A model generated the notes under the pieces. That model was not told where the DNA came from. It was given only the letters and a program-made list of their open reading frames with translations, and searched no databases. A stretch of 64,000 bases of DNA from positions 547,484 through 611,483 of the forward strand of contig NZ_LRTV01000001.1 of the NCBI RefSeq assembly GCF_003408845.1, read 5' to 3'. Source of the DNA: Gardnerella massiliensis. GTDB taxonomy: Bacteria; Actinomycetota; Actinomycetes; Actinomycetales; Bifidobacteriaceae. Shown one piece after another: positions 1 through 64,000 of the stretch (the first letter of the stretch is position 1; every line of letters starts with the position of its first letter). The translations under genes and the position numbers were made by a program.

Positions 1-87
1 ATTACTTTACAGCTGCGTAAAGGAAATAACGCTCGCGCGTTTGGATGGCTTGGATTGTGTGGTGCTCGCGCTTTAAGCGCTCGCTAC

Positions 88-135
88 CGAGCTTGCGTTG
101 AAAGCACACCGTGCTTTCAACCCTAAGCAAGCTCG
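88..135. repeat. Dispersed hairpin element, core copy 1
   Basis: This is a near-perfect inverted repeat. An inner arm GTTGAAAGCAC is separated by 3 nt from GTGCTTTCAAC, and an outer arm CGAGCTTGC pairs with GCAAGCTCG. The same core recurs near 20881 and 24650, and with different but still complementary arms near 44035. Here only the core and part of the left flank (GCTCGC motifs from about 64) are kept. It lies downstream of the tRNA-Arg terminator. Its function is unknown. Confidence 0.75.
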
Positions 136-140
136 GCACT

Positions 141-175
141 TTTAAAAAGCCCGAAATTCTAATAATTTCGGGCTT
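141..175 (-). terminator. Rho-independent terminator of tRNA-Arg
   Basis: A perfect 12-bp stem (147-158 with 164-175, 5-nt loop) is followed on the minus strand by a U-rich run. It begins 9 bases past the tRNA 3' end, which fits transcription ending after the tRNA. Confidence 0.8.
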
Positions 176-183
176 GGTAAAAG

Positions 184-256
184 TGCCCCCGACGCGACTC
201 GAACGCGCAACCAACGGATTAGAAGGCCGTTGCTCTATCCTTTGAGCTACAGAGGC
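184..256 (-). tRNA. tRNA-Arg (anticodon TCT, reads AGA/AGG)
   Basis: The minus strand folds as a 73-nt tRNA. The acceptor stem is GCCTCTG/CGGGGGC with discriminator A, the D-stem is GCTC/GAGC, the anticodon loop is CTTCTAA with TCT at 221-223, and the T-arm has loop TTCGAGT. CCA is not encoded, as is common in actinobacteria. Base 31 (C) faces base 39 (T), so the pair closing the anticodon loop is a mismatch, while the other anticodon-stem pairs are intact. AGA/AGG decoding is relevant in this AT-rich genome. Confidence 0.93.
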
Positions 257-401
257 AAACAAATGGTCATTATACCAAAACGGCACTATCAACGCGCCTA
301 TAACGCACCATACAATCCACAAATAACACTTATTTAAGTAAAACAAATCAACATTTATTCAGCGCAACAAACGCTACCAACAAACGCTATCAAAACAAAC
401 G

Positions 402-1595
402 CTACTCAATAATCCACGCAAGCGACATTAACACCGCAAGGAAGAACACGTTTACAATCGTATACGTAAGCAAATAGCGTCCCTTATGCTCAGCATACTG
501 ATGCGTAATACCCTTGTAGGAAATAAGCGAAGCCATAGACGCAATCAACGTACCCATGCCACCAAGGTTCGTACCAATAATCAGCATCTTCCACTGATCA
601 CAGAATCCAGAAAGCAAAATCGTCGTCGGCACGTTACTAATAAACTGGCTCGAAGCCACAGAAACTTCCATCGGATGCGTACCAACCCACATTTGCGCAA
701 GATCGCTAAAACCTGGCACGCGACGCATATTACCAATAAAAATGAAGAACATAATAAACGTAAGCGGCAACGCCCAGTCGAGCACACGGAACACGTGGCG
801 ATCGCAGATCAGAAAAGCAACCACCATAATCACCAGCATCAGCCAGTCCGGAATCCAACCACTTACGCCGCACAAGCACACCACAAACAGCAGGCTATAC
901 ACAACCACGCGCCAACGCGTAAAACTCATGCCGTAGCCCATCACACGAATCTCATCCGGCTGCGGATGGCCATGCGAAGGGGCCAGCACACTCTGCTCAA
1001 TATCGTCCCCTTGCAATCCCGCAAACTGATCAACTTTACGCGACTTAAAGAAAACGAAAGCAAACGCAACCATCAACACTGCAGCAGTAACAGTGTACGG
1101 TGCCATAATCTTCAGAAAATCCTGCGTCGACATGTGCGTCAACGCTTTTAAGTACAGATTATGCGCGTTACCAATAGGAGTGAGCATACTGCCAACATTG
1201 GCGCCGATGGTCATCAGCGTTATCACAAGAATCGCTTGTTTTTCAGCATTTGCCATCACTAACACGGATAGCGCAAACGGCACAAACGTAACCAACGCAA
1301 CGTCGTTCGTAATCCACATTGCAGAGAAAAACGTGAGCGACATAAGTACAAGCACAAGCCCGCGCTCCGTGCGCACATGCCGCAAAAGTCGCGCGCCAAT
1401 CGAACGAAATACGCCAATACGCTGGAAGCCACACACAACCATCATTAAGCAAACAAGCTGAGAAATTGTGTTCACATGAATGTAGCCCAAATATTGAGAG
1501 TCTGGAGGCACGAAAAAACAAGAAATAATCGCTAAAATAGCCGCAACAATAAGAATGGTTTCACACTTGACCAAATTAAGTAGCCAGCGCTTCAT
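402..1595 (-). CDS. SLC13/ArsB-type anion permease (CitMHS-like)
   Basis: This is a polytopic inner-membrane protein of about 400 residues with roughly ten hydrophobic segments. It has the paired N/P-rich re-entrant motifs of the citrate/arsenite-permease clan: TNDVALVTFVPF and TPIGNAHNLYLK in the first half, SNVPTTILLSGF and GTNLGGMGTLIASMASLIS in the second. Such proteins carry di- or tricarboxylates, sulfate or other anions. The substrate cannot be read from sequence. The open frame starts upstream at a TTG, but GGAGG just before two consecutive ATGs argues for the ATG at 1595 (4-nt spacing). It is divergent from alsS. Confidence 0.75.
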   Translation of the reverse strand: MKRWLLNLVKCETILIVAAILAIISCFFVPPDSQYLGYIHVNTISQLVCLMMVVCGFQRIGVFRSIGARLLRHVRTERGLVLVLMSLTFFSAMWITNDVALVTFVPFALSVLVMANAEKQAILVITLMTIGANVGSMLTPIGNAHNLYLKALTHMSTQDFLKIMAPYTVTAAVLMVAFAFVFFKSRKVDQFAGLQGDDIEQSVLAPSHGHPQPDEIRVMGYGMSFTRWRVVVYSLLFVVCLCGVSGWIPDWLMLVIMVVAFLICDRHVFRVLDWALPLTFIMFFIFIGNMRRVPGFSDLAQMWVGTHPMEVSVASSQFISNVPTTILLSGFCDQWKMLIIGTNLGGMGTLIASMASLISYKGITHQYAEHKGRYLLTYTIVNVFFLAVLMSLAWIIE

Positions 1596-1830
1596 CATTC
1601 CTCCGTACGGCAGCGAATACAACTTGTTCAATTATACTAGAAACCCATTCCCACAAGGCCCCTATTTTCCCGACCAAATCGTTGCAATAGCAACGTATTG
1701 AGCATTATGAAGGCCGAGATTTAGCCGCAAATACGTGAGGCAAAAATCCGCCCTTTTTCGTGACACGCGCGGCAAATAAGCATGTCGCGAAAGACAAGAA
1801 TACGTATATCATATAGAAAAGAATTTGTTG

Positions 1831-1911
1831 ACTACACAACTAAATAAATAAGTAGCTACACAACTAAATAGCTACACAACTAAATAGCTACACAACTACA
1901 CAACTACACAA
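1831..1911. repeat. Short tandem repeats in the alsS leader
   Basis: Imperfect copies of CTACACAACTAAATA start near 1832, 1856, 1872 and 1888. The later copies are 16 bp apart and decay into 9-bp CTACACAA repeats. The run ends about 10 bases before the alsS ATG, so it covers the place where promoter or leader elements are expected. The rest of the 1596-1921 divergent gap has no obvious operator or riboswitch fold. Confidence 0.8.
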
Positions 1912-1921
1912 GAAGCGAAAT

Positions 1922-3673
1922 ATGGCAGAATCACAAGAAACAGAAAATCTGAATATTGCACAAAAACTTGAGCGACAGAAGCATCTTCGCGAAAACCATC
2001 AGCGCAACACTGCAGATTTAGTTGTTGAATGTTTGGTAAATGAAGGAGTTGAAGTAGTTTTCGGCATACCAGGCGAGGAAAATATTCCACTTCTTGAGGC
2101 AATTGAGCGCGACGGCCGCATTCGTTTTGTGCTCACTCGCCACGAGCAAGGCGCTGGTTTTATGGCGGCAACTTACGCTCATATTACTGGAAAACCGGGC
2201 GTCTGCCTGGCAACTCTTGGCCCTGGTGCGCTCAATCTTACGCTTCCTGTGGCTCAAGCAAACGCAAGCACTACCCCACTTGTAGCAATTTGTGCGCAAG
2301 GTAACGTTTCCAGATTGTATAAGGAATCTCACCAAATTATTGATTTGGTTGCACTGTTCCAGCCGATTACGCAATGGTCTTCTATGATGCTCGCTCCAGC
2401 TTCCGCGCCAGAAATGGTTCGTAAGGCGTTCTCTATTGCGGGCCGCAATCGTCCAGGAGCCACCTGCCTCGTGATTCCGGAAGATATTAGCGAAATGCCT
2501 GCGCCAGCCGACGCAAAGCCACTTCCACTGCCGCATCCGCTGCACATTATGCCTGCTCCGGACACCATTGAAGAAGCAGCGAAAATTATTAGCAAAGCAA
2601 AACAGCCTATTATTTTGGCTGGAAACGGCGTTGCGCGCTCTCACGCAGAAAATCAGCTTCTTGCATTTGCTGAGCAGCTTAACGTGCCAGTTGCTACTAC
2701 TTTTGAAGGTAAGGGCGTTTTCCCGGATAATCATCCGAATGCGCTCGGAGTTGTTGGTTTTATGCATCGCGACTACGAAAACTTTGCGTTTGACACGGCT
2801 GATTTGATTATTGCCGTCGGCTTCTCGATTCAGCAGTTCGATCCGAAGAAAATCAACCCGAATATTGATAAAACTATTATTCATATCAATACTTTTGTGG
2901 AAGATACCGACGCACACTACCCTACTGCGCTGAATATTATGGCAAATATTGGCCAAACGCTTAAAACTCTTACGGAAGTGCTAAAGCAGCGCAACGTAAC
3001 CTTCGACGTAAGTCACCCGCGTATTCGCCAAATGCTTACGGAAGAATTACATTCTTGCGAAAACGACGAGAGCATGCCAATGAAGCCTCAGCGTGTAGTT
3101 TACGATATTCGTCGCGCTGTTCCTGAAGGCACGAAGGTGCTGGTTGATACGGGTGCTTTGAAAATGTGGATGGCGCGCTTGTATCCAACTATGCACCCGA
3201 ATACTTGCATAATCGACAACAGCCTTTCGACTATGGCTTGGACGCTTCCGGGAGCTGTTGGAGCTTCGTTCATTCGCGATAATTCCGGCAAAATGAACGC
3301 AAATCCGGTGCTGGCTGTGATGGGCGACGGCAGCTTCATGATGAACGTGCAGGAGATTGAGACAGCTGTGCGCGTTGGCAGCCGTATGGTGGTGCTGGTT
3401 TGGGAAGATAACGCGTATGGCTTAATTAAGTGGAAGATGGAGCTTCACGCCGGCGAGCACGAGTACGTGGACTTCCATAATCCGGACGTGCCAAAATTGG
3501 CTGAAAGCTTTGGTGCACGCGGGCACGCTGTTAAGAAGCCGGAGGATTTGTACAATATGCTTCGCGATGCGTTGGCGCAGGAAAGTGGCGTTGACGTAAT
3601 TTCTTGCCCGGTTGATTACAGCGAGAATATGAAGCTTATTGAGAAGCTCGGCGATATTGACTTCAGCAACTGA
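1922..3673 (+). CDS. alsS: Acetolactate synthase, catabolic (AlsS type)
   Basis: This ThDP-dependent enzyme condenses two pyruvates to 2-acetolactate, feeding acetoin formation or branched-chain amino-acid synthesis. At 583 residues it has the usual length. An N-terminal ThDP-pyrimidine domain carries the catalytic glutamate in VVFGIPGEEN (about residue 50). A central domain follows, then a C-terminal ThDP-pyrophosphate domain with the GDG...N motif (MGDGSFMMNVQEIETA to EDNAYG). No regulatory subunit gene and no acetolactate decarboxylase gene lie nearby, which suits the stand-alone catabolic form. The ribosome-binding site is weak (AAGAAG). The ThDP-enzyme call is very safe; choosing AlsS over anabolic IlvB rests on overall sequence resemblance. 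Confidence 0.88.
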   Translation: MAESQETENLNIAQKLERQKHLRENHQRNTADLVVECLVNEGVEVVFGIPGEENIPLLEAIERDGRIRFVLTRHEQGAGFMAATYAHITGKPGVCLATLGPGALNLTLPVAQANASTTPLVAICAQGNVSRLYKESHQIIDLVALFQPITQWSSMMLAPASAPEMVRKAFSIAGRNRPGATCLVIPEDISEMPAPADAKPLPLPHPLHIMPAPDTIEEAAKIISKAKQPIILAGNGVARSHAENQLLAFAEQLNVPVATTFEGKGVFPDNHPNALGVVGFMHRDYENFAFDTADLIIAVGFSIQQFDPKKINPNIDKTIIHINTFVEDTDAHYPTALNIMANIGQTLKTLTEVLKQRNVTFDVSHPRIRQMLTEELHSCENDESMPMKPQRVVYDIRRAVPEGTKVLVDTGALKMWMARLYPTMHPNTCIIDNSLSTMAWTLPGAVGASFIRDNSGKMNANPVLAVMGDGSFMMNVQEIETAVRVGSRMVVLVWEDNAYGLIKWKMELHAGEHEYVDFHNPDVPKLAESFGARGHAVKKPEDLYNMLRDALAQESGVDVISCPVDYSENMKLIEKLGDIDFSN

Positions 3674-3689
3674 GTCTTAATAATTTTTG

Positions 3690-3740
3690 TAAGCAAAAAG
3701 GTTACGCAACCAAACTAGATTGCGTAGCCTTTTGTTTTAT
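3690..3740. terminator. Bidirectional terminator between alsS and dnaG
   Basis: A 14-bp stem with one mismatch (AAAAGGTTACGCAA pairing with TTGCGTAGCCTTTT, 3695-3734) lies between the convergent ends of alsS and dnaG. T-rich tails follow it on both strands, so it should stop transcription from either side. Confidence 0.8.
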
Positions 3741-3749
3741 GTTGGAAAC

Positions 3750-5858
3750 TTACATTATTTGCGACTGAAGGTTTTTGCGAGCCGCTTCCATTGCAGTAAT
3801 TTGCCCGAGAAGCGTAATCTTTTCTTGCCCATCCTGCAACTTCGCCATGCGCGCCCGAGCAGCACCAATGCGCCGCATGAGGCCAATATCGAGCAGACGA
3901 ATCAACAGTTCGTTAGCATACTTGCTTTCCGCTGGCGTAGCCCTACGCACATAATCAGACGGAGACCCAGATACAGCCTGCTGATTCTGTTGGTACTGCT
4001 GAGATTGCGCACTATATTCGTCGCCAGCTACTGAAACTGATGAAGCTGATGAAGCTGCTGGAAGCGGTAACGGCATTACCGAAAGCTCCGTAATAACCGG
4101 CTCAAGCAGAGGTCCCGCAGACTTCGTCATTATATGAAGCCATAAACCTTGCGTAACGTTGCCAGTCGGCAATCCACCAGCAGCTACGAAAGCTTGGAAT
4201 AAAGTGCGGAACACAGGCGTCATAAAATTATTCAACGTAAGCTGCGCAAATAATTTCTCGTCAAAAGCAAGCGGAACTTGCAACAGCAGCGCCATAAACT
4301 GCTGTTCACACATAAACACGGCATCGTCCACTCGATAATAATGCTGATTTTGCGCAGCACTGCGAGCTAAAGCCATGCGAGAGGTTTGATCAGAGGATTG
4401 AACATCTCTCAACTGCTGCCCGCCAAGCGCATCTGAATTATATCGAGAAGCGTAAGCGTCGTCGTCACGAACTTGCAGACGACGGCGAGCCGCTGCTACT
4501 TCGCGACGCATCACTGACAGATCAATTCCAATTCGACGCACTGCTTTGCGCGTGTACAAATCAAGTAACGAACGGTCACGAATCTGCGCAATAAGCGGAG
4601 CAACCGCCTTAACCGCACCCATTTGGCCGGTCGTAAACGAAGTATCAAAACGGTTAATTACCGTGTCAATAACAAAATCGTAAAGCGGACTTGCGTGCGC
4701 AACTAACGAACGCACAGCCTCATCTCCTCGCTGAATACGCAAGTCACACGGATCGAGATTGTTATCAGCCACCGCAACAAACGTTTGTGTCAAAAACGTG
4801 GAATCAAGACCAAAAGCGTGCAAAGCAGCCTTCTGCCCAGCCGCATCACCGTCAAAAGTGAACACAATACGCGAACTTACTGACTGTCCTTCAACTTTCA
4901 GCGGACCAACCAACTGAATTGCACCTAAGGAATCGTCCGCAATAAGGCGACGCACAATTTTCGCATGTTCCACGCCAAAAGCCGTACCACATGTGGCTAC
5001 TGCCGTATCGACGCCCGCCACATGGCACGCCATAACATCCGTGTAGCCTTCAACAATTACAACTTGGCGCTTTTTTACAATATTTGCTTTCGCTAAGTCG
5101 ATTCCATATAACACTTGCGTTTTGCGATACAGTGCAGTGTCGGGAGTGTTAATATATTTTGCGCTAATAGTATCGTCGTCGTATAGTTTGCGAGCGCCAA
5201 AGCCGAGAGTTCGGCCTGTTGAATCGCGAATCGGCCACGTTAAACGCCCTCGGAAGTAATCGTAAATACCGCGCTGGCCAAGGCGAGCAAGACCAGCATC
5301 GAGCAACTCTTGACGCGTAAAGCCTTTATTTGCAAGATATCGGACTAAATTATCCCATCCTTGAGGTGCGTAACCGCATGCGAAATGCGCACTTTGTTCC
5401 GGAGTAAAGTTGCGTCCTGCAAGAAGGTCGCGAGCGGGAGCTGCTTCTTTGGTATTGAGTTGCGAAACAAAAAACTTTTGTGCTTCTTCGTTTGCTGCAA
5501 GCAATCTAGCACGTTTAGATCCGGCGTGAGTTTGTGCGTCACCATCCTGCGATTGCTTGTAGTGCATTTCAATATGGTATCGATCCGCCAAAAATTCTAC
5601 AGCTTCGCGGAAATCAATATTTTCTTTCTGCTCCACGTACTTAAAAACGTCGCCGCCGGCGCCGCAACCGAAACAATGCCACACGCCTAAACTTGGACGC
5701 ACACTAAAGCTTGGTGTTTTTTCATCGTGGAATGGGCAAAGTCCTACGAAAGTGCCGGTTCCGGAAGGTTTGAGCGTCACCGTTGCGGACACAATATCGT
5801 ATAAGTCTGCCACGGCGCGCACGCGCTCAATATCTTCTTTCACAATCATTCCAACCAT
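3750..5858 (-). CDS. dnaG: DNA primase DnaG
   Basis: It synthesises the RNA primers for replication. About 702 residues. The N-terminal CHC2 zinc finger is visible as CPFHDEKTPSF followed by HCFGCG. The catalytic core has the TOPRIM motifs VIVEGYTDVMA and FTFDGDAAGQKAA. The C-terminal helicase-binding region is less conserved and contains a Q/S-rich stretch. The open frame extends upstream to a GTG at 5897, but the ATG at 5858 (MVGMIVKEDIERVR) matches where primases begin. Another ATG lies 9 nt further in. In related genomes dnaG is followed directly by dgt; here a surface-protein gene lies between them. Confidence 0.95.
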   Translation of the reverse strand: MVGMIVKEDIERVRAVADLYDIVSATVTLKPSGTGTFVGLCPFHDEKTPSFSVRPSLGVWHCFGCGAGGDVFKYVEQKENIDFREAVEFLADRYHIEMHYKQSQDGDAQTHAGSKRARLLAANEEAQKFFVSQLNTKEAAPARDLLAGRNFTPEQSAHFACGYAPQGWDNLVRYLANKGFTRQELLDAGLARLGQRGIYDYFRGRLTWPIRDSTGRTLGFGARKLYDDDTISAKYINTPDTALYRKTQVLYGIDLAKANIVKKRQVVIVEGYTDVMACHVAGVDTAVATCGTAFGVEHAKIVRRLIADDSLGAIQLVGPLKVEGQSVSSRIVFTFDGDAAGQKAALHAFGLDSTFLTQTFVAVADNNLDPCDLRIQRGDEAVRSLVAHASPLYDFVIDTVINRFDTSFTTGQMGAVKAVAPLIAQIRDRSLLDLYTRKAVRRIGIDLSVMRREVAAARRRLQVRDDDAYASRYNSDALGGQQLRDVQSSDQTSRMALARSAAQNQHYYRVDDAVFMCEQQFMALLLQVPLAFDEKLFAQLTLNNFMTPVFRTLFQAFVAAGGLPTGNVTQGLWLHIMTKSAGPLLEPVITELSVMPLPLPAASSASSVSVAGDEYSAQSQQYQQNQQAVSGSPSDYVRRATPAESKYANELLIRLLDIGLMRRIGAARARMAKLQDGQEKITLLGQITAMEAARKNLQSQIM

Positions 5859-5989
5859 GATATCTAGCTTATCGCAAACCGGCGGCGAGCGTGACACTTG
5901 TGAGTACAGAAGGCGACACTATTATTCCGCTTCAAACGCGAGAAGCACCCGCACGCGTTTCTAATCACAAACCCCTGTAGTTAAGCCCG

Positions 5990-6036
5990 TATAAAGAAGA
6001 GGCCTTACGTGCAAGCAAAAGCAAGCGCGCAAGGCC
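5990..6036 (-). terminator. Probable terminator of the secreted repeat protein gene
   Basis: GGCCTT at 6001 pairs with AAGGCC at 6031, with further partial pairing inside (GCAAGC/GCTTGC). A pyrimidine-rich tail (TCTTCTTTATAC on the minus strand) follows. It sits about 75 bases past the stop of the minus-strand gene ending at 6109. Confidence 0.45.
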
Positions 6037-6108
6037 AAGGAGAAAGTACATATGAAGTTGTGTTGAAATTATTAACTGAAGATGACAAGCGGACGGAACC
6101 GCTCGATG

Positions 6109-7518
6109 TTACTCTGCGAGCAACGCGTCAAAATCAGCGTCAAGTAACGACTCAAGGGAGGAATGCAACTCATCTAAGTCCAAATCCTCGAAATCGAAAT
6201 CGAAATCAGCCGAATCGGAAGACTTAGAATCGGCAGACTTAGAATCGGCAGCAGACTCTAATTCAGCAGTGAAGTCGGATTCGATAGTGCCAATAAGTTC
6301 ATGGAATTCTGGCGTGTCAACATACTTAACTAATTCAGTCCACCAATCCTCGGCTTCTTCAGCTTCCGAAATTTCCGGCACTTCCGAAATTTCCGGCACT
6401 TCTGGTTCTACTTCTGCTGGAGATTCGGCCGCTGGAGCTTCTGGAGTTGCAGGAACTTCAGGGGTTTTAGCTTCTGGCGCCGCGTTTTCAGGTGCATTTG
6501 CTTCTGGCGCCGCGTTTTCAGGTGCATTTGCTTCTGGCGCCGCGTTTTCAGGTGCATTTGCTTCTGGTTCCGCAGGTGCCTTTACTTCAGGAGCCGCAGG
6601 AGCTGGAACAGAAGGAGCTGGAGCGGAAGGAACTGGTTTACCATAATTAGCAATGGCATCCTTAACAGCTTTAGACAATTTACCATTGAAATCTTTATCA
6701 GCAGCTTCAGCAGTTTTTGTATCAGCAAGTGTTAACTGCAAGAAAGTCTTATCACCGAATCCATTTTTAACTTCAAGGAATTTGCGGGCAGCTTCCTTTT
6801 CGCTTTCAGTAGAAGGAACTTTATTATCCCTAATCATTTCAGCTGCTTTAATATTCTTGTTATAAACGTCTTCCGAAGGCTGGCGCAACGTCTTTAGAGC
6901 ATCGTTGTACTTTGCAATCTGCTTTGCTGAGATCTTTTTATCTGCACCATCTTTACCTTTACCGGTGATAAATGTGCTTTTGAATTCTTCAAAAGATATA
7001 CCAGTTCTAGCAACAGATTCTATGGCGTTATCATCGCTGAAATCTGTTTCATCGTTTGAACCTGAAGGATTTACAGAACCAACTTTACCAACTCCGTTTG
7101 CAGCAGCTTGCTTAACAGCCTCCACATGAGACTTGGATGCAGCAACAGCCGCTTCCTTTAATTCTTTAAGCTTTTCTGCACTCTCACCATTTTTCAAGGC
7201 CTTTACGTAGGCATCGTTTTTCTTGAGAGATTCAGCGAATTTTGTTTCGCTGTTGCGTTTAATAGTAGCCTTATGAGCCAATTCCTTAAGATTTTTAAGT
7301 TCTTCTTCGCTCTTATTCTTAGATGGGTCCAAAGCCTCCACATAGTCTTTATTGGCTTTAAAATAATCGTTAAAAGAGCTAGAACTCTGAGCAACATGAG
7401 CGTTGTTGGCGACGCTGTGATCGTCAGCATACGCAGTATTGGTAAAACCACATACAGCTACAAAAGCTGAAACAGTCAGACCGGTGGCGGCAACAGTTTT
7501 CGTAAACTTGGTATTCAT
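6109..7518 (-). CDS. Secreted acidic repeat protein, function unknown
   Basis: This 469-residue protein has a clear signal peptide (MNTKFTKTVAATG, then a hydrophobic stretch, cleavage probable after AYA). The start at 7518 is supported by AAGGA five bases upstream. After the signal come two related helical repeats of about 45 residues (FNDYFKANKDYVEAL... and FAESLKKNDAYVKAL...), then a helical middle region. A Pro/Ala-rich linker follows with three identical APEANAPENA-type units encoded by perfect 30-bp DNA repeats (about 6472-6561). The C-terminus is extremely acidic, with Asp-Phe alternation (FDFDFEDLDLDEL). No LPXTG, membrane anchor or enzyme motif is seen. It lies between dgt and dnaG, a position that suggests insertion into a housekeeping block. 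Confidence 0.7.
   Translation of the reverse strand: MNTKFTKTVAATGLTVSAFVAVCGFTNTAYADDHSVANNAHVAQSSSSFNDYFKANKDYVEALDPSKNKSEEELKNLKELAHKATIKRNSETKFAESLKKNDAYVKALKNGESAEKLKELKEAAVAASKSHVEAVKQAAANGVGKVGSVNPSGSNDETDFSDDNAIESVARTGISFEEFKSTFITGKGKDGADKKISAKQIAKYNDALKTLRQPSEDVYNKNIKAAEMIRDNKVPSTESEKEAARKFLEVKNGFGDKTFLQLTLADTKTAEAADKDFNGKLSKAVKDAIANYGKPVPSAPAPSVPAPAAPEVKAPAEPEANAPENAAPEANAPENAAPEANAPENAAPEAKTPEVPATPEAPAAESPAEVEPEVPEISEVPEISEAEEAEDWWTELVKYVDTPEFHELIGTIESDFTAELESAADSKSADSKSSDSADFDFDFEDLDLDELHSSLESLLDADFDALLAE
6472..6561. repeat. Three perfect 30-bp coding repeats
   Basis: The unit GCTTCTGGCGCCGCGTTTTC plus AGGTGCATTT occurs three times in direct tandem inside the secreted acidic protein. 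Its length is a multiple of three, so gain or loss of copies would change linker length without a frameshift. Confidence 0.9.
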
Positions 7519-7879
7519 ATTGTTCCTTAAATCCCTTTCTCCATGCAATCTACACGAAGAAATATTGCATTAGCATTTCTGTTTTACGGCGATGAGCCGC
7601 GCTTGTTAGTAAAACCTGAGTGAGAATTAAGTAAAACTATCAAGTACTAAAAATATACCATATACCCGTATACAGCAGTCAATAAAATAGAAAAAATATA
7701 CAAAGGAGCAGAAATAATTATTCTTTTCTTGCGATTTTACAGAAAAATTTTCAGATTAAAGTAGGATTTAATTACCAATTTTCGGCATTATTAAGCCATT
7801 TATAACAGGACACGCCGAAACCCCCTCCCCCTAAGGATTTTGGCTTAACAAAAGCAAAAGCTAACTCAGCATACGGCGC
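7519..7879. promoter_or_regulatory. AT-rich upstream region, possible promoter of the secreted protein
   Basis: This 361-base gap lies between dgt (ending at 7880) and the secreted repeat protein gene. On the minus strand a possible -35 TTGACT (7677-7682) is followed after 19 bases by TATATT (7652-7657); the spacing is longer than ideal. A C-rich tract lies near 7820. No gene, tRNA or strong terminator is visible. Confidence 0.3.
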
Positions 7880-9193
7880 CTAGCATAACGCCGCATGAAG
7901 CGCAGCAGCTGATCCATCCGTAAGACTTGCCACCTGATCAATCGCCACACGCAAACGCTCATTATCGTTACTGCACTCGTTCCAATCGCCCATAAACACT
8001 GCTTCCATAGCATCGTGCGCACGTGGCGACTTACTCATAAACACTTCCACCAAATCCGTCAGAATCTTCTGCTCACGCCTATAAAACTCGTGTTCTCTAG
8101 GCTCAATCACAAAATGCACTGCCAAACTTTTTAGCATTACAATCTCATACGAAGTATCTTCTGGAATCACCAAATTCGCCCGGTAACGAACCAGTGGACC
8201 GTCACCGTAGCAAGCGCGAGTGGCATGCTCGACAGATCTTGCGAAACGTCCAATCAGCGCACTCGTAATATTCTTAAGCTGCGCCAACGCTCGCCTGGAA
8301 CCATCGAAAGAATCAGGGAACATGTTAAGAGAACGCAAACGACCCAAAGCCGCCAAAAGCTTGTCAGCATCCCACTGATTCCCATACCATGCGTGCATTT
8401 CGTCAATAACCTGATCCACTACGTGAGCATCCGCCACCAAAGCAGGGTCGAAAGCGCCCGTCACAATCGCATCTTCAACATCGTGCACGCTGTAAGCAAT
8501 ATCATCAGAAAGATCCATTATTTGACATTCCATTGGTTTTGCTTCGTGCGGAGCGCCACGTTTTAACCACTCAAAAACCTCACGATCGTCCGGGTAGACA
8601 CAGAATTTTAAGTCTCGCTCTCCCTTGTCGTGAGCTTGAGCTTCTTCTAATCCCCACGGGTACTTTACGGCAGCATCAAGTGCTGCACGCGTAAGATTTA
8701 CTCCGGCACTACGACCGTTTTCGCGGAAAACTTTCGGTTCCAAGCGCGTAAGTAAACGAAGCGTTTGCGCGTTGCCTTCAAAACCGCCAATATCCTCCGC
8801 AATTGCAGCGAGCGCACGCTCACCATTGTGTCCAAAAGGAGGATGCCCTAAGTCGTGCGAAAGGCAGGCGCAGTCAACCACGTCCGGATCGCAACCTAGC
8901 ATCGCAGCAATTTGCCTACCAATTTGCGCCACTTCCAACGTATGAGTAAGCCGCGTGCGAGCAAAATCGTCCGATCCCGCCACAAACACTTGACTTTTAG
9001 CCCCGAGACGACGCAATGCCGACGAGTGAATAATGCGCGCACGGTCTCGTTCAAAAGGCGTGCGAGCGCGAGTGTGATGAGGTTCACTAGCCCAGCGTTC
9101 GGTATCGTGCTTGCTGTATTCGCCAACGACTTCGTTATCTGACGTAATCACTTCGTCGCTAATTACTTCGTCGCTAATCGCTTCGTCGCACAT
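7880..9193 (-). CDS. dgt: dGTPase-like HD-domain triphosphohydrolase
   Basis: It is predicted to hydrolyse dNTPs (typically dGTP) to the nucleoside and triphosphate. 437 residues. The HD superfamily metal site is visible as RLTHTLEVAQIG, then CLSHDLGHPPFGHNGE. The N-terminal motif RTPFERDRARIIHSSALRRL is typical of the bacterial dGTPase family type 2. The first 20 residues are low complexity (repeated SDEVI) and are encoded by 15-bp tandem repeats at 9151-9190, ahead of the conserved domain. The start has a good AAAGAGG site. It follows alr by 36 bases and is probably co-transcribed with it. Confidence 0.88.
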   Translation of the reverse strand: MCDEAISDEVISDEVITSDNEVVGEYSKHDTERWASEPHHTRARTPFERDRARIIHSSALRRLGAKSQVFVAGSDDFARTRLTHTLEVAQIGRQIAAMLGCDPDVVDCACLSHDLGHPPFGHNGERALAAIAEDIGGFEGNAQTLRLLTRLEPKVFRENGRSAGVNLTRAALDAAVKYPWGLEEAQAHDKGERDLKFCVYPDDREVFEWLKRGAPHEAKPMECQIMDLSDDIAYSVHDVEDAIVTGAFDPALVADAHVVDQVIDEMHAWYGNQWDADKLLAALGRLRSLNMFPDSFDGSRRALAQLKNITSALIGRFARSVEHATRACYGDGPLVRYRANLVIPEDTSYEIVMLKSLAVHFVIEPREHEFYRREQKILTDLVEVFMSKSPRAHDAMEAVFMGDWNECSNDNERLRVAIDQVASLTDGSAAALHAALC

Positions 9194-9229
9194 CGCAAAC
9201 CTCTTTCATATTTCATATCAAGATTTATT

Positions 9230-10582
9230 TCATATCAGGCTTTGAGCGTCAAGTTTTGCAATATCGCAATCGTCCAACACTTCGTAAGCGTTACGATACA
9301 ATCGCGGCACGCGAGGTCCAATACTAGTCATTATTTCGTAGCTTATTGTGCCGGCAGCCTCGGCCCAATCGTCCGCTGTCGGTTCGGCGTAATCTACTCC
9401 TCGCCCAGGTCCAAAAAGCGTTACCGTATCGCCTTCATGCACACCAAGTTCTTCCGCATTTCCCTTTAAATCTACGATGAACTGGTCCATGCATACGCGC
9501 CCCGACACATTCAGTATGCGCGCACCTTGCGTTGTTTCAACGCGCACAGGGCCTCCCGGCTTATCGACATGTCGTGTTCCTTGCATATCGAATCCAGAAG
9601 CGGAACGTACGATGCCGTCCGCGTAGCCGAGTGGCACAATGGCAGTGCTGGTGTTATCTGGGGTTAAGTAAGTGCGTCCGTAAGAAATTCCGTGCCCTGC
9701 TTCCACTGATTTTACTGTGCCGAGTTGGGCTTGAAGTGTCATTGCTGGAGTTAATCCGTACGTTTGCGATGTCCCCATTGAGGGGTCTGGCTCATATCCG
9801 TACAAACCAATGCCAGGACGCACAAGTTCAAAACGGATTTCCGGACGATTGAGCGTTGCAGCAGTATTGGCTAAATGACGGATTTGCGGCGCTACTCCAG
9901 CCTCACACATTCTGTGCGTAAACTCGTGGAATTGCTGAATTTGTCGATCGGTTGCGTCCACAAATTCTGGCACATCTGGAGAGTCTGCCACGGCCAGATG
10001 GCTCCATTGCCCAACAACTGTTATAACGCCTTCGTGCGCGTAGCTGCTGAGTTTGGCAAGCGCATTATTAAAGCCTGCTGGAGTGAAGCCGTTTCGCCCG
10101 AAACCGGTGTCTACTTTTACGTGCACGCGCGCCGGTTTATGTAAGGCTCGCGCCGCCTGCGCTACTGCATCAAGAGAGTCAAGGGAACCTACAGAAATGT
10201 CGATATTGTTGTCGATAAGATCAGCAAAAGGCGTGGTTGGTGCGCTGGTAAGCCACGTAAGAATATGGCAACGACTCTCACTGATGCCAGCTTTGCGCAA
10301 ACGTAACGCTTCGTATGGTTGCGCTGTGCCGAGCCATGTTGCACCGCCTGCTAAAGCAGCCAAAGCACACGGCAATAATCCGTGTCCGTAGGCGTCTGCT
10401 TTTACTACTCCCATTACTTCTGGAGCGTGTTGCCCTGGTTCCACATCTTGCCCAACTCGCGAAACCAGCATGCGCATATTGTCGCGGAGCGCACGCAAAT
10501 CAACAATTACCTGCCCTGGGTATAGCCGTAAAGCGCGAGCATAGTTTTCCGCCAACATTGTTGCAATATCGTTTGTATTCAT
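9230..10582 (-). CDS. alr: Alanine racemase
   Basis: This PLP enzyme interconverts L- and D-alanine for peptidoglycan. It is a 450-residue, fold-type III enzyme. The PLP-binding lysine is in VVKADAYGHG (about residue 61). The C-terminal domain has the catalytic-tyrosine region HGISYGRTY and the motif RVCMDQFIVDL. The length is somewhat above the usual 370-390 because of short insertions. A GTG precedes the ATG by one codon; the ATG at 10582 has better spacing from AGG. It is upstream of dgt. PLP made by the pdxST gene products in this window would supply its cofactor. Confidence 0.94.
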   Translation of the reverse strand: MNTNDIATMLAENYARALRLYPGQVIVDLRALRDNMRMLVSRVGQDVEPGQHAPEVMGVVKADAYGHGLLPCALAALAGGATWLGTAQPYEALRLRKAGISESRCHILTWLTSAPTTPFADLIDNNIDISVGSLDSLDAVAQAARALHKPARVHVKVDTGFGRNGFTPAGFNNALAKLSSYAHEGVITVVGQWSHLAVADSPDVPEFVDATDRQIQQFHEFTHRMCEAGVAPQIRHLANTAATLNRPEIRFELVRPGIGLYGYEPDPSMGTSQTYGLTPAMTLQAQLGTVKSVEAGHGISYGRTYLTPDNTSTAIVPLGYADGIVRSASGFDMQGTRHVDKPGGPVRVETTQGARILNVSGRVCMDQFIVDLKGNAEELGVHEGDTVTLFGPGRGVDYAEPTADDWAEAAGTISYEIMTSIGPRVPRLYRNAYEVLDDCDIAKLDAQSLI

Positions 10583-10635
10583 CACTCACCTGTTACTTGT
10601 GCTCGTTATTACGCTTTACTTATTACGTAATTTTA

Positions 10636-10690
10636 TAGTAGTAAATAGTAGTGGATAGTAGTAAATAGTAGTAAATAGCTGTAGATAGTA
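10636..10690. repeat. 10-bp tandem repeat upstream of alr
   Basis: About five and a half copies of TAGTAGTAAA with a few substitutions lie between the GNAT gene and alr. They are just upstream of the alr start, in what should be its promoter or leader. Copy number could vary by slippage. Confidence 0.85.
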
Positions 10691-10722
10691 GAAGCAGTAC
10701 GCGTACGCTTGGTACCGTCTAT

Positions 10723-11265
10723 TTATTGCATCACATGGTTGCAAGAGCGCATCCATTGGTAAGCAATACGCGTCGCACTATGCGCTCGGTCAGGAATAAC
10801 AACCAGTCCACATCGGCTAAAACCTGCACGCGTAATTACTTTTTGCATAATAAGATTGTCTGGATGCGTGTCGATACGCACGTTATTGTAGTGCTGCTTG
10901 GTCCATTGCAAGCATTCCGTCGCCATTTTTGGACGAATTCCGGAGGATGCAAGCCGGTGAATAGTAACGTACGGCAACACGTCGTCAAGCCACGCTCCGT
11001 CGATATGTGCGTATACTTCGTCAAGCCCCTCGCATACAGCAAACTGCGCTAGAATACGTTCTTCGCCGCTATCCGGGTCGATGTCAACAATTAAGTTGAA
11101 CCGCCGCAAACGAATGTCTTCAATAACACTTGACATTAACGGAAAACTATTGCCCCACTGGTGCGGATTGCCCGTAGTGCGCATAAATTTGCGAGCATTT
11201 TCGTAAATATGTTCAATATTGCGCACGTCACCTAACGTCGCTTTTCTTAATGCTATATCTTTCAT
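10723..11265 (-). CDS. GNAT-family N-acetyltransferase
   Basis: 180 residues. The N-terminus IALRKATLGDVRNIEHIYENARKFM matches the start of the GNAT fold. A central YVTIHRLASSGIRPKMATECLQW region occupies the position of the acetyl-CoA-binding motif A, though the classical Q/R-x-x-G-x-G/A is degenerate. The sequence NVRIDTHPDNLIMQKVITRAGF is the usual motif B end. The substrate is unknown. The start has AGAGG at good spacing. It is 24 bases downstream of luxS, so the two are probably co-transcribed. Confidence 0.72.
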   Translation of the reverse strand: MKDIALRKATLGDVRNIEHIYENARKFMRTTGNPHQWGNSFPLMSSVIEDIRLRRFNLIVDIDPDSGEERILAQFAVCEGLDEVYAHIDGAWLDDVLPYVTIHRLASSGIRPKMATECLQWTKQHYNNVRIDTHPDNLIMQKVITRAGFSRCGLVVIPDRAHSATRIAYQWMRSCNHVMQ

Positions 11266-11289
11266 GCTAGCCTCTATACCAAGATTACT

Positions 11290-11784
11290 TCACACAATCT
11301 TACGTTCAAAAGGATCTGAACTAATTCCTTTCGCAAGAATATCTTTACACCACTGCTGAGCGCCAAATAAGCTATGATCTCGGTAATTTCCGCAAGATTC
11401 TATAGTGGTTGCAGGAACATCATCCCAAGTCGCCTTAAATGCAATAAACTCAAGCGATTCCTTCAAAGCGCGAGCAACATCTTCAGTACTGTGCTCACCC
11501 CACGTAAGTAAGTGGAATCCGGTTCGGCAACCAAATGGCGAGCAATCAATATAACCATCAATTCGCTCGCGAAGCAGCACCGCAAGAGTATGTTCAATCG
11601 TGTGCAATGCGGCCGTTGGTATCGCTTCTTCATTAGGCTGAGTTAAACGAATATCGTAGTTGGAAATTACATCTCCGTGAGGGCCGTGTTGCGTATCAAT
11701 ATAACGCACGTAAGGTGCCTTTACTTTTGTATGATCAAGTTCAAAACTTTCCGGACGCGGATGCGAAACCGCACGCTCACTCAT
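11290..11784 (-). CDS. luxS: S-ribosylhomocysteine lyase LuxS
   Basis: It cleaves S-ribosylhomocysteine to homocysteine and DPD, the precursor of autoinducer-2, completing the activated methyl cycle. At 164 residues it has the usual size. The metal site is complete: HTIEH at residues 61-65 and a downstream cysteine in ESCGNYRD. The catalytic cysteine is in SPFGCRTGF (Cys86), and the N-terminal [14 protein letters not shown] is diagnostic. The start has GAGGGA. It is probably in an operon with the GNAT gene. No mtn/pfs gene is next to it. Confidence 0.96.
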
Positions 11785-11886
11785 AATCTATCCCTCACTT
11801 ACTGTTGCGTTCCTATTACGTTTTCACTCTCTATATTAGACGGTACGCGTCAAATAAGTTGGGAAGATTGAGTTTAGAGCATTGGT

Positions 11887-13578
11887 TTAGAGCATTGACG
11901 CTTGTATAAGTGCGCGTGTGTAATCTTTTTGCGGGTGGTCAAGCACGTCGGCTACGCTTCCAGATTCAACAATTTTCCCTTCTTTAAGAACAATAACGCG
12001 CTCTGCTAAATGCTGGATCATACCCAAATCGTGGCTTACGAAAATGCAGGACATTTTTGGGCGATCTTTTCGAATAGCAGCAAAAGCGTCGAGAATACGA
12101 GTGCGCTCAGCAACGTCAATTGCGCTCATTGGCTCGTCTGCAACTAAAACGCGCGGATTGTTGATGAGTGCGCGGGCGATTGCTACGCATTGGGCTTGTC
12201 CGCCAGAAAGTTCGTGAGGGTATTTTTCCGCAAAATCATTTGGATTTAAGCCAACTAGTTTTAGCACGTCGTCAACTCGCTTATTAATAGTTGCGTCGTC
12301 TAATTGAAGCGATTTTTTCCAAATATTAAGCGGTTCTGCGACGCTTGAGCGCACAGTCCAACGCGGGTCGAGCGCAGCAAATGGGTGTTGAAAAACTATA
12401 GCGGTTTCTTTTCGAATATTTGCAGAAGATTTTGCAGAAGATTTTGCAGAAAAATCAGCAGAAGATTCAGCAGAATTTACTATTTTCCCGTCGTAACTAA
12501 CGCTTCCTTCGCTAATCTTTTGAAGACCTAAGATTGCGCGAATAAGTGTTGTTTTGCCGCTTCCGGAACCGCCTATAATTGCTAACGATTCGCCAACTCG
12601 TAGGCTTAAATCTACACCTTTGAGTATTTCGGTACGATTTCTTTCGTGACCAAGTGTTACGTGAATATTTTTTGCAGAAAGTAAGATTTCACTACTTTCG
12701 TTACTATTTTCGTTATTTTCGTAACTTTCGTTATTTTCGTAACGTTTTTCGTTACTATTTTCGCTACTATTTTCGTAACGTTTTTCGCTACCAAACGTAT
12801 CGCATTGTGTTACACGTAACGTAAGCTTTCTAGCAGCTTCAACAAGTTGCTTTGTTGAGGCAACTTGCGGATTTTTCAACAAATCTTGCACATCCGCACT
12901 ATCGACCAATCGACCCGAATCAAGCACATAGCAACGTTGAGCTGCGCGAGATAACACTGAAAAATCGTGCGTTACGAACAGCATAGACGCACCCATATCG
13001 TCAACAAGCGAAGTCAACATATCTACCACATCGCGTTGAGTTACGGAGTCGAGTGCTGTAGTAGGCTCATCTGCGAGAATAAGCCGAGGAGACGTAATTA
13101 ATGCCGTCGCAATACCAACTCGCTGCTGCTGGCCACCCGAAAGTTCAAAAGTACGCTGAGACGCAAGTTTGCTCGCCAACCCAACCTTTTCAAGCATAAG
13201 GCACACACGACGATGGACGTCTTGCGGATCAAGCTGATAATGCAAACGCAACGGCAGTGAAATCTGCTCTTCAACACTCAACATAGGATTAAGCGCACGA
13301 TTTGCCTGCTGAAATACCACTCCCACGTATTTACCGCGAAGGCGCGCCAACAAATCATCCGAAGCACCAACCGTCTGCGTTTCGCCAAGCTTACACGAAC
13401 CAGTAATATGAGCAGACGACGGCAACAAACCCGTAGCGGCACGAAGTAGCATGGATTTTCCAGAACCAGAAGACCCCACCAAACCAACGCGCTCACCATC
13501 CGCAACACTCAACGACACGTTGTTAAGAATACGAGTATCACCAAGGCTTAACGACAAATTTCGTATATCTAAACTCAT
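11887..13578 (-). CDS. Oligopeptide ABC transporter ATP-binding protein (DppD-DppF fused type)
   Basis: Two ABC domains in one 563-residue chain power the importer encoded upstream. Domain 1 has Walker A GSSGSGKS, signature [10 protein letters not shown] and Walker [13 protein letters not shown]. Domain 2 has [19 protein letters not shown] and [12 protein letters not shown]. The linker (about residues 262-295) is low complexity, rich in N, E, S and Y, encoded by CGTTATTTTCG-like repeats (12691-12796). A second Ser/Ala-rich insertion ([16 protein letters not shown]) sits inside domain 2 between Walker A and the Q-loop. Both are probably repeat expansions tolerated by the fold. It starts 7 bases after the permease stop. 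Confidence 0.9.
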
Positions 13579-13585
13579 ATCCTGC

Positions 13586-14434
13586 CTACTTTACTTGTTT
13601 TCCTAGCGACGGGTTGGTAACTTCACGTATCACATCTCCAAAAAGATTGAGAGCAACAACCACCACCGTTACTATGAGTCCAGGCCAAACCACAGCCAAA
13701 GGATTGACGTGAATAAGCGTCACCGACGTCGCCAACACGCGTCCCCAACTCGGTACTCCCGAAGGCACACCTACGCCCAAGTACGTTAAACCACTTTCCG
13801 CTAAAATTACCGTTCCCGCAGAAAGCGAAAGTTGCACCATCGCAATCGGCATAATATTAGGAAATACGTGACGAAAAAGCACGTAGCTTCTTCTCGAACC
13901 TTGCGAAATTGCAAAAGTTACGTAATCGGATTGCAACACTAGTTGCGCACTTGGGCGCACAATACGCGCCAAATTAAGCCCGTAACCAACCCCGCACGCA
14001 AGCATAATCACAACCACACTCGCACCAAGCGGCACAGCCAGCATAAGAGCAATCAGCACCGTAGGAATAGAAATTAGCGCATCTACCGCCATAACACTTA
14101 TCGCACTCACGAATTGCGAACGCGCAATCATCACACTTAATAAGCAAGCACCAATAGCAGACGCAATCAGCACCGTACACAGTACCAGCAACAGCTCAAC
14201 GCGAGAACCAGCCATAAGCCAACTGAGCATATCCGAACCAGTACCATCCGTACCAAGCCAGTGCTTCCAAGACGGCTTCTGCCATACCTCGTACCCGTTT
14301 GTTTTCAGAAGTGGATAAGGCGTCCAAAATAGCGAAATTGCGGCAATAGCAATCCACAACGCAAGCACCACGCACACAAATTTCCCAAAAGCAGCGCGCC
14401 ACACACTTTGCAACAAACGCAACAAATGACGCAT
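13586..14434 (-). CDS. Oligopeptide/dipeptide ABC transporter permease (DppC/OppC type)
   Basis: This inner-membrane subunit has about 282 residues and six predicted helices. The EAA loop for ATPase contact is recognisable (ISQGSRRSYVLFRHVFPN), and the family motif GTDGTGSDMLSWLM lies near the N-terminus. The open frame begins at an upstream TTG, but the ATG at 14434 has AGAAGG eight bases upstream and gives a normal DppC N-terminus. It is the third gene of the SBP-permease-permease-ATPase cluster, 58 bases after the DppB-type gene. Confidence 0.9.
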   Translation of the reverse strand: MRHLLRLLQSVWRAAFGKFVCVVLALWIAIAAISLFWTPYPLLKTNGYEVWQKPSWKHWLGTDGTGSDMLSWLMAGSRVELLLVLCTVLIASAIGACLLSVMIARSQFVSAISVMAVDALISIPTVLIALMLAVPLGASVVVIMLACGVGYGLNLARIVRPSAQLVLQSDYVTFAISQGSRRSYVLFRHVFPNIMPIAMVQLSLSAGTVILAESGLTYLGVGVPSGVPSWGRVLATSVTLIHVNPLAVVWPGLIVTVVVVALNLFGDVIREVTNPSLGKQVK

Positions 14435-14492
14435 ATAAGTCACCTTCTTACCAACATTTGCCAACTTCTACCAACACACGAGACGACAACAT

Positions 14493-15458
14493 TCAGTCAT
14501 ATACCTGCTGCGACAAACGCGGATCCAACGCACGATGCACTATATCAACCAACAACCCAACAAACAAAAACAGCGCAGCAAGCATGAACAGCTCCCCCTG
14601 AACCGCAATCAAATCACGCAAACCAACGTCACGCACCATACCCATACCCATGCCAGGTAACGAAAACAGGTTCTCAATAACCATCACGCCCATAACCATG
14701 TGAGCAAAAGTCAAACCGATAACAGACACAAGTTGAGGAAGCGCCAAACGCAAACCAACACGCCACATAACCCGCCTACGAGTCATGCCGCAAGCCATAG
14801 CCTGGTAAGCAATCTCACTGCGCGAAATATGCTCAAGAGTGGCAGCAGTATAACGCATAAAGCTAGAACCTACGATTATGCCAACCGTAAGCGCCGGCAA
14901 CAGTAACGAAAGAAGCGCCTCACCACATTCACTCCAGCCATCAGTCGGAAAACCCTGAGTAGGAAGCAAACTAATAACGCCAATGCCGCGCCCAAATAGC
15001 AAAATCAGCAGCATACCACCCCACAGAGCCGGCACGGAACCAGCGGCGAGCGCCGTAAAACGAGCTACAGCTTGCGGCACCTTACCCTCATGCGTAACCT
15101 GCCAGCAACCAAGCGGAATGCCAAGAATAAGCGCAAAAGCGAGGCCTAGCAAAATCAGCGGAAACGTAATAGTCGCGCGAGCTGCAATCATGCTTGCTAC
15201 GGACCTACCGGTAAGCATAGATACGCCGAAATCGCCTCGCAAAACTCCGAAAAGCCAATCGGTATATTGCGTAAAAAGCGGCTTATTTAAGCCAAGCTCA
15301 GCCCGCAGCTGCTCAACTTTGCCATGAGGGGAATTAAGACCAGCCATAACTTGCGCGACGTCGCCCGGAAGCACGCGAAGCGCAAGAAAAACGGCCGCAG
15401 AAATGCAAAACAGGGCTGCAATAAACAGCAGCAACCGTTGGCATATCATGCGAAACAT
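14493..15458 (-). CDS. Oligopeptide/dipeptide ABC transporter permease (DppB/OppB type)
   Basis: 321 residues. The DppB-type N-terminus is visible (hydrophobic start, then LRVLPGDVAQVMAGLNSP). The EAA loop is present (YQAMACGMTRRRVMWRVGLR) and the C-terminus VDIVHRALDPRLSQ is typical. The start at 15458 is set by GGAGG seven bases before the ATG; the longer frame to 15524 has no such site. A 52-bp-period hairpin array lies between it and the binding-protein gene upstream, so readthrough from that gene must cross the array. Confidence 0.92.
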   Translation of the reverse strand: MFRMICQRLLLFIAALFCISAAVFLALRVLPGDVAQVMAGLNSPHGKVEQLRAELGLNKPLFTQYTDWLFGVLRGDFGVSMLTGRSVASMIAARATITFPLILLGLAFALILGIPLGCWQVTHEGKVPQAVARFTALAAGSVPALWGGMLLILLFGRGIGVISLLPTQGFPTDGWSECGEALLSLLLPALTVGIIVGSSFMRYTAATLEHISRSEIAYQAMACGMTRRRVMWRVGLRLALPQLVSVIGLTFAHMVMGVMVIENLFSLPGMGMGMVRDVGLRDLIAVQGELFMLAALFLFVGLLVDIVHRALDPRLSQQVYD

Positions 15459-15547
15459 AAATCGCCTCCTTTTTATGGGCTTACAGTCCAAGTGCAGCGC
15501 AAGTACGGCGCAAGCACAGCGCAAGTACGGCGCAAGTATACAATTCA

Positions 15548-15738
15548 GACACTAGCGCAGATTACGCGCTGCGTTAGTGTCCCATTTTGCTGATTTTGGG
15601 ACACTAGTGCAGTCGTCGCGCTGCGCCAGTGTCCCATTTTGCTGATTTTGAGACACTAGCGCAGATTACGCGCTGCGTTAGTGTCCCATTTTGCTGATTT
15701 TGAGACACTCGCGCAGATTACGCGCTGCGCCAGTGTCT
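15548..15738. repeat. Hairpin array A: four palindromes at 52-bp period
   Basis: Units start at 15548, 15600, 15652 and 15704. Each has GACACTAGCGCAG, a short loop, then CTGCGTTAGTGTC, and a T-rich spacer (CCCATTTTGCTGATTTTG). Unit 2 and the last unit have matching changes in the arms (CTGCGCCAGTGTC). The array lies within the peptide-transporter cluster, between the binding-protein stop and the first permease start. Related arrays are at 19651 and 32592. Function unknown; an mRNA-stability or attenuation role is plausible. Confidence 0.9.
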
Positions 15739-15764
15739 CTAGATTGCGACTAGCAAATCCAACA

Positions 15765-17504
15765 TTAGCTAAGGCGCAGATTGTAAAGCGGCAAAAGCTC
15801 CTGATTCATGTCGAACGGCATACCCTCGAGAGCCTTCACTTTCGCAGTCACCACGCGATAATTAAACAGCCAATCAGCCGGCGCGTCCTTGCTAATAATG
15901 CGTGCAGCCTCAGCAAGCAATTTAGCAGAATCGCTCTCGGACGCACTAAGCATTGCCTTAGCGTACAAATCTTGCACCTGCTTATTGTCGTAACCGTAGT
16001 AGTAAGTAGGATCCGCCCACTGGCCAAAATCGTGGCTTTCATTGTGATCGACCATCGACAAATCGTACTGCTTATTCTTATACACATCCTGCAGCCAAGT
16101 AGTAAACTCAACCACATTCACTTTCAAATCAATGCCGGCTGGCTTAAGCTGCGAGCGCAATTGATCGCCAAGTTGCGTACCGTAAATATTCGGATAAGTA
16201 AGCGAAAGTTGCAACGGATGAGATTCGTCGAAGCCGGCTTCTTTCATAAGCGCCTTCGCACGACGCAAATCATGCGGATACAATTTCGTCAAATCCTCAT
16301 AACCCGGGTCGAGAGATGGAATTGGGCCGCCAAGTGCCACATCCGTGCCTCCTCGAGACGCAATAATCTGCTTATGATCAATCGCGTAACGAATCGCCTC
16401 ACGCACACGCTTATCCTTAGTGCGCTCACCCTTCATGTTCATTGCAAGCACAAATTTATCGGTGCCGTTCCCAGCTCGCACAACGTAACGCTTAGTATCA
16501 TCCTTAAACGGCTTAGCAAGCTGCCCGGAAATAGGCGCTAACGCTTGCACAGCTCCGGAAGAAAGCGCGTCAACAGCAGCGTTGTCGTCCACAAAGTAGC
16601 GCACAACAATTTTGCTGGTTTTAGCAGGATGAATACCCTTATAGCGCGGATTTGCCTTCAAAACAACGCGATCGTTCGGCACGAACTTGTCAATTAAGTA
16701 CGGACCGGAACCAACCGCCTGCGTTTTAGCATCGTAACTAGCGTTTCTGTCGAACACTAAACCGGAGCGGCTGCACAAAGCCCACAGCAGCTTAGCGTTA
16801 GGTTCCTTAAGCGTAATCTCGAAAGTATAATCGTCCTTCGCTTTTGCCGACTCAACTTTGCCAACCATATTCGAGCCGCGATACTGCTTAGAAACAAGCT
16901 CGTTAAACGACCACGCTGCATCCTTTGCCGTCAGTTTGTGACCGTTAGAAAACGCGGCGCCCTTACGCAAATGGAACGTGTAACGCAGGCCGTTTTTGCT
17001 AACTTCCCAGCTTTTTGCGAGAGATGGAGAAACTTGGTTTTTTGCATTTCGCGCAACCAAGCCTTCGTATACGTTGCCGATAAGCAGCTGGTCGAGTGAG
17101 GAACCGGACTGGTTGCGAATATCGAGGTTCGTAGGAGCAAGTTTGAGTCCGATTGTGACGGTTTTGTGCGACACGGTGTTTGCTGCGTTTGGAGTAGATT
17201 GACGCGGGCCGCCGGTAAACGTTGCAAAAATTGCACTAACCACCGCGATAGTAATAATGGCTAAACTGAACATCCAAGCTTTGCCAAGCTTACGTCGTGC
17301 GGCAGGTTGCGACGATTTTTCAGCATCGTTCAGTGAAGCGTCCGTGCTCGCGCCGTAAGCTGCACTCGTTGAACTTACGTGGCCTGCGTCTGTTGCGTTT
17401 GCTTTAGACGCACCATTTTGTGCTTCGCGCTGAGCCTTACCAGAGAATGTTTCGGTCGCGTCGTTTTCTTTGTACGCGCCTTCCTCGGGTTTCGTGTTAC
17501 CCAT
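15765..17504 (-). CDS. Membrane-anchored oligopeptide-binding protein (SBP family 5)
   Basis: It captures peptides (or possibly nickel chelates) for the adjacent permeases. 579 residues. The family-5 fold is evident from GLKLAPTNLDIRNQ, LAKSWEVSKNGLRYTFHLRK and DKRVREAIRYAIDHKQI. Unusually, it has no lipobox cysteine. A charged, Ser/Thr/Ala-rich N-terminal tail of about 75 residues precedes one hydrophobic segment (WMFSLAIITIAVVSAIFATF), so it is predicted to be a signal-anchor protein with a cytoplasmic tail. The start at 17504 is supported by AAAGG; an in-frame ATG at 17528 lacks a site. It is the first gene of the importer cluster. Confidence 0.87.
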   Translation of the reverse strand: MGNTKPEEGAYKENDATETFSGKAQREAQNGASKANATDAGHVSSTSAAYGASTDASLNDAEKSSQPAARRKLGKAWMFSLAIITIAVVSAIFATFTGGPRQSTPNAANTVSHKTVTIGLKLAPTNLDIRNQSGSSLDQLLIGNVYEGLVARNAKNQVSPSLAKSWEVSKNGLRYTFHLRKGAAFSNGHKLTAKDAAWSFNELVSKQYRGSNMVGKVESAKAKDDYTFEITLKEPNAKLLWALCSRSGLVFDRNASYDAKTQAVGSGPYLIDKFVPNDRVVLKANPRYKGIHPAKTSKIVVRYFVDDNAAVDALSSGAVQALAPISGQLAKPFKDDTKRYVVRAGNGTDKFVLAMNMKGERTKDKRVREAIRYAIDHKQIIASRGGTDVALGGPIPSLDPGYEDLTKLYPHDLRRAKALMKEAGFDESHPLQLSLTYPNIYGTQLGDQLRSQLKPAGIDLKVNVVEFTTWLQDVYKNKQYDLSMVDHNESHDFGQWADPTYYYGYDNKQVQDLYAKAMLSASESDSAKLLAEAARIISKDAPADWLFNYRVVTAKVKALEGMPFDMNQELLPLYNLRLS

Positions 17505-17698
17505 ACCATAAACCTTTCTAAATGGCATTGAAATATTAAATTGTTATCTTTAATTAAATTGTTATTTTTTATTGCGTTTTATTAAATTTTTTAATTGCTT
17601 GACGCTTGATTACATAGTGACACAAGTCGCCAGCCCTACCAATCGTAGTCTATTGACAAACCAGGCTCACCGTAGATTCCCTCAAAAAACTCATCAAT

Positions 17699-17759
17699 AA
17701 TTTGTACTAACACAACACAAAAAATTTATACTAACGAAATACGAGAATTTGTACTAACG
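17699..17759. promoter_or_regulatory. Three direct repeats in the divergent SBP/pdxS gap (candidate operator)
   Basis: AATTTGTACTAAC occurs at 17699, as AATTTATACTAACG at 17723, and again at 17746, spaced 24 and 23 bases. The repeats lie between the divergent peptide-binding-protein gene and pdxS. Regular spacing near two turns of the helix is typical of binding sites for a multimeric regulator. The rest of the 425-base gap is AT-rich, with no gene seen. Confidence 0.5.
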
Positions 17760-17883
17760 TAATACGGCACAATACGAACGCAATATGAATATGATTTTAA
17801 TCACACGCACTTGTGGCACGCGCGGTTGTAGTATTTATTAGGTATATCCTACGAATGTGGTTAAATTCCAACAGAACGTAAAC

Positions 17884-17912
17884 TTGCAAACGTACGCAAA
17901 CGCGCATAATAC
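17884..17912 (+). promoter_or_regulatory. Putative sigma-70-type promoter of pdxST
   Basis: A -35-like TTGCAA (17884-17889) is separated by exactly 17 bases from a -10-like TAATAC (17907-17912). Transcription would start about 10 bases before the pdxS start codon, giving a very short leader that still holds the AGCGAGGA ribosome-binding sequence. Confidence 0.5.
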
Positions 17913-17929
17913 ATCTAATAAAGCGAGGA

Positions 17930-18868
17930 ATGATGTCTGAAAACTTGAATACTGCAGCAACCGTGAATGAATCCTCGGATCCGCAAAATAAGAGCGGCGA
18001 AGACCGCACCGCTTTGAACCGTCAGTTGGCTCAAATGCTTAAGGGCGGCGTGATTATGGACGTCACCACCCCTGAGCAGGCAAAGATTGCTCAGGATTCT
18101 GGAGCTTGCGCTGTTATGGCTTTGGAGCGTATTCCTGCGGATATTCGCGCAGCCGGCGGCGTTTCTCGCATGAGCGACCCAGCTATGATTCACGGAATTC
18201 AAGAGGCTGTGTCTATTCCTGTGATGGCAAAGTGCCGTATCGGTCACTTCGTTGAAGCGCAGGTTCTTGAGGCTATTGAGATCGACTACATTGACGAAAG
18301 CGAAGTGCTTTCCCCAGCCGACGACGTGTACCATATTAACAAGCGCGACTTTGCTGTGCCTTTCGTGTGCGGCGCCAAGGATTTGGGCGAGGCTTTGCGC
18401 CGAATTAACGAAGGCGCTTCCATGATTCGCACCAAGGGTGAGCCGGGCACTGGCGACGTGATTCAGGCTGTGCGCCACATGCGCATGATGAATTCCGCAA
18501 TTCGCAAGCTCACCAGCATGCGTGAGGACGAGCTTTTTGAGGAAGCTAAGAATTTGCGCGTGCCTTTCGAACTCGTAAAGTACGTTGCGCAAAACGGCAA
18601 GCTTCCTGTAGTGAACTTCGCCGCCGGTGGCGTTGCTACCCCAGCCGATGCTGCTTTGATGATGCAGCTTGGCGCCGAGGGCGTATTCGTTGGATCCGGC
18701 ATCTTTAAGTCCGGCGACCCAGCAAAGCGCGCGGCCGCAATCGTTAAGGCTGTAACTAATTACAAGGACGCTAAGCTGATCGCCAAGCTTTCCGAGAATT
18801 TGGGCGAAGCTATGGTTGGCATCAACGAGCAGGAAATTAAGCTTTTGATGGCTGAGCGAGGCGAGTGA
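17930..18868 (+). CDS. pdxS: Pyridoxal 5'-phosphate synthase subunit PdxS
   Basis: This is the synthase subunit of the two-protein PLP complex. It makes PLP from ribose 5-phosphate, glyceraldehyde 3-phosphate and ammonia supplied by PdxT. 312 residues, the usual length. Diagnostic stretches are [51 protein letters not shown] and [11 protein letters not shown]. Two adjacent ATGs follow AGCGAGGA; either may be used. Its stop overlaps the pdxT start. Confidence 0.97.
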
Positions 18869-19479
18869 TTTTGTCAAACTCACCTATCAATACTGATAAC
18901 TCCACTACTGGTAATTCCGCTCATACTGTAGCTGTTTTAGCTGTTCAGGGAGCTTTTCTTGAGCATCGCTTGATGCTGGAAAAGCTTGGCGCGCGGGTTA
19001 TAGAGCTTCGCCAGGCGCGCGATTTGGAGCAGTCTTTTGACCGACTAGTGCTGCCTGGTGGCGAGAGCACAGTGCAGGCTAAGCTTCTTCGCGAGCAAAA
19101 TATGCTCGAGCCTTTGCGCGAGAGGATTGCTGGCGGCATGCCGGTTCTTGGCACTTGCGCCGGCTTGATTTTGCTTGCAAAGAACGTGGAAGGTAACGAG
19201 GTTAACGGCTTCGGCACGCTGGATGTGACGGTTAAGCGCAACGCTTACGGCCGCCAGCTTGGCAGCTTCCACTGCGAGGCTGATTTTGGCGATCTTGGCA
19301 AGGTGCCTATGACGTTTATTCGCGCGCCTTATATTGCGGAAGTCGGCTCTAACGCTGAGGTGCTTGCAACTGTTGACGGTCACGTGGTGGCCGCGCGCCA
19401 AGGCAACCAAATCGGCACGTCCTTCCACCCGGAGCTTGACGACGATACGCGAATTCACCGGCTTTTCCTGGATTTGTAA
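18865..19479 (+). CDS. pdxT: Pyridoxal 5'-phosphate synthase glutaminase subunit PdxT
   Basis: It hydrolyses glutamine and channels ammonia to PdxS. 204 residues. The class I amidotransferase triad is visible: Cys in [11 protein letters not shown] and the His-x-Glu in [21 protein letters not shown] is the family's substrate loop. The start is a GTG whose last two bases overlap the pdxS TGA, indicating translational coupling. About 20 Ser/Thr/Asn-rich residues precede the conserved [10 protein letters not shown], longer than in most homologues. Confidence 0.96.
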
Positions 19480-19496
19480 ATTGGATTTATAACTCC

Positions 19497-19614
19497 GGCA
19501 AATGTTCCATAAAAGGCCAAAACAGCAACAAACGCCGGGAATTTTCCGGCAAATGTTCCATAAAAAGGCCAAAATAGCAACATTTGCCGGAGAAAAAACT
19601 CCCGCAAATGTTCC
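19497..19614. repeat. Family D repeats downstream of pdxT (AAATGTTCC type)
   Basis: CCGGCAAATGTTCC recurs at 51- and 55-bp intervals (AAATGTTCC at 19500, 19551 and 19606), with GGCCAAAA-CAGCAA-CGCCGG between. The third unit forms a long hairpin: AACATTTGCCGGAG, five A, CTCCCGCAAATGTT. The same family forms an array upstream of proS (46345-46552), and a single inverted copy occurs at 32552-32584. Confidence 0.85.
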
Positions 19615-19651
19615 AAAAAACGGTAAGCTCGCACGAGTTTACCGTTTTTCG
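19615..19651 (+). terminator. Terminator downstream of pdxST
   Basis: AAACGGTAA-CTC pairs with GAG-TTACCGTTT around a GCAC loop and is followed by a T run (to 19649). It lies about 140 bases past the pdxT stop, between the family D repeats and array B. Confidence 0.7.
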
Positions 19652-19840
19652 TTACTCGCGCAGTTTGCGTACTGCGTTAGTAACGTATAATCCCGTTTTT
19701 TCGTTACTCGCGCAGTCTGCGTACTGCGTTAGTAACGTATAATCCCGTTTTTTCGTTACTCGCGCAGTCTGCGTACTGCGTTAGTAACGTATAATCCCGT
19801 TTTTTCGTTACTCGCGCAGTCACTCATCTGCACCAGTGTC
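19651..19840. repeat. Hairpin array B: four units at 52-bp period
   Basis: Units start at 19651, 19703, 19755 and 19807. Each has GTTACTCGCGCAG, a loop, CTGCGTTAGTAAC, then GTATAATCCCGTTTTTTC; the fourth is degenerate. The architecture, period and inner core (CTCGCGCAG/CTGCGTTAG) equal those of array A, but the outer arms are GTTACT/AGTAAC instead of GACACT/AGTGTC. The two arrays also share diverged 3' flanks (CTGCRCCAGTGTC...AGATTGC). Confidence 0.9.
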
Positions 19841-19892
19841 CGAAGATTGCCAACCAGAGACAATAACGCAGAACGCAATCTGCAATAGCAAC

Positions 19893-19958
19893 AAAGTTTT
19901 TAACGCAGACGTCAAAAAGTCATCAAAATCTAAAAGTTTTTAACGCAGACGTCAAAAA
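19893..19958. repeat. Two 26-bp direct repeats upstream of dinJ
   Basis: AAAGTTTTTAACGCAGACGT plus CAAAAA occurs at 19893 and 19933, 40 bases apart. The repeats are about 230 bases upstream of the antitoxin start. They might be operator-like, but toxin-antitoxin operators normally lie closer to the start. The region 19960-20186 is AT-rich, with short ACTAAAT repeats near 20117 and no gene. Confidence 0.7.
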
Positions 19959-20186
19959 CTTTGAATTTTATGTAAGTTGCACAGTAAACGTAAACGCACA
20001 GCAAACGCAATACAATTGTAATACAGTGTAAAACGTTTATAGCATATTATATAACAGTGCAACACATTGTAGAATGTAATAACAAACGTATTTAACATTT
20101 ACTTAAGTGCAAAATACTAAATACTAAATACTAAGTGATACGAAAATCCGAGTACATATAACTAAAAACTAGTAAGGAAGCATATT

Positions 20187-20519
20187 ATGGCAATCAGCGC
20201 AACCGCAACCGCAACCGCAACGAAATCAAAGACTACAGCGAAAACCGCAAGCATCAACGTGCGCGTCACCAAGGAAGTTAAAGCGCAGGCAGAAGAATTA
20301 TTCGCCAGCTTCGGCATAACTCTCAGCGACGCAATCAACATGTTCTTACACAAGTCGCTTATGGTAGAAGGACTCCCATTCGACTTAAAGCAGCCAAAAT
20401 ACAATAAAGAAACAATCGCCGCGTTTAAGGAAGCAAATGATATTTTATCCGGGAAAATTCCAGCAAAACGCTATGACTCAGTATCCGAGATGATGGATGA
20501 CATTTTTAAGGAAGACTAA
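20187..20519 (+). CDS. dinJ: Antitoxin, RelB/DinJ family
   Basis: 110 residues. The ribbon-helix-helix N-terminus is recognisable as SINVRVTKEVKAQAEELFASFGITLSDAINMFLHKSLMVEGLPFDL, which is characteristic of RelB/DinJ. The C-terminal part should wrap the toxin. The first 20 residues are low complexity (alternating Ala-Thr, encoded by CAACCG repeats) ahead of the DNA-binding domain. The start has AAGGAAG. The toxin gene begins two bases after the stop. By analogy, the complex represses its own promoter. Confidence 0.9.
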   Translation: MAISATATATATKSKTTAKTASINVRVTKEVKAQAEELFASFGITLSDAINMFLHKSLMVEGLPFDLKQPKYNKETIAAFKEANDILSGKIPAKRYDSVSEMMDDIFKED

Positions 20520-20521
20520 TC

Positions 20522-20800
20522 ATGCTTACTTTAACATACACTTCACAGTTCAAAAAAGACATGAAGCGAATCAGAAAACGCGGTTATGACACTCGACTTG
20601 TTAATGCAATACTAGAAAAATTGCGCAACGAAGAGATTCTTGACGAATCGTACCAAGATCATCCTCTTAAAGGAAAATATTTAGGCTTCCGCGAATGCCA
20701 TGTAAAATCAGACTGGCTATTGATTTACATAATTAAGGAAAACGAGCTTGTTCTAACAGCATCTCGCACGGGAACGCACTCAGACGTGTTCAACGAATAA
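20522..20800 (+). CDS. yafQ: YafQ-family mRNA-interferase toxin
   Basis: This 92-residue RelE-superfamily protein is predicted to cleave mRNA on the ribosome. The hallmarks are LTYTSQFKKDMKRIRKRGYD at the N-terminus, DHPLKGKYLGFRECHVKSDWLLIYII in the centre, and TASRTGTHSDVF at the C-terminus, whose histidine corresponds to the catalytic histidine of E. coli YafQ. The active-site residues look intact. It is translationally coupled to the antitoxin (2-base gap). Confidence 0.92.
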   Translation: MLTLTYTSQFKKDMKRIRKRGYDTRLVNAILEKLRNEEILDESYQDHPLKGKYLGFRECHVKSDWLLIYIIKENELVLTASRTGTHSDVFNE

Positions 20801-20847
20801 CGCTCCGGCCACAACAAAATCCCAATAAACCACCACACAACTCTGCC

Positions 20848-20875
20848 CTGCCTTCGTCAATCGAGACGAAGGCAG
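20848..20875. terminator. Strong hairpin downstream of the toxin gene
   Basis: A perfect 11-bp stem CTGCCTTCGTC/GACGAAGGCAG with a 6-nt loop lies between the convergent toxin and LPXTG-protein genes. It has no T run, so it may be a weak or factor-assisted terminator, or part of the adjacent repeat element. Confidence 0.45.
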
Positions 20876-20878
20876 ACC

Positions 20879-20982
20879 TCGCTTGCGTTGAAAGCACCCC
20901 GTGCTTTCAACCCTTAGCAAGCTCGGCGCTCCGAATTGCCTTCGCGCGCTAAATCGCAGCGCTCAGGCAGATCGTCGCGCAA
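20879..20982. repeat. Dispersed multi-hairpin element, copy 2
   Basis: The core GCTTGCGTTGAAAGCAC and its complement are followed by the right-hand segment (CTCCGAATTGCCTTCGCGCG to CAGATCGTCGCGC) seen in the copies at 24580 and 43966. The right end overlaps the 3' end of the LPXTG-protein gene and supplies its stop codon and last codons. Confidence 0.85.
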
Positions 20983-23900
20983 ACGCCCCAGCAACAGCGA
21001 ACATTGAGAACAGTCCAATAGACAAGAACGTAAACATAACAGCCGACTGGCCGCCAGTATGCGGCAAAGGCACCGGCTTAACAAAGGTCTCCAAATAGTA
21101 CATTGTAGTGAAGAACACTAAAGGCGACTTTGGATTACTAATAGGCACAGCATCATCGCTATCGCCAAGTTCTGTCCATGTGCAAGTGTTTCCGCTCGAC
21201 TTCTTAAACATGATTTTATAAGTACTGCCCTGTTCTTCTTCAGGCGATTCAGGATCTACAGGAGCTTCCCCTCCTTCACCCTCGCCATCTCTTACAGATC
21301 GCGATTTCCTTGCGGATCGCAATTCCTTTACACGCGATTTCCCTACACGCGATTTCAACTTTGCACTACGCGGTTCAGAATCAGTATCAGTATCGGAAGG
21401 ATTATCAGTATCTTCGTTCGCTTGAGAATCATCTATAGTGCTTCGCAACTTTGATGCGAAACTATTTTTTACAATTCTGTACGCATAATCCTGCGATTTT
21501 TCATCCTGCTTCTTCTCTAACTTACTCGAATTATACAGTGCAGGAACATAGTAAGTATAAGTAGTACCACCCGAGTCTATATTGCAATCACATGTCATAT
21601 TGTCATTTTTTATATCGCCAGGCTCCATTAGCTTGGCTTTAACAGGAATGTAGTATGCAATATTTTTAAAATCATCATCGTTTGAAATTGTATCTAAAAT
21701 CGTAACATTATTAGTTACGACTATATTATTGCTGTGATAATTCTCATCGAGGGAGAATATTCCACCCGTAGCAAAATTACTTTTGATAGGATCATCATCA
21801 GGATGATCATCAAAACCTTGAGACTCCCATCCATTCGCAATCAACGTGCCTTTAAAACCACCAAACATACCATCAACAGAAACAGTAGTAGACTCAGAAT
21901 TAGTAGGTTTTGTAAAGTTCTTATTGCTGAAATCTAATATAAGACTGTCGCCACTTTCTGCTCCTGCATTGGAAAACATCGAACCAAGATCCGTAACTTT
22001 TGAAATATCCCACTTGCTTAAATCTGCAACGCCGGTAAGTTTTTTGCAATCAGAAAACATGCTAGACATATTCGTAACATTGCTAACATTCCACCCTTCT
22101 AGACCTTTAAGATTACCCAAGCGAGTACAACCACTGAACATGTTAAACATATTCGTTACACTGCCAACATTCCAGCCACTCAATGCACTTATATCAGTCA
22201 ATCCTGTTATTTTTATTATTACATCACCTTTTTTGTTTGTATGCTCAAAGTAGCAATCGGAGAACATGCTGCCCATGTTCTCAACACTGCCAACATTCCA
22301 CTTTTCTAGACCGCTAAGATTACTCAAGCTATGACAACCGCTGAACATGCCACTCATGTCCGTGACACTGCCAACATTCCAACCGCTCAAAGGTTGAAGA
22401 CTGGTTAAGCCATTACAACCGCTGAACATGCCACTCATGTCCGTGACACTGCCAACATGCCAACCGCTCAAAGGTTGAAGACTGGTTAAGCCATTACAAC
22501 CGCTGAACATGCTACTCATCTTCTCAACATTGTCAACATTCCAGCCGCTCAAAGGTTGAAGACTAGTAAGACTGCCACAACCGTCAAACATGCTGCTCAT
22601 GTTCTCAACACTGCCAACATTCCAGCCTCTCAAAGGTTGAAGACTAGTAAGAAAACTGCAGCCATAGAACATTCTAAACGTGCTAGCTAATTGGTCTGTA
22701 CTGCTCTTACCTGTTTTATTCCAATTAGATAATCCACTGATACTATTGAGCTTAGAGCAATATGCAAACATGCCATCCATTTTTTTAACGTTACTTACAT
22801 CCCAATTTCCTAAGCCTTCAGTACTTTCGATGTTGCCGCACAGCGCAAACATTACCATCATGTATTCAACGTTCTTTACATTCCACTTTTCCAAAAATTT
22901 AAGCGAACTCATACTCTTGCAATATTCGAACATACCGCTCATTGCCGAAACGCTTTTAGTATTCCATTCTTTCAAACCGTCAAAATCTTTTATCTCGGTG
23001 CAACCCTCAAACATTCTGTTCATGTTCATAACCTTGCTAACATTCCACTTACTTAGAGGTTCAACCGAAGTAATCGCCATCTCACTTGCATACCCTTCTA
23101 CTGGATTCAAAGCATCATGTTTATCTTGGTCCTTAATAACAGACGCGAACATTCCAGACATATTTCTAACATTGCCGACATTCCAGTTACTCAACGCACT
23201 TATATCAGTCAATCCTGTTACACCAGTGATCTTGCCATCATCATCGTAGATACGCCTAGCACAACCACTGAACATGCCACTCATGTTCGTAACATTGTCA
23301 ACCTTCCAATTAGCCAAACCTCTAATATCACTTAAACCAGCGCACCCCTCGAACATGCTCTCCATATTCGTAACCTTGCTCACATCCCACTCACTCAAAA
23401 AACTAAAATCAGTTAATGAGGAATCCTTAAATAGATAGGACATGTCTGTAACGTTACTTACATCAAACCTGTCGTCGTTGCCAATTCTACTAATATTTTC
23501 CCCTGAAAAAAGACCTTCCTTACCTTTTGACAAACTACCGTAGCCATACGCTTTAACACCGTCTCCAAAAACGATTTCGCCACCACCAGCAGGGAGAGAC
23601 TTAATTTTTTCACGAATAGCACCAAATGCGCCACTCTTCCCATTGGCACTGATAGCACATTTAGCTTCCCCTGATGAAGACGTAATCGTGACTTTAGTAT
23701 TATCCTCGTTAACTTTAGCCACACAAGCAGGAAGTGCTTTAACTTGTTCTAGGCTTAATTTCTCCATAGCCCCAGTGCTGCGATCTTGATCCTTAGCTTT
23801 TTTATCTTTGCCATCTTTTTTGGCATCTTTTTTGGCAGCCTTGCCATTAGCTTTGTCAGATTTGTCTTTACCCTTGTCGGCACCTTTGCCATCTTTTTTA

Positions 23901-24346
23901 GCGTCTTTGACAGATTTTGCGCCATTCCCAATAGTATCGCCAGCAGTTTTCCCGGCACCATTGCCAGAATTATTCTTATCTACAGACCCCACCCCATTAG
24001 GATTTTCACTATTCCCATTACCAACTTTATTGTCTGTTACTTTATTGTCTACATTATTATTTTTACCAGTTTCCCCCTTAACTTCCCCTTTAGTCTCTTT
24101 TTTATTATCAGTTTCGCCTTTAACAACTCCCCCTTTAGCCCCTTCATTACCGGCTCCCCCTTCACCCGACTTACTCTGACCCTTATCATTCTCAGTAACA
24201 GCAGCCAAGGCAGCAGCAAACAATGGATTCTTCGTTATGTTGGCATAAGCCACCCCAGGCAGCACGGTTACGCTTAAAATCATAGAAACTACGCATAAAA
24301 CGGCACCAATTGTCGAAAGAATACGATGCTTCCTACTCTCCTTCAT
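20963..24346 (-). CDS. BspA-like (DUF285) LPXTG-anchored surface protein
   Basis: 1127 residues from the ATG at 24346 (GAGGAAG four bases upstream). It has a signal peptide (hydrophobic core after KHRILSTIG). A long G/K/N/D-rich low-complexity region follows (to about residue 190). Then come about 15 BspA/DUF285 repeats with the signature L..W.V..V..M..MF..C, several nearly identical at DNA level (22360-22620). After these are a non-repeat region, an R/S-rich segment and the sorting signal LPHTGG with a hydrophobic segment and basic tail ARRSA. Sortase A-type anchoring is expected. BspA-like repeats in other species bind host matrix or act in adhesion; that role is an inference here. Confidence 0.88.
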   Translation of the reverse strand: MKESRKHRILSTIGAVLCVVSMILSVTVLPGVAYANITKNPLFAAALAAVTENDKGQSKSGEGGAGNEGAKGGVVKGETDNKKETKGEVKGETGKNNNVDNKVTDNKVGNGNSENPNGVGSVDKNNSGNGAGKTAGDTIGNGAKSVKDAKKDGKGADKGKDKSDKANGKAAKKDAKKDGKDKKAKDQDRSTGAMEKLSLEQVKALPACVAKVNEDNTKVTITSSSGEAKCAISANGKSGAFGAIREKIKSLPAGGGEIVFGDGVKAYGYGSLSKGKEGLFSGENISRIGNDDRFDVSNVTDMSYLFKDSSLTDFSFLSEWDVSKVTNMESMFEGCAGLSDIRGLANWKVDNVTNMSGMFSGCARRIYDDDGKITGVTGLTDISALSNWNVGNVRNMSGMFASVIKDQDKHDALNPVEGYASEMAITSVEPLSKWNVSKVMNMNRMFEGCTEIKDFDGLKEWNTKSVSAMSGMFEYCKSMSSLKFLEKWNVKNVEYMMVMFALCGNIESTEGLGNWDVSNVKKMDGMFAYCSKLNSISGLSNWNKTGKSSTDQLASTFRMFYGCSFLTSLQPLRGWNVGSVENMSSMFDGCGSLTSLQPLSGWNVDNVEKMSSMFSGCNGLTSLQPLSGWHVGSVTDMSGMFSGCNGLTSLQPLSGWNVGSVTDMSGMFSGCHSLSNLSGLEKWNVGSVENMGSMFSDCYFEHTNKKGDVIIKITGLTDISALSGWNVGSVTNMFNMFSGCTRLGNLKGLEGWNVSNVTNMSSMFSDCKKLTGVADLSKWDISKVTDLGSMFSNAGAESGDSLILDFSNKNFTKPTNSESTTVSVDGMFGGFKGTLIANGWESQGFDDHPDDDPIKSNFATGGIFSLDENYHSNNIVVTNNVTILDTISNDDDFKNIAYYIPVKAKLMEPGDIKNDNMTCDCNIDSGGTTYTYYVPALYNSSKLEKKQDEKSQDYAYRIVKNSFASKLRSTIDDSQANEDTDNPSDTDTDSEPRSAKLKSRVGKSRVKELRSARKSRSVRDGEGEGGEAPVDPESPEEEQGSTYKIMFKKSSGNTCTWTELGDSDDAVPISNPKSPLVFFTTMYYLETFVKPVPLPHTGGQSAVMFTFLSIGLFSMFAVAGAFARRSA

Positions 24347-24579
24347 CAATCTTCCTCTCATGTGAGCAAATCCCCTGCCGGCGCATAAACGATGCACAAA
24401 AAACAAGCGCGCATCAAAGAAAGTTCACCGGCGAACGCAATCTTTACACATAACTATTCACTAGTGTACGCCTAAATGCGAAAAATTGGTATAACAAAAT
24501 CGCTATAACAACCTACTGCAACAAACTTATAGTTCAAGTACATCTTAATTTCGCATAATTCAGTAGTAGGGATATTAAC

Positions 24580-24752
24580 GTGGCGGAGATTTGAGATTTT
24601 TCGCGCTGAGCGAAGGACGCTCGCGCGGATTGCGACGCGCTCGCTACTGAGCTTGCGTTGAAAGCACCCCGTGCTTTCAACTTGAGCAAGCTCACGCTCC
24701 GAGTTGCTTTCGCGCGCTACGCTCTGAGCGCGAAAGCAGGTCGTCGCGCAGA
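24580..24752. repeat. Dispersed multi-hairpin element, copy 3 (full length)
   Basis: It begins GTGGCGGAGATTTGAG, followed by CGCTGAGCGAAGGACGCTCG, then the GTTGAAAGCAC cruciform (about 24650-24693), then a second hairpin GCTTTCGCGC/GCGCGAAAGC, and ends CAGGTCGTCGCGCAGAC. It fills the gap between the BspA-like gene start and coaX. The remaining bases (24347-24579) are AT-rich, with no gene. Confidence 0.88.
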
Positions 24753-24767
24753 CAAATTCGCATTATA

Positions 24768-25535
24768 TTACCGCATATTACGCTTATAAATTTCATCCAT
24801 ACCTTTGAAAATCAAGTCAGGATCGTAAAAGTCAATCGTTTTCACATCCTTCTCAAACAATCTACCCAAACCGCCAGTAGCAATTACCTTAAACGGCTCG
24901 TTAATCTCAATCTTGAACTGCTCAATCGTGCGCTCAATTCCGCCCAAAAAACTGTAGTATAAGCCAGCTTGCATCGCAGGTCTAGTTGATTTTGCGAGAA
25001 CAGACTTCGGCCGCGCAATCTCAACTTCCGGAAGCTGAGCCGTGTTATCCCACAGTGCTGCAGCCGCAGTTCGAATGCCAGTGCAAATCAAACCGCATGT
25101 AATAGCTCCGCTTTTATCAACATAGTTGTAAGTGGTTGCAGTGCCGAAATCTATTACAAGCGCTGGCCCACCGTACTCATTAAACGCACCAACGCAATCA
25201 GCCAAGCAATCAGCTCCAAGAGAACGCGGCTCGTCAATTCGAATATTCATGCCTGTTTTAACGCCAGGGCCAACAATCATAGGATCAACATGCAAAAACT
25301 TTATAATACTCGCGCGGAATGAGTGCATAACTTTTGGCACTACTGACGCAACAATAACGTCCTCGACATCGCTCACCTTAAATCCGCTTAAATTAAGGAA
25401 TTGCGTAATCATAATTCCGTACTCGTCGGAAGTGCGGTTTGATTTAGTTGTCATGCGGTAGGTTCCCACAATGCGATTGTTTTCCAAAAAACCAAGCACA
25501 ATATTCGTGTTACCAATGTCGACTGCTAGCAACAT
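24768..25535 (-). CDS. coaX: Type III pantothenate kinase CoaX
   Basis: It phosphorylates pantothenate in the first step of coenzyme A synthesis. 255 residues, the usual length. ASKHA-fold motifs are clear: MLLAVDIGNTNIVLGF (phosphate 1), LGADCLADCVGAFNEY, and VIDFGTATTYNYVDKSG (phosphate 2), followed by GLICTGIR. Type III enzymes are typically feedback-resistant and need a monovalent cation. A 17-bp tandem repeat lies directly upstream. Confidence 0.95.
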   Translation of the reverse strand: MLLAVDIGNTNIVLGFLENNRIVGTYRMTTKSNRTSDEYGIMITQFLNLSGFKVSDVEDVIVASVVPKVMHSFRASIIKFLHVDPMIVGPGVKTGMNIRIDEPRSLGADCLADCVGAFNEYGGPALVIDFGTATTYNYVDKSGAITCGLICTGIRTAAAALWDNTAQLPEVEIARPKSVLAKSTRPAMQAGLYYSFLGGIERTIEQFKIEINEPFKVIATGGLGRLFEKDVKTIDFYDPDLIFKGMDEIYKRNMR

Positions 25536-25592
25536 AAGAACTCTCTTTCCTTAAAGTTTTTATATTCTTAAGTAATTATTTTAATATTCAAC

Positions 25593-25677
25593 TTACTTTA
25601 ATAAGTAACTTAATTTAATAAGTAACTTACTTTACTAATTAACTTACTTTAATAAGTAATCACTTTAATAATTAAGT
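25593..25677. repeat. 17-bp tandem repeat upstream of coaX
   Basis: Five copies of TTACTTTAATAAGTAAC, with divergence in some, run head to tail and abut the stop codon of the sugar-binding protein. Each unit is itself partly palindromic (TTACT...AGTAA). The array occupies the probable coaX promoter or leader. Confidence 0.85.
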
Positions 25678-27113
25678 TACCTCATAATAAAGCCCTGATT
25701 GTAGCCGTATTCTTGCAAATCCTTGCTCCACAGCTTAAGCCCGTCTTTTAAGGAAATTCTAGGGCCAGGATCGTCCGGAAGCCAAAGTTGACTTCCGTCG
25801 TCCTGTGTAATTCCAGCATCAATCATTTCTTGAACATTCAGGCGCGCGCGCGATTTTCTACTCCAATCGTACGCTTGACCAATAGTCGACCGAAAATCAC
25901 TACGCGAATACACTTCAAACGGCAAATACCGGTACCCCGTACTTACACGGTTAGCAGCCTCAGCAAATACGCGATTAAACTTTTGACCACCAAAATACGG
26001 TATGTCAATTCCGCGCGAATCACGAATAGTTGTACGATTCAAAAATGCTGAATCCCCAAGCGTCACAACATCCGCAGGAAACGCTCCACCGCTCACGCGC
26101 GTATTAATACCCTGCATGTCATGGCACACAAAATTCACGAAACGCATAGCCGCTTCCGGCTTTCGGCTTGACTGCAACACCGACAGCGCAGAACCGCCCA
26201 TTTCCGCATTGCGCTTTTCGCCGTGCAAAGTAGGAACTTGCGCAACTTTCCACAACCCTGCTGTACCAGGCACATTCTCAAGCAGCAGCGACGGCATCCA
26301 CGCTCCAGCAAATACGGACGCAATTTTGCCAGCCCCAACACCATTCTTCCAACGCTGCGTCCACGTAGTAGTGCGCGTATCAATTAAGCCTTCGTCAATC
26401 ATAGACTGCCAAAACTTAGTAAAAGCCTGAGTTCCCTTGTCGTACCCTAGTCGAACAGTCACCGTTTTGCCGTCGTGCGAAGTAATAAAAGGCTTACCTC
26501 CCGCCAACCAAATCATAGCGTTATAAAAGCTCGCATCCCCCGAATCTGCAGCAATATACACGCCAATGTCTTTCAGCTTTCGAGCGGCGTGACGATAATC
26601 TTCCCAAGTGTGTATTTGCGTTGCGTCCACGCCAGCCTGCTTAAAAACGTCGTCGTTATAAAACCAAGCCATTGGCCCAGAATCCATAGGCAAACCGTAC
26701 ACGCGCCCGCCCAATTGCACAGACGACCACGTACCAGGAGTGTAAAACGTTTGCGTACCTTGCACGCGATCCGTAATATCTAGCAACTGACCGCTAACAG
26801 CGTATTGCGGAAGCGCAAAATACTCAAGTTGCGCAACATCTGGCATACCGTAGCCGTCTTGAATAGCGCTGTTGAGATTGTTGTATCCACTAGTATCCTT
26901 GACTACTACGCGAACGTCCGGATTAAGCCGCTCAAATTGCACCGCAAGCCGCTTCATGCTTGGCTCCCACGACCACACGGTAATGCTCGTGCGAGCGTCC
27001 GCATGAGAGCAGCCTGAAGGAAGCGTTATCGCAAACACGCATAAAACTAGCAGCAGTAGCCGCTGCAAACGCTTGCCCAGCTGCAAAATTGTTGCGAACA
27101 CACGCACACGCAT
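25677..27113 (-). CDS. Extracellular solute-binding lipoprotein (SBP family 1, sugar type)
   Basis: 478 residues. A basic N-terminus and hydrophobic stretch end in the lipobox LPSGC (Cys about residue 35), so it should be lipid-anchored outside the membrane. The family-1 fold shows as TSITVWSWEPSMKRLAVQFE, NPDVRVVVKD, PDVAQLEYFALPQY and YGLPMDSGPMAWFYNDDVF. The ligand is probably a saccharide. No permease or ATPase gene is adjacent: glmS is 16 bases upstream and coaX downstream. The partners must therefore lie elsewhere. Confidence 0.87.
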   Translation of the reverse strand: MRVRVFATILQLGKRLQRLLLLVLCVFAITLPSGCSHADARTSITVWSWEPSMKRLAVQFERLNPDVRVVVKDTSGYNNLNSAIQDGYGMPDVAQLEYFALPQYAVSGQLLDITDRVQGTQTFYTPGTWSSVQLGGRVYGLPMDSGPMAWFYNDDVFKQAGVDATQIHTWEDYRHAARKLKDIGVYIAADSGDASFYNAMIWLAGGKPFITSHDGKTVTVRLGYDKGTQAFTKFWQSMIDEGLIDTRTTTWTQRWKNGVGAGKIASVFAGAWMPSLLLENVPGTAGLWKVAQVPTLHGEKRNAEMGGSALSVLQSSRKPEAAMRFVNFVCHDMQGINTRVSGGAFPADVVTLGDSAFLNRTTIRDSRGIDIPYFGGQKFNRVFAEAANRVSTGYRYLPFEVYSRSDFRSTIGQAYDWSRKSRARLNVQEMIDAGITQDDGSQLWLPDDPGPRISLKDGLKLWSKDLQEYGYNQGFIMR

Positions 27114-27129
27114 AAAACAGCCGCCCGCA

Positions 27130-29085
27130 CTATTCCACAGTTACAGATTTGGCGAGATTTCGCGGCTTGTCGACGTCGTAACCTTTCAATTTCGCCATAT
27201 CCATAGCAAATAATTGCAACGCAACTACGTCAACAAGCGGACTTAAAAGCGTCGGGCACTCAGGTCTCCAGAACACAATATCCGCATATCTTGCAGCGTC
27301 CGGATCACCTTCTTCCGCAACCGCTATAGTAAACGCTCCGCGCGCTTTTACTTCTTCAATTCCAGAAATCACTTTCGCGTGCAAAACGTCGCGTCCGCGA
27401 GAAGACGGCACAATTACCACCACCGGCTCACCGGCATCAACCAGCGCAATCGGACCATGCTTAAGCTCGCCTGCTGCAAAACCTTCCGTAAACGTGTACG
27501 CAATTTCCTTAAGCTTCAGAGCGCCTTCCATAGCAACCGGGTACCCTACGTGACGACCCAAGAACAGGAAAGACTTAGCTTCCAACGTATGCTCAGCCGC
27601 TTTCATAATTGCGTCAGATTGAGTATCGAGAACCTGCTGGATTTTACTTGGCATAGTTTTAAGTTGCGCCACAATTTGCTGAATTTCGTCGCGATACATC
27701 GTGCCTTTTACTTGCGCCAAATAAAGACCAAGCATATAAGCTGCTACGATTTGCGCTACAAAAGCTTTCGTAGAAGCAACAGCAATTTCCGGACCAGCAT
27801 GCGTGTAAAGCACAGCATCGGATTCGCGCGGAATACTAGAACCCTGAGTATTACAAATTGCAAGCACACGACTTCCCTGCTCGCGCGCGTGACGCAAAGC
27901 CATAAGCGTATCCATTGTTTCGCCAGATTGCGAAATAGCAACAACCAACGTGCGATGCGTCAAAATAGGATCGCGGTAGCGAAACTCGTGCGCAAGCTCC
28001 ACCTCAACCGGCACACGCACCCAATGCTCAATCGCATATTTTGCAACCAAACCGGCGTAACTTGCCGTGCCGCAAGCAACCACAATAATCTTGTCAATCG
28101 CGCGCAACACATCCTGACCAATATGCACTTCGTCAAGAACAATATTTCCTTGCGCATCAAAACGACCGCGCAAAGTGTCGGCAACGGCGTGTGGATCTTC
28201 ATGAATTTCCTTATCCATAAAGGAATCCCAACCGCCTTTTTCAACAGCAGACGCATCCCAATCAACTGTAAAACACGTAGGATTTTCCACGACTTTGCCG
28301 TCAAAATCAGTAAGTAGCAAGCTAGCTTTACCATCGCCGTCAACATCGCCGTCAACAGCGCCGTCAACAGCGCCGTCAACAGCGCCGTCAATATTGCCAA
28401 TGCAAACAGCCTGATCTTGCCCGACTTCCAAAACACGATCCGTATAAGCTACAAAAGCAGCCACATCCGAACCCAAGAAGTACTCGCCCTCGCCAAGGCC
28501 CACAACCAGCGGCGAATCATGACGAACAGCAGCAACAATACCTGGCTGACGAACGTCCACAGCTAAAAGCGTAAAAGCACCCTTAAGCATTTTCGCAGTG
28601 CGACGAATAGCCGTAAACAAGTCCGGCTTACCGGTTTCTTCCACGATTTCGTTCGCGACCTTACCAAGCAATTTTGCCGCAACTTCCGTGTCAGTTTGGG
28701 AAGAAAACTCGTAGCCTTCTTCGTGAAGTTGCTCTTTTAATACCACAGCATTTTCAATAATACCGTTGTGAATAAGCGCGATTTTGCCGTCAGCACTCGT
28801 GTGAGGATGCGCGTTTACGTCGCAAGGAGCACCGTTAGTAGCCCAGCGAGTATGCCCAATTGCGGCACTCGCTTCCGGCATAGGATTTGCGCTAATATCT
28901 TCTCGCAATACTGCAAGACGACCTGCCTTCTTGCGCACAGCAACGCAATCCATTCCAGGAGCAACCAACGCCACACCTGAAGAATCATATCCGCGATACT
29001 CTAAACGCTCTAATCCACCTAAACAAACTTCCAAAGGTTTTGCGCAAACTTTTCCAAAACCTGCGTATCCTACAATGCCACACAT
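27130..29085 (-). CDS. glmS: Glutamine-fructose-6-phosphate aminotransferase GlmS
   Basis: It makes glucosamine 6-phosphate for cell-wall precursors. 651 residues, longer than the usual 600-630. The nucleophilic cysteine is residue 2 (MCGIVGYAGFG). HTRWATNGAP and HNGIIENA complete the glutaminase domain, and two SIS domains follow (VVACGTASYAG, SQSGETMDTL, FLGRHVGYPVAMEGALKLKEI). The C-terminus KPRNLAKSVTVE is canonical. An Asp-Gly-Ala-Val repeat (IDGAVDGAVDGAVDGDVDGD) encoded by 12-bp tandem DNA repeats at about 28332-28396 is inserted near residue 235. No glmS ribozyme was recognised upstream. Confidence 0.96.
   Translation of the reverse strand: MCGIVGYAGFGKVCAKPLEVCLGGLERLEYRGYDSSGVALVAPGMDCVAVRKKAGRLAVLREDISANPMPEASAAIGHTRWATNGAPCDVNAHPHTSADGKIALIHNGIIENAVVLKEQLHEEGYEFSSQTDTEVAAKLLGKVANEIVEETGKPDLFTAIRRTAKMLKGAFTLLAVDVRQPGIVAAVRHDSPLVVGLGEGEYFLGSDVAAFVAYTDRVLEVGQDQAVCIGNIDGAVDGAVDGAVDGDVDGDGKASLLLTDFDGKVVENPTCFTVDWDASAVEKGGWDSFMDKEIHEDPHAVADTLRGRFDAQGNIVLDEVHIGQDVLRAIDKIIVVACGTASYAGLVAKYAIEHWVRVPVEVELAHEFRYRDPILTHRTLVVAISQSGETMDTLMALRHAREQGSRVLAICNTQGSSIPRESDAVLYTHAGPEIAVASTKAFVAQIVAAYMLGLYLAQVKGTMYRDEIQQIVAQLKTMPSKIQQVLDTQSDAIMKAAEHTLEAKSFLFLGRHVGYPVAMEGALKLKEIAYTFTEGFAAGELKHGPIALVDAGEPVVVIVPSSRGRDVLHAKVISGIEEVKARGAFTIAVAEEGDPDAARYADIVFWRPECPTLLSPLVDVVALQLFAMDMAKLKGYDVDKPRNLAKSVTVE
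28332..28396. repeat. 12-bp coding tandem repeat within glmS
   Basis: Five copies of GCCGTCAACAGC-type units encode the DGAV repeats in the glutaminase domain of GlmS. The length is a multiple of three, so copy changes stay in frame. Confidence 0.88.
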
Positions 29086-29262
29086 AATCTTCTATTGTAC
29101 GATATGCGAGCGAGCGCACGCCAGAGACGCACATAACAACACGCAAAAAAGTGATGCAAGTTACGCCTAAATTTGCGCAAGTTACGCCTAACGCTGGTTA
29201 AGTTGATTAAGTTACGTATAGCGCTACTTAAGTTACGTTTAACGTATAGTGCTGCGCAAGTT

Positions 29263-30081
29263 TTATAAAACGTGCTGCAGAAAATCTTGGAAACGCTCAG
29301 TTTGTGGATTCGTAATAATATCAGCCGTGCCCTGCTCAACTATGACGCCACCATCCATGAACACAACTTGATCCGCGACTTCGCGCGCAAAACCAATCTC
29401 GTGCGTTACTACAATCATCGTCATGCCGTCTTTTGCAAGATCGCGCATAACGTTAAGCACTTCGCCAACAAGCTCCGGGTCGAGCGCAGAAGTAGGCTCA
29501 TCAAACAGCATAATCTCCGGCTTCATAGCAAGCGCACGCGCAATAGCCACACGCTGCTGCTGACCGCCGGAAAGCTCCGCCGGGTAATGATTCATGCGCT
29601 CAGCCATACCAACGCGTTTAAGCTCTTCAACAGCTAAGTCGTGCGCTTCTTGAGTGTTCATACGCAATACGTGCACAGGCGCTTCCATAACGTTTTCCAA
29701 AGCCGTCATGTGAGGGAAAAGATTAAAACGCTGAAAAACCATACCGAGTTTCGCACGCTGTTGAGCAATCTCTTTATCGTTAAGCGCTTGTAAACACTGC
29801 TTTCCTTTACGCGTCACTTGCTTTACACCAATACGCTCGCCATAAATGCTTATACTTCCCGCAGTCAACGTTTCAAGTTGGTTAATTAAGCGCAAAAGCG
29901 TGGATTTTCCAGATCCGGAAGGCCCTAACATTACCGTTACGCTACCCGGGTTTACTTCCATAGTAATGCCGTTTAATACTTGCAAGTTACCAAATGATTT
30001 GTGCACGTCCTTAATTACGACTGCCGGAACGTTTGCTGCTGGAACGTTTGCTTCCGGAACGTTTGCTGCTGTATTTGTCAT
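29263..30081 (-). CDS. Polar amino-acid ABC transporter ATP-binding protein
   Basis: 272 residues, GlnQ/HisP-like. Walker A is GPSGSGKST, the Q-loop region [18 protein letters not shown] is diagnostic of the polar amino-acid group, the signature is [10 protein letters not shown], and Walker B is [14 protein letters not shown] 20-residue N-terminal extension has three near-copies of A/E-ANVP. It completes an importer with the permease (30206-31234) and lipoprotein (31398-32324). A 13-bp repeat array lies directly upstream of its start. Confidence 0.93.
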
Positions 30082-30101
30082 CTTTCAAAATCCAATCTAA
30101 C

Positions 30102-30191
30102 CGTTATTTCGCTACGTTATTTCGCTACGTTATTTCGCTACGTTATTTCGCTACGTTATTTCGCTACGTTATTTCGCTACGTTATTTCGCT
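30102..30191. repeat. Seven perfect 13-bp tandem repeats
   Basis: The unit CGTTATTTCGCTA starts at 30102 and recurs every 13 bases to 30180. It fills the gap between the amino-acid permease stop and the ATPase start, 21 bases before the ATPase start codon. Perfect identity suggests recent expansion, and copy number could change spacing or translation of the ATPase. Confidence 0.95.
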
Positions 30192-30205
30192 TTATTAAGT
30201 ACTTA

Positions 30206-31234
30206 TTAAGCATTAAAACCGAGCATAGTAGCGTCGTTACGTCCTTTAACATTCTTTTGTTGAGCATGCAAAGACTGGTCGCCGCGCTGACCTTTATCAG
30301 TGTCTAACTGAGCATGTTTCACAATATCTCGCGCTTCAAAGCCCTTGCCAAAATGCTTCTCCAACATAGATTGCAAAACCATCAGAATAGAAGTAATAAC
30401 CAAATACCAAATACTCGCCACAAGAAGCAACGGAATAGGCTTATAAATACGATTAGCTATAGCATTCGTAGCAAACTGAAGCTCCAGCGTAAACGGTACT
30501 GCAAGAACCAAAGAAGTAGTTTTCAACATGCCAATAGTTTCGTTTCCAAGCGGCGGCACAATAATGCGCATTGCCTGCGGAAGAATCACTCGCCTCATCG
30601 TTAAAGCTCTACCCATGCCAAGCGCCTGAGCCGCCTCAACCTGGCCCACGTCGACAGCTTCCAAACCAGCTCGCACAATTTCCGACAAGTACGCTGCTTC
30701 GTTCAGCGACAAGCCCACAACAGCCGCCGTCAGCGAAGTCATAATTACATTAGAATCAATAGACCAAAACTCTATGGATGTAAACGGAATACCAATGCTC
30801 AATCGCGGCACAAGCACCGCAAACATACCCCAAAACACGAGCTGCGTGTACACAGGCGTGCCACGGAAGAACCAAATAAAGAACCAGCTCACACCGCGAA
30901 GAACCGGGTTTACTGACTTTCGCATCATCGCTAAGCCTATGGCGAGTACGATAGCAATCACCATAGCGAGTAGCGTAAGGAGTAACGTCCAGCCAATACC
31001 GGTAAGTACGTTGTCGCTTATAAGATACACGCCTACTACTTGCCATTCAAATCGCGGATTCGTAATGATGCTGTACAGTAGCGAGCACGCTAGGATTGCG
31101 ACGATTATGCCAGCTACGATTGGTCCCGGTTTTGCTACCGGCAAAATATGTTCAGCTTGGGACTTTCCGAACTGGGCTTTTTCGTACTGAGACTTTCCGT
31201 ACGGAATTGTGGAAGATTTCTTAAAAGAGTCCAA
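30206..31234 (-). CDS. Polar amino-acid ABC transporter permease (HisM/GlnP family)
   Basis: About 342 residues. A 50-residue cytoplasmic N-terminus rich in K, S and Q (IPYGKSQYEKAQFGKSQAEH) precedes the first membrane helix. The permease core has LTGIGWTLLLTLLAM, FFRGTPVYTQLVFW, LNEAAYLSEIVRAGLEAVD and the EAA loop QVEAAQALGMGRALTMRRVI. The reading frame opens further upstream, but a TTG at 31234 lies six bases after AGGGAG and is the best start; no ATG fits. It is the middle gene of the SBP-permease-ATPase cluster. Confidence 0.9.
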   Translation of the reverse strand: MDSFKKSSTIPYGKSQYEKAQFGKSQAEHILPVAKPGPIVAGIIVAILACSLLYSIITNPRFEWQVVGVYLISDNVLTGIGWTLLLTLLAMVIAIVLAIGLAMMRKSVNPVLRGVSWFFIWFFRGTPVYTQLVFWGMFAVLVPRLSIGIPFTSIEFWSIDSNVIMTSLTAAVVGLSLNEAAYLSEIVRAGLEAVDVGQVEAAQALGMGRALTMRRVILPQAMRIIVPPLGNETIGMLKTTSLVLAVPFTLELQFATNAIANRIYKPIPLLLVASIWYLVITSILMVLQSMLEKHFGKGFEARDIVKHAQLDTDKGQRGDQSLHAQQKNVKGRNDATMLGFNA

Positions 31235-31397
31235 CTTATGCTCCCTGTAAATACGTTTATTTTGATACAAGTATAGTAAAACGAAACAATCTGAGCCACG
31301 AGAAAAGTCGTGACTCAGAATAGAAATCAAAATTTATGGAGAGACGCGAATCAAACACTCAATCAAACGCGAATCAAACGCGCAATCAAACACGCAA

Positions 31398-32324
31398 TCA
31401 GACCTGCGGATTTACTACCGTCTTTTCAATTGCTACGTCTTCCACGCCCCACTTCTTCAAAATCTCCTTATAAACACCGGACTTCATCAGCTTATCAATG
31501 CCAGCTTTTACAGCCTTCAGCATTGCAGTGTCGCCCTTCTTAACTGCTGCACCCATTGGTTCGGAATCCTTGCTGTTTTCGAGGATTTCGAGCTTACCAG
31601 GATTCTTAACAGCAGCGTAACCAGCAACCGGAGTATCGGCATACATAACGTCAGCGCGACCGGAAAGAAGTGCGGTGGTTGCGTCAGTCTGTTCCTTGAA
31701 GCTCATGATTTCTAGCGGCTTATCGTTATTTGCAGCGCACTGTTTCTTAGCTTCTTCCATAATTGGTTCGCCGACGGTGCCAGTTTCCAAAGTTACTTTT
31801 TTGCCGCAAAGATTCTTTGTATCTACCTTAGTAGGATTGCCTTTGCGCACTTCGAAAGACAAGCCCGCGTTTGCGTAAGCAATAAAATCTACTGACTTCA
31901 TACGTTCAGCATTAACAGTAAAGCCGGAAATACCAACGTTATATTTGCTGCCGATTGCAGGAATAATAGAATCGAACTGAGCGTGCATAATTTTTGCGTT
32001 CAATCCCATTACTTTTGCCAAGGCTTTAGAAAAGTCGATTTCGTAACCAACTGGAGTCTTGCCGTCTGCTGCAAAGAACTCTGCAGGAGCGTAGCTCACG
32101 TTGACGCCGACGGTCAGCTCACCAGTCTTCTTAACTGCTTCTGGAACTAATGCCGCTACTGCATCGTCCTTCTGAACTTTGCTTACGTCGTAGCTACGTG
32201 CAATATCTGGATCAGATGCTTTGGAATCAGCAGGTCCGCAGGCAGCGACGCTACCGATTAATACCAAAGACGCAATAGCTGCAATAGACTTAATGTACTT
32301 AGTAGACTTAGTAGACTTGAACAT
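31398..32324 (-). CDS. Polar amino-acid-binding lipoprotein (SBP family 3)
   Basis: 308 residues. The signal peptide ends in the lipobox GSVAAC (Cys29). SBP family 3 motifs are LTVGVNVSYAPAEFFAADGK, GYEIDFSKALAKVMG, SGFTVNAERMKSVDF and ALLSGRADVMYADTPVAGY. The exact amino acid cannot be inferred. The start has GGAGAAG. It is the first gene of the importer cluster and lies just downstream of the 32.5-32.85 kb repeat cluster. Confidence 0.93.
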   Translation of the reverse strand: MFKSTKSTKYIKSIAAIASLVLIGSVAACGPADSKASDPDIARSYDVSKVQKDDAVAALVPEAVKKTGELTVGVNVSYAPAEFFAADGKTPVGYEIDFSKALAKVMGLNAKIMHAQFDSIIPAIGSKYNVGISGFTVNAERMKSVDFIAYANAGLSFEVRKGNPTKVDTKNLCGKKVTLETGTVGEPIMEEAKKQCAANNDKPLEIMSFKEQTDATTALLSGRADVMYADTPVAGYAAVKNPGKLEILENSKDSEPMGAAVKKGDTAMLKAVKAGIDKLMKSGVYKEILKKWGVEDVAIEKTVVNPQV

Positions 32325-32551
32325 TTTTCTTCTCCTAAAAGTATTTAAAATTTATAATTTGCATTGATGTGTATAACTATACACGACAACCCTACTATTT
32401 TCGCAACTATTTATGCAAAATATGTATATACAGAGATAAGTATGCTGTTTATTAGTGAAATACTTGGCTTTTTGCGAAAACCTAACGCATATTATTCGCA
32501 ATACTGAATATTATACGGCGTGTCGCTTTATTCGCGCGAGAGTTTTGGTGC

Positions 32552-32584
32552 TTTTATGGAACATTTGCGGGAGTTTTTTCTCCG
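32552..32584. repeat. Single family D repeat, inverted
   Basis: TTTTATGGAACATTTGCGGG followed by AGTTTTTTCTCCG is the reverse complement of the family D unit at 19585-19610. It stands alone here, next to an arrays A/B-type unit and array C. Confidence 0.75.
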
Positions 32585-32591
32585 AGGTTTG

Positions 32592-32663
32592 CGCTGACGA
32601 CTGCGCGAGGGTCCGAAGAACGGGATTAAGAGACCCTAACGCAGCGCGACGACCTGCCTGAGC
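32592..32663. repeat. Single unit related to arrays A and B
   Basis: On the minus strand, CTGCGTTAGGGT is followed by CTCTTAATCCCGTTCTTCGG and ACCCTCGCGCAG. That is the array B spacer (ATCCCGTT) with yet another complementary arm pair (AGGGT/ACCCT). The outer end GCGCTCAGGCAGGTCGTCGCGC is shared with the dispersed multi-hairpin element. Confidence 0.75.
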
Positions 32664-32675
32664 GCTTGTTCCTTT

Positions 32676-32858
32676 ACACGCACGTAAAGTTTCTGTCGCT
32701 TTTCAGCGAGATTCCGACATTTACTGTACACGCGCGTAAAGTTTCTGTCACTTTTTGGCGATATTTCGACATTTCCTATACACGCACGTAAAGTTTCTGT
32801 CGCTTTTAAGTGAGATTCCGACATTTACTGTACGTGGCTGTAAAGTTTTTGTCGCTTT
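32676..32858. repeat. Hairpin array C: four units at 52-bp period
   Basis: GTAAAGTTTCTGTCGCTTTT recurs with GTAAAG at 32684, 32736, 32788 and 32839-32840. Each unit carries AGCGAGATTCCGACATTTAC, which pairs with the first half (GTAAA/TTTAC, TGTCG/CGACA, AGCG/CGCT). It lies downstream of smpB. A single diverged unit is at about 50613-50680. The rest of the 32325-32858 gap has no gene. Confidence 0.88.
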
Positions 32859-33356
32859 TTAGTCAATACTTCTAGAACGCAAGTTTCTGTAACGCATAGC
32901 GCGCAACGCCTCGCGCTTATCCTGCTCCTCGCGCAACGCTTGACGCTTATCAAACTCCTTCTTACCGCGAGCAAGAGCAATCTCAACCTTCACGTAACTT
33001 CCCTTAAAATACAGCCGCAAAGGAACAACAGTGTAACCTTTGGCCTCAGTTTGCCTAGAAAGCTTAGCGATTTGCGCAGCGTGAAGAAGCAGCTTGCGTT
33101 TGCGCTTTGGAGCATGATTGTTCCACGTGCCGTTCAAATACTCGGGAATATTTGCGCCTTCAAGCCACATCTCGCCGCGACGATCAATATTGACAAACGA
33201 TTCGGCTAAGGAAGCTCGCCCTTCGCGCAACGACTTTACTTCCGTTCCCGTTAAAGCAAGACCGGCCTCGTAACAATCTTCAATAGCATAATCGTGATGC
33301 GCCTTACGATTTTGAGCAACCGTAACCGTACCATCTTGAGCAGGCTTATGGACCAT
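32859..33356 (-). CDS. smpB: SsrA-binding protein SmpB
   Basis: It binds tmRNA for ribosome rescue. 165 residues from the ATG at 33356 (GGGGGTG upstream; the longer frame to 33410 has no support). Motifs are QNRKAHHDYAIEDCYEAGL, LTGTEVKSLREGRASLAESFV, HAPKRKRKLLLH and the basic C-terminal tail GKKEFDKRQALREEQ, which enters the mRNA channel. tmRNA itself was looked for nearby and not found. It lies 70 bases after the CHAP hydrolase gene, in the ftsE-ftsX-CHAP-smpB order seen in related actinobacteria. Confidence 0.96.
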   Translation of the reverse strand: MVHKPAQDGTVTVAQNRKAHHDYAIEDCYEAGLALTGTEVKSLREGRASLAESFVNIDRRGEMWLEGANIPEYLNGTWNNHAPKRKRKLLLHAAQIAKLSRQTEAKGYTVVPLRLYFKGSYVKVEIALARGKKEFDKRQALREEQDKREALRAMRYRNLRSRSID

Positions 33357-33426
33357 AACACCCCCATACACAAATCTCAATGTGCGAAACGCAACAAAAT
33401 AGCGATGCAATTAGTAGTGCTAATTT

Positions 33427-34836
33427 CTAGTAGTGCACATATTCGTAGGCACCAGGATTATGAATGGTTTCGTAAGCTGGGAACGTTGGGAAGCCAACGC
33501 CACCTTCAGAAATCAGCACAGAACCATCCGCATTCACACGCTCAACAACCGCCACATGCCCGTACTGCCAATCAGCATTCCACGTGCCAGCACTCTGACC
33601 TCGAGCAAACACCATCACCGCGCCAACATGCGGCGTGCGATTTACCAAATATCCCAAACGACGGCCGGAATTAGCCCAGTCCGCACCATTACCCATAAAG
33701 GAGCCGACAGGAAGACCGAGCTGCGTACGACGCAAATAAGCCCACAATGTGCACTGACGAGCAGGATATGCAGTACCGCCAACAGAATTGCCGGTATTGT
33801 GACCGTAGCAGAAGTTGGAACGCTCAGGGCAATTACCAGGAACCGTATAAGACATGCCGTTAGCAGCACCGTTAGAAAGCGGCATAGGAGGAAGCGACAC
33901 GTTGCCGCCAAATCCGCCGCCCCTCACCTGCTGACGGTTGCCAGAATTAGGATTGGCGCGCGCAACAGCTTTATTAGCAAGAGCGCGAGCCTGAGCATCA
34001 ATCGCAGACTTCATAGCAATAATTTCCGCGGCTTCTCGAGCGGACTGAGAAGTTAAACTCCCCTTCTGACTCTCCAATTGCTTGCGAATATTCTCACCCT
34101 GATCACGTAAACTCTGCAAGGCTTTCTTGCGATCGTTAGCAGCCTTAGCAGCAACCTGCGCACTTTGAGCCTGCACATCCGCTTGCTGCTTGAGCTTGGC
34201 AATTTCCGTTTCAATAGCAGCCAAACGTTGGCGACGGTTCATAGAAGTGTTCAACTTTACTGCAGCATCATTGGCAGCGTTAGCTTCACTACGTGCAACA
34301 GCCGCCTCTGATTGTAACTTGCCAACAAACTGTTCAGTAGTAGTAGATTTCGTAACAATATTCATAATGTCGGAAGCTTGAGAACCGTGGAAGCTATTAC
34401 GAGCAAGTTGCGCAACCGCAGCCTTAGCATCATCAAAATCTACACCAGTTTTTTTAATTTTCTCTTCCAAGTCACGCTTATCTTTTTGAGCTGATTCCAA
34501 ACGCAGCTGAGTGGATTCAGCAAGGCTAAGAGCCTGAGCCGCTTGTTCGTCAGCCTGTTGCGCTGCACGAATTTGATTAGGAATTTGGCGCTCGTTTAAA
34601 TCATTCAGCTCAAGAATCTTATTCGCTAACTGCTTATTCACGCCCGCAAGCTGACGTTTCAAATTCTCATTATGCTGAACTTTACGGTTATAATCGTTCA
34701 TATTTACCGCATGCGCAGTAGGTGCAACCATCAACGAACCAACCACACTAGCAAGCATCATCATGCCAGCAACTAGTAAACTCATTATTGTATGAGTGCG
34801 CCGAATTGCGACTACGCCACGTCGAGCCTCGCTCAT
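33427..34836 (-). CDS. Secreted coiled-coil CHAP-domain peptidoglycan hydrolase (PcsB-like architecture)
   Basis: 469 residues. The signal peptide ends near PTAHA. A long coiled-coil (about residues 45-290, rich in Q, A, K and E) follows, then a Gly/Asn/Pro linker. The C-terminal CHAP domain has the catalytic cysteine in ARQCTLWAYLRRT and the histidine in WQYGHVAVVERV. The layout is that of PcsB/RipC-type hydrolases gated by FtsEX, and the gene is 94 bases downstream of ftsX. The neighbourhood therefore supports a role in daughter-cell separation; the interaction itself is inferred. Confidence 0.9.
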   Translation of the reverse strand: MSEARRGVVAIRRTHTIMSLLVAGMMMLASVVGSLMVAPTAHAVNMNDYNRKVQHNENLKRQLAGVNKQLANKILELNDLNERQIPNQIRAAQQADEQAAQALSLAESTQLRLESAQKDKRDLEEKIKKTGVDFDDAKAAVAQLARNSFHGSQASDIMNIVTKSTTTEQFVGKLQSEAAVARSEANAANDAAVKLNTSMNRRQRLAAIETEIAKLKQQADVQAQSAQVAAKAANDRKKALQSLRDQGENIRKQLESQKGSLTSQSAREAAEIIAMKSAIDAQARALANKAVARANPNSGNRQQVRGGGFGGNVSLPPMPLSNGAANGMSYTVPGNCPERSNFCYGHNTGNSVGGTAYPARQCTLWAYLRRTQLGLPVGSFMGNGADWANSGRRLGYLVNRTPHVGAVMVFARGQSAGTWNADWQYGHVAVVERVNADGSVLISEGGVGFPTFPAYETIHNPGAYEYVHY

Positions 34837-34930
34837 ATCACTTCCCTTTCAACATCACTACTGCGAATTATAGCGTTAAATAAGCAGCCACGCGAGTTAA
34901 GCCATTGTATTATCCGTTTTTAAGCCGTAT

Positions 34931-35854
34931 TTAAGCCTTCAAGTAGCGTCTCAACGCAACAGCAGAAGCAATTACCGACAATACAACAGCACCCGCTACC
35001 AGCATAGGAACGCACAACCAAACGGTAGATTGCGTCACAAACGGCATCCAACGCACGTTTTGCGCAAGCCAATCTGTTACGAAAACCTTAACAACTAAGC
35101 TCAACGCGCCGCCTGCAAGCAAAGAACCAGCACACGAAGCGAACGCACCCTCAAGTATAAACGGCATACGAATTGTCCAGTTGGAAGCACCAACCAAACG
35201 CATAATTTCAGTTTCTTGACGACGGCTTGCAGCAGACATACGAATCGTAGTACCAGTAAGCATAATAGCAACTACAACCATAACCGCAGCAAGCACAATC
35301 GTTACCGCAGTAGCACGATTGAGCACGTTAAAAACGGGATCGAAAATCTGACGCTGATCTACAACTTCTTCAACGCCGTCACGCCCAGAAAGTACTTCTG
35401 AAACGACTTGATACTTCATAGGATTCGTAAGCTTTAAACGAAGCGAATCCTGCATATCTGCCGCTGTCAACGTGCGGCCTTGGTACATTCCGTTAGGATA
35501 CTGTTTTAAGAAAGTATTTTTGTAGAATTCGTTACGACTTACATACGTTATGTTGGAAACGTCGTCGCCTAACTCTTGGTGAATAATATGCTCAAGCTTC
35601 ACGATCTCAGCATTGGTAGGAGCTTTTCCGGCAGCGCACGAAGGTGACTGACTCGTACCATCCGGACACAGCCACGCAACAACCTCCACCTTGTCGTACC
35701 AGTCGCCTTTTGCTTTAGTAATCTGCGCTTGCATGAGCACCGAGGCGCCAATAAACAGGAATGAAATAAAGGTCACGAGCATGACTGAAAGAATCATCGA
35801 AACGTTGCGGCGTAAGCTAATGCAAGTTTCGGAAAAAATGAATCGTAAACGCAT
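34931..35854 (-). CDS. ftsX: Cell-division protein FtsX
   Basis: This membrane partner of FtsE has 307 residues and four predicted helices. The large extracellular loop (about residues 45-175) in relatives contacts septal hydrolases. Family motifs are FIFSETCISLRRNVSMILSV at the start and ETEIMRLVGASNWTIRMPFILEG after the loop. Its ATG overlaps the ftsE stop (TAATG), indicating coupling, with GGAG inside the ftsE end. The CHAP hydrolase gene follows. Confidence 0.94.
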   Translation of the reverse strand: MRLRFIFSETCISLRRNVSMILSVMLVTFISFLFIGASVLMQAQITKAKGDWYDKVEVVAWLCPDGTSQSPSCAAGKAPTNAEIVKLEHIIHQELGDDVSNITYVSRNEFYKNTFLKQYPNGMYQGRTLTAADMQDSLRLKLTNPMKYQVVSEVLSGRDGVEEVVDQRQIFDPVFNVLNRATAVTIVLAAVMVVVAIMLTGTTIRMSAASRRQETEIMRLVGASNWTIRMPFILEGAFASCAGSLLAGGALSLVVKVFVTDWLAQNVRWMPFVTQSTVWLCVPMLVAGAVVLSVIASAVALRRYLKA

Positions 35855-37368
35855 TATTTCGCTCCTTCAGCTCGGTGCGTGTTGTCGTCAGCATGAGTAT
35901 GGCCGGTGGTTGGCGGCTTAGGAGGGGCCGGAGGCATAGGAGGAAGTGCGTTTGCCGACGCTTCTTCGTGATTTTGAGGCTGATGCGCTTGCGTTTCGGT
36001 TCCTTGCGTTTCGGTTTCGTACGTCACTTTAGACACTGATTCAGATTCTTCAGATTCTTCGAATTTTTCGGATTCCTCAGCTTCCTCAGATTCTACAGAT
36101 TCCTCAGCTCCCTCAGTTTCTACAGTTTCCTCAGATTCTTCAGATTCTACAGCTTCCTCAGATTCCTTAACTTCTTCCGCTTGCGCTTGAGCCGTCTCAT
36201 TATCTACGTTAGGAGAAGTGTGTTCAGCGAGACCTTCAGCAGCGTTAGCACTATTTTCAGCAGCGTCAGCACTATTTTCAGACGACTTTTCGCTACTTTC
36301 TTCCTCATGCGCAAGTTTGGAATCTTCCTCAAGATCCTCACTGTCATCTTTCACAATCAAGCCGCGACCCCACGTCATGGTCGTTTCTATAGACTGGAAC
36401 ACCTCACCATAGCGGCCAGTTCGACCAGAATGAACCGACTGCGCAAGGCGCGCAATCCCCTCATTTTCAGCTGAATTATTGCGCAAGGATTGCGTCACCA
36501 TTTCAACAGCTTCACGAGCCTGAGCAGCGCGACGAGCTTTCTTAGAGAGTCGCCTATGACGTTCAACATGATCAGGCTGATCATCTGCAGATATGCTTAC
36601 GCTACTACGATTTTGGTCATGCTCAACAGCCTGCTGCGCTTTTGACTTCTGCTCAACGTCAGAATCAGGGAAGTACAGTGCAGAATCGTAGGATCCTTCA
36701 CGTTCGTCGCGCACAATCTTTCCTGTATGAAGTTCGACCACGCGCTTACGCATTGAATTCACGATTTCCTCATTATGCGTAGCCATCACAATCGTGGTAC
36801 CCGTACGATTAATAGCATCCAGCACTTCCATAATGCCGAGAGAAGTCGTAGGATCCAAGTTACCAGTAGGCTCGTCGGCAAGAAGAATTTGCGGATGATT
36901 TACGTACGCGCGAGCAATAGCCACACGCTGAGCCTCACCACCAGAAAGTTCGTGAGGATAATTGTTTTCCTTACCCGTTAAACCAACTGTTTCCAAAACG
37001 CGCGGCACAAGCGAACGAATAGTCGCCCTACTCGTACCAATCACTTCCAAAGCAAAAGCAACATTTTGGTACACGGTTTTGTTATTAAGTAACTTATAAT
37101 CCTGGAAAATAAAGCCAAGCGAGCGACGATACTGCGGCACCTGGCGGTTAGAAAGTCGTCGCAAATCGTTGCCAGCTACGTGAATTTCGCCACTATTTGC
37201 TTCTTCTTCGCGAAGCAGCAAACTAAGCAATGTAGTTTTCCCAGAACCGGAAGCACCAACCAAAAACACAAAATCTCCACGATCAACATGCAAAGACACA
37301 TCGTCTAATGCCGGACGCGTACCTCGAGGGTATATTTTTGACACATGATCTAATGAAATCAGCGACAT
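35854..37368 (-). CDS. ftsE: Cell-division ATPase FtsE with long acidic C-terminal extension
   Basis: The N-terminal 230 residues are a standard FtsE: Walker A GASGSGKTT, FIFQDYKLLNNKTVYQNVAF, signature LSGGEAQRV, Walker B ILLADEPTGNLDP. A further 270 or so residues follow, first basic (HRRLSKKARRAAQAREAVE), then very rich in Glu/Ser (SEESEETVETEGAEE-like runs), and ending in a proline stretch. Ordinary FtsE is about 220-230 residues, so this doubles the protein. The start at 37368 has GGAAGG seven bases upstream; the frame opens two codons earlier at a TTG. It is coupled to ftsX. Confidence 0.93.
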   Translation of the reverse strand: MSLISLDHVSKIYPRGTRPALDDVSLHVDRGDFVFLVGASGSGKTTLLSLLLREEEANSGEIHVAGNDLRRLSNRQVPQYRRSLGFIFQDYKLLNNKTVYQNVAFALEVIGTSRATIRSLVPRVLETVGLTGKENNYPHELSGGEAQRVAIARAYVNHPQILLADEPTGNLDPTTSLGIMEVLDAINRTGTTIVMATHNEEIVNSMRKRVVELHTGKIVRDEREGSYDSALYFPDSDVEQKSKAQQAVEHDQNRSSVSISADDQPDHVERHRRLSKKARRAAQAREAVEMVTQSLRNNSAENEGIARLAQSVHSGRTGRYGEVFQSIETTMTWGRGLIVKDDSEDLEEDSKLAHEEESSEKSSENSADAAENSANAAEGLAEHTSPNVDNETAQAQAEEVKESEEAVESEESEETVETEGAEESVESEEAEESEKFEESEESESVSKVTYETETQGTETQAHQPQNHEEASANALPPMPPAPPKPPTTGHTHADDNTHRAEGAK

Positions 37369-37444
37369 TTTCAATCCTTCCGAAGATTATGTGTAATTGA
37401 GATTATGTGTATTTGTTGGTTTTTAGTTCTAAATTAACTTTAGT

Positions 37445-38587
37445 TTAAGATTCTTTTTCCGCTTCAGCTTCTTTTTGAGCCGCAACTCGCTGCTCGTGAC
37501 GCCAGCGAATACCAGCTTCAATAAAACCGTCAATATCACCGTCAAAAACAGCTTGAGTTTGCGAAGTTTCGTAACCAGTGCGCAAATCCTTCACCATTTG
37601 ATACGGGTGAAGTACGTAAGAACGCATCTGATCTCCCCAACTTGCCTTAATATCTCCAGCAAGCTCCTTCTTTTTCGCAGCTTCCTCTTGATGCTTAATC
37701 ACAAGCAAACGCGACTGCAAAACAGCCATTGCGGCAGCACGATTCTGGATTTGGCTTCGCTCATCTTGCATAGAAACAACCAAACCGGTTGGCAAATGCG
37801 TAATACGAACAGCAGAATAAGTAGTATTTACGCCTTGTCCGCCAGGGCCTGAAGCTTGGAAAGTATCCACGCGAATGTCAGAATCTGGAATATCGATATG
37901 ATCCGTAGCTTCAACAAGAGGAATAACTTCCACAGCACTAAATCCAGTTTGACGACGGCCTTGATTGTCAAATGGCGAAATACGAACCATTCTGTGCGTG
38001 CCACCTTCTACAGAAAGGCGACCATACGCGTAAGGGGCATCCACTTGGAAAGTTGCGGATTTAATACCAGCTTCTTCCGCATAAGACGTGTCCATCATCT
38101 TAGTTTTGTAGCCGTTACGCTCCGCCCAACGCAAGTACATACGAAGAAGCATTTGCGCAAAATCAGCAGCGTCAACACCGCCTGCGCCCGAGCGAATCGT
38201 AACAACTGCAGAACGAGCATCGTATTCGCCGTCAAGAAGAGTCTGCACTTCCATATCGTCAAGTTCGTGAGCAATATTTCCAAGCTCCTCTTGGGCCTCG
38301 CTCATAGAATCAGCATCGCCTTCTTCTTCACCAAGCTCAATTAAAGTTTTAGTATCCTCAATTCGCTGCTCGACAGCTTGCAAACGCTTCAGCTGAGACT
38401 GAGCTGCAGAAAGCTTACTCGTAACTTGCTGAGCATGCTCAGAATCGTCCCAAAGTCCAGGCTCCGCAGCCTGCTTTTCTAAATCAGCAATCGTAGCCTT
38501 CAACGAATCAACGTCTAAAGCTTTAGAAATCGAAGAATACTTTGCTTCAACATCATTTAACGCTTGGGAAAAATCAAATTCCGCCAT
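37445..38587 (-). CDS. prfB: Peptide chain release factor 2
   Basis: It recognises UGA and UAA and triggers peptide release. 380 residues. The catalytic loop is [19 protein letters not shown]. The recognition region contains [15 protein letters not shown]. The frame is continuous, so there is no programmed +1 frameshift at the usual early position; autoregulation by frameshifting is absent here. It lies 76 bases upstream of ftsE on the same strand, the order found in many actinobacteria. Confidence 0.96.
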
Positions 38588-38704
38588 TTACTTAACGTAC
38601 CTCTTTACATACTCAATAACTCGTCTTACGCAATCACTATTCGCAAAACTCTTAGCAAATAAACTTTTTTACTTTTTGCTATTTACTTTTTACTCTTTAC
38701 AAGT

Positions 38705-39478
38705 TTAACGTACAGTCAAAATCTCAGGACCATTCTCCGTAATTGCAATCGTATGCTCGCTGTGAGCGCCGCGAGAACCATCCGAAGAACGAAGCGTCCA
38801 ACCATCTTTTGGATCCTGATAAATTTCGTCAGTAGTCTTTAAGAACCACGGTTCAATAGCAATCACCAAGCCCGGGCGAAGCTTGTAACCGTGGTGAGCA
38901 CTGCCATCGTTAGGAACGTGCGGATCACCATGCATAATGTGTCCTACGCCGTGGCCGCCAAACTCAAGGTTTACGCTGTAACCATACTCGTGAGCAACGC
39001 AACCAATAGCTGCAGAAATATCGCCAAGACGGTTGCCTGGCTGAGCCATGTTAATGCCAGCTTCCAGCGCTTCCTCAGTGCACTTAATCAAACGCAAATC
39101 CTCAGGATCCGCATGCTTTCCAACCACAAAGCTAACAGCAGAATCTCCAACCCAACCGTCAACGTTAATCGCCAAATCAAGAGTCAGCAAATCGCCGTCT
39201 TTAAGATTGTAATCGTATGGAACTCCGTGAAGAACAGCATCGTTTACAGAAGTGCAAATGTAGTGCGCAAAAGGACCAGTTCCAAAATCAGGAGCGTAAT
39301 CGACATAGCAAGAAGACGCACCTTTACGGCTCACAATACGCTGGCGAACGAAGTCATCAATCTCAAGAAGATTCGTGCCAACTTTGGTCATTGCTTGTAA
39401 GTCTTTAAGAATACTACCGACGAAGCGACCTGCAGGTTTCATCGCTTCAATTTCAGCTGGAGTTTTCAGTTCAATCAT
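38705..39478 (-). CDS. map: Methionine aminopeptidase, type I
   Basis: It removes N-terminal methionine from nascent proteins. 257 residues. The five metal ligands are visible in order: Asp in LTLDLAINVDGW, Asp in GWVGDSAVSF, His in GHGVGHIMHGDPHVPN, Glu in VIAIEPWFL and Glu in GAHSEHTIAIT. The N-terminus IELKTPAEIEAMKPAGRFVG is standard. There is no SH3-like zinc-finger extension. It is upstream of prfB with a 117-base gap. Confidence 0.96.
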   Translation of the reverse strand: MIELKTPAEIEAMKPAGRFVGSILKDLQAMTKVGTNLLEIDDFVRQRIVSRKGASSCYVDYAPDFGTGPFAHYICTSVNDAVLHGVPYDYNLKDGDLLTLDLAINVDGWVGDSAVSFVVGKHADPEDLRLIKCTEEALEAGINMAQPGNRLGDISAAIGCVAHEYGYSVNLEFGGHGVGHIMHGDPHVPNDGSAHHGYKLRPGLVIAIEPWFLKTTDEIYQDPKDGWTLRSSDGSRGAHSEHTIAITENGPEILTVR

Positions 39479-39592
39479 GATTTAAGACTAACGCGCAGGC
39501 ACGAAAACGGCGCAAAATATGGCGAAAATACGAGGAACATATAGCGAAAATACTAACTGAATAGTGTCGCTTAATAGTTGTAAGCTAAGCTC

Positions 39593-41734
39593 ATGTTTAA
39601 TAACAATGAAGATAATAACAACAATAATAAGGAATCACAGAAAGAAATTTCTGCTGTAGATTTCGACCCTGCCTCCTTCTCATCCGTTACCCGACCACAA
39701 GACGATTTATTCCGTTACGTAAACGGTCCTTGGATTGACACTTACACTCTTCCAGAAGATAAGCCAATGTTTGGTGCTTTCTACAAGCTTTCAGAAGATG
39801 CAGAGACGCAAATTCGAGATATTTTAGAAAGCGAAGATTGCCCAGCCAAAAAGTCGCAAACTTTGTACCGTAAATATTTGGATACTGCAGCTATTGAAAA
39901 AGCTGGGATTACGCCAATTAAAAGCGATTTAGACGCTGTTGATGCGGCGGCCAGCAAAGAAGATTTGGTTCGCACTATTGGTACCCTTACCCCGTACGGC
40001 GGACCAAATGCAATGTTCGCTTTTGGCGTTTACGGAGACCCTAAAGACCCTAAAACAAATGTTATGCATATTGAGCAGGGTGGATTGGGCTTGCCAGACG
40101 AAGCGTACTATCGCGAGGATAGTTACGCTCCAATTCGCGAAGAATACGTAAAAATGGTGGCTGCTTTGTTGCGCTTAGCTGGATACGGTGATGCCGCCGC
40201 TAGCCAGGAACTTGCCGAGCGCTTTTTGAAGGTGGAAACACAAATCGCAAGCAACCACTGGGATAACGTAGCAACTCGCGATTCTCAAAAAACTTATAAT
40301 CCTTACAATTATGCTGATTTGGCAAAAACGTTTGAAGCGCTGAATCTTGACGCATTCTTGGACGCTGCTCAAAAATCTTACGACAATTGCGAAGAAGCAA
40401 AGAATCAGCCAATCAATGTTCGCAAATCTTTTAGCAAAGTGATAGTTCACGAGCCAAGCTTTATAGAAGGATTAAATAAGGTTTGGCAAGAAGCCGACTT
40501 AGAAGATCTAAAGCTTTGGGCACGCGTACACGTGATTTTGTGCTGGGCAAGCATGTTGAGTGAAGATTTTGCACAAGCCCGATTCGACTTCTACGGCAAG
40601 GTGCTTTCTGGAGCTACTAAGCCACGCGACCGCTGGAAGCGTGCAATCGGAGTTGTTGACGATGCTTGCGGCGAAGAAGTTGGCCGCGAGTACGTGCGCT
40701 TGCACTTCCCTGAGTCGTCTAAAAAGTATATGGAAGGCTTAGTTGGCAATCTTATTAACGCCTACCGCGAGTCGATTTCTCACAGCAGCTGGCTTGGCGA
40801 GGAGACTAAGGCAAAGGCCTTGGAAAAGCTTAGCAAGTTTGAGCCAAATATTGGTTACACAAACCATTGGATCGACTACTCTGCGCTCAATATTAAGGAA
40901 GACGCTGGCTTAATTGATAATATGCGCGAAGTTTCTCGATTTGTGTTTGGTAGGTATACTGCAAAAGTTGGAGAACCTGTGGACCGCGAAGAGTGGCAGA
41001 TGACTCCGCAAACCGTAAACGCTTACTACGATCCGTTGCTTAACGTAATCGTGTTCCCAGCTGCGATTTTGCAACCGCCATTCTTTAACCCGAGTGCTCC
41101 AGACGCAGCAAATTACGGTGCTATTGGTGCAGTAATCGGCCACGAAATCGGCCACGGTTTTGACGACCAAGGTTGCGAATACGACGGCGACGGTGTGCTT
41201 AACAATTGGTGGACAGAAGAAGACAAGACCAACTTTACTGAGCGCACTAAAAAGCTTATTGAGCAATACAATGCGTTTACACCAACGCAGCTGATTGTTA
41301 AATACTCTCACTTAAAGAGCAAAGAAGAGCGCGATGCAATGCCTCACGTAAATGGCGCTTTAACAATCGGTGAGAATATTGGTGATTTAAGCGGCGTAAC
41401 TATTGCGCTTAAAGCCTACGCTTTCGCTTTGCAAAAGAGCGAAGGGCGAGAGATTGACGGAAGTGACGATGCGATTCGCGAAACTTTGCTGAACGCTCCT
41501 GAGGTAGACGGTTTCACTGCTTTGCAGCGATTCTTCTTAAGCTACGCGCTTGTGTGGCGTTCAAAGTCTCGTAACGAGATTGCGGAACAGTACCTTCAAA
41601 TCGACCCGCACTCCCCTGCAGAATGCCGCACTAACGGTATCGCGCGCAACGTAGACTTGTTCTACGATGCCTTCGACGTTAAAGAAGGCGACGAAATGTG
41701 GCTTGCTCCAAGCGAGCGCGTACACATTTGGTAA
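39593..41734 (+). CDS. pepO: M13-family metallopeptidase (PepO-like)
   Basis: 713 residues, typical of neprilysin-type oligopeptidases. The zinc site is VIGHEIGHGFDDQG (HExxH), with the third ligand in GENIGDLSGV. NAYYDPLLNVIVFPAAILQPPFF and the C-terminal CRTNG/RNVDLFYDAFDV are diagnostic. No signal peptide is seen; the N-terminus is Asn-rich, so it is predicted to be cytoplasmic and to degrade small peptides, which fits a genome with a peptide importer. The start is the ATG in TAAGCTCATG. Confidence 0.93.
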   Translation: MFNNNEDNNNNNKESQKEISAVDFDPASFSSVTRPQDDLFRYVNGPWIDTYTLPEDKPMFGAFYKLSEDAETQIRDILESEDCPAKKSQTLYRKYLDTAAIEKAGITPIKSDLDAVDAAASKEDLVRTIGTLTPYGGPNAMFAFGVYGDPKDPKTNVMHIEQGGLGLPDEAYYREDSYAPIREEYVKMVAALLRLAGYGDAAASQELAERFLKVETQIASNHWDNVATRDSQKTYNPYNYADLAKTFEALNLDAFLDAAQKSYDNCEEAKNQPINVRKSFSKVIVHEPSFIEGLNKVWQEADLEDLKLWARVHVILCWASMLSEDFAQARFDFYGKVLSGATKPRDRWKRAIGVVDDACGEEVGREYVRLHFPESSKKYMEGLVGNLINAYRESISHSSWLGEETKAKALEKLSKFEPNIGYTNHWIDYSALNIKEDAGLIDNMREVSRFVFGRYTAKVGEPVDREEWQMTPQTVNAYYDPLLNVIVFPAAILQPPFFNPSAPDAANYGAIGAVIGHEIGHGFDDQGCEYDGDGVLNNWWTEEDKTNFTERTKKLIEQYNAFTPTQLIVKYSHLKSKEERDAMPHVNGALTIGENIGDLSGVTIALKAYAFALQKSEGREIDGSDDAIRETLLNAPEVDGFTALQRFFLSYALVWRSKSRNEIAEQYLQIDPHSPAECRTNGIARNVDLFYDAFDVKEGDEMWLAPSERVHIW

Positions 41735-41755
41735 GTCGCGGTAACTACGTATAAA

Positions 41756-41803
41756 TAAAGCCTGCACGCGTTTTATTGAAACGTTTGCAGGCTTATTTTT
41801 TAT
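41756..41803. terminator. Bidirectional terminator between pepO and the CAP-domain gene
   Basis: AAGCCTGCACGCGTTT and AAACGTTTGCAGGCTT form a 16-bp stem with one mismatch around a TATTG loop (41758-41794). A T run follows on the plus strand (ATTTTTTATT) and TTTATTTAT on the minus strand. Confidence 0.85.
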
Positions 41804-41866
41804 TGTGTGACAGCGAACTTTTGGCGACGTCACGTTTTATTTTTAACTGAATTTACTTTGCTAAAT

Positions 41867-43132
41867 TTACTTGGTTGCGGAAGACTCAGCAGATTCGGAA
41901 GATACGGAAGTTTCAGAAGATTCAGAATCTGCGGAAGATTCGGAATCTGCAGAAACCGCAACTTTCTTTCGCTTAAGTAAGTAGAACCACATGCCGTAAC
42001 CTATTGCCGCACACAGCACAATCACAAGCAAAACAGTCCACACTAAAGTTGAAACTGAACTATTGTTCCGGCTCTGCTTTGTAGCATCAACAACTTTGCC
42101 ACTCACATGCAGCGCGCGATGCTTACCAACCGCAATGCGATCGTGCGCGTTACGATCATCCTTACTCTCTTTTTTACTATCTTCTTTGCCCTGCTTTTTC
42201 TGCTTGCTATCTGACTTCTTATTATCAGACTTTTTGCCATCCGACTTTTTAGCAGCATCTTTCGCATGAGAGTCGCGATTCTTACTACGACTACCGTTCT
42301 CCTGCGTTTCCTCGTCTTGAGAGAAAGTATGCTGCGGAGCCGTGGAATCACCACTCACTTTTCCGTCTGGAAAATCAGTATCGCCGTTATATAAAGACAA
42401 TGTAAGTGCTGAAACTATACCGTAAGGGCCACCAGGAGCCTCACCGTAGCCGAAAGAAAGATTTCTAGGGTTCAAAATTTGGTACAAATGACCATTATTT
42501 TCAGTAAACATTCCACCGGCGGCACGCAAGGATGCTTCTTCGTCCGGAATCCACATCTGCACGGAACCAGCAAGATCCGTTCCCCAAGCGAGATCCTCAC
42601 CCCAAGCCTTGCGACCAGCGTAATTAGGTGCGCTCACGCCGTCTGGTCCAAAATGACCAAACTGCCCGTGTTGCGCAGTTTCTTGCGCGCGACGATACGC
42701 ATCATCCTCATTTTCAGAATCGTACTGAATATTATTAACGTAAGCCGCCTTCGACAATCCGTAGCGACTCACGTAATCTTGCAAAGGCATGCCCTCAAAG
42801 TACATACTGCGATCGTCGTACAAACGCGAGCGCGCATTACGAATAGCGGCAATAATATAGCGAGCTGTGCCGTAAGAGCGTACGGAAGTTGCGATAGCGT
42901 TATGATTTGGTTGAATTATTGGTTTTTGAGAAGATACAGTGGAATACGAAGCAGAAGAAAAGTCTGAACGGCGTGCTGTGGAGTAGGAAGCTACGCAACA
43001 CGACATAGCAACAACTACACAAGCGACCAAAGCAGCCAAAACCGCATGCTTTACACGCAGCAATCGCGACGTTTGTGCATCGTTTCTCATAGTGAGACTA
43101 TGTATTGAATTTTGCGGATTGTTCTGAATCAT
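41867..43132 (-). CDS. Membrane-anchored CAP/SCP-domain surface protein
   Basis: 421 residues. An N-terminal hydrophobic segment (HAVLAALVACVVVAMSCCVASY) is followed by a CAP-type domain: HGQFGHFGPDG, AWGEDLAWG, MWIPDEEASLR and NNGHLYQILNPRNLSFGYG match the histidine and glutamate motifs of the family. Next comes a highly basic K/S/D-rich linker, then one transmembrane helix (STLVWTVLLVIVLCAAIGYGMWFYLL), KRKK and an acidic Ser/Glu tail. The domain should face outward. Bacterial CAP proteins lack a settled biochemical role. It is convergent with pepO. Confidence 0.75.
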   Translation of the reverse strand: MIQNNPQNSIHSLTMRNDAQTSRLLRVKHAVLAALVACVVVAMSCCVASYSTARRSDFSSASYSTVSSQKPIIQPNHNAIATSVRSYGTARYIIAAIRNARSRLYDDRSMYFEGMPLQDYVSRYGLSKAAYVNNIQYDSENEDDAYRRAQETAQHGQFGHFGPDGVSAPNYAGRKAWGEDLAWGTDLAGSVQMWIPDEEASLRAAGGMFTENNGHLYQILNPRNLSFGYGEAPGGPYGIVSALTLSLYNGDTDFPDGKVSGDSTAPQHTFSQDEETQENGSRSKNRDSHAKDAAKKSDGKKSDNKKSDSKQKKQGKEDSKKESKDDRNAHDRIAVGKHRALHVSGKVVDATKQSRNNSSVSTLVWTVLLVIVLCAAIGYGMWFYLLKRKKVAVSADSESSADSESSETSVSSESAESSATK

Positions 43133-43459
43133 AAAATATTCTTCTTCACTTTATATAACACTTTATATAACGTTTTACTGACGCTTTTGCCTAATACTAC
43201 CTTGTCATAAGGAATAAGATACGACACAATACGGCACAACTTGCCTACAACTTATGCGTAGAATTGTCAACTTTCGTAGTCGATTGTGCATAACTTTTAG
43301 CTTTTAACCACAACGGAGAAATTTTCTGGCAGAACTGTTGCGCAACGTTAATAGTAGATACTACTGCGGCATTTCCTCATAGCTGCGAAGCTCAGAGGCA
43401 ATGGTGGCTCTGTTTTCGGGGCTGAAATGGCTGCAGTCCAATTCTTGAAAGGATAAAAT
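43133..43459. other. Intergenic region upstream of ssb
   Basis: This 327-base gap between the divergent CAP-domain gene and ssb is AT-rich at its left end. A more structured, G/C-richer stretch follows at about 43350-43440 (repeated GGCTGNAATGGCTG-like words), which may form part of the ssb leader. No ORF with a plausible product and no tRNA is seen. Confidence 0.4.
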
Positions 43460-43945
43460 ATGGCACAACAACAGTCAACAGTGACAATTAGCGGATATGT
43501 AGGCGCAGAACCGGTGTGTTTTGGCAATAACGAATATTCGCCGGCTTGCTCGCTAAGAATCGGCAGCACTCAGTCCTATTACCGAAATGATGAGCAACAG
43601 TGGCACGATCGTCCAACTACGTGGATGACAGTGAAAGCGTATCGCACTTTGGCTTCAAACGTGCTGAAAAGTGTGCATAAAGGCGACGCCATCGTAGTTT
43701 ACGGCACTTTAAGTACCGAAAGTTGGACTAAAGACGGCAATAATTACAATCGCGTTGTTGTAGAAGCACAGACTATCGGTCATGATTTGAATCGCGGAAC
43801 CACACAATTTACAAAAGGAAACGCTGAAACTGCTAAAAATGGGCAGACGAAAGACAGCAATCAGTCACAAAACGAAAAAATAGAATGTACTGACTCTCAC
43901 TCAGACAGCACGGACGACGAATATGGAGGTGATGCTGATATCTAA
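43460..43945 (+). CDS. ssb: Single-stranded DNA-binding protein, paralogue-type
   Basis: 161 residues with an OB-fold: VTISGYVGAEPVCF, CSLRIGSTQSYY, TTWMTVKAYRTLASNVLKSVHKGDAIVVYGTLSTESW and RVVVEAQTIGHDL. The start has AAAGGA. It is not next to rpsF/rpsR/rplI, and its C-terminus (DDEYGGDADI) is acidic but lacks the DDDIPF-like tip used to recruit partner proteins. It is therefore probably a second, specialised SSB rather than the replicative one. Confidence 0.85.
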   Translation: MAQQQSTVTISGYVGAEPVCFGNNEYSPACSLRIGSTQSYYRNDEQQWHDRPTTWMTVKAYRTLASNVLKSVHKGDAIVVYGTLSTESWTKDGNNYNRVVVEAQTIGHDLNRGTTQFTKGNAETAKNGQTKDSNQSQNEKIECTDSHSDSTDDEYGGDADI

Positions 43946-43965
43946 AGAAAATACTTATTACCAGT

Positions 43966-44371
43966 GTGGTAGAGATTTGAGATTTTTCGCACTGAACGAA
44001 GGACGCTCGCGCGGATTGCGACGCGCTCGCTACGAAACTCGCGTTGGAAGTCCACTGGACTTCCAACTTAAGCGAGTCTCCGCTCCGAGTTGCCTTCGCG
44101 CGCTACGCTTCAAGCGCTTCGGCAGGTCGTCGCGCAGAGCCGAAGGCTACTGACAAGCCGAGCGAAGAAGAAAAATCGAAAAATCTCTGCGATAAAACAC
44201 GGTTATTAACGATCAAACACGCAGAGTTTGGGGGATTTCTCTACGAGAACTAAAAGAGGACTGAGGAAGCAACATTCTTTAAAGAACAAAGCAGACATAA
44301 AAAGCCTCTAACAGTCAGAGCGACGAAGGACGGGACGTTCGAGGAGAGAAATCCCCCAAAACTCGCGCCAC
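43966..44371. mobile_element. MITE-like structured element (406 bp) containing dispersed hairpin copy 4
   Basis: It is bounded by GTGGTAGAG at the left and CTCGCGCCAC at the right, which are imperfect inverted termini. The left part is the dispersed multi-hairpin element with altered core arms (GTTGGAAGTCC/GGACTTCCAAC). The right part holds a separate 18-bp inverted repeat (see 44224-44364). No open frame inside looks like a gene. A 128-bp element with matching ends is at 50572-50699. Movement by a transposase in trans is possible but not shown. Confidence 0.55.
44224..44364. ncRNA. Candidate structured RNA between ssb and proS
   Basis: GAGTTTGGGGGATTTCTCT (44224-44242) is complementary to AGAGAAATCCCCCAAAACTC (44345-44364), with one bulged base. 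The arms enclose about 100 bases that contain shorter complementary words (GGACTG/CAGTC). The shape resembles a long closed RNA such as a regulatory ncRNA, or a palindrome in a mobile element. The strand is undetermined. No match to tmRNA, RNase P or SRP RNA consensus was recognised. Confidence 0.35.
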
Positions 44372-44451
44372 AGCAAAGAATAAAATGCCACCAAGAATAG
44401 TGATATTCCTGGCGGCAAATTACGAAAGAAAGTTGTTACGAAAGCAAAGCG

Positions 44452-46284
44452 TTACGCAAGCAAAGCGTTTACTCGATCAGCGATGCGGCTTGCAGCTTCG
44501 TCAACTGGAACTGCTTCGACGTTGGAACCGTTGCGATCACGGATTTCAATCGTGCCATTGTTCACGGTGTCGCGTCCTGCAACTGCAATAATCGGCACGC
44601 CAACAAGCTCTGCATCTTTGAACTTTACGCCTGGAGAAACCTTTGGACGGTCGTCAAAGATTACTTCGATGCCCTGCTTGCTGAGTTCTTCAACAACCTT
44701 TTCAGCAGCGTCGAAAGCAACCTGATCCTTGCCGGTTGCAACAACGTGAACTTGAGCTGGAGCAATTGCCATTGGCCATGCGAGACCAGCGTCGTCGTGA
44801 TGCGTTTCCGCAAGGCAAGCGATTACGCGGCTCACGCCAATACCGTAGCAACCCATCCACACTGGCACAGCTTTACCGTTTTCGTTAAGAACGCTTAAGC
44901 CCAAAGCCTTGGAGTACTTTAAGCCGAGCTGGAACACCTGACCAATTTCCACGCCGCGCTCGAAACTAAGCGGTCCGGAACCGTCTGGGCTCATGTCGCC
45001 GTCGCGCACTTGAGCTGCCTCAACAACGCCGTCCGCCTCAAAATCGCGGCCGTAGACAGCATGGTACACGTGCTTTCCTTCTTCGTCGGCTCCTGTAATC
45101 CACTCACTGCCCTTTGCAACGTGAGCATCCATCAAGTAACGAACTGGGCAAGCAATTTTGCTGCCATCTTTGCGTGCCTGCGGACCGAGCACACGAGCGC
45201 CAATATAGCCCTTAACAAACTCAGGATGCGCCTTTAAATCATCCTCGGTTGCTTCTTCAATTTCTGCTGGAGCAAACTGAGCTTCAAGACGCTTCATATC
45301 TACCTGACGATCACCCGGAATACCAATAGCCACGATTTCGCGCCAAGGCTCCTCATGCTCGCCACCTTCAGCATCAGCCGGATGCTTAACAGCAATAATC
45401 AAGTTCTTCAAAGTATCGCTTGCTTGCCAATCGCGGCCGTCCTCTCGAGGATGCAAATCGTTAGAAACCTTAACCAAAGCCTCAATTGTCTTAGCGTCTG
45501 GAGTTTCGAGAGCTTCCATTGCTGGAGTTGCTGAGCAGTCCACGTCCGCAACTTCTGGAGTGGTTAAAGCCTCAACATTCCAAGCTTTTCCGGAAGGTGC
45601 GAGCGCAAAAGTATCCTCACCAATCGGCATAGGAGCAAGGAATTCTTCAGAATCAGAGCCACCCATAGGGCCGGAAACAGCGTGAACAATCACGTATTTA
45701 ATGCCCAAACGGTCGAAAATACGAGCGTAAGCAGCACGCTCCTCAACGTAAGCCGACTTCAAACCATCTTCGTCAATCGAGAACGAATAAGCATCCTGCA
45801 TAATAAACTCGCGTCCGCGGATAAGGCCTGCGCGAGGACGGAATTCGTCGCGATACTTCGTTTGAATCTGATACAAAGTAACAGGCAAATCCTTGTAAGA
45901 AGAATACATATCCTTAACAAGGAGCGTAAAAACTTCTTCATGCGTTGGAGCAAGAAGGTAGTCAGCCTCATGGCGATCCTTAAGGCGGAAAATGTTGTCG
46001 CCGTATTCTTCCCAACGGTTGGTAGCCTCGTAAGGCTCGCGCGGAAGAAGCGCCGGGAAGTGAACTTCCTGAGCACCGATGCCGTTAATTTCGTCGCGAA
46101 TAATTGCCTGAACTTTGTTCAAAACCTTAAGTCCGAGCGGAAGCCAGGTCCACACGCCTGGAGCGGATTTGCGAATATAGCCTGCGCGCTGCATAAGTTT
46201 TGCGGAAGTCACGTCCGCGTCTGCAGGATCCTCGCGCAGCGTACGAAGGAACAGCTGAGACATACGAAGTACATTGGAATTCAT
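44452..46284 (-). CDS. proS: Prolyl-tRNA synthetase (bacterial type)
   Basis: 610 residues. Class II motifs are visible: motif 1 region GYIRKSAPGVWTWLPLGLKVLNK, motif 2 KYRDEFRPRAGLIRGREFIMQDAYSF, and motif 3 CYGIGVSRVIACLAE. A central insertion corresponds to the editing domain. The C-terminal anticodon-binding domain ends in RIADRVNALLA. The open frame runs on to 46551 through a repeat array, giving a Cys/Phe-rich stretch with no homology to synthetases. The start at 46284 (MNSNVLRMSQLFLRTLREDP, with GGA seven bases before) matches the family. Confidence 0.95.
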   Translation of the reverse strand: MNSNVLRMSQLFLRTLREDPADADVTSAKLMQRAGYIRKSAPGVWTWLPLGLKVLNKVQAIIRDEINGIGAQEVHFPALLPREPYEATNRWEEYGDNIFRLKDRHEADYLLAPTHEEVFTLLVKDMYSSYKDLPVTLYQIQTKYRDEFRPRAGLIRGREFIMQDAYSFSIDEDGLKSAYVEERAAYARIFDRLGIKYVIVHAVSGPMGGSDSEEFLAPMPIGEDTFALAPSGKAWNVEALTTPEVADVDCSATPAMEALETPDAKTIEALVKVSNDLHPREDGRDWQASDTLKNLIIAVKHPADAEGGEHEEPWREIVAIGIPGDRQVDMKRLEAQFAPAEIEEATEDDLKAHPEFVKGYIGARVLGPQARKDGSKIACPVRYLMDAHVAKGSEWITGADEEGKHVYHAVYGRDFEADGVVEAAQVRDGDMSPDGSGPLSFERGVEIGQVFQLGLKYSKALGLSVLNENGKAVPVWMGCYGIGVSRVIACLAETHHDDAGLAWPMAIAPAQVHVVATGKDQVAFDAAEKVVEELSKQGIEVIFDDRPKVSPGVKFKDAELVGVPIIAVAGRDTVNNGTIEIRDRNGSNVEAVPVDEAASRIADRVNALLA

Positions 46285-46344
46285 GCGTTCCAATCTATTT
46301 GTGCATGAGGACATAAACATTTGTTTACGCGCATCAACAAATAA

Positions 46345-46552
46345 GCCAAAACAACAACAAATGCTGGAGTTTTTCCGGCAAATGTTCCAAAAACCAGCCA
46401 AAACAACAACAAACGCCGGAAAATCTCCCGCAAATGTTCCAAACACCAGCCAAAACAGCAACAAACGCCGGAGTTTTTCCGGCAAATGTTCCAAAAAAAG
46501 GCCAAAACAACAACAAACGCCGGAGAAAAATCTCCGGAGAATGTTCCACAAA
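46345..46552. repeat. Hairpin array D upstream of proS
   Basis: AAATGTTCC recurs at 46380, 46432, 46484 and (as GAATGTTCC) 46539, spaced 52, 52 and 55. Each unit contains CCAAAACARCAACAAACGCCGG and a GCCGGA/TCCGGC or CCGGAGA/TCTCCGG hairpin. It lies between the helicase gene and proS. The minus-strand frame is open through the whole array, which creates a false N-terminal extension of proS. Confidence 0.88.
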
Positions 46553-46560
46553 AAATCGCA

Positions 46561-48033
46561 CTAAAACTCGTCGTCGAAAGAAAATTCGTCCTCTTCGCTA
46601 CTACCGCTGCCAACGCTGCTACCGCTGGCAAAAATATCGAACTCCTGCTGATCCGCAGAATCGGCTTCCGCAGTATTCGTTACGAAAGCAGCTGCTCCGT
46701 CGTCAGCAAGCAGCTCACTCGCACGCTTTGAAGCCTCACGCAAGGATCCGTCAAGCAGCACAGCGTCAGCAGAAACACTAAACGCGCGATCGTTAATACC
46801 CTCTAAGTAAAGCCCGCCCAAATTTTCCACGCGCGAAAGCGCCACATATCCCATTCCGGGAGCGAAAGTCCTACGCAAATCCATTACCGCAGCATCGAGC
46901 GTCATACCTTGCGACTTATGAATCGTAATTCCCCACGCGCACCTAAGCGGCACTTGATTCACGCTTGCAAGCACCGTTTCGCCGTCCGTCATTTCCCAAG
47001 CAGCCGGCTTAAGAGTCACAATATTGCCGTTTTCAAACTCAACAATCGGCCAGCCGCCCTTAGATTCAGGAGCAAAACGCAACACGCGTCCAACCGAACC
47101 GTTCACATACTGCCGATCTTGGTCGTTACGCAACGCCATCACAGCAGCTCCGGCCTTCAAAACTAAACGTTCCGGAGCGAGCATATTCTTCTTTAAGCGT
47201 TCAACAAGATTTTTAGGCCCGGCTTCCGTTGCTACAAACTCGTGAGATTCAGCGTCTATTGCCGCAAGTTTAGTATTATTCAGGCCGTCAGCCTGCGAGT
47301 TAGTAGGGAAAAGATGCACCGCAACTTCGTCGTCTTGAGGATATTCGCCAAGCCTGCCAGCAAGCACTTGCTTATCGTCTTCACTTACGCAACCGCAACG
47401 AATATCCGTTAAAACGTCAAGTAACTTGCCGTCGTCCTGACGATGTTGCTCTGTCAAATAGCACACAACAGGCTTCAACGCGTCCCACGCAAAGGATTCC
47501 GTAATATAGCCTTCCGGATTTTTGCCGGCGGCAGCATACTTTTCGCGCGACTCAATAAACTCAGGGCTTGGTTCGAACACGTCCCGATTTCGCATAGAAG
47601 TGCTAACCGGCGGCAGTTGGAAGAAGTCACCTGAAATAACTACTTGAAGTCCACCGAAAGGCGCTGGATTTTTGCGCACCTTCCGGCACACTTCGTCAAC
47701 CATGTCAAAAAGCCACGCGTGAATCATGGAAACTTCGTCCAGCACGAGCACGTCCGTAGCTTTTATGCGCTTTCCTCGCCGCGATCGAATAGTTTTCAGC
47801 AGGCTTGCGGTAAGTGCATTTGCCACCCCGGTTCCGCTCCATGAGTGAATGGTTTGACCGTTCAAATGAGTTGCCGCAATGCCTGTAGAAGCAGTTACTG
47901 CCACGCTTAAACCGTCTTTTCGCATTGCGCGAATAGCTTCGTTTAATACATAAGTTTTGCCGGAACCCGGGGCGCCGGTGATGAACGCGCTTGAGCCGGC
48001 GGCAATTATTGATAGGGCTTCGGATTGTTTCAT
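46561..48033 (-). CDS. PIF1/RecD2-like SF1B helicase
   Basis: 490 residues. Motifs are Walker A FITGAPGSGKTYVLNEAI, motif Ia TASTGIAATHLNGQTIHSW, DEXX-type VLVLDEVSMI, motif III QVVISGDFFQLPPV, and C-terminal ITIHKSQGMTLDAAVMDL plus GYVALSRVENLGGL. This set defines the PIF1-like family, predicted to unwind DNA 5' to 3' and resolve G-quadruplex or stalled-fork structures. The acidic Ser-rich tail (SGSSEEDEFSFDDEF) may bind partners. It sits between orn and proS. Confidence 0.9.
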   Translation of the reverse strand: MKQSEALSIIAAGSSAFITGAPGSGKTYVLNEAIRAMRKDGLSVAVTASTGIAATHLNGQTIHSWSGTGVANALTASLLKTIRSRRGKRIKATDVLVLDEVSMIHAWLFDMVDEVCRKVRKNPAPFGGLQVVISGDFFQLPPVSTSMRNRDVFEPSPEFIESREKYAAAGKNPEGYITESFAWDALKPVVCYLTEQHRQDDGKLLDVLTDIRCGCVSEDDKQVLAGRLGEYPQDDEVAVHLFPTNSQADGLNNTKLAAIDAESHEFVATEAGPKNLVERLKKNMLAPERLVLKAGAAVMALRNDQDRQYVNGSVGRVLRFAPESKGGWPIVEFENGNIVTLKPAAWEMTDGETVLASVNQVPLRCAWGITIHKSQGMTLDAAVMDLRRTFAPGMGYVALSRVENLGGLYLEGINDRAFSVSADAVLLDGSLREASKRASELLADDGAAAFVTNTAEADSADQQEFDIFASGSSVGSGSSEEDEFSFDDEF

Positions 48034-48054
48034 TGGCAGTACCTTGTGCTGTTT

Positions 48055-48762
48055 TTAGTAGTCGCGCTTTTCTGCGGAATTTACGTCCTCTAACGCTTCT
48101 CCACGACGCTCGTAGTCGCGAAGTAAGCTCGTACTTTCAATATGCTGCGCACCCGCCTTTGCCTGTGCCTCGCTTGGTCCTGGAGCTGGCACGAACATCA
48201 TACCGCGGTAGTAACGAAGCTCATCAATCGACTCAATAATATCCGCGAGCGCGCGGTGACCACCGTGTTTTGCCGGCTTATTGCGGTAAACGTCCGGGTA
48301 CAGTCTGCGCGAAATCTCCTTCAACGTGCTCACGTCGATTACGCGGTAGTGCAGGTTTGCCATTAAATCTGGCATGTAACGGTCGAGGAACTTTTTGTCG
48401 GAACCAACTGAGTTTCCAGCAAGATGCGCTTTTCCGCGAGCTGGCAGGAAGCGCTTTACGTACTCAACTACCTGCTTTTGCGCTTCTTCCAAAGGTAAAC
48501 CGTTCTTATTCCACTCGTCAACAAGTCCGGAAGAAGTGTGCATATTGCGCACAAAATCGTTCATGTGAGCCACAGCAGCTTCGCTTGGCTTAATCACTAA
48601 ATCAATGCCGTCGTCAAGAACTTTCAGATTAAAGTCGGTTGGAACTACAGATACTTCGCATAATTCGTCGTGGAAAATATCGAGGCCTGTCATTTCGCAA
48701 TCAATCCAAATTAAGCGCGATTCTTCCGGCGTAAACGTAAGATCTTCCTTAGCTTCAGCCAT
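48055..48762 (-). CDS. orn: Oligoribonuclease
   Basis: This DEDDh 3'-5' exonuclease degrades short RNA oligonucleotides, including linear di-nucleotides from cyclic-di-GMP breakdown. 235 residues, slightly longer than usual at the C-terminus. Active-site motifs are [12 protein letters not shown] (ExoI), [19 protein letters not shown] (ExoII) and [14 protein letters not shown] (ExoIII His/Asp). It is 22 bases upstream of the PIF1-like helicase gene, suggesting co-transcription. Confidence 0.95.
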
Positions 48763-48827
48763 TTTCGTTCCTTTCCTAATATTTTTTCGAACCCATCAGC
48801 CTACATCTTCGTACAGACGAGGCGCGT

Positions 48828-48888
48828 ATTAAAAACGACGAAAAGCTGGCAAGTTGTAGGTAACTTGCGTAACTTTTCGCCGTTTAAG
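48828..48888 (-). terminator. Terminator of guaB
   Basis: On the minus strand AAACGGCGAAAAG and CAAGTT pair with AACTTG and CTTTTCGTCGTTT across 48833-48885, and the stem runs into TTTTTAAT. It lies between the guaB stop and the orn start. Confidence 0.8.
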
Positions 48889-48932
48889 ATAGTTGCGATT
48901 TATACGCGACTTATACGCGACTTATACGCAAT

Positions 48933-50537
<1,605 letters not shown>

Positions 50538-50571
50538 TTAATTGCGTTGCTCTAGATTCACAAATATTCGT

Positions 50572-50699
50572 GTGGTGAGATTTGAGATTTTTCGCACTTA
50601 ACTCGGACGCTTGTGCTTGTAAAGAAACTAACGGAATCTCGCCAAAAAGCGACAGTTACTATACAAGCGTGTAAAGAAAATGTTGAAAACTCGCGCCAC
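50572..50699. mobile_element. Short MITE-like element with terminal inverted repeats
   Basis: It starts GTGGTGAGATTTGAG and ends CTCGCGCCAC, matching the ends of the 406-bp element at 43966. The left part (GAGATTTGAGATTTTTCGCA) is the same leader as in the copies at 24580 and 43966. The interior holds one diverged unit of the array C family (AACGGAATCTCGCC then AAAAAGCGACAG). It lies between the TagO-type gene and guaB. Confidence 0.6.
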
Positions 50700-50726
50700 A
50701 CCAAGAAAAACAAAATTACGCAGTTG

Positions 50727-51830
50727 CTACGAATTGCGAAGCTCGGGCAGACGACGGCGCAAGTACGGCAGCATTGTGAGCACAGTAAGCAGCGCAGCAG
50801 CAACAATCATGCCAATCAAAACGTACATAGCCTTAAAGAACAGAATCATAATAGAGCCAAACGCAATCAGCGCCGCCCATCCCCATAAAATCAGCACCGC
50901 ACCTTGCACGGAATGTCCGATGCGCAGCATGCGGTGATGCAAGTGCATGCGGTCCGGGTGCATTGGCGACTGACCTTTGGCAACGCGCCGCGTAATCGCC
51001 AGGCACATATCGAGAACCGGCAGGAACAGCACCAAAATCGGCAGCAGAATCGGCATAAACACAGGCAAATAAATGCTGGTGTGCACGGCAGAAGGATCCA
51101 AATGGCCGGTCATAATAATTGACGCGCACGTAATCAAGTAGCCGATTAGCATGGAGCCGGAGTCGCCCATAAAAAGTTTCGCAGGATGCCAATTGTGCAA
51201 AATAAAGCCGACGCACATTCCCACCATTGCAACGTCTATAAGCGTTGCCATTGATGCGTAGGATGGCGACGTGCGCGCGAGCATGTAGGAGTAGGTTGCG
51301 AAGGCGATGCCGCCGATTGCTACGATTCCGGAAGCGAGGCCGTCGAGTCCGTCCACGAAATTTACTGCGTTAATTGATGCCACGATAAGTATGGCGGTTA
51401 TGGCGATTGACACGCTTGGCGAGGCCGTTACGAGGGAGCCGAGCGGCAAAGTTACGATTTGCAGCCCTCCCCACGCAACGAACACGGCTATAAGCAGCTG
51501 GCCGGCGAGTTTAAGCATCCAGTCTAAATCCCAAATATCGTCGCATACCCCAAGCAGGCATATCATGACTGCTCCGGCGAGCACCACCCACGGCTGGTGA
51601 GTTCCAGCAAAAAGCCCGGAAATAAAGGGCATTGAGCTTGCGAAAGCCATGGCGACTGCGAAACCAAAAAGCATACCCACCCCGCCCATTCGTGGAGTAG
51701 GAATCGTGTGCACGTCGCGCGCGCGAACTTTGCCGACGGCTCCCACTTGAATCGCAAGATGGCGCACAAGCGGCGTAATCAGCCACGTTGCTCCACCTGC
51801 AATTGCGGCGATAAATAGGTATACCCTCAT
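50727..51830 (-). CDS. TagO/WecA-type undecaprenyl-phosphate GlcNAc-1-phosphate transferase
   Basis: This integral membrane enzyme of the MraY superfamily attaches a sugar phosphate to undecaprenyl phosphate to start a wall polysaccharide or teichoic-acid-like polymer. 367 residues and about ten helices. Motifs are HTIPTPRMGGVGMLFG, CLLGVCDDIWDLD (aspartates for metal), VNFVDGLDGLASGI and MHPDRMHLHHRML (the histidine-rich loop typical of the WecA branch rather than MraY). The C-terminal RRRLPELRNS is basic. It follows the threonylcarbamoyl-AMP synthase gene. Confidence 0.9.
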   Translation of the reverse strand: MRVYLFIAAIAGGATWLITPLVRHLAIQVGAVGKVRARDVHTIPTPRMGGVGMLFGFAVAMAFASSMPFISGLFAGTHQPWVVLAGAVMICLLGVCDDIWDLDWMLKLAGQLLIAVFVAWGGLQIVTLPLGSLVTASPSVSIAITAILIVASINAVNFVDGLDGLASGIVAIGGIAFATYSYMLARTSPSYASMATLIDVAMVGMCVGFILHNWHPAKLFMGDSGSMLIGYLITCASIIMTGHLDPSAVHTSIYLPVFMPILLPILVLFLPVLDMCLAITRRVAKGQSPMHPDRMHLHHRMLRIGHSVQGAVLILWGWAALIAFGSIMILFFKAMYVLIGMIVAAALLTVLTMLPYLRRRLPELRNS

Positions 51831-51947
51831 CGGCTATGTCTTTCTGCTATTTTGATATTCGCTTGACTTTATTTGATTGTATCGATTTGACGGTACCGCA
51901 AAATTAGTAAATTATTTTCGCTACTTTCGCAACTTTCGCTACTTTCG

Positions 51948-52640
51948 TTACTTTCGCAAAGCCTCGCGGATTTCACCTTCCGAAATCACGCCTTCACGCA
52001 AAATCACGATGCCGTCTTCGTCGTTTGAATCCGCGCCAACTACCGTGCTTGCCACATGCGAGCGAGTTGGCCCCGCGTTCAAATACAGCGGAATTTCGTT
52101 GCCGAAAGCCGCAAACGCTTCTTCCACGCTGTCTGCACTTTCGTTACCACTGCGATTCGCGCTAGAAGCAGCCAAAGGGCCGGTAACGCGCAAAATTTGC
52201 ATTAATTCCGGGCAATCCGGCACACGCACGCCTTGAGTTGCTTCAGTTTCTTGAGTTTGCGCATCAGTTTGCGCATCGTTTTGCGCATCGTTTTCATTCA
52301 TTTTGCACAGCGTTGCAAGATTTGAAGCAATCGAACCTTTTTTCGCGCGCGCAATCGGAGAATATCCGCCCGGAAGGAACTTTTTAGCTAAAATATCCAG
52401 CGGAGACGGCAAATACAGCCCAAGTTTTTCTAAGTCCCCCACTCCGCTCATTAAAATTTGCAGCGCCTTTGTGCGCGGCCTGCGCTTAAGTTCGTAAATT
52501 TTGGCAACCGCGGCTTCATTGAACGGGTCGCAAGCCACGCCGTAAACGGTGTCGGTCGGCACTACGATTACGCCGCCTTCGTTAATAATTTGCGCTGCCA
52601 TTTGCAGTGATTCTTCGCTAATATTGCAAATTTTGCTCAT
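51948..52640 (-). CDS. L-threonylcarbamoyladenylate synthase (Sua5/YrdC family)
   Basis: It makes threonylcarbamoyl-AMP for the t6A modification of ANN-reading tRNAs. 230 residues, YrdC domain only. Motifs are INEGGVIVVPTDTVYGVACD, YELKRRPRTKALQILM and the basic PGGYSPIARAKKGSIA, then ASSANRSGNES. An insertion NENDAQNDAQTDAQTQETEA encoded by 12-bp tandem repeats (52254-52297) splits the domain near residue 115. It overlaps prmC by 23 bases; its start has AGAGG inside prmC. Short CGCTACTTT repeats follow its stop (51915-51950). Confidence 0.9.
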   Translation of the reverse strand: MSKICNISEESLQMAAQIINEGGVIVVPTDTVYGVACDPFNEAAVAKIYELKRRPRTKALQILMSGVGDLEKLGLYLPSPLDILAKKFLPGGYSPIARAKKGSIASNLATLCKMNENDAQNDAQTDAQTQETEATQGVRVPDCPELMQILRVTGPLAASSANRSGNESADSVEEAFAAFGNEIPLYLNAGPTRSHVASTVVGADSNDEDGIVILREGVISEGEIREALRK

Positions 52641-53553
52641 TTTTTGCCTCTTTTTCGCATATTACAAATCTTGCTCTGTTTGTTAAATCGTTTTTGACTT
52701 TTGCGCTGATAAATCCTATGTTTTTTGCATAATCTGCAAGCGCCTCACCTTGCGAAATATCGTGCTCCATCACCATCGCTCCCCCGCAACGAAGCAGCGC
52801 AAAAGCCGCGCGCATAATTTGCTCCGGAATACGCAAGCCGTCCACAGAACCGCCGTACAACGCAACCGGCGGATCGTATTCTCGCACCTCAACCTGTTCC
52901 GGCACCTGATTTTCCGGCACGTATGGAGGATTCGTGATTACTAAGTCTACTTTGCCGCAAATTTGCGCGAGTTCCGGCGTTAAATCCGAAATATGCGCTT
53001 TGGTTGCGTCTGCAAGCACAGCGTGATAGCGACTGGGAATCTGCAGATTTTCCTGCTTTTTTGCAGTTTCTTCAAAATTTTTTCGCAAATATTGGAAGGC
53101 TTCGGGAGATTTTTCTACAGCCCACACTTGCGCGTCCGCAACTTCCGTCACCACCGACAATCCAATCGCTCCCGAACCTGCGCATAAATCAACTACCGTG
53201 GGCTTGCTAATACCAGATTCTCGCAACCAATCCAATCCAGCTTCAACAACAACTTCTGTTTCGAGCCGCGGCACAAAAACGCCTTTTCCAACCTGCAAAT
53301 CCAAGTAGCGAAAAGGCGCGCGACCAACAATATGCTGCAACGGCTCTCTTGAAGCACGCCTAGTTACAAAATCACTATATTTGCCAGCATAATCAGGCGA
53401 AAAATCACCTAAATCGCCAAGTATTAGCGCCTTGTTCAGCTCAGCTAAGCTCACGCCGCACGCCTTAGCCAGCAGCAAACGCGCGTCGTATTCCGCCGAC
53501 TCCACGCCTGCTTTACGAAGACGCGCAATAGCATTTTGCAAAAGTTCGCGCAT
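52618..53553 (-). CDS. prmC: Release-factor glutamine methyltransferase PrmC
   Basis: It methylates the glutamine of the GGQ motif in RF1 and RF2. 311 residues. The N-terminal helical domain is followed by the SAM-binding VVDLCAGSGAIGLSV and the hallmark VITNPPYVPEN. The pairing with prfA directly upstream is the classic arrangement. A 13-bp repeat array separates the two genes, and no clear Shine-Dalgarno is seen before the ATG at 53553. Confidence 0.95.
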   Translation of the reverse strand: MRELLQNAIARLRKAGVESAEYDARLLLAKACGVSLAELNKALILGDLGDFSPDYAGKYSDFVTRRASREPLQHIVGRAPFRYLDLQVGKGVFVPRLETEVVVEAGLDWLRESGISKPTVVDLCAGSGAIGLSVVTEVADAQVWAVEKSPEAFQYLRKNFEETAKKQENLQIPSRYHAVLADATKAHISDLTPELAQICGKVDLVITNPPYVPENQVPEQVEVREYDPPVALYGGSVDGLRIPEQIMRAAFALLRCGGAMVMEHDISQGEALADYAKNIGFISAKVKNDLTNRARFVICEKEAKNEQNLQY

Positions 53554-53587
53554 TTTAAGAACCGTTTGGAAATTTTATTTAGTTTAC

Positions 53588-53678
53588 TTAACTTACTTAC
53601 TTAACTTACTTACTTAACTTACTTACTTAAGTTACTTACTTAAGTTACTTACTTAAGTTACTTACTTAACGTACTTGG
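53588..53678. repeat. 13-bp tandem repeat between prfA and prmC
   Basis: Six clean copies of TTAACTTACTTAC or TTAAGTTACTTAC (53588-53665) are followed by one degenerate copy. The period matches the unrelated-sequence repeat at 30102-30191. It occupies almost the whole gap between the prfA stop (53683) and the prmC start (53553). Confidence 0.95.
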
Positions 53679-53682
53679 CTAC

Positions 53683-54780
53683 TTACTTGGCTTGCGCTAA
53701 GCGGTCGGCTTCATCTGCTTGAATATCGCTGTCGATAACCGGCTGCAAGTCGCCGTTAAGCACCTGGTCAAGATTGTAAGCTTTGTAGTTCGTGCGATGA
53801 TCCACAATACGATTTTCTGGGAAATTGTACGTGCGGATTCGCTCAGAGCGGTCGAGAGAACGCACCTGCGAGTGGCGCATATCCGCCGCCTCCTGAGCCT
53901 CCTGCTCGTGCTTCATGGCAAGCAAACGCGACTTTAACACGCGAAGTGCTGCCGCACGGTTTTGAATCTGCGACTTTTCGTCTTGCATGCTCACCACAAT
54001 GCCGGTTGGAATATGCGTCATGCGAACTGCGGAATAAGTAGTGTTCACGGACTGTCCGCCAGGGCCGGAGCTCATGAAAATGTCGATTTTCAGATCTTTT
54101 GGATCGATTTCGATTTCGTCGTCATCTTCGTCTGCTTCTGGGAACACGATTACGCCGGCTGCGGAAGTTTGTATGCGCCCCTGCGATTCCGTAACTGGGA
54201 TGCGCTGCACGCGGTGAACTCCACCCTCATACTTCATGCTTGCCCACACGCCGTCTTCTGGAGCAGGCGTGCCTTTTGCACGAATCGCAAGCTGCACGTC
54301 TTTTACGCCGCCAAGTTCAGTTGAATTTTCGCTTTGGATTACGGTAGTCCAGCCGCGCTTTTCTGCGTAGCGCATGTACATACGCAATAGATCGCCAGCA
54401 AATAGAGCCGCTTCCTCGCCGCCCGTGCCAGCTTTAATTTCCATAATCATATCGCGCGCGTCGTCCGGATCCCTAGGGATCAGTGCCGTGCGAAGCTTTT
54501 CTTTTGCTGCTGGAAGTTGCGCTTCTAAACGCTTAGCTTCTTCAGCGAAATCTGGGTCGTCGCTTGCCATTTCGTTTGCTGCTTCGAAGTCGTCGCAAAG
54601 CTGCTTGTAGTTGAGGTAAGCGTTTACGATTGAGCCGAGTTCTGCGTGCCTACGGCCGAGTTTGCGAATGGCGTCCGGATTTGACGCAACTTCCGGGCTT
54701 CCCATACGACTTTCAATATCGCGGTATTCTTCTAACGCGGTAACTGCTGCCGGGAATTGTTCCTCTACTGACTCAGCCAT
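53683..54780 (-). CDS. prfA: Peptide chain release factor 1
   Basis: It recognises UAG and UAA. 365 residues from the ATG at 54780 (AAGGA five bases upstream; another ATG lies one codon before, and the frame opens to 54819). The catalytic loop is [21 protein letters not shown]. The recognition region around [20 protein letters not shown] is typical of RF1. The C-terminal [20 protein letters not shown] is diagnostic. It is upstream of prmC and downstream of rpmE. Confidence 0.96.
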
Positions 54781-54815
54781 CATATTCCTTAAGTTGAAAG
54801 TATTTAATTGAGCAC

Positions 54816-54865
54816 ACAAAACGCCAGCCCCGATTCCGCGAGTTACACGAAAGCAGGGCTGGCGT
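54816..54865 (-). terminator. Terminator of rpmE
   Basis: ACGCCAGCCC (54821-54830) pairs perfectly with GGGCTGGCGT (54856-54865), with partial pairing inside the loop. On the minus strand the stem is followed by TTTTGTG. It lies between rpmE and prfA, so it may limit readthrough into prfA. Confidence 0.8.
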
Positions 54866-54873
54866 CACAAAAG

Positions 54874-55086
54874 CTACTTAGTCTTCTTACCGTAGCGCTT
54901 CTCGAAGCGAGCCACGCGGCCGCCGGTGTCGAGAATCTTCTGCTTGCCGGTATAGAATGGGTGGCACTTTGAGCACACGTCAACCGTCATGTGATCTCCA
55001 TCAGCGGTGGAACGGGTTACAAAAGTGTCTCCGCAAGAGCAGGTAACCTGCACTGCGTGATAGTCGGGATGAATACCCTGCTTCAT
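54874..55086 (-). CDS. rpmE: 50S ribosomal protein L31
   Basis: 70 residues from the ATG at 55086, which has GGAGA six bases upstream; the longer frame to 55173 is not supported. [20 protein letters not shown] is the typical N-terminus. Four cysteines (CSCG and CSKC) form the zinc-binding version, so this is the zinc-containing L31 rather than the zinc-free paralogue. The C-terminus [14 protein letters not shown] is canonical. Confidence 0.96.
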
Positions 55087-55215
55087 AATGTCTCCTATGG
55101 AATTCGGGCGACCCGGGTCGCAAAGCCCCAATAGCTTAGCGTGAACCGGAACCTTTGCGATTCTAGTCACCACCCTCGACTCACGTCGATTAGCTTTCTC
55201 GGTTAGCTTTCTCGA

Positions 55216-58200
55216 TTAGCTTTCTTTAGACCGACGCTTGCGATGGTGCTTACCAGTTTTTGTTATGGAAATACCGAGTGCGGCGAGCGCTGCGGACCAT
55301 GCGGTAGCTGCCATTGCGGCAGTTGTGTCGCTACCAGTGTTGGCGAGCTTCGGCTCCGGCTTTGCTTCCGACTCCGGCTTTGCTTCCGAATCTGGCGTCG
55401 TGACTGAATCTTTCGGCAAGGCATTTGCGCCTGGAAGCGGGCACTCGCACGGCTCAGGATTCACACAAGATCCCTGATCTGGCGTTGGCTCATCATCCAA
55501 ATCGATGTCGAAGTCCCAATCTGGCGTCTCATCTTCTTCTGGGGTTGGCTCCGGAGTTGGCGTTGGCTGCGGTTCCGGCGCTGGTTCAGGCGTTGGCGCT
55601 GGCTCAGGCTCAGGAATCACATCAATTTCCATAGTAACTTCCGCTTCGCGACCGTACTCGTCGGTAGTAGTAAACGTTAGCTCAACTTTTGGCTTGCCAT
55701 TCACAATCTTCGGAGTGCCGGAAATTGTGCATGCAGTGCCATTGCAGTCTGCGCTAATGCCGTTTACAGAAGTTAAGCCTTTAGTAAGCAACTGACTAAT
55801 AGCTTGCAAACTAAAGTTCGTGAAAACACCCTCGCGAACAGAACCACTAAACTTGAACTTCATCTTCTTCATCTTCTCGAAGTTTGCAGTAATAATGGTT
55901 TCGCTCGTTGATTGAGACTTTGGAAGCGAAATCTCTGGATTTACGCCAGCATCACGCAAAAGCTGCTTCAACTGCGCAAAATTGGCTTCACGATTTCCAC
56001 GAATCTTCGCTGCAAGTGTTGGATTACCTGCTTCATCAGCAAGCTCAGCAAGCACTTCTCGCTTATTTTCAAAAGCCTCCCTATTAATCTCAATATTGAG
56101 ATTAATATTACTCAAATCTATTCCAGCTTCTCGCGCCAAATTCTTCAACGCTTCTATTGAAGAATTCTTGGAATTGGAGATTTGCTTGGCAATCCATGGC
56201 TTTCCAGCATCTTCAGCAAGTTTTACAAGCGCTTCTCGCTGTTCGTCAAAAGCATCACTGTCAATTTCATTCCCTAGATCAGCATGTCTCAAATCTATTC
56301 CAGCTTCTCGCGCTAAATTCTCCAACGCTTCTATTGAAGAATTCTTGGAATTGGAAATTTGCTTGACAATCCATCGCTTTCCAGCATCATTAGCAAGTTT
56401 TACAAGCAAAGCCTTTATACGCTCAGTCTCAGCAGCTTTGTAAACATCACTGTGCTCTTTACGAAGCTTTTCCCTAATATTTTGCAAGAAATCATTAGAG
56501 TTACGAATTTCATCAGCTAGATCACTATAACCCTTATCTTCAGCAGCCTTAGCTAATGCTTCACGCTGAGCAACGTAGTCATTGTAGATTTGCTCCTTAT
56601 GTTCCTTTCGCGCTTCTTCTAACAGATTTTGCAAAGCCACAAGCGTAGAGTTATGGGAATTACGAATCAGCTTAGCCATATATGGCATACCATCCATAAT
56701 TGCCATTCGAGACAAAGCTATACGCTCTTTACTAGTAGCTTTATGCTGATCTGCTGGAGCTACTGGCTTTTCGATCGTCTCAGACGACCAATCCTTAAAC
56801 ACATAGCCAGCATTTGCAAGCACATCTGGAATGTAATCCTTTATTGCAGACTCTTTGCCATTACGCACCCAGTATGTGTGCATTGGCGACCGCATGGTTC
56901 CGCCATTGCCAGCTACATACGTCACCTTTGTGTAGTTTTCAGCAATAAATTCATATTCCTTCGTACCTTTTTCTGGCAAATCTTGATCCGCAATCACTTG
57001 TGGAAGCACGCGAATATGTACCTTAATCGGAACAGTATCAATTCCTCCCTTATCATTCCTGCGACTAACGTTTACTACAACCGTGGTAATACCCGGCTTA
57101 GCAATTTCTTCGCCAGCTTTGTTCACGCCAGCACCTTGCATACCAACAATACTAGGGTTCGAATCAGCATCCTTTCCGCGCACAAGACCATAAGGACCAG
57201 GCATGCCGTCGCCAACACTCAGAATAATATCCGACGCGTTCACATCGTCAACATGCGCCTGGTTTGCAACATATACGCGAGTTTTCTTTTCATTATCATT
57301 ACTTGACGGAGCATTGGATTTTTTACCAGCAGCATCATAAATAGACCAGCCACCAAAACCAACAAGCTGTTCTTCTAATGTATCAGCTTTATTCTTAATG
57401 TCACCGTAATAGTTTTTACTATTTGGATCGAAGTAGAACACCTTCGGATTGTAAGTACCGTCAGTCCACCTTCTACCAAAACCTGGTAAGAAGACATACG
57501 GCACGTAATTATCCGGAATTTTCTCTTTGCCGCCAGGCTTCAACACGTTATCCACTTTTCTAAAGACAGCTCTAAACTTAGTGTCTTCAGTAAACCGCAT
57601 CGTAGCAATTTGTTCTTTAGTGTAAAGCTTTGTATTTGGCGAGCTATCCGTATTAACAGAACGTTCTTCAGCAGGAGATGTTGCGTTAGGTGCAGATGCA
57701 GTTGCAAACAGAGCTAACATTGGCAAAGGAGTTGCAGGTAAGCTAGCACGCGCTGCAGGCACGGTACTGCCCTTAACCATCTCCCAACCAAGAAACTCGT
57801 AGTGGAAGCTATTTTGATCGTACTTTTTGCCAGTAACTTGAGGAGCTTTTACGCCCGTATTAGGTGGTTTTACACCACTTTCTTTCCCATCAGATTTCCA
57901 AACGTAATATTTTTCACGGCCTTCAAAACTACCTTCAGTACCATCTGGCTTCTCAAACTCTACCTTAACGTAATTTCCATTCTTCTTTGTAACAAAATCA
58001 ATCTCACCGGATTTGCCAATAACTGGTGAGTTCTCAGTCTGCTGAGAACCAGAACCAGGCTGAGTATCATCCTTCGGCAAGCTGTCTGAATACATCAGCT
58101 GATAGATTATCTTTAAGCGTCCTACAAGGTTATAAGTCTTGTAATCTTCTGCATCCTTATACTTGATTGTCACTTTCAAAGGAACAGTGTACAAAGCAGG

Positions 58201-61200
58201 CTTCTTAAGCATTTTCTGCTTGAACTTATTTTTCTCAGCTTCAGTTGGAAAATCGTATTCGACTTTTATGTCTTCTACTTCCTTTTTCAAAGCAGCATCA
58301 TATTTCAAAGCAGCTTCTGCTTTGAGTTCAGACATATTAGTTATAAAATCGGTTAACTTTGGAAGCGAATCTTCCTTATCTTGCACAGCAACCAAGTAAT
58401 CAGTCTGCACTTTTGGCTCTGGCCAAGCTTCTTGATCTGCCACGAACTCTTGGAATGGTTTATCAACTTTCCAATTCGAGACATCATCTATAGGCGTTAC
58501 TTCTTCTTTGCCATTAATCATACTGCTTCGATTCCAAGTTCCCTTAGCATTGGTTAGGTTTTCTTGAAGCCTCGTCAACGCACTAGTAGAATCGTTAGCA
58601 GTGTAAGGAATTTTCGAAAGATCAGTGCCCTTCTTCACATAGAACACCTTAGGACCGCTTGTCTTGTCCTTCCACAATCGCCCTGGTGCAGGCTTGAAGA
58701 TTGCAATTACAGAATCTTCTGGAACTGTTCCATTGTCGGACGAACTCGAGAAGTAGTCGATTCGCTTGTAAATAGCGTGGTAAGTTACGCCGTCTTGCAA
58801 ATTCACATTCTCGTAGCGGTCGCTTGAATTTATGTCAAACGTCTGCTCTTGCTTCTTCTCCTCTGGCTTCGGCGCACCAGAAGAAGGATTGCTAGAAGAA
58901 GTCGTACCAGAAGAAGGCGTACTAGTAGTCGGTTCTACAACTTTCGTCGCCCAACCCTTAAACACGTAGTGGTAATGCTGGTCGCTGTAATCATTGCCGA
59001 AGGCTTGCGGCACGCGGATTCTAACATCCTTACCCTTATAAACGTACGCAGTAAGCGTAGTTATTCCGCTAGTAGAAGAACCAGTATTACCTCCATCGTG
59101 ACCAATAATAGTGCCTTCATCATTCTTACCGGTAAAGGTAATCGGCACGTAGTCGTCAGCGTGCTTGCTGCCGTACTCTGTAGCCTTAAACTTCTCCCAA
59201 TCGCTTTTGTACACCAAATCTGGCAGCACGCGGTACAGCACTTCAGTTTCAGCAGTGTTTCCATCAAGCTTCACTTGCACTTTAATCTTGTGCAAACCTG
59301 GAGTGCTGTCAAACCTTTCGCCTTGCGCAAAGCTGAACTTAGCGTTACTTGGATACTTATCAGCATTCTTTATAAGCTCTTTAGCTGAATTATCATCCAG
59401 ACTCAAAGCATCTGTTGGCTTCAAAACCTTAGTATCGATTGCAACAGGAGCTTTTAGCTTGAATTTAACAGTGTAAATTACTTCAGGGCTATTCTGCTCT
59501 TCGGAGCGAATCGGCAAACGATTTACGCCGGGAGCATACTTAAGCGTCGCAGAGCCAGCATCAGACGAACCGATTTGCGAAGTCCAGACATCAAACTCAT
59601 ATCCAGGCTTCGCTTTTACTGTTGGAAGCGGCATCTGGTATGCCTTCGTGCCCTTAATTGCATCGTACACAAGAGCAGAGCCGTTAGCTACATTGTTTCC
59701 TTGCCAGTCAACAACGCTGCCCATAGAGCTTTGGTTATCAGCCACTTTGAACACGTAGCGCGTGTAGTGATCTGGGCGAGCTTGACCATCGTTCTCGCGC
59801 TTAAGCACGCGAACGTCTTTATATTTGAAGGTGATTTCAGGAATCTCATTAACATCCTGCTTGCCATATTCGTCAGTTTTATAAGTAAAACTATTCTGCG
59901 TAGTTTCCGGCATAAAGCCTTCAATCGGCTTGTAGAACGCTACGTCGTACTTTCTGTTTACAGAGCTGACTTCGCTTTCTGGAAGAAGATCCTTGCCGTC
60001 TTGATCAATATACTTTACCTTATACTTGCGCGTATTGTACGTTTGGTAAATAAACTCGCCAGTATTCTGATCCTCGTCCTTCGAGGCTTCAAAGCTCGTG
60101 AACTGCTTATCTGGGAAGTGCGTTTCGTCACTGTAGACTGCTTCCGCATTGTAGCGCAAATGCTCGCGCAAGCCGGAAACCGTTTGAGTAGAAATGTGAT
60201 CCACCATCGCGGCCTTGGCTGCAGCATCAGTAGCATTCTTATAATCAGCAATCGTGTACTCAGGCTTTAAGAATATGTGCTTAAAAGTACCGTTGTAGCG
60301 AGTATCCTTAACCCACACTGCATCAAGCTTTATATCTTCGACTACTTTATTGCCGAAAGCGTACGGAAGTTTTGTGCCGTTCTTGTCAATTTCCCAGCCG
60401 TAGAAATCGTAGCCTTTGCGCGTTGGAGTGGTTATGTCCTTCTTTTCGTCAATAACATGGTAGTGATTGAACTCCAACTTTTTAACTACGTCGGAGCCAC
60501 TTATTTCATTGCCGTTTTCGTCAGTTTTCGGCATATGGTAGTCAAACGTTACAGTGTGCTTAATATTAGTTGGCTTACCCCACGCAGCGTAAAGCTTAAT
60601 GCCGTTGACTGGCACTGTAAAATCTTTAGTTTCGCCTTTAGCTTTGCCGTCGCCTTCAGCGCCTTCACTATTGTCATTTATCTTGCCATTTATAAGATGA
60701 ATACCGGCTTGATCAACGGCCCATCCTTTAAACACGTAGTCTTCTGGCAAATTATCAGGGCGAACGATGGAGTAAGTCTTGCCGTTAAGCTTGAAAGTGT
60801 ACTTTCCATCGAACTGCTTAGACGTATCGCCAGCATTGTCTTTAGTTACAGAAGCATCGTAAGACGTATCGTTTCCGTATAAGTCTGCATCTTCGCCCGT
60901 CAAATCTTTTTTGCCGCGCTTAGACAAGCTATACTCAAACGGCAGTTCTTCTTTAGCAGCGTCACTGCCGTCCTTTATAGCATTGCCATCCGCATTATAA
61001 AACTGCACAGCGTACTTCTGGCGGTCGTACCTAAACTCAAGTGGTTTGTTATCATCAAATTCTTGTTCATCACCGTGATAATTTTCTTGTTCATCTACTG
61101 GAACGCCCCTATACTTTCGAAATGCTAAATGATACTTTTTAGCAAAATCTTTCTGCTCATCCTCACTTAAATCATCCCAATCCCCATGAGCATGAGATTC

Positions 61201-64000
61201 GTTATACCACACTTCCAGATTTTCTTCAAAGTCTCCTTTATCAAGGGCACCACCAACTCTTGCCGTATCATAACCATCAGCAGGATTAAAACCAGCAATA
61301 GATGGAGCTGGATAATCATAGTCAGCGCTAGGAGTATCATCTTTGCTATAAGAATCGGTAGAAAGCTCATAATCGTCCTCGCTTATGTCACCACCCTTTT
61401 TAGCAGAGGCAATACTTTGCTTCCTAATAATCACCTGTATAGGCTGACTTTGATTACTTTTATCAGCAGTAAGCAGACGCTGATTATCTTTTAACTCGTG
61501 TGTAACTTGAGGGTTATGCTCAGGGTCATCGCTAATTTTAGGTATTACTTTGTCTTTTGGATTTTTTTTAAAAGCAGCACGCCAACGAGGGTCAGCAAAT
61601 TCTTCTTTAGTAAAACGATACGGAGGAGTGTCACGATACTTTACAACCCCTGCAAATCCAAGCTGCCACCCTAAAGAGCCTTCTCCCTCTTTACTAAAAT
61701 ATAATTCATTTACATCAGGCCAAATATCAGTAAGCTTTTGACCGTAACGAACATTTACGCGGTAGCCTTTATGGTTAATCTCAGTGCCATGCTCATCCTT
61801 GTCTTTACCAACATACTTATCTGAGCAACCGCCACCGCCAGCATAGCAATAAATAGTTGTTTTGCCGTTTTCATCTTTTCTTTTTATAGCAGCATTGTCA
61901 CCATTATCTACGCCAGCCGGCTTAGCAAAAATAAGCTCATAAGTATTGCGATCGTAAACTAAGTTAAGAGTGTTGTTTAAGTCGTTCGCGCAAAGCTGCG
62001 ATTTACTACGTTTGCCTAAATCTGGACGACCCGGCACAAAATCATGTTGCTCATCGTTAAGCTTTTTAGTAAGATCCTTATTCACGTGGAAGTAGCGCGT
62101 GAATATGTCCTTGTAAACTCTATTATCCCAATTAGGGGTTTTAGCATCAATAGGACCTGTAACATACTTACCGCTAGAATCTTTAAGGTAATTGCTTTCG
62201 GCACCAGGATTCGTGGTATCATACCCGTCTAAGTCTGTTACATGCGTATCGTTCATCCAGTTGAACTTTGCAATTAAGCCAGTTTCGTGTTTAGAATCTT
62301 TGCCTTGCAACTCTTCTTTAGTTAAGCCAAGCTCCGGGTTCTTTACATAATCAGTTTCGCTTGCGCCATTAAGCTTACTAGCATCATCAACAACGCCAGC
62401 GTCATTCATCTTATCAAGCGCAACTTCACTGTCTGTTTGCACATTCTGGCGCTCAACAAGACCAACAAAGTCGTAGTTTGCAAGCGAATTCGGATGCTCT
62501 TTGTCAACTAAATCTGCCTTCTGCACCCACACGTTCACGCGGTAGCTGGTAGTATTGTTAGCTTCCCAAACTGCGCGGAACTTAACATCGTGATCTGGCA
62601 TAATGTAGTTATGCGCTTCATTAGTTACAGACCTATTAGAAGCACTTGAGCGATTATTATTATCCCCCGAGAGATTAGTATTATCCCCCGGTTGTACTAT
62701 CTCCCACCCAAGGAAGTGATGACCACGATACGTAGGTTCTGGAACCTCAGGCACTTTCTGGCCATAATACACTTTTTGAGCAGTAACATCCGTGCCGCCA
62801 GCAGAATCGTACGTAACTTCATACGCTTTACGGTAGTAGCGAAGGTTCAAAACTAGCTTGTCTTTTTCGTCTTCAGAATCCGAAAGCGGCGAGCTAATAA
62901 GATTATGCTCCGGTTCGTAGCCTGGAATATACGTTGAAACAGCTGTTACATTCGAGCCAACTGTGCCCGTAATCTCTGTAACGTGTATAAGTTCTGAAGT
63001 TGTTGTAACTTTGCCATTCTTGTCTTTAGTTTTATGTTCTACAACAATAGGCTTGCCAATATTAGGCGCTTCATCAAACGTATCCTTATCCTTGAGATTC
63101 TGCACCAAGTGACGCACATAGTACTTAGCTGTTTTAGGAGCGTAGTTGATGTTCAACTCGCCATAGTACTGAATGCCATCTTCTGCTTTTGGTTGCGTAG
63201 AGGACGAAGGTTGCGGATTTGTAGTTGCTTGAGATGATGAGGCTTGCGGAGCTTGAGCGCCGTTATTGCCCCCAACAGCCGGCCTTTCCTTTACAGCGTA
63301 ATCAGTAATCAGCTTCTTGCTTAAACGCAAGTAGCGAACAGCATCCGCATCCGTGCCATCGTCAATAACGAACTTGCTGTTATTTCCCTCAACTTTTTTA
63401 ACGTAGTACTGGTAATCACCGGAGTGATATACGGACGGGCGGTATCCAGCAGCCTTTGGAAGCTCAATGTATTCGTACTTTTCGTTTTTGCCGAGATTAT
63501 TTAAGAAGTCTTCGTCAATCGTAAGCTCGTACGGCTGCACAAGTTGCTTATTCGCAGCACCACCAATCGTGTAGCGAATTTTCAAATTGTACGTAGCTCT
63601 TGGCTTTTTGTCGGTTTGTACCTGACCATTGGCTTCACTGGTGCTGCCAGCCGTTGGATTATCCGTATTCGGCTTAATTACCTGGCTATTTGGATCAGTT
63701 GCTGTATTAGTTGTTGTTGTGCCAGTGTTCGGTGTGCCAGTGTTCGGTGTGCCAGCGTTTGGAGTAGAAGAAGGTGAAGTCGTTGGCTGATTGTTCGAAG
63801 TAGACCGATTCTGTGAATCAGAGTTCGATGAAGTAGTTGAAGGCGTGCCGTTTTTATCTTCGCCTGCACCTTGTGCACCTTGCCCCCCTTGAGCATTGGC
63901 ATTGCCTTCTGCACTTGGGGTCGCTGCAGTTCCAGCACCAGCATTAGATGCTGTACTTGCAGGAGTTACAGGAGTAGACGGTGTAACTGTATTAGCTGCA
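55216..64000 (-). CDS. Giant LAXTG-anchored adhesin-like surface protein (partial, N-terminus beyond window)
   Basis: At least 2,927 residues. The frame stays open from the stop at 55216 to the window edge; the TTG at 63585 is internal. From the edge it runs: a Thr/Asn/Pro/Gly linker (repeated GTNTP, 63716-63760); many InlB/Listeria-Bacteroides-like modules (GY.F.GWE, AVW); a Rib-like module near 59400; paired modules ending FGRRWTDG..PKVFY and APGRLWKDK..PKVFY; helical repeats including a 180-bp near-identical DNA duplication (56151 and 56331); a Pro/Glu stretch; a Cys-containing acidic segment (GSCVNPEPCECPLPG); and a sorting signal PKLANTG, hydrophobic segment and KHHRKRRSKES. LAXTG suggests a sortase E-type enzyme. 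An adhesion role is inferred. Confidence 0.88.
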   Translation of the reverse strand, partial: AANTVTPSTPVTPASTASNAGAGTAATPSAEGNANAQGGQGAQGAGEDKNGTPSTTSSNSDSQNRSTSNNQPTTSPSSTPNAGTPNTGTPNTGTTTTNTATDPNSQVIKPNTDNPTAGSTSEANGQVQTDKKPRATYNLKIRYTIGGAANKQLVQPYELTIDEDFLNNLGKNEKYEYIELPKAAGYRPSVYHSGDYQYYVKKVEGNNSKFVIDDGTDADAVRYLRLSKKLITDYAVKERPAVGGNNGAQAPQASSSQATTNPQPSSSTQPKAEDGIQYYGELNINYAPKTAKYYVRHLVQNLKDKDTFDEAPNIGKPIVVEHKTKDKNGKVTTTSELIHVTEITGTVGSNVTAVSTYIPGYEPEHNLISSPLSDSEDEKDKLVLNLRYYRKAYEVTYDSAGGTDVTAQKVYYGQKVPEVPEPTYRGHHFLGWEIVQPGDNTNLSGDNNNRSSASNRSVTNEAHNYIMPDHDVKFRAVWEANNTTSYRVNVWVQKADLVDKEHPNSLANYDFVGLVERQNVQTDSEVALDKMNDAGVVDDASKLNGASETDYVKNPELGLTKEELQGKDSKHETGLIAKFNWMNDTHVTDLDGYDTTNPGAESNYLKDSSGKYVTGPIDAKTPNWDNRVYKDIFTRYFHVNKDLTKKLNDEQHDFVPGRPDLGKRSKSQLCANDLNNTLNLVYDRNTYELIFAKPAGVDNGDNAAIKRKDENGKTTIYCYAGGGGCSDKYVGKDKDEHGTEINHKGYRVNVRYGQKLTDIWPDVNELYFSKEGEGSLGWQLGFAGVVKYRDTPPYRFTKEEFADPRWRAAFKKNPKDKVIPKISDDPEHNPQVTHELKDNQRLLTADKSNQSQPIQVIIRKQSIASAKKGGDISEDDYELSTDSYSKDDTPSADYDYPAPSIAGFNPADGYDTARVGGALDKGDFEENLEVWYNESHAHGDWDDLSEDEQKDFAKKYHLAFRKYRGVPVDEQENYHGDEQEFDDNKPLEFRYDRQKYAVQFYNADGNAIKDGSDAAKEELPFEYSLSKRGKKDLTGEDADLYGNDTSYDASVTKDNAGDTSKQFDGKYTFKLNGKTYSIVRPDNLPEDYVFKGWAVDQAGIHLINGKINDNSEGAEGDGKAKGETKDFTVPVNGIKLYAAWGKPTNIKHTVTFDYHMPKTDENGNEISGSDVVKKLEFNHYHVIDEKKDITTPTRKGYDFYGWEIDKNGTKLPYAFGNKVVEDIKLDAVWVKDTRYNGTFKHIFLKPEYTIADYKNATDAAAKAAMVDHISTQTVSGLREHLRYNAEAVYSDETHFPDKQFTSFEASKDEDQNTGEFIYQTYNTRKYKVKYIDQDGKDLLPESEVSSVNRKYDVAFYKPIEGFMPETTQNSFTYKTDEYGKQDVNEIPEITFKYKDVRVLKRENDGQARPDHYTRYVFKVADNQSSMGSVVDWQGNNVANGSALVYDAIKGTKAYQMPLPTVKAKPGYEFDVWTSQIGSSDAGSATLKYAPGVNRLPIRSEEQNSPEVIYTVKFKLKAPVAIDTKVLKPTDALSLDDNSAKELIKNADKYPSNAKFSFAQGERFDSTPGLHKIKVQVKLDGNTAETEVLYRVLPDLVYKSDWEKFKATEYGSKHADDYVPITFTGKNDEGTIIGHDGGNTGSSTSGITTLTAYVYKGKDVRIRVPQAFGNDYSDQHYHYVFKGWATKVVEPTTSTPSSGTTSSSNPSSGAPKPEEKKQEQTFDINSSDRYENVNLQDGVTYHAIYKRIDYFSSSSDNGTVPEDSVIAIFKPAPGRLWKDKTSGPKVFYVKKGTDLSKIPYTANDSTSALTRLQENLTNAKGTWNRSSMINGKEEVTPIDDVSNWKVDKPFQEFVADQEAWPEPKVQTDYLVAVQDKEDSLPKLTDFITNMSELKAEAALKYDAALKKEVEDIKVEYDFPTEAEKNKFKQKMLKKPALYTVPLKVTIKYKDAEDYKTYNLVGRLKIIYQLMYSDSLPKDDTQPGSGSQQTENSPVIGKSGEIDFVTKKNGNYVKVEFEKPDGTEGSFEGREKYYVWKSDGKESGVKPPNTGVKAPQVTGKKYDQNSFHYEFLGWEMVKGSTVPAARASLPATPLPMLALFATASAPNATSPAEERSVNTDSSPNTKLYTKEQIATMRFTEDTKFRAVFRKVDNVLKPGGKEKIPDNYVPYVFLPGFGRRWTDGTYNPKVFYFDPNSKNYYGDIKNKADTLEEQLVGFGGWSIYDAAGKKSNAPSSNDNEKKTRVYVANQAHVDDVNASDIILSVGDGMPGPYGLVRGKDADSNPSIVGMQGAGVNKAGEEIAKPGITTVVVNVSRRNDKGGIDTVPIKVHIRVLPQVIADQDLPEKGTKEYEFIAENYTKVTYVAGNGGTMRSPMHTYWVRNGKESAIKDYIPDVLANAGYVFKDWSSETIEKPVAPADQHKATSKERIALSRMAIMDGMPYMAKLIRNSHNSTLVALQNLLEEARKEHKEQIYNDYVAQREALAKAAEDKGYSDLADEIRNSNDFLQNIREKLRKEHSDVYKAAETERIKALLVKLANDAGKRWIVKQISNSKNSSIEALENLAREAGIDLRHADLGNEIDSDAFDEQREALVKLAEDAGKPWIAKQISNSKNSSIEALKNLAREAGIDLSNINLNIEINREAFENKREVLAELADEAGNPTLAAKIRGNREANFAQLKQLLRDAGVNPEISLPKSQSTSETIITANFEKMKKMKFKFSGSVREGVFTNFSLQAISQLLTKGLTSVNGISADCNGTACTISGTPKIVNGKPKVELTFTTTDEYGREAEVTMEIDVIPEPEPAPTPEPAPEPQPTPTPEPTPEEDETPDWDFDIDLDDEPTPDQGSCVNPEPCECPLPGANALPKDSVTTPDSEAKPESEAKPEPKLANTGSDTTAAMAATAWSAALAALGISITKTGKHHRKRRSKES
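55900..56640. repeat. Coding repeats of about 60 residues in the giant surface protein
   Basis: Four to five helical repeats (REALAKLAEDAGKPWIAKQI then NSKNSSIEALKNLAREAG) are encoded here. Two are nearly identical at DNA level, starting at 56151 and 56331 (180-bp offset), which suggests a recent in-frame duplication. The others are more diverged. Confidence 0.85.

Follow-up and report, generated by a model that had tools for sequence, protein, structure and literature searches.

The locus studied here raises the question of whether a dispersed repeat has supplied the end of a surface-protein gene of Gardnerella massiliensis and, if so, whether it was recruited for the sorting of that protein. 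We analyzed a 64,000-nucleotide stretch of DNA (the window) on contig C1 of the 1.62 Mb genome of this bacterium (G000). An initial annotation had held that the right end of a dispersed element, placed at 20930-20982, overlaps the 3' end of a "BspA-like" gene, encodes its last residues together with the TGA, and was co-opted to finish a functional sorting signal. The repeat at the 3' end of this gene, called here the LPXTG gene, also adjoins a convergent relB/yafQ pair (Table 1).

Table 1 Features at the 3' end of the LPXTG gene (window coordinates)
Feature	Position	Strand	Basis or remark
RelB-type antitoxin gene	20187..20519	+	PF04221
YafQ-type toxin gene, convergent neighbour of the LPXTG gene	20522..20800	+	PF15738
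Dispersed folded repeat, ~168 bp	20813..20980	+, antisense to the LPXTG gene	BLASTn, fold; left boundary approximate
DUF285/PARCEL-repeat LPXTG surface protein gene	20963..24406	-	ORF, Pfam DUF285, TIGR02167, LPXTG_anchor
C-terminus and stop supplied by the repeat (ARRSA-stop)	20963..20980	-	In place of the orthologues' 25-79-residue tail starting GRHGW
Hydrophobic segment GQSAVMFTFLSIGLFSMFAVAGAF	20981..21052	-	Protein sequence same in 4/5 orthologues
LPHTG sorting motif	21053..21067	-	Translation; TIGR01167 over cut-off on C-terminal 94 aa

The LPXTG gene has 1147 codons counted from a TTG (the true start may be downstream). A Pfam scan of its product gave PF03382 (DUF285) at E 7.9e-118 in seven stretches, and TIGR02167 (PARCEL) matched at E 1.5e-69 in 16 stretches, i.e., the repeated units that mark PARCEL/DUF285 surface proteins are present. 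With these two matches, DUF285/PARCEL-repeat surface protein is a better label than BspA-like, although the BspA-type LRR_5 model still passes its cut-off (30.3 bits versus 27.7). The sequence marks of a sortase substrate are there: the LPHTG motif, the hydrophobic segment and a basic ARR tail. A basic tail serves to retain LPXTG proteins. The LPXTG_anchor model TIGR01167 scored 18.3 bits on the C-terminal 94 residues (cut-off 15.9) and 19.1 bits in the genome scan, but 14.0 bits, below the cut-off, in a scan of the whole protein; no Pfam anchor family matched this C-terminus at E≤1. The genome presented four sortase matches (PF04203) and 13 LPXTG_anchor matches. The C-terminal ends of seven of the latter were displayed, the LPXTG gene among them, and the other six proteins had short basic tails (e.g., RNRKK, KRRK, KRKRR) with no repeat end within 60 nt of their gene ends (best candidate, at least 5 mismatches of 14).

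The repeat turned out to be longer than first annotated, with a left linker found in some copies only. Its end sequence CAGATCGTCGCGC had one exact match in the window and three further matches as CAGGTCGTCGCGC; these four compare with 0.22 expected and were reached by none of 100 shuffles. In G000 the terminal motif occurred 51 times at up to two mismatches (reversed control, 0) and 58 times at three (reversed control, 3), and a 106-bp core query matched 85 times at E≤1, a figure that contains many opposite-strand self-matches of hairpins. We put the number of copies at ~50, several of which lie in tandem ~180 bp apart. The terminal motif was present in all nine Gardnerella-type genomes searched, 6 to 51 times per genome (reversed control 0, save one in G009), and the core at E≤0.001 in five of 59 genomes, G000 included. 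The copy at the LPXTG gene was 97% identical to the nearest other copy and 91-92% identical to two copies over about 170 bp; where most copies carry G it carries A, which places Ser instead of Pro in the tail.

Internal hairpins are a further property of the repeat. Its gene-sense transcript folded with a z of -6.7 into several stems, and among 45 distinct cores several stem pairs varied on both sides (one pair being C-G 19 times and U-A 19 times), in a comparison where the core extraction pattern fixed parts of some stems. A repeat finder reported no repeat pair by its settings within 20700-21100 alone, though the hairpins of the repeat are plain there; the other copies were shown by BLASTn. 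A known RNA was considered and dropped, as no Rfam covariance model matched the window at 20000-25000 at E≤1. Among titles and abstract starts of the top-ranked open-licence papers on Gardnerella repeats, none was evidently on this family.

To see what the gene end looks like elsewhere, we turned to its orthologues. Among 112 same-genus genomes searched, nine gave a match; six of these (G000 included) hold the C-terminal region of the LPXTG gene, and the other three showed a weak match near the anchor only. The comparison comprised the orthologues of G009, G022, G031, G112 and G133; relatives of the C-terminal part in the Gardnerella vaginalis records PSS_7772B and KA00225, which appear to be the sequences of G022 and G133 again, were left out of the count. 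All five orthologues keep LPHTGGQSAVMFTFLSIGLFS(M/I)FAV(A/S)GAF and then read GRHGWV(A/V)SVL, running on to KHTKQR or KHAKQL. Beyond GAF they have 79 residues (G009, G022), 75 (G031, G112) or 25 (G133), versus five in G000, where the TTT codon of this Phe (20981-20983, minus strand) is directly followed by the last six codons GCG CGA CGA TCT GCC TGA, or ARRSA-stop. This ending was found in none of the orthologues. The junction is thus read directly in the contig and the native tails directly in the orthologues. The right end of the element does encode the last residues and the TGA, as the initial annotation had it, and the tail changes with the element, all orthologues running GAF-GRHGW.

Under a strict reading over 500 nt downstream, none of the five orthologues is free of flanking repeat-family sequence: each had some piece of the family within that distance, and two of them had no repeat end within 120 nt. 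An antisense copy starts 7 nt past the stop in G009; 17 and 29 bp of repeat interior lie across the stop itself in G031 and G112, respectively, with most of a repeat copy after the stop in G031; G133 presented a weak match of 37 bp beginning at ~38 nt and, at 124 nt, a variant repeat end; and pieces begin ~226 nt downstream in G022. None of the native tails, as far as the last codon, is made of repeat sequence. The repeat-interior match of G031 and G112 does take in the codon of the last Arg and the stop (CGCTAA); these may nevertheless be native, because G022 and G133 have the same CAGCGCTAA and there the match does not run on. The native codons after GAF in the orthologues (L048-L052) are GGTCGTCA, whose GGTCGTC is common to the repeat end in opposite orientation, perhaps by coincidence or perhaps as a site of template switching. 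A further group of very large surface proteins of Gardnerella (L057, L053, L060, L061 and L055) presents LPxTGG, a hydrophobic segment, FGRRGW (FGRSGW in L055) and a long extension, in contrast to the other displayed LPXTG proteins, whose tails are short.

Since all five orthologues match up to ...GAF, run on for 25-79 residues and never end in ARRSA, the repeat very probably replaced the native tail and stop of the LPXTG gene, acting as a generic C-terminal cap that is tolerated and, by chance, fits a sorting signal. A member of the repeat family would have joined the 3' end of the gene in antisense, directly behind the membrane segment (...AGAF), at the cost of the native tail with its stop. 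Read inward, one frame of the repeat end (A-R-R-P/S-A-stop) would provide a short basic tail together with a stop, so that the protein would end in a short, canonical-looking sorting tail and would probably still be anchored. Tested on C-terminal fragments, LPXTG_anchor extended over positions 2-30 with the ARRSA tail (18.3 bits) versus up to 24-26 with the five native tails (14.3-16.0 bits). Judged from this, the ARRSA tail is a plausible and more canonical sorting tail than the native one, and a shorter one, with which anchoring would presumably still work. We infer that the change was tolerated rather than selected.

The join itself was presumably made by illegitimate recombination with a copy that was already near the gene or that carried a GGCGTTT flank. 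Copies or pieces of the family that coincide with the native stop, or come within about 10 nt of it, in G009, G031 and G112 suggest that the repeat is often close to this gene and may have been so before the join. The junction reads GGGGCGTTT-GCGCGACG, and the GGCGTTT flank before GCGCGACG is common to four other copies in G000; in all, eight of 49 other repeat ends in this genome are preceded by GGNGTTT before GCGCGACG, these four included. Recombination between gene and repeat through short homology, or a deletion fusing the gene to a downstream copy, would both fit. Inspection by eye revealed no remnant of the native tail between the repeat and yafQ, which agrees both with insertion followed by deletion and with deletion-fusion. 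Given the 97% identity of the closest other copy, the fusion may be recent.

We then asked whether the repeat end closes other genes (frame 0 being that of the LPXTG gene). The survey took in all 51 ends of G000 at up to two mismatches (the last one entered by no frame of 60 codons), 90 end contexts at up to one mismatch in the other eight genomes (87 listed sites and further contexts of the same loci; for G133, 13 of its 37 sites were listed), and 44 ends without the TGA, drawn from the part of the listed two-mismatch sites that was fetched. Besides the LPXTG gene, 18 frames of at least 100 codons enter the repeat and were scanned with Pfam, frames of 60-99 codons not being counted as genes; ten were over cut-off, and the eight without a match were left uncounted. 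The same capping frame could be read directly in other genes: at eight surveyed sites the repeat end closes Pfam-supported genes in frame 0 with RRPA, RRSA or RRHA and a stop. They correspond to seven families: the LPXTG gene, DUF4125, a PucR-type regulator, ferredoxin, BirA, Maf-NUDIX and an XRE-type regulator. Orthologue endings were compared for DUF4125 (ERAQ versus repeat-capped ERARRPA), ferredoxin (PRSDKASN versus PRRPA) and BirA (YEE or YEK versus YEARRHA), and in these three families the other endings point to a swap of the same kind. The ferredoxin of G000 has the ending PQQPA, with Gln for Arg, where two other species have SRRPA or PRRPA; PQQPA is apparently a decayed cap.

Other frames are used as well. 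YceD is closed by the repeat in the second frame (frame 1) in two species; in L066 ~20 repeat-coded residues are added, and in L088 part of the repeat is masked by N. BirA of G014, identified by its place and not by a Pfam scan, is closed in the third frame (frame 2) by an end without the TGA, and birA of G022 terminates in a GCGTGA form of the repeat end that is outside the eight frame-0 sites. Altogether the birA 3' end meets the repeat in four of nine Gardnerella genomes (L170 in G031, L212 in G132, L213 in G022 and L275 in G014), where the endings vary and two frames are used, which gives the impression of a target hit repeatedly. Around position 1500 of L078 (G009), a long frame stops on the GCGTGA variant; its product, with a C-terminal membrane segment and an ARRRRA tail, gave no Pfam match and may be a second protein of surface type that ends at the repeat. 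In L132 (G132) a DUF4125 protein ends EQRPA on CAACGACCCGCCTAA, which resembles a decayed repeat end.

Frame 0 was used in seven of nine family-frame cases over all ends (p = 0.008 versus one third), with YceD counted as frame 1 and BirA once as frame 0 and once (G014) as frame 2. For TGA-bearing ends only it was seven of eight (p = 0.003 versus one third; p = 0.017 versus 12/27, a rough baseline that we counted by eye among non-gene frames). By site, frame 0 was found at eight of ~120 TGA-bearing ends, a few of which lack the TGA, versus 0/64 ends without it, one further such end being left out (p = 0.03). Orthologous sites in related species are not independent in these statistics, and the preference for frame 0 is modest. 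We tentatively consider, at a rather low probability, that the inward end of the repeat acts as a portable, self-taming cap for C-termini: since a short charged tail followed by a stop is encoded in one frame, in-frame copies at gene ends would survive, the family would spread at gene 3' ends, and proteins, surface proteins included, would be repeatedly re-tailed.

A different account, the one given by the initial annotation, is that the repeat was co-opted, its arginines being kept by selection since sortase retention needs them. The ARRSA tail does lengthen the match to the LPXTG model (see above), and the short basic tails of the six other displayed LPXTG proteins agree with such a role. 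Against it, the orthologues already have basic residues (GRH) at that place after the membrane segment, and the same cap closes other proteins that, judged from their families, are probably cytoplasmic; for these two reasons co-option for sorting is possible and not more, and we consider it rather unlikely. The PQQPA of the G000 ferredoxin further indicates that the arginines of the cap can change where no sorting is involved, which says nothing direct on the LPXTG gene, and with so close a copy elsewhere the fusion may be too recent for selection to be read. Hence, of the original proposal, the supply of C-terminus and stop and the change of the tail with the element stood, and a need or selection for sorting found no support.

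The fusion could also be a step of gene decay that left a protein no longer correctly processed, which we regard as improbable. A tail kept in all five orthologues is lost here, and the FGRRGW/FGRSGW motif and extension common to other very large Gardnerella surface proteins suggest that the extension has a role. The 1147-codon frame, however, is intact, and the sole private codon among the last 45 before the junction is synonymous (1 synonymous, 0 nonsynonymous), a weak argument as the change may predate the fusion. Mis-assembly, by which a repeat copy would have been wrongly joined to the gene, is very unlikely. The junction rests on one assembly of the species, and repeat copies lie near several contig ends of this draft (e.g., C10 and C3), but the contig continues past the repeat into relB/yafQ, the orthologue in G112 has a yafQ homologue downstream too (a weaker one in G031), and the copy at the gene has a substitution of its own (CAGATC). 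The idea that ARRSA is native and that its likeness to the repeat is a coincidence is contradicted by the match over about 170 bp and by its absence from all orthologues, and has a negligible probability. A replaced tail, tolerated as a cap, remains the preferred explanation.

Repeats that provide stops or C-termini are already known. The REP termini described in PMC3733652 give TAG stops, and the GTAG and CGTC families treated there are likewise small structured repeats abutting 3' ends; those REPs, however, are palindromes of 20-40 bp, versus ~168 bp and several stems in Gardnerella. GTAG REPs are often near RAYT transposase genes (PMC3733652), whereas the RAYT domain (Y1_Tnp, PF01797) was found in none of the nine Gardnerella-type genomes and matched in five of 14 control genomes. 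QMITE1 and QMITE2 of Coxiella are likewise dispersed and overlap functional genes at their 3' ends; according to a section heading QMITE1 copies encode basic peptides, and in one strain QMITE2 presumably supplies the last 33 residues of EnhC (PMC5896051). In the account of PMC5896051, QMITEs are miniature inverted-repeat transposable elements, and its relevant sections bring in no sorting signal, unlike the case of the Gardnerella repeat, which ends a predicted one. Among the enterobacterial RU-1/2/3 elements, RU-1 lies at the end of an amidase gene and adds about 35 residues in that case (PMC2759123), being another repeat in another host group. The body of the LPXTG gene matches the model TIGR02167 of the PARCEL repeats, but PARCEL is a coding repeat inside the protein (PMC2996958), different from the element at the 3' end. 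In their passages on gene ends, the cited REP, QMITE and RU accounts make no mention of a sorting signal.

The present locus adds a clear case, open to checking, in which a non-coding repeat has rewritten how a sorting signal ends, and its orthologues show the other state. A single repeat family capping several genes across Gardnerella species makes a small natural series on tolerated C-terminal changes, and the annotation of gene ends in Gardnerella should allow for the repeat. The window also holds a different, tandem repeat at 19640-19830, made of units with CGTTACTCGCGCAGTCTGCGTACTGCGTTAGTAACGTATAATCCCG and located downstream of a gene that we take to be pdxT-like.
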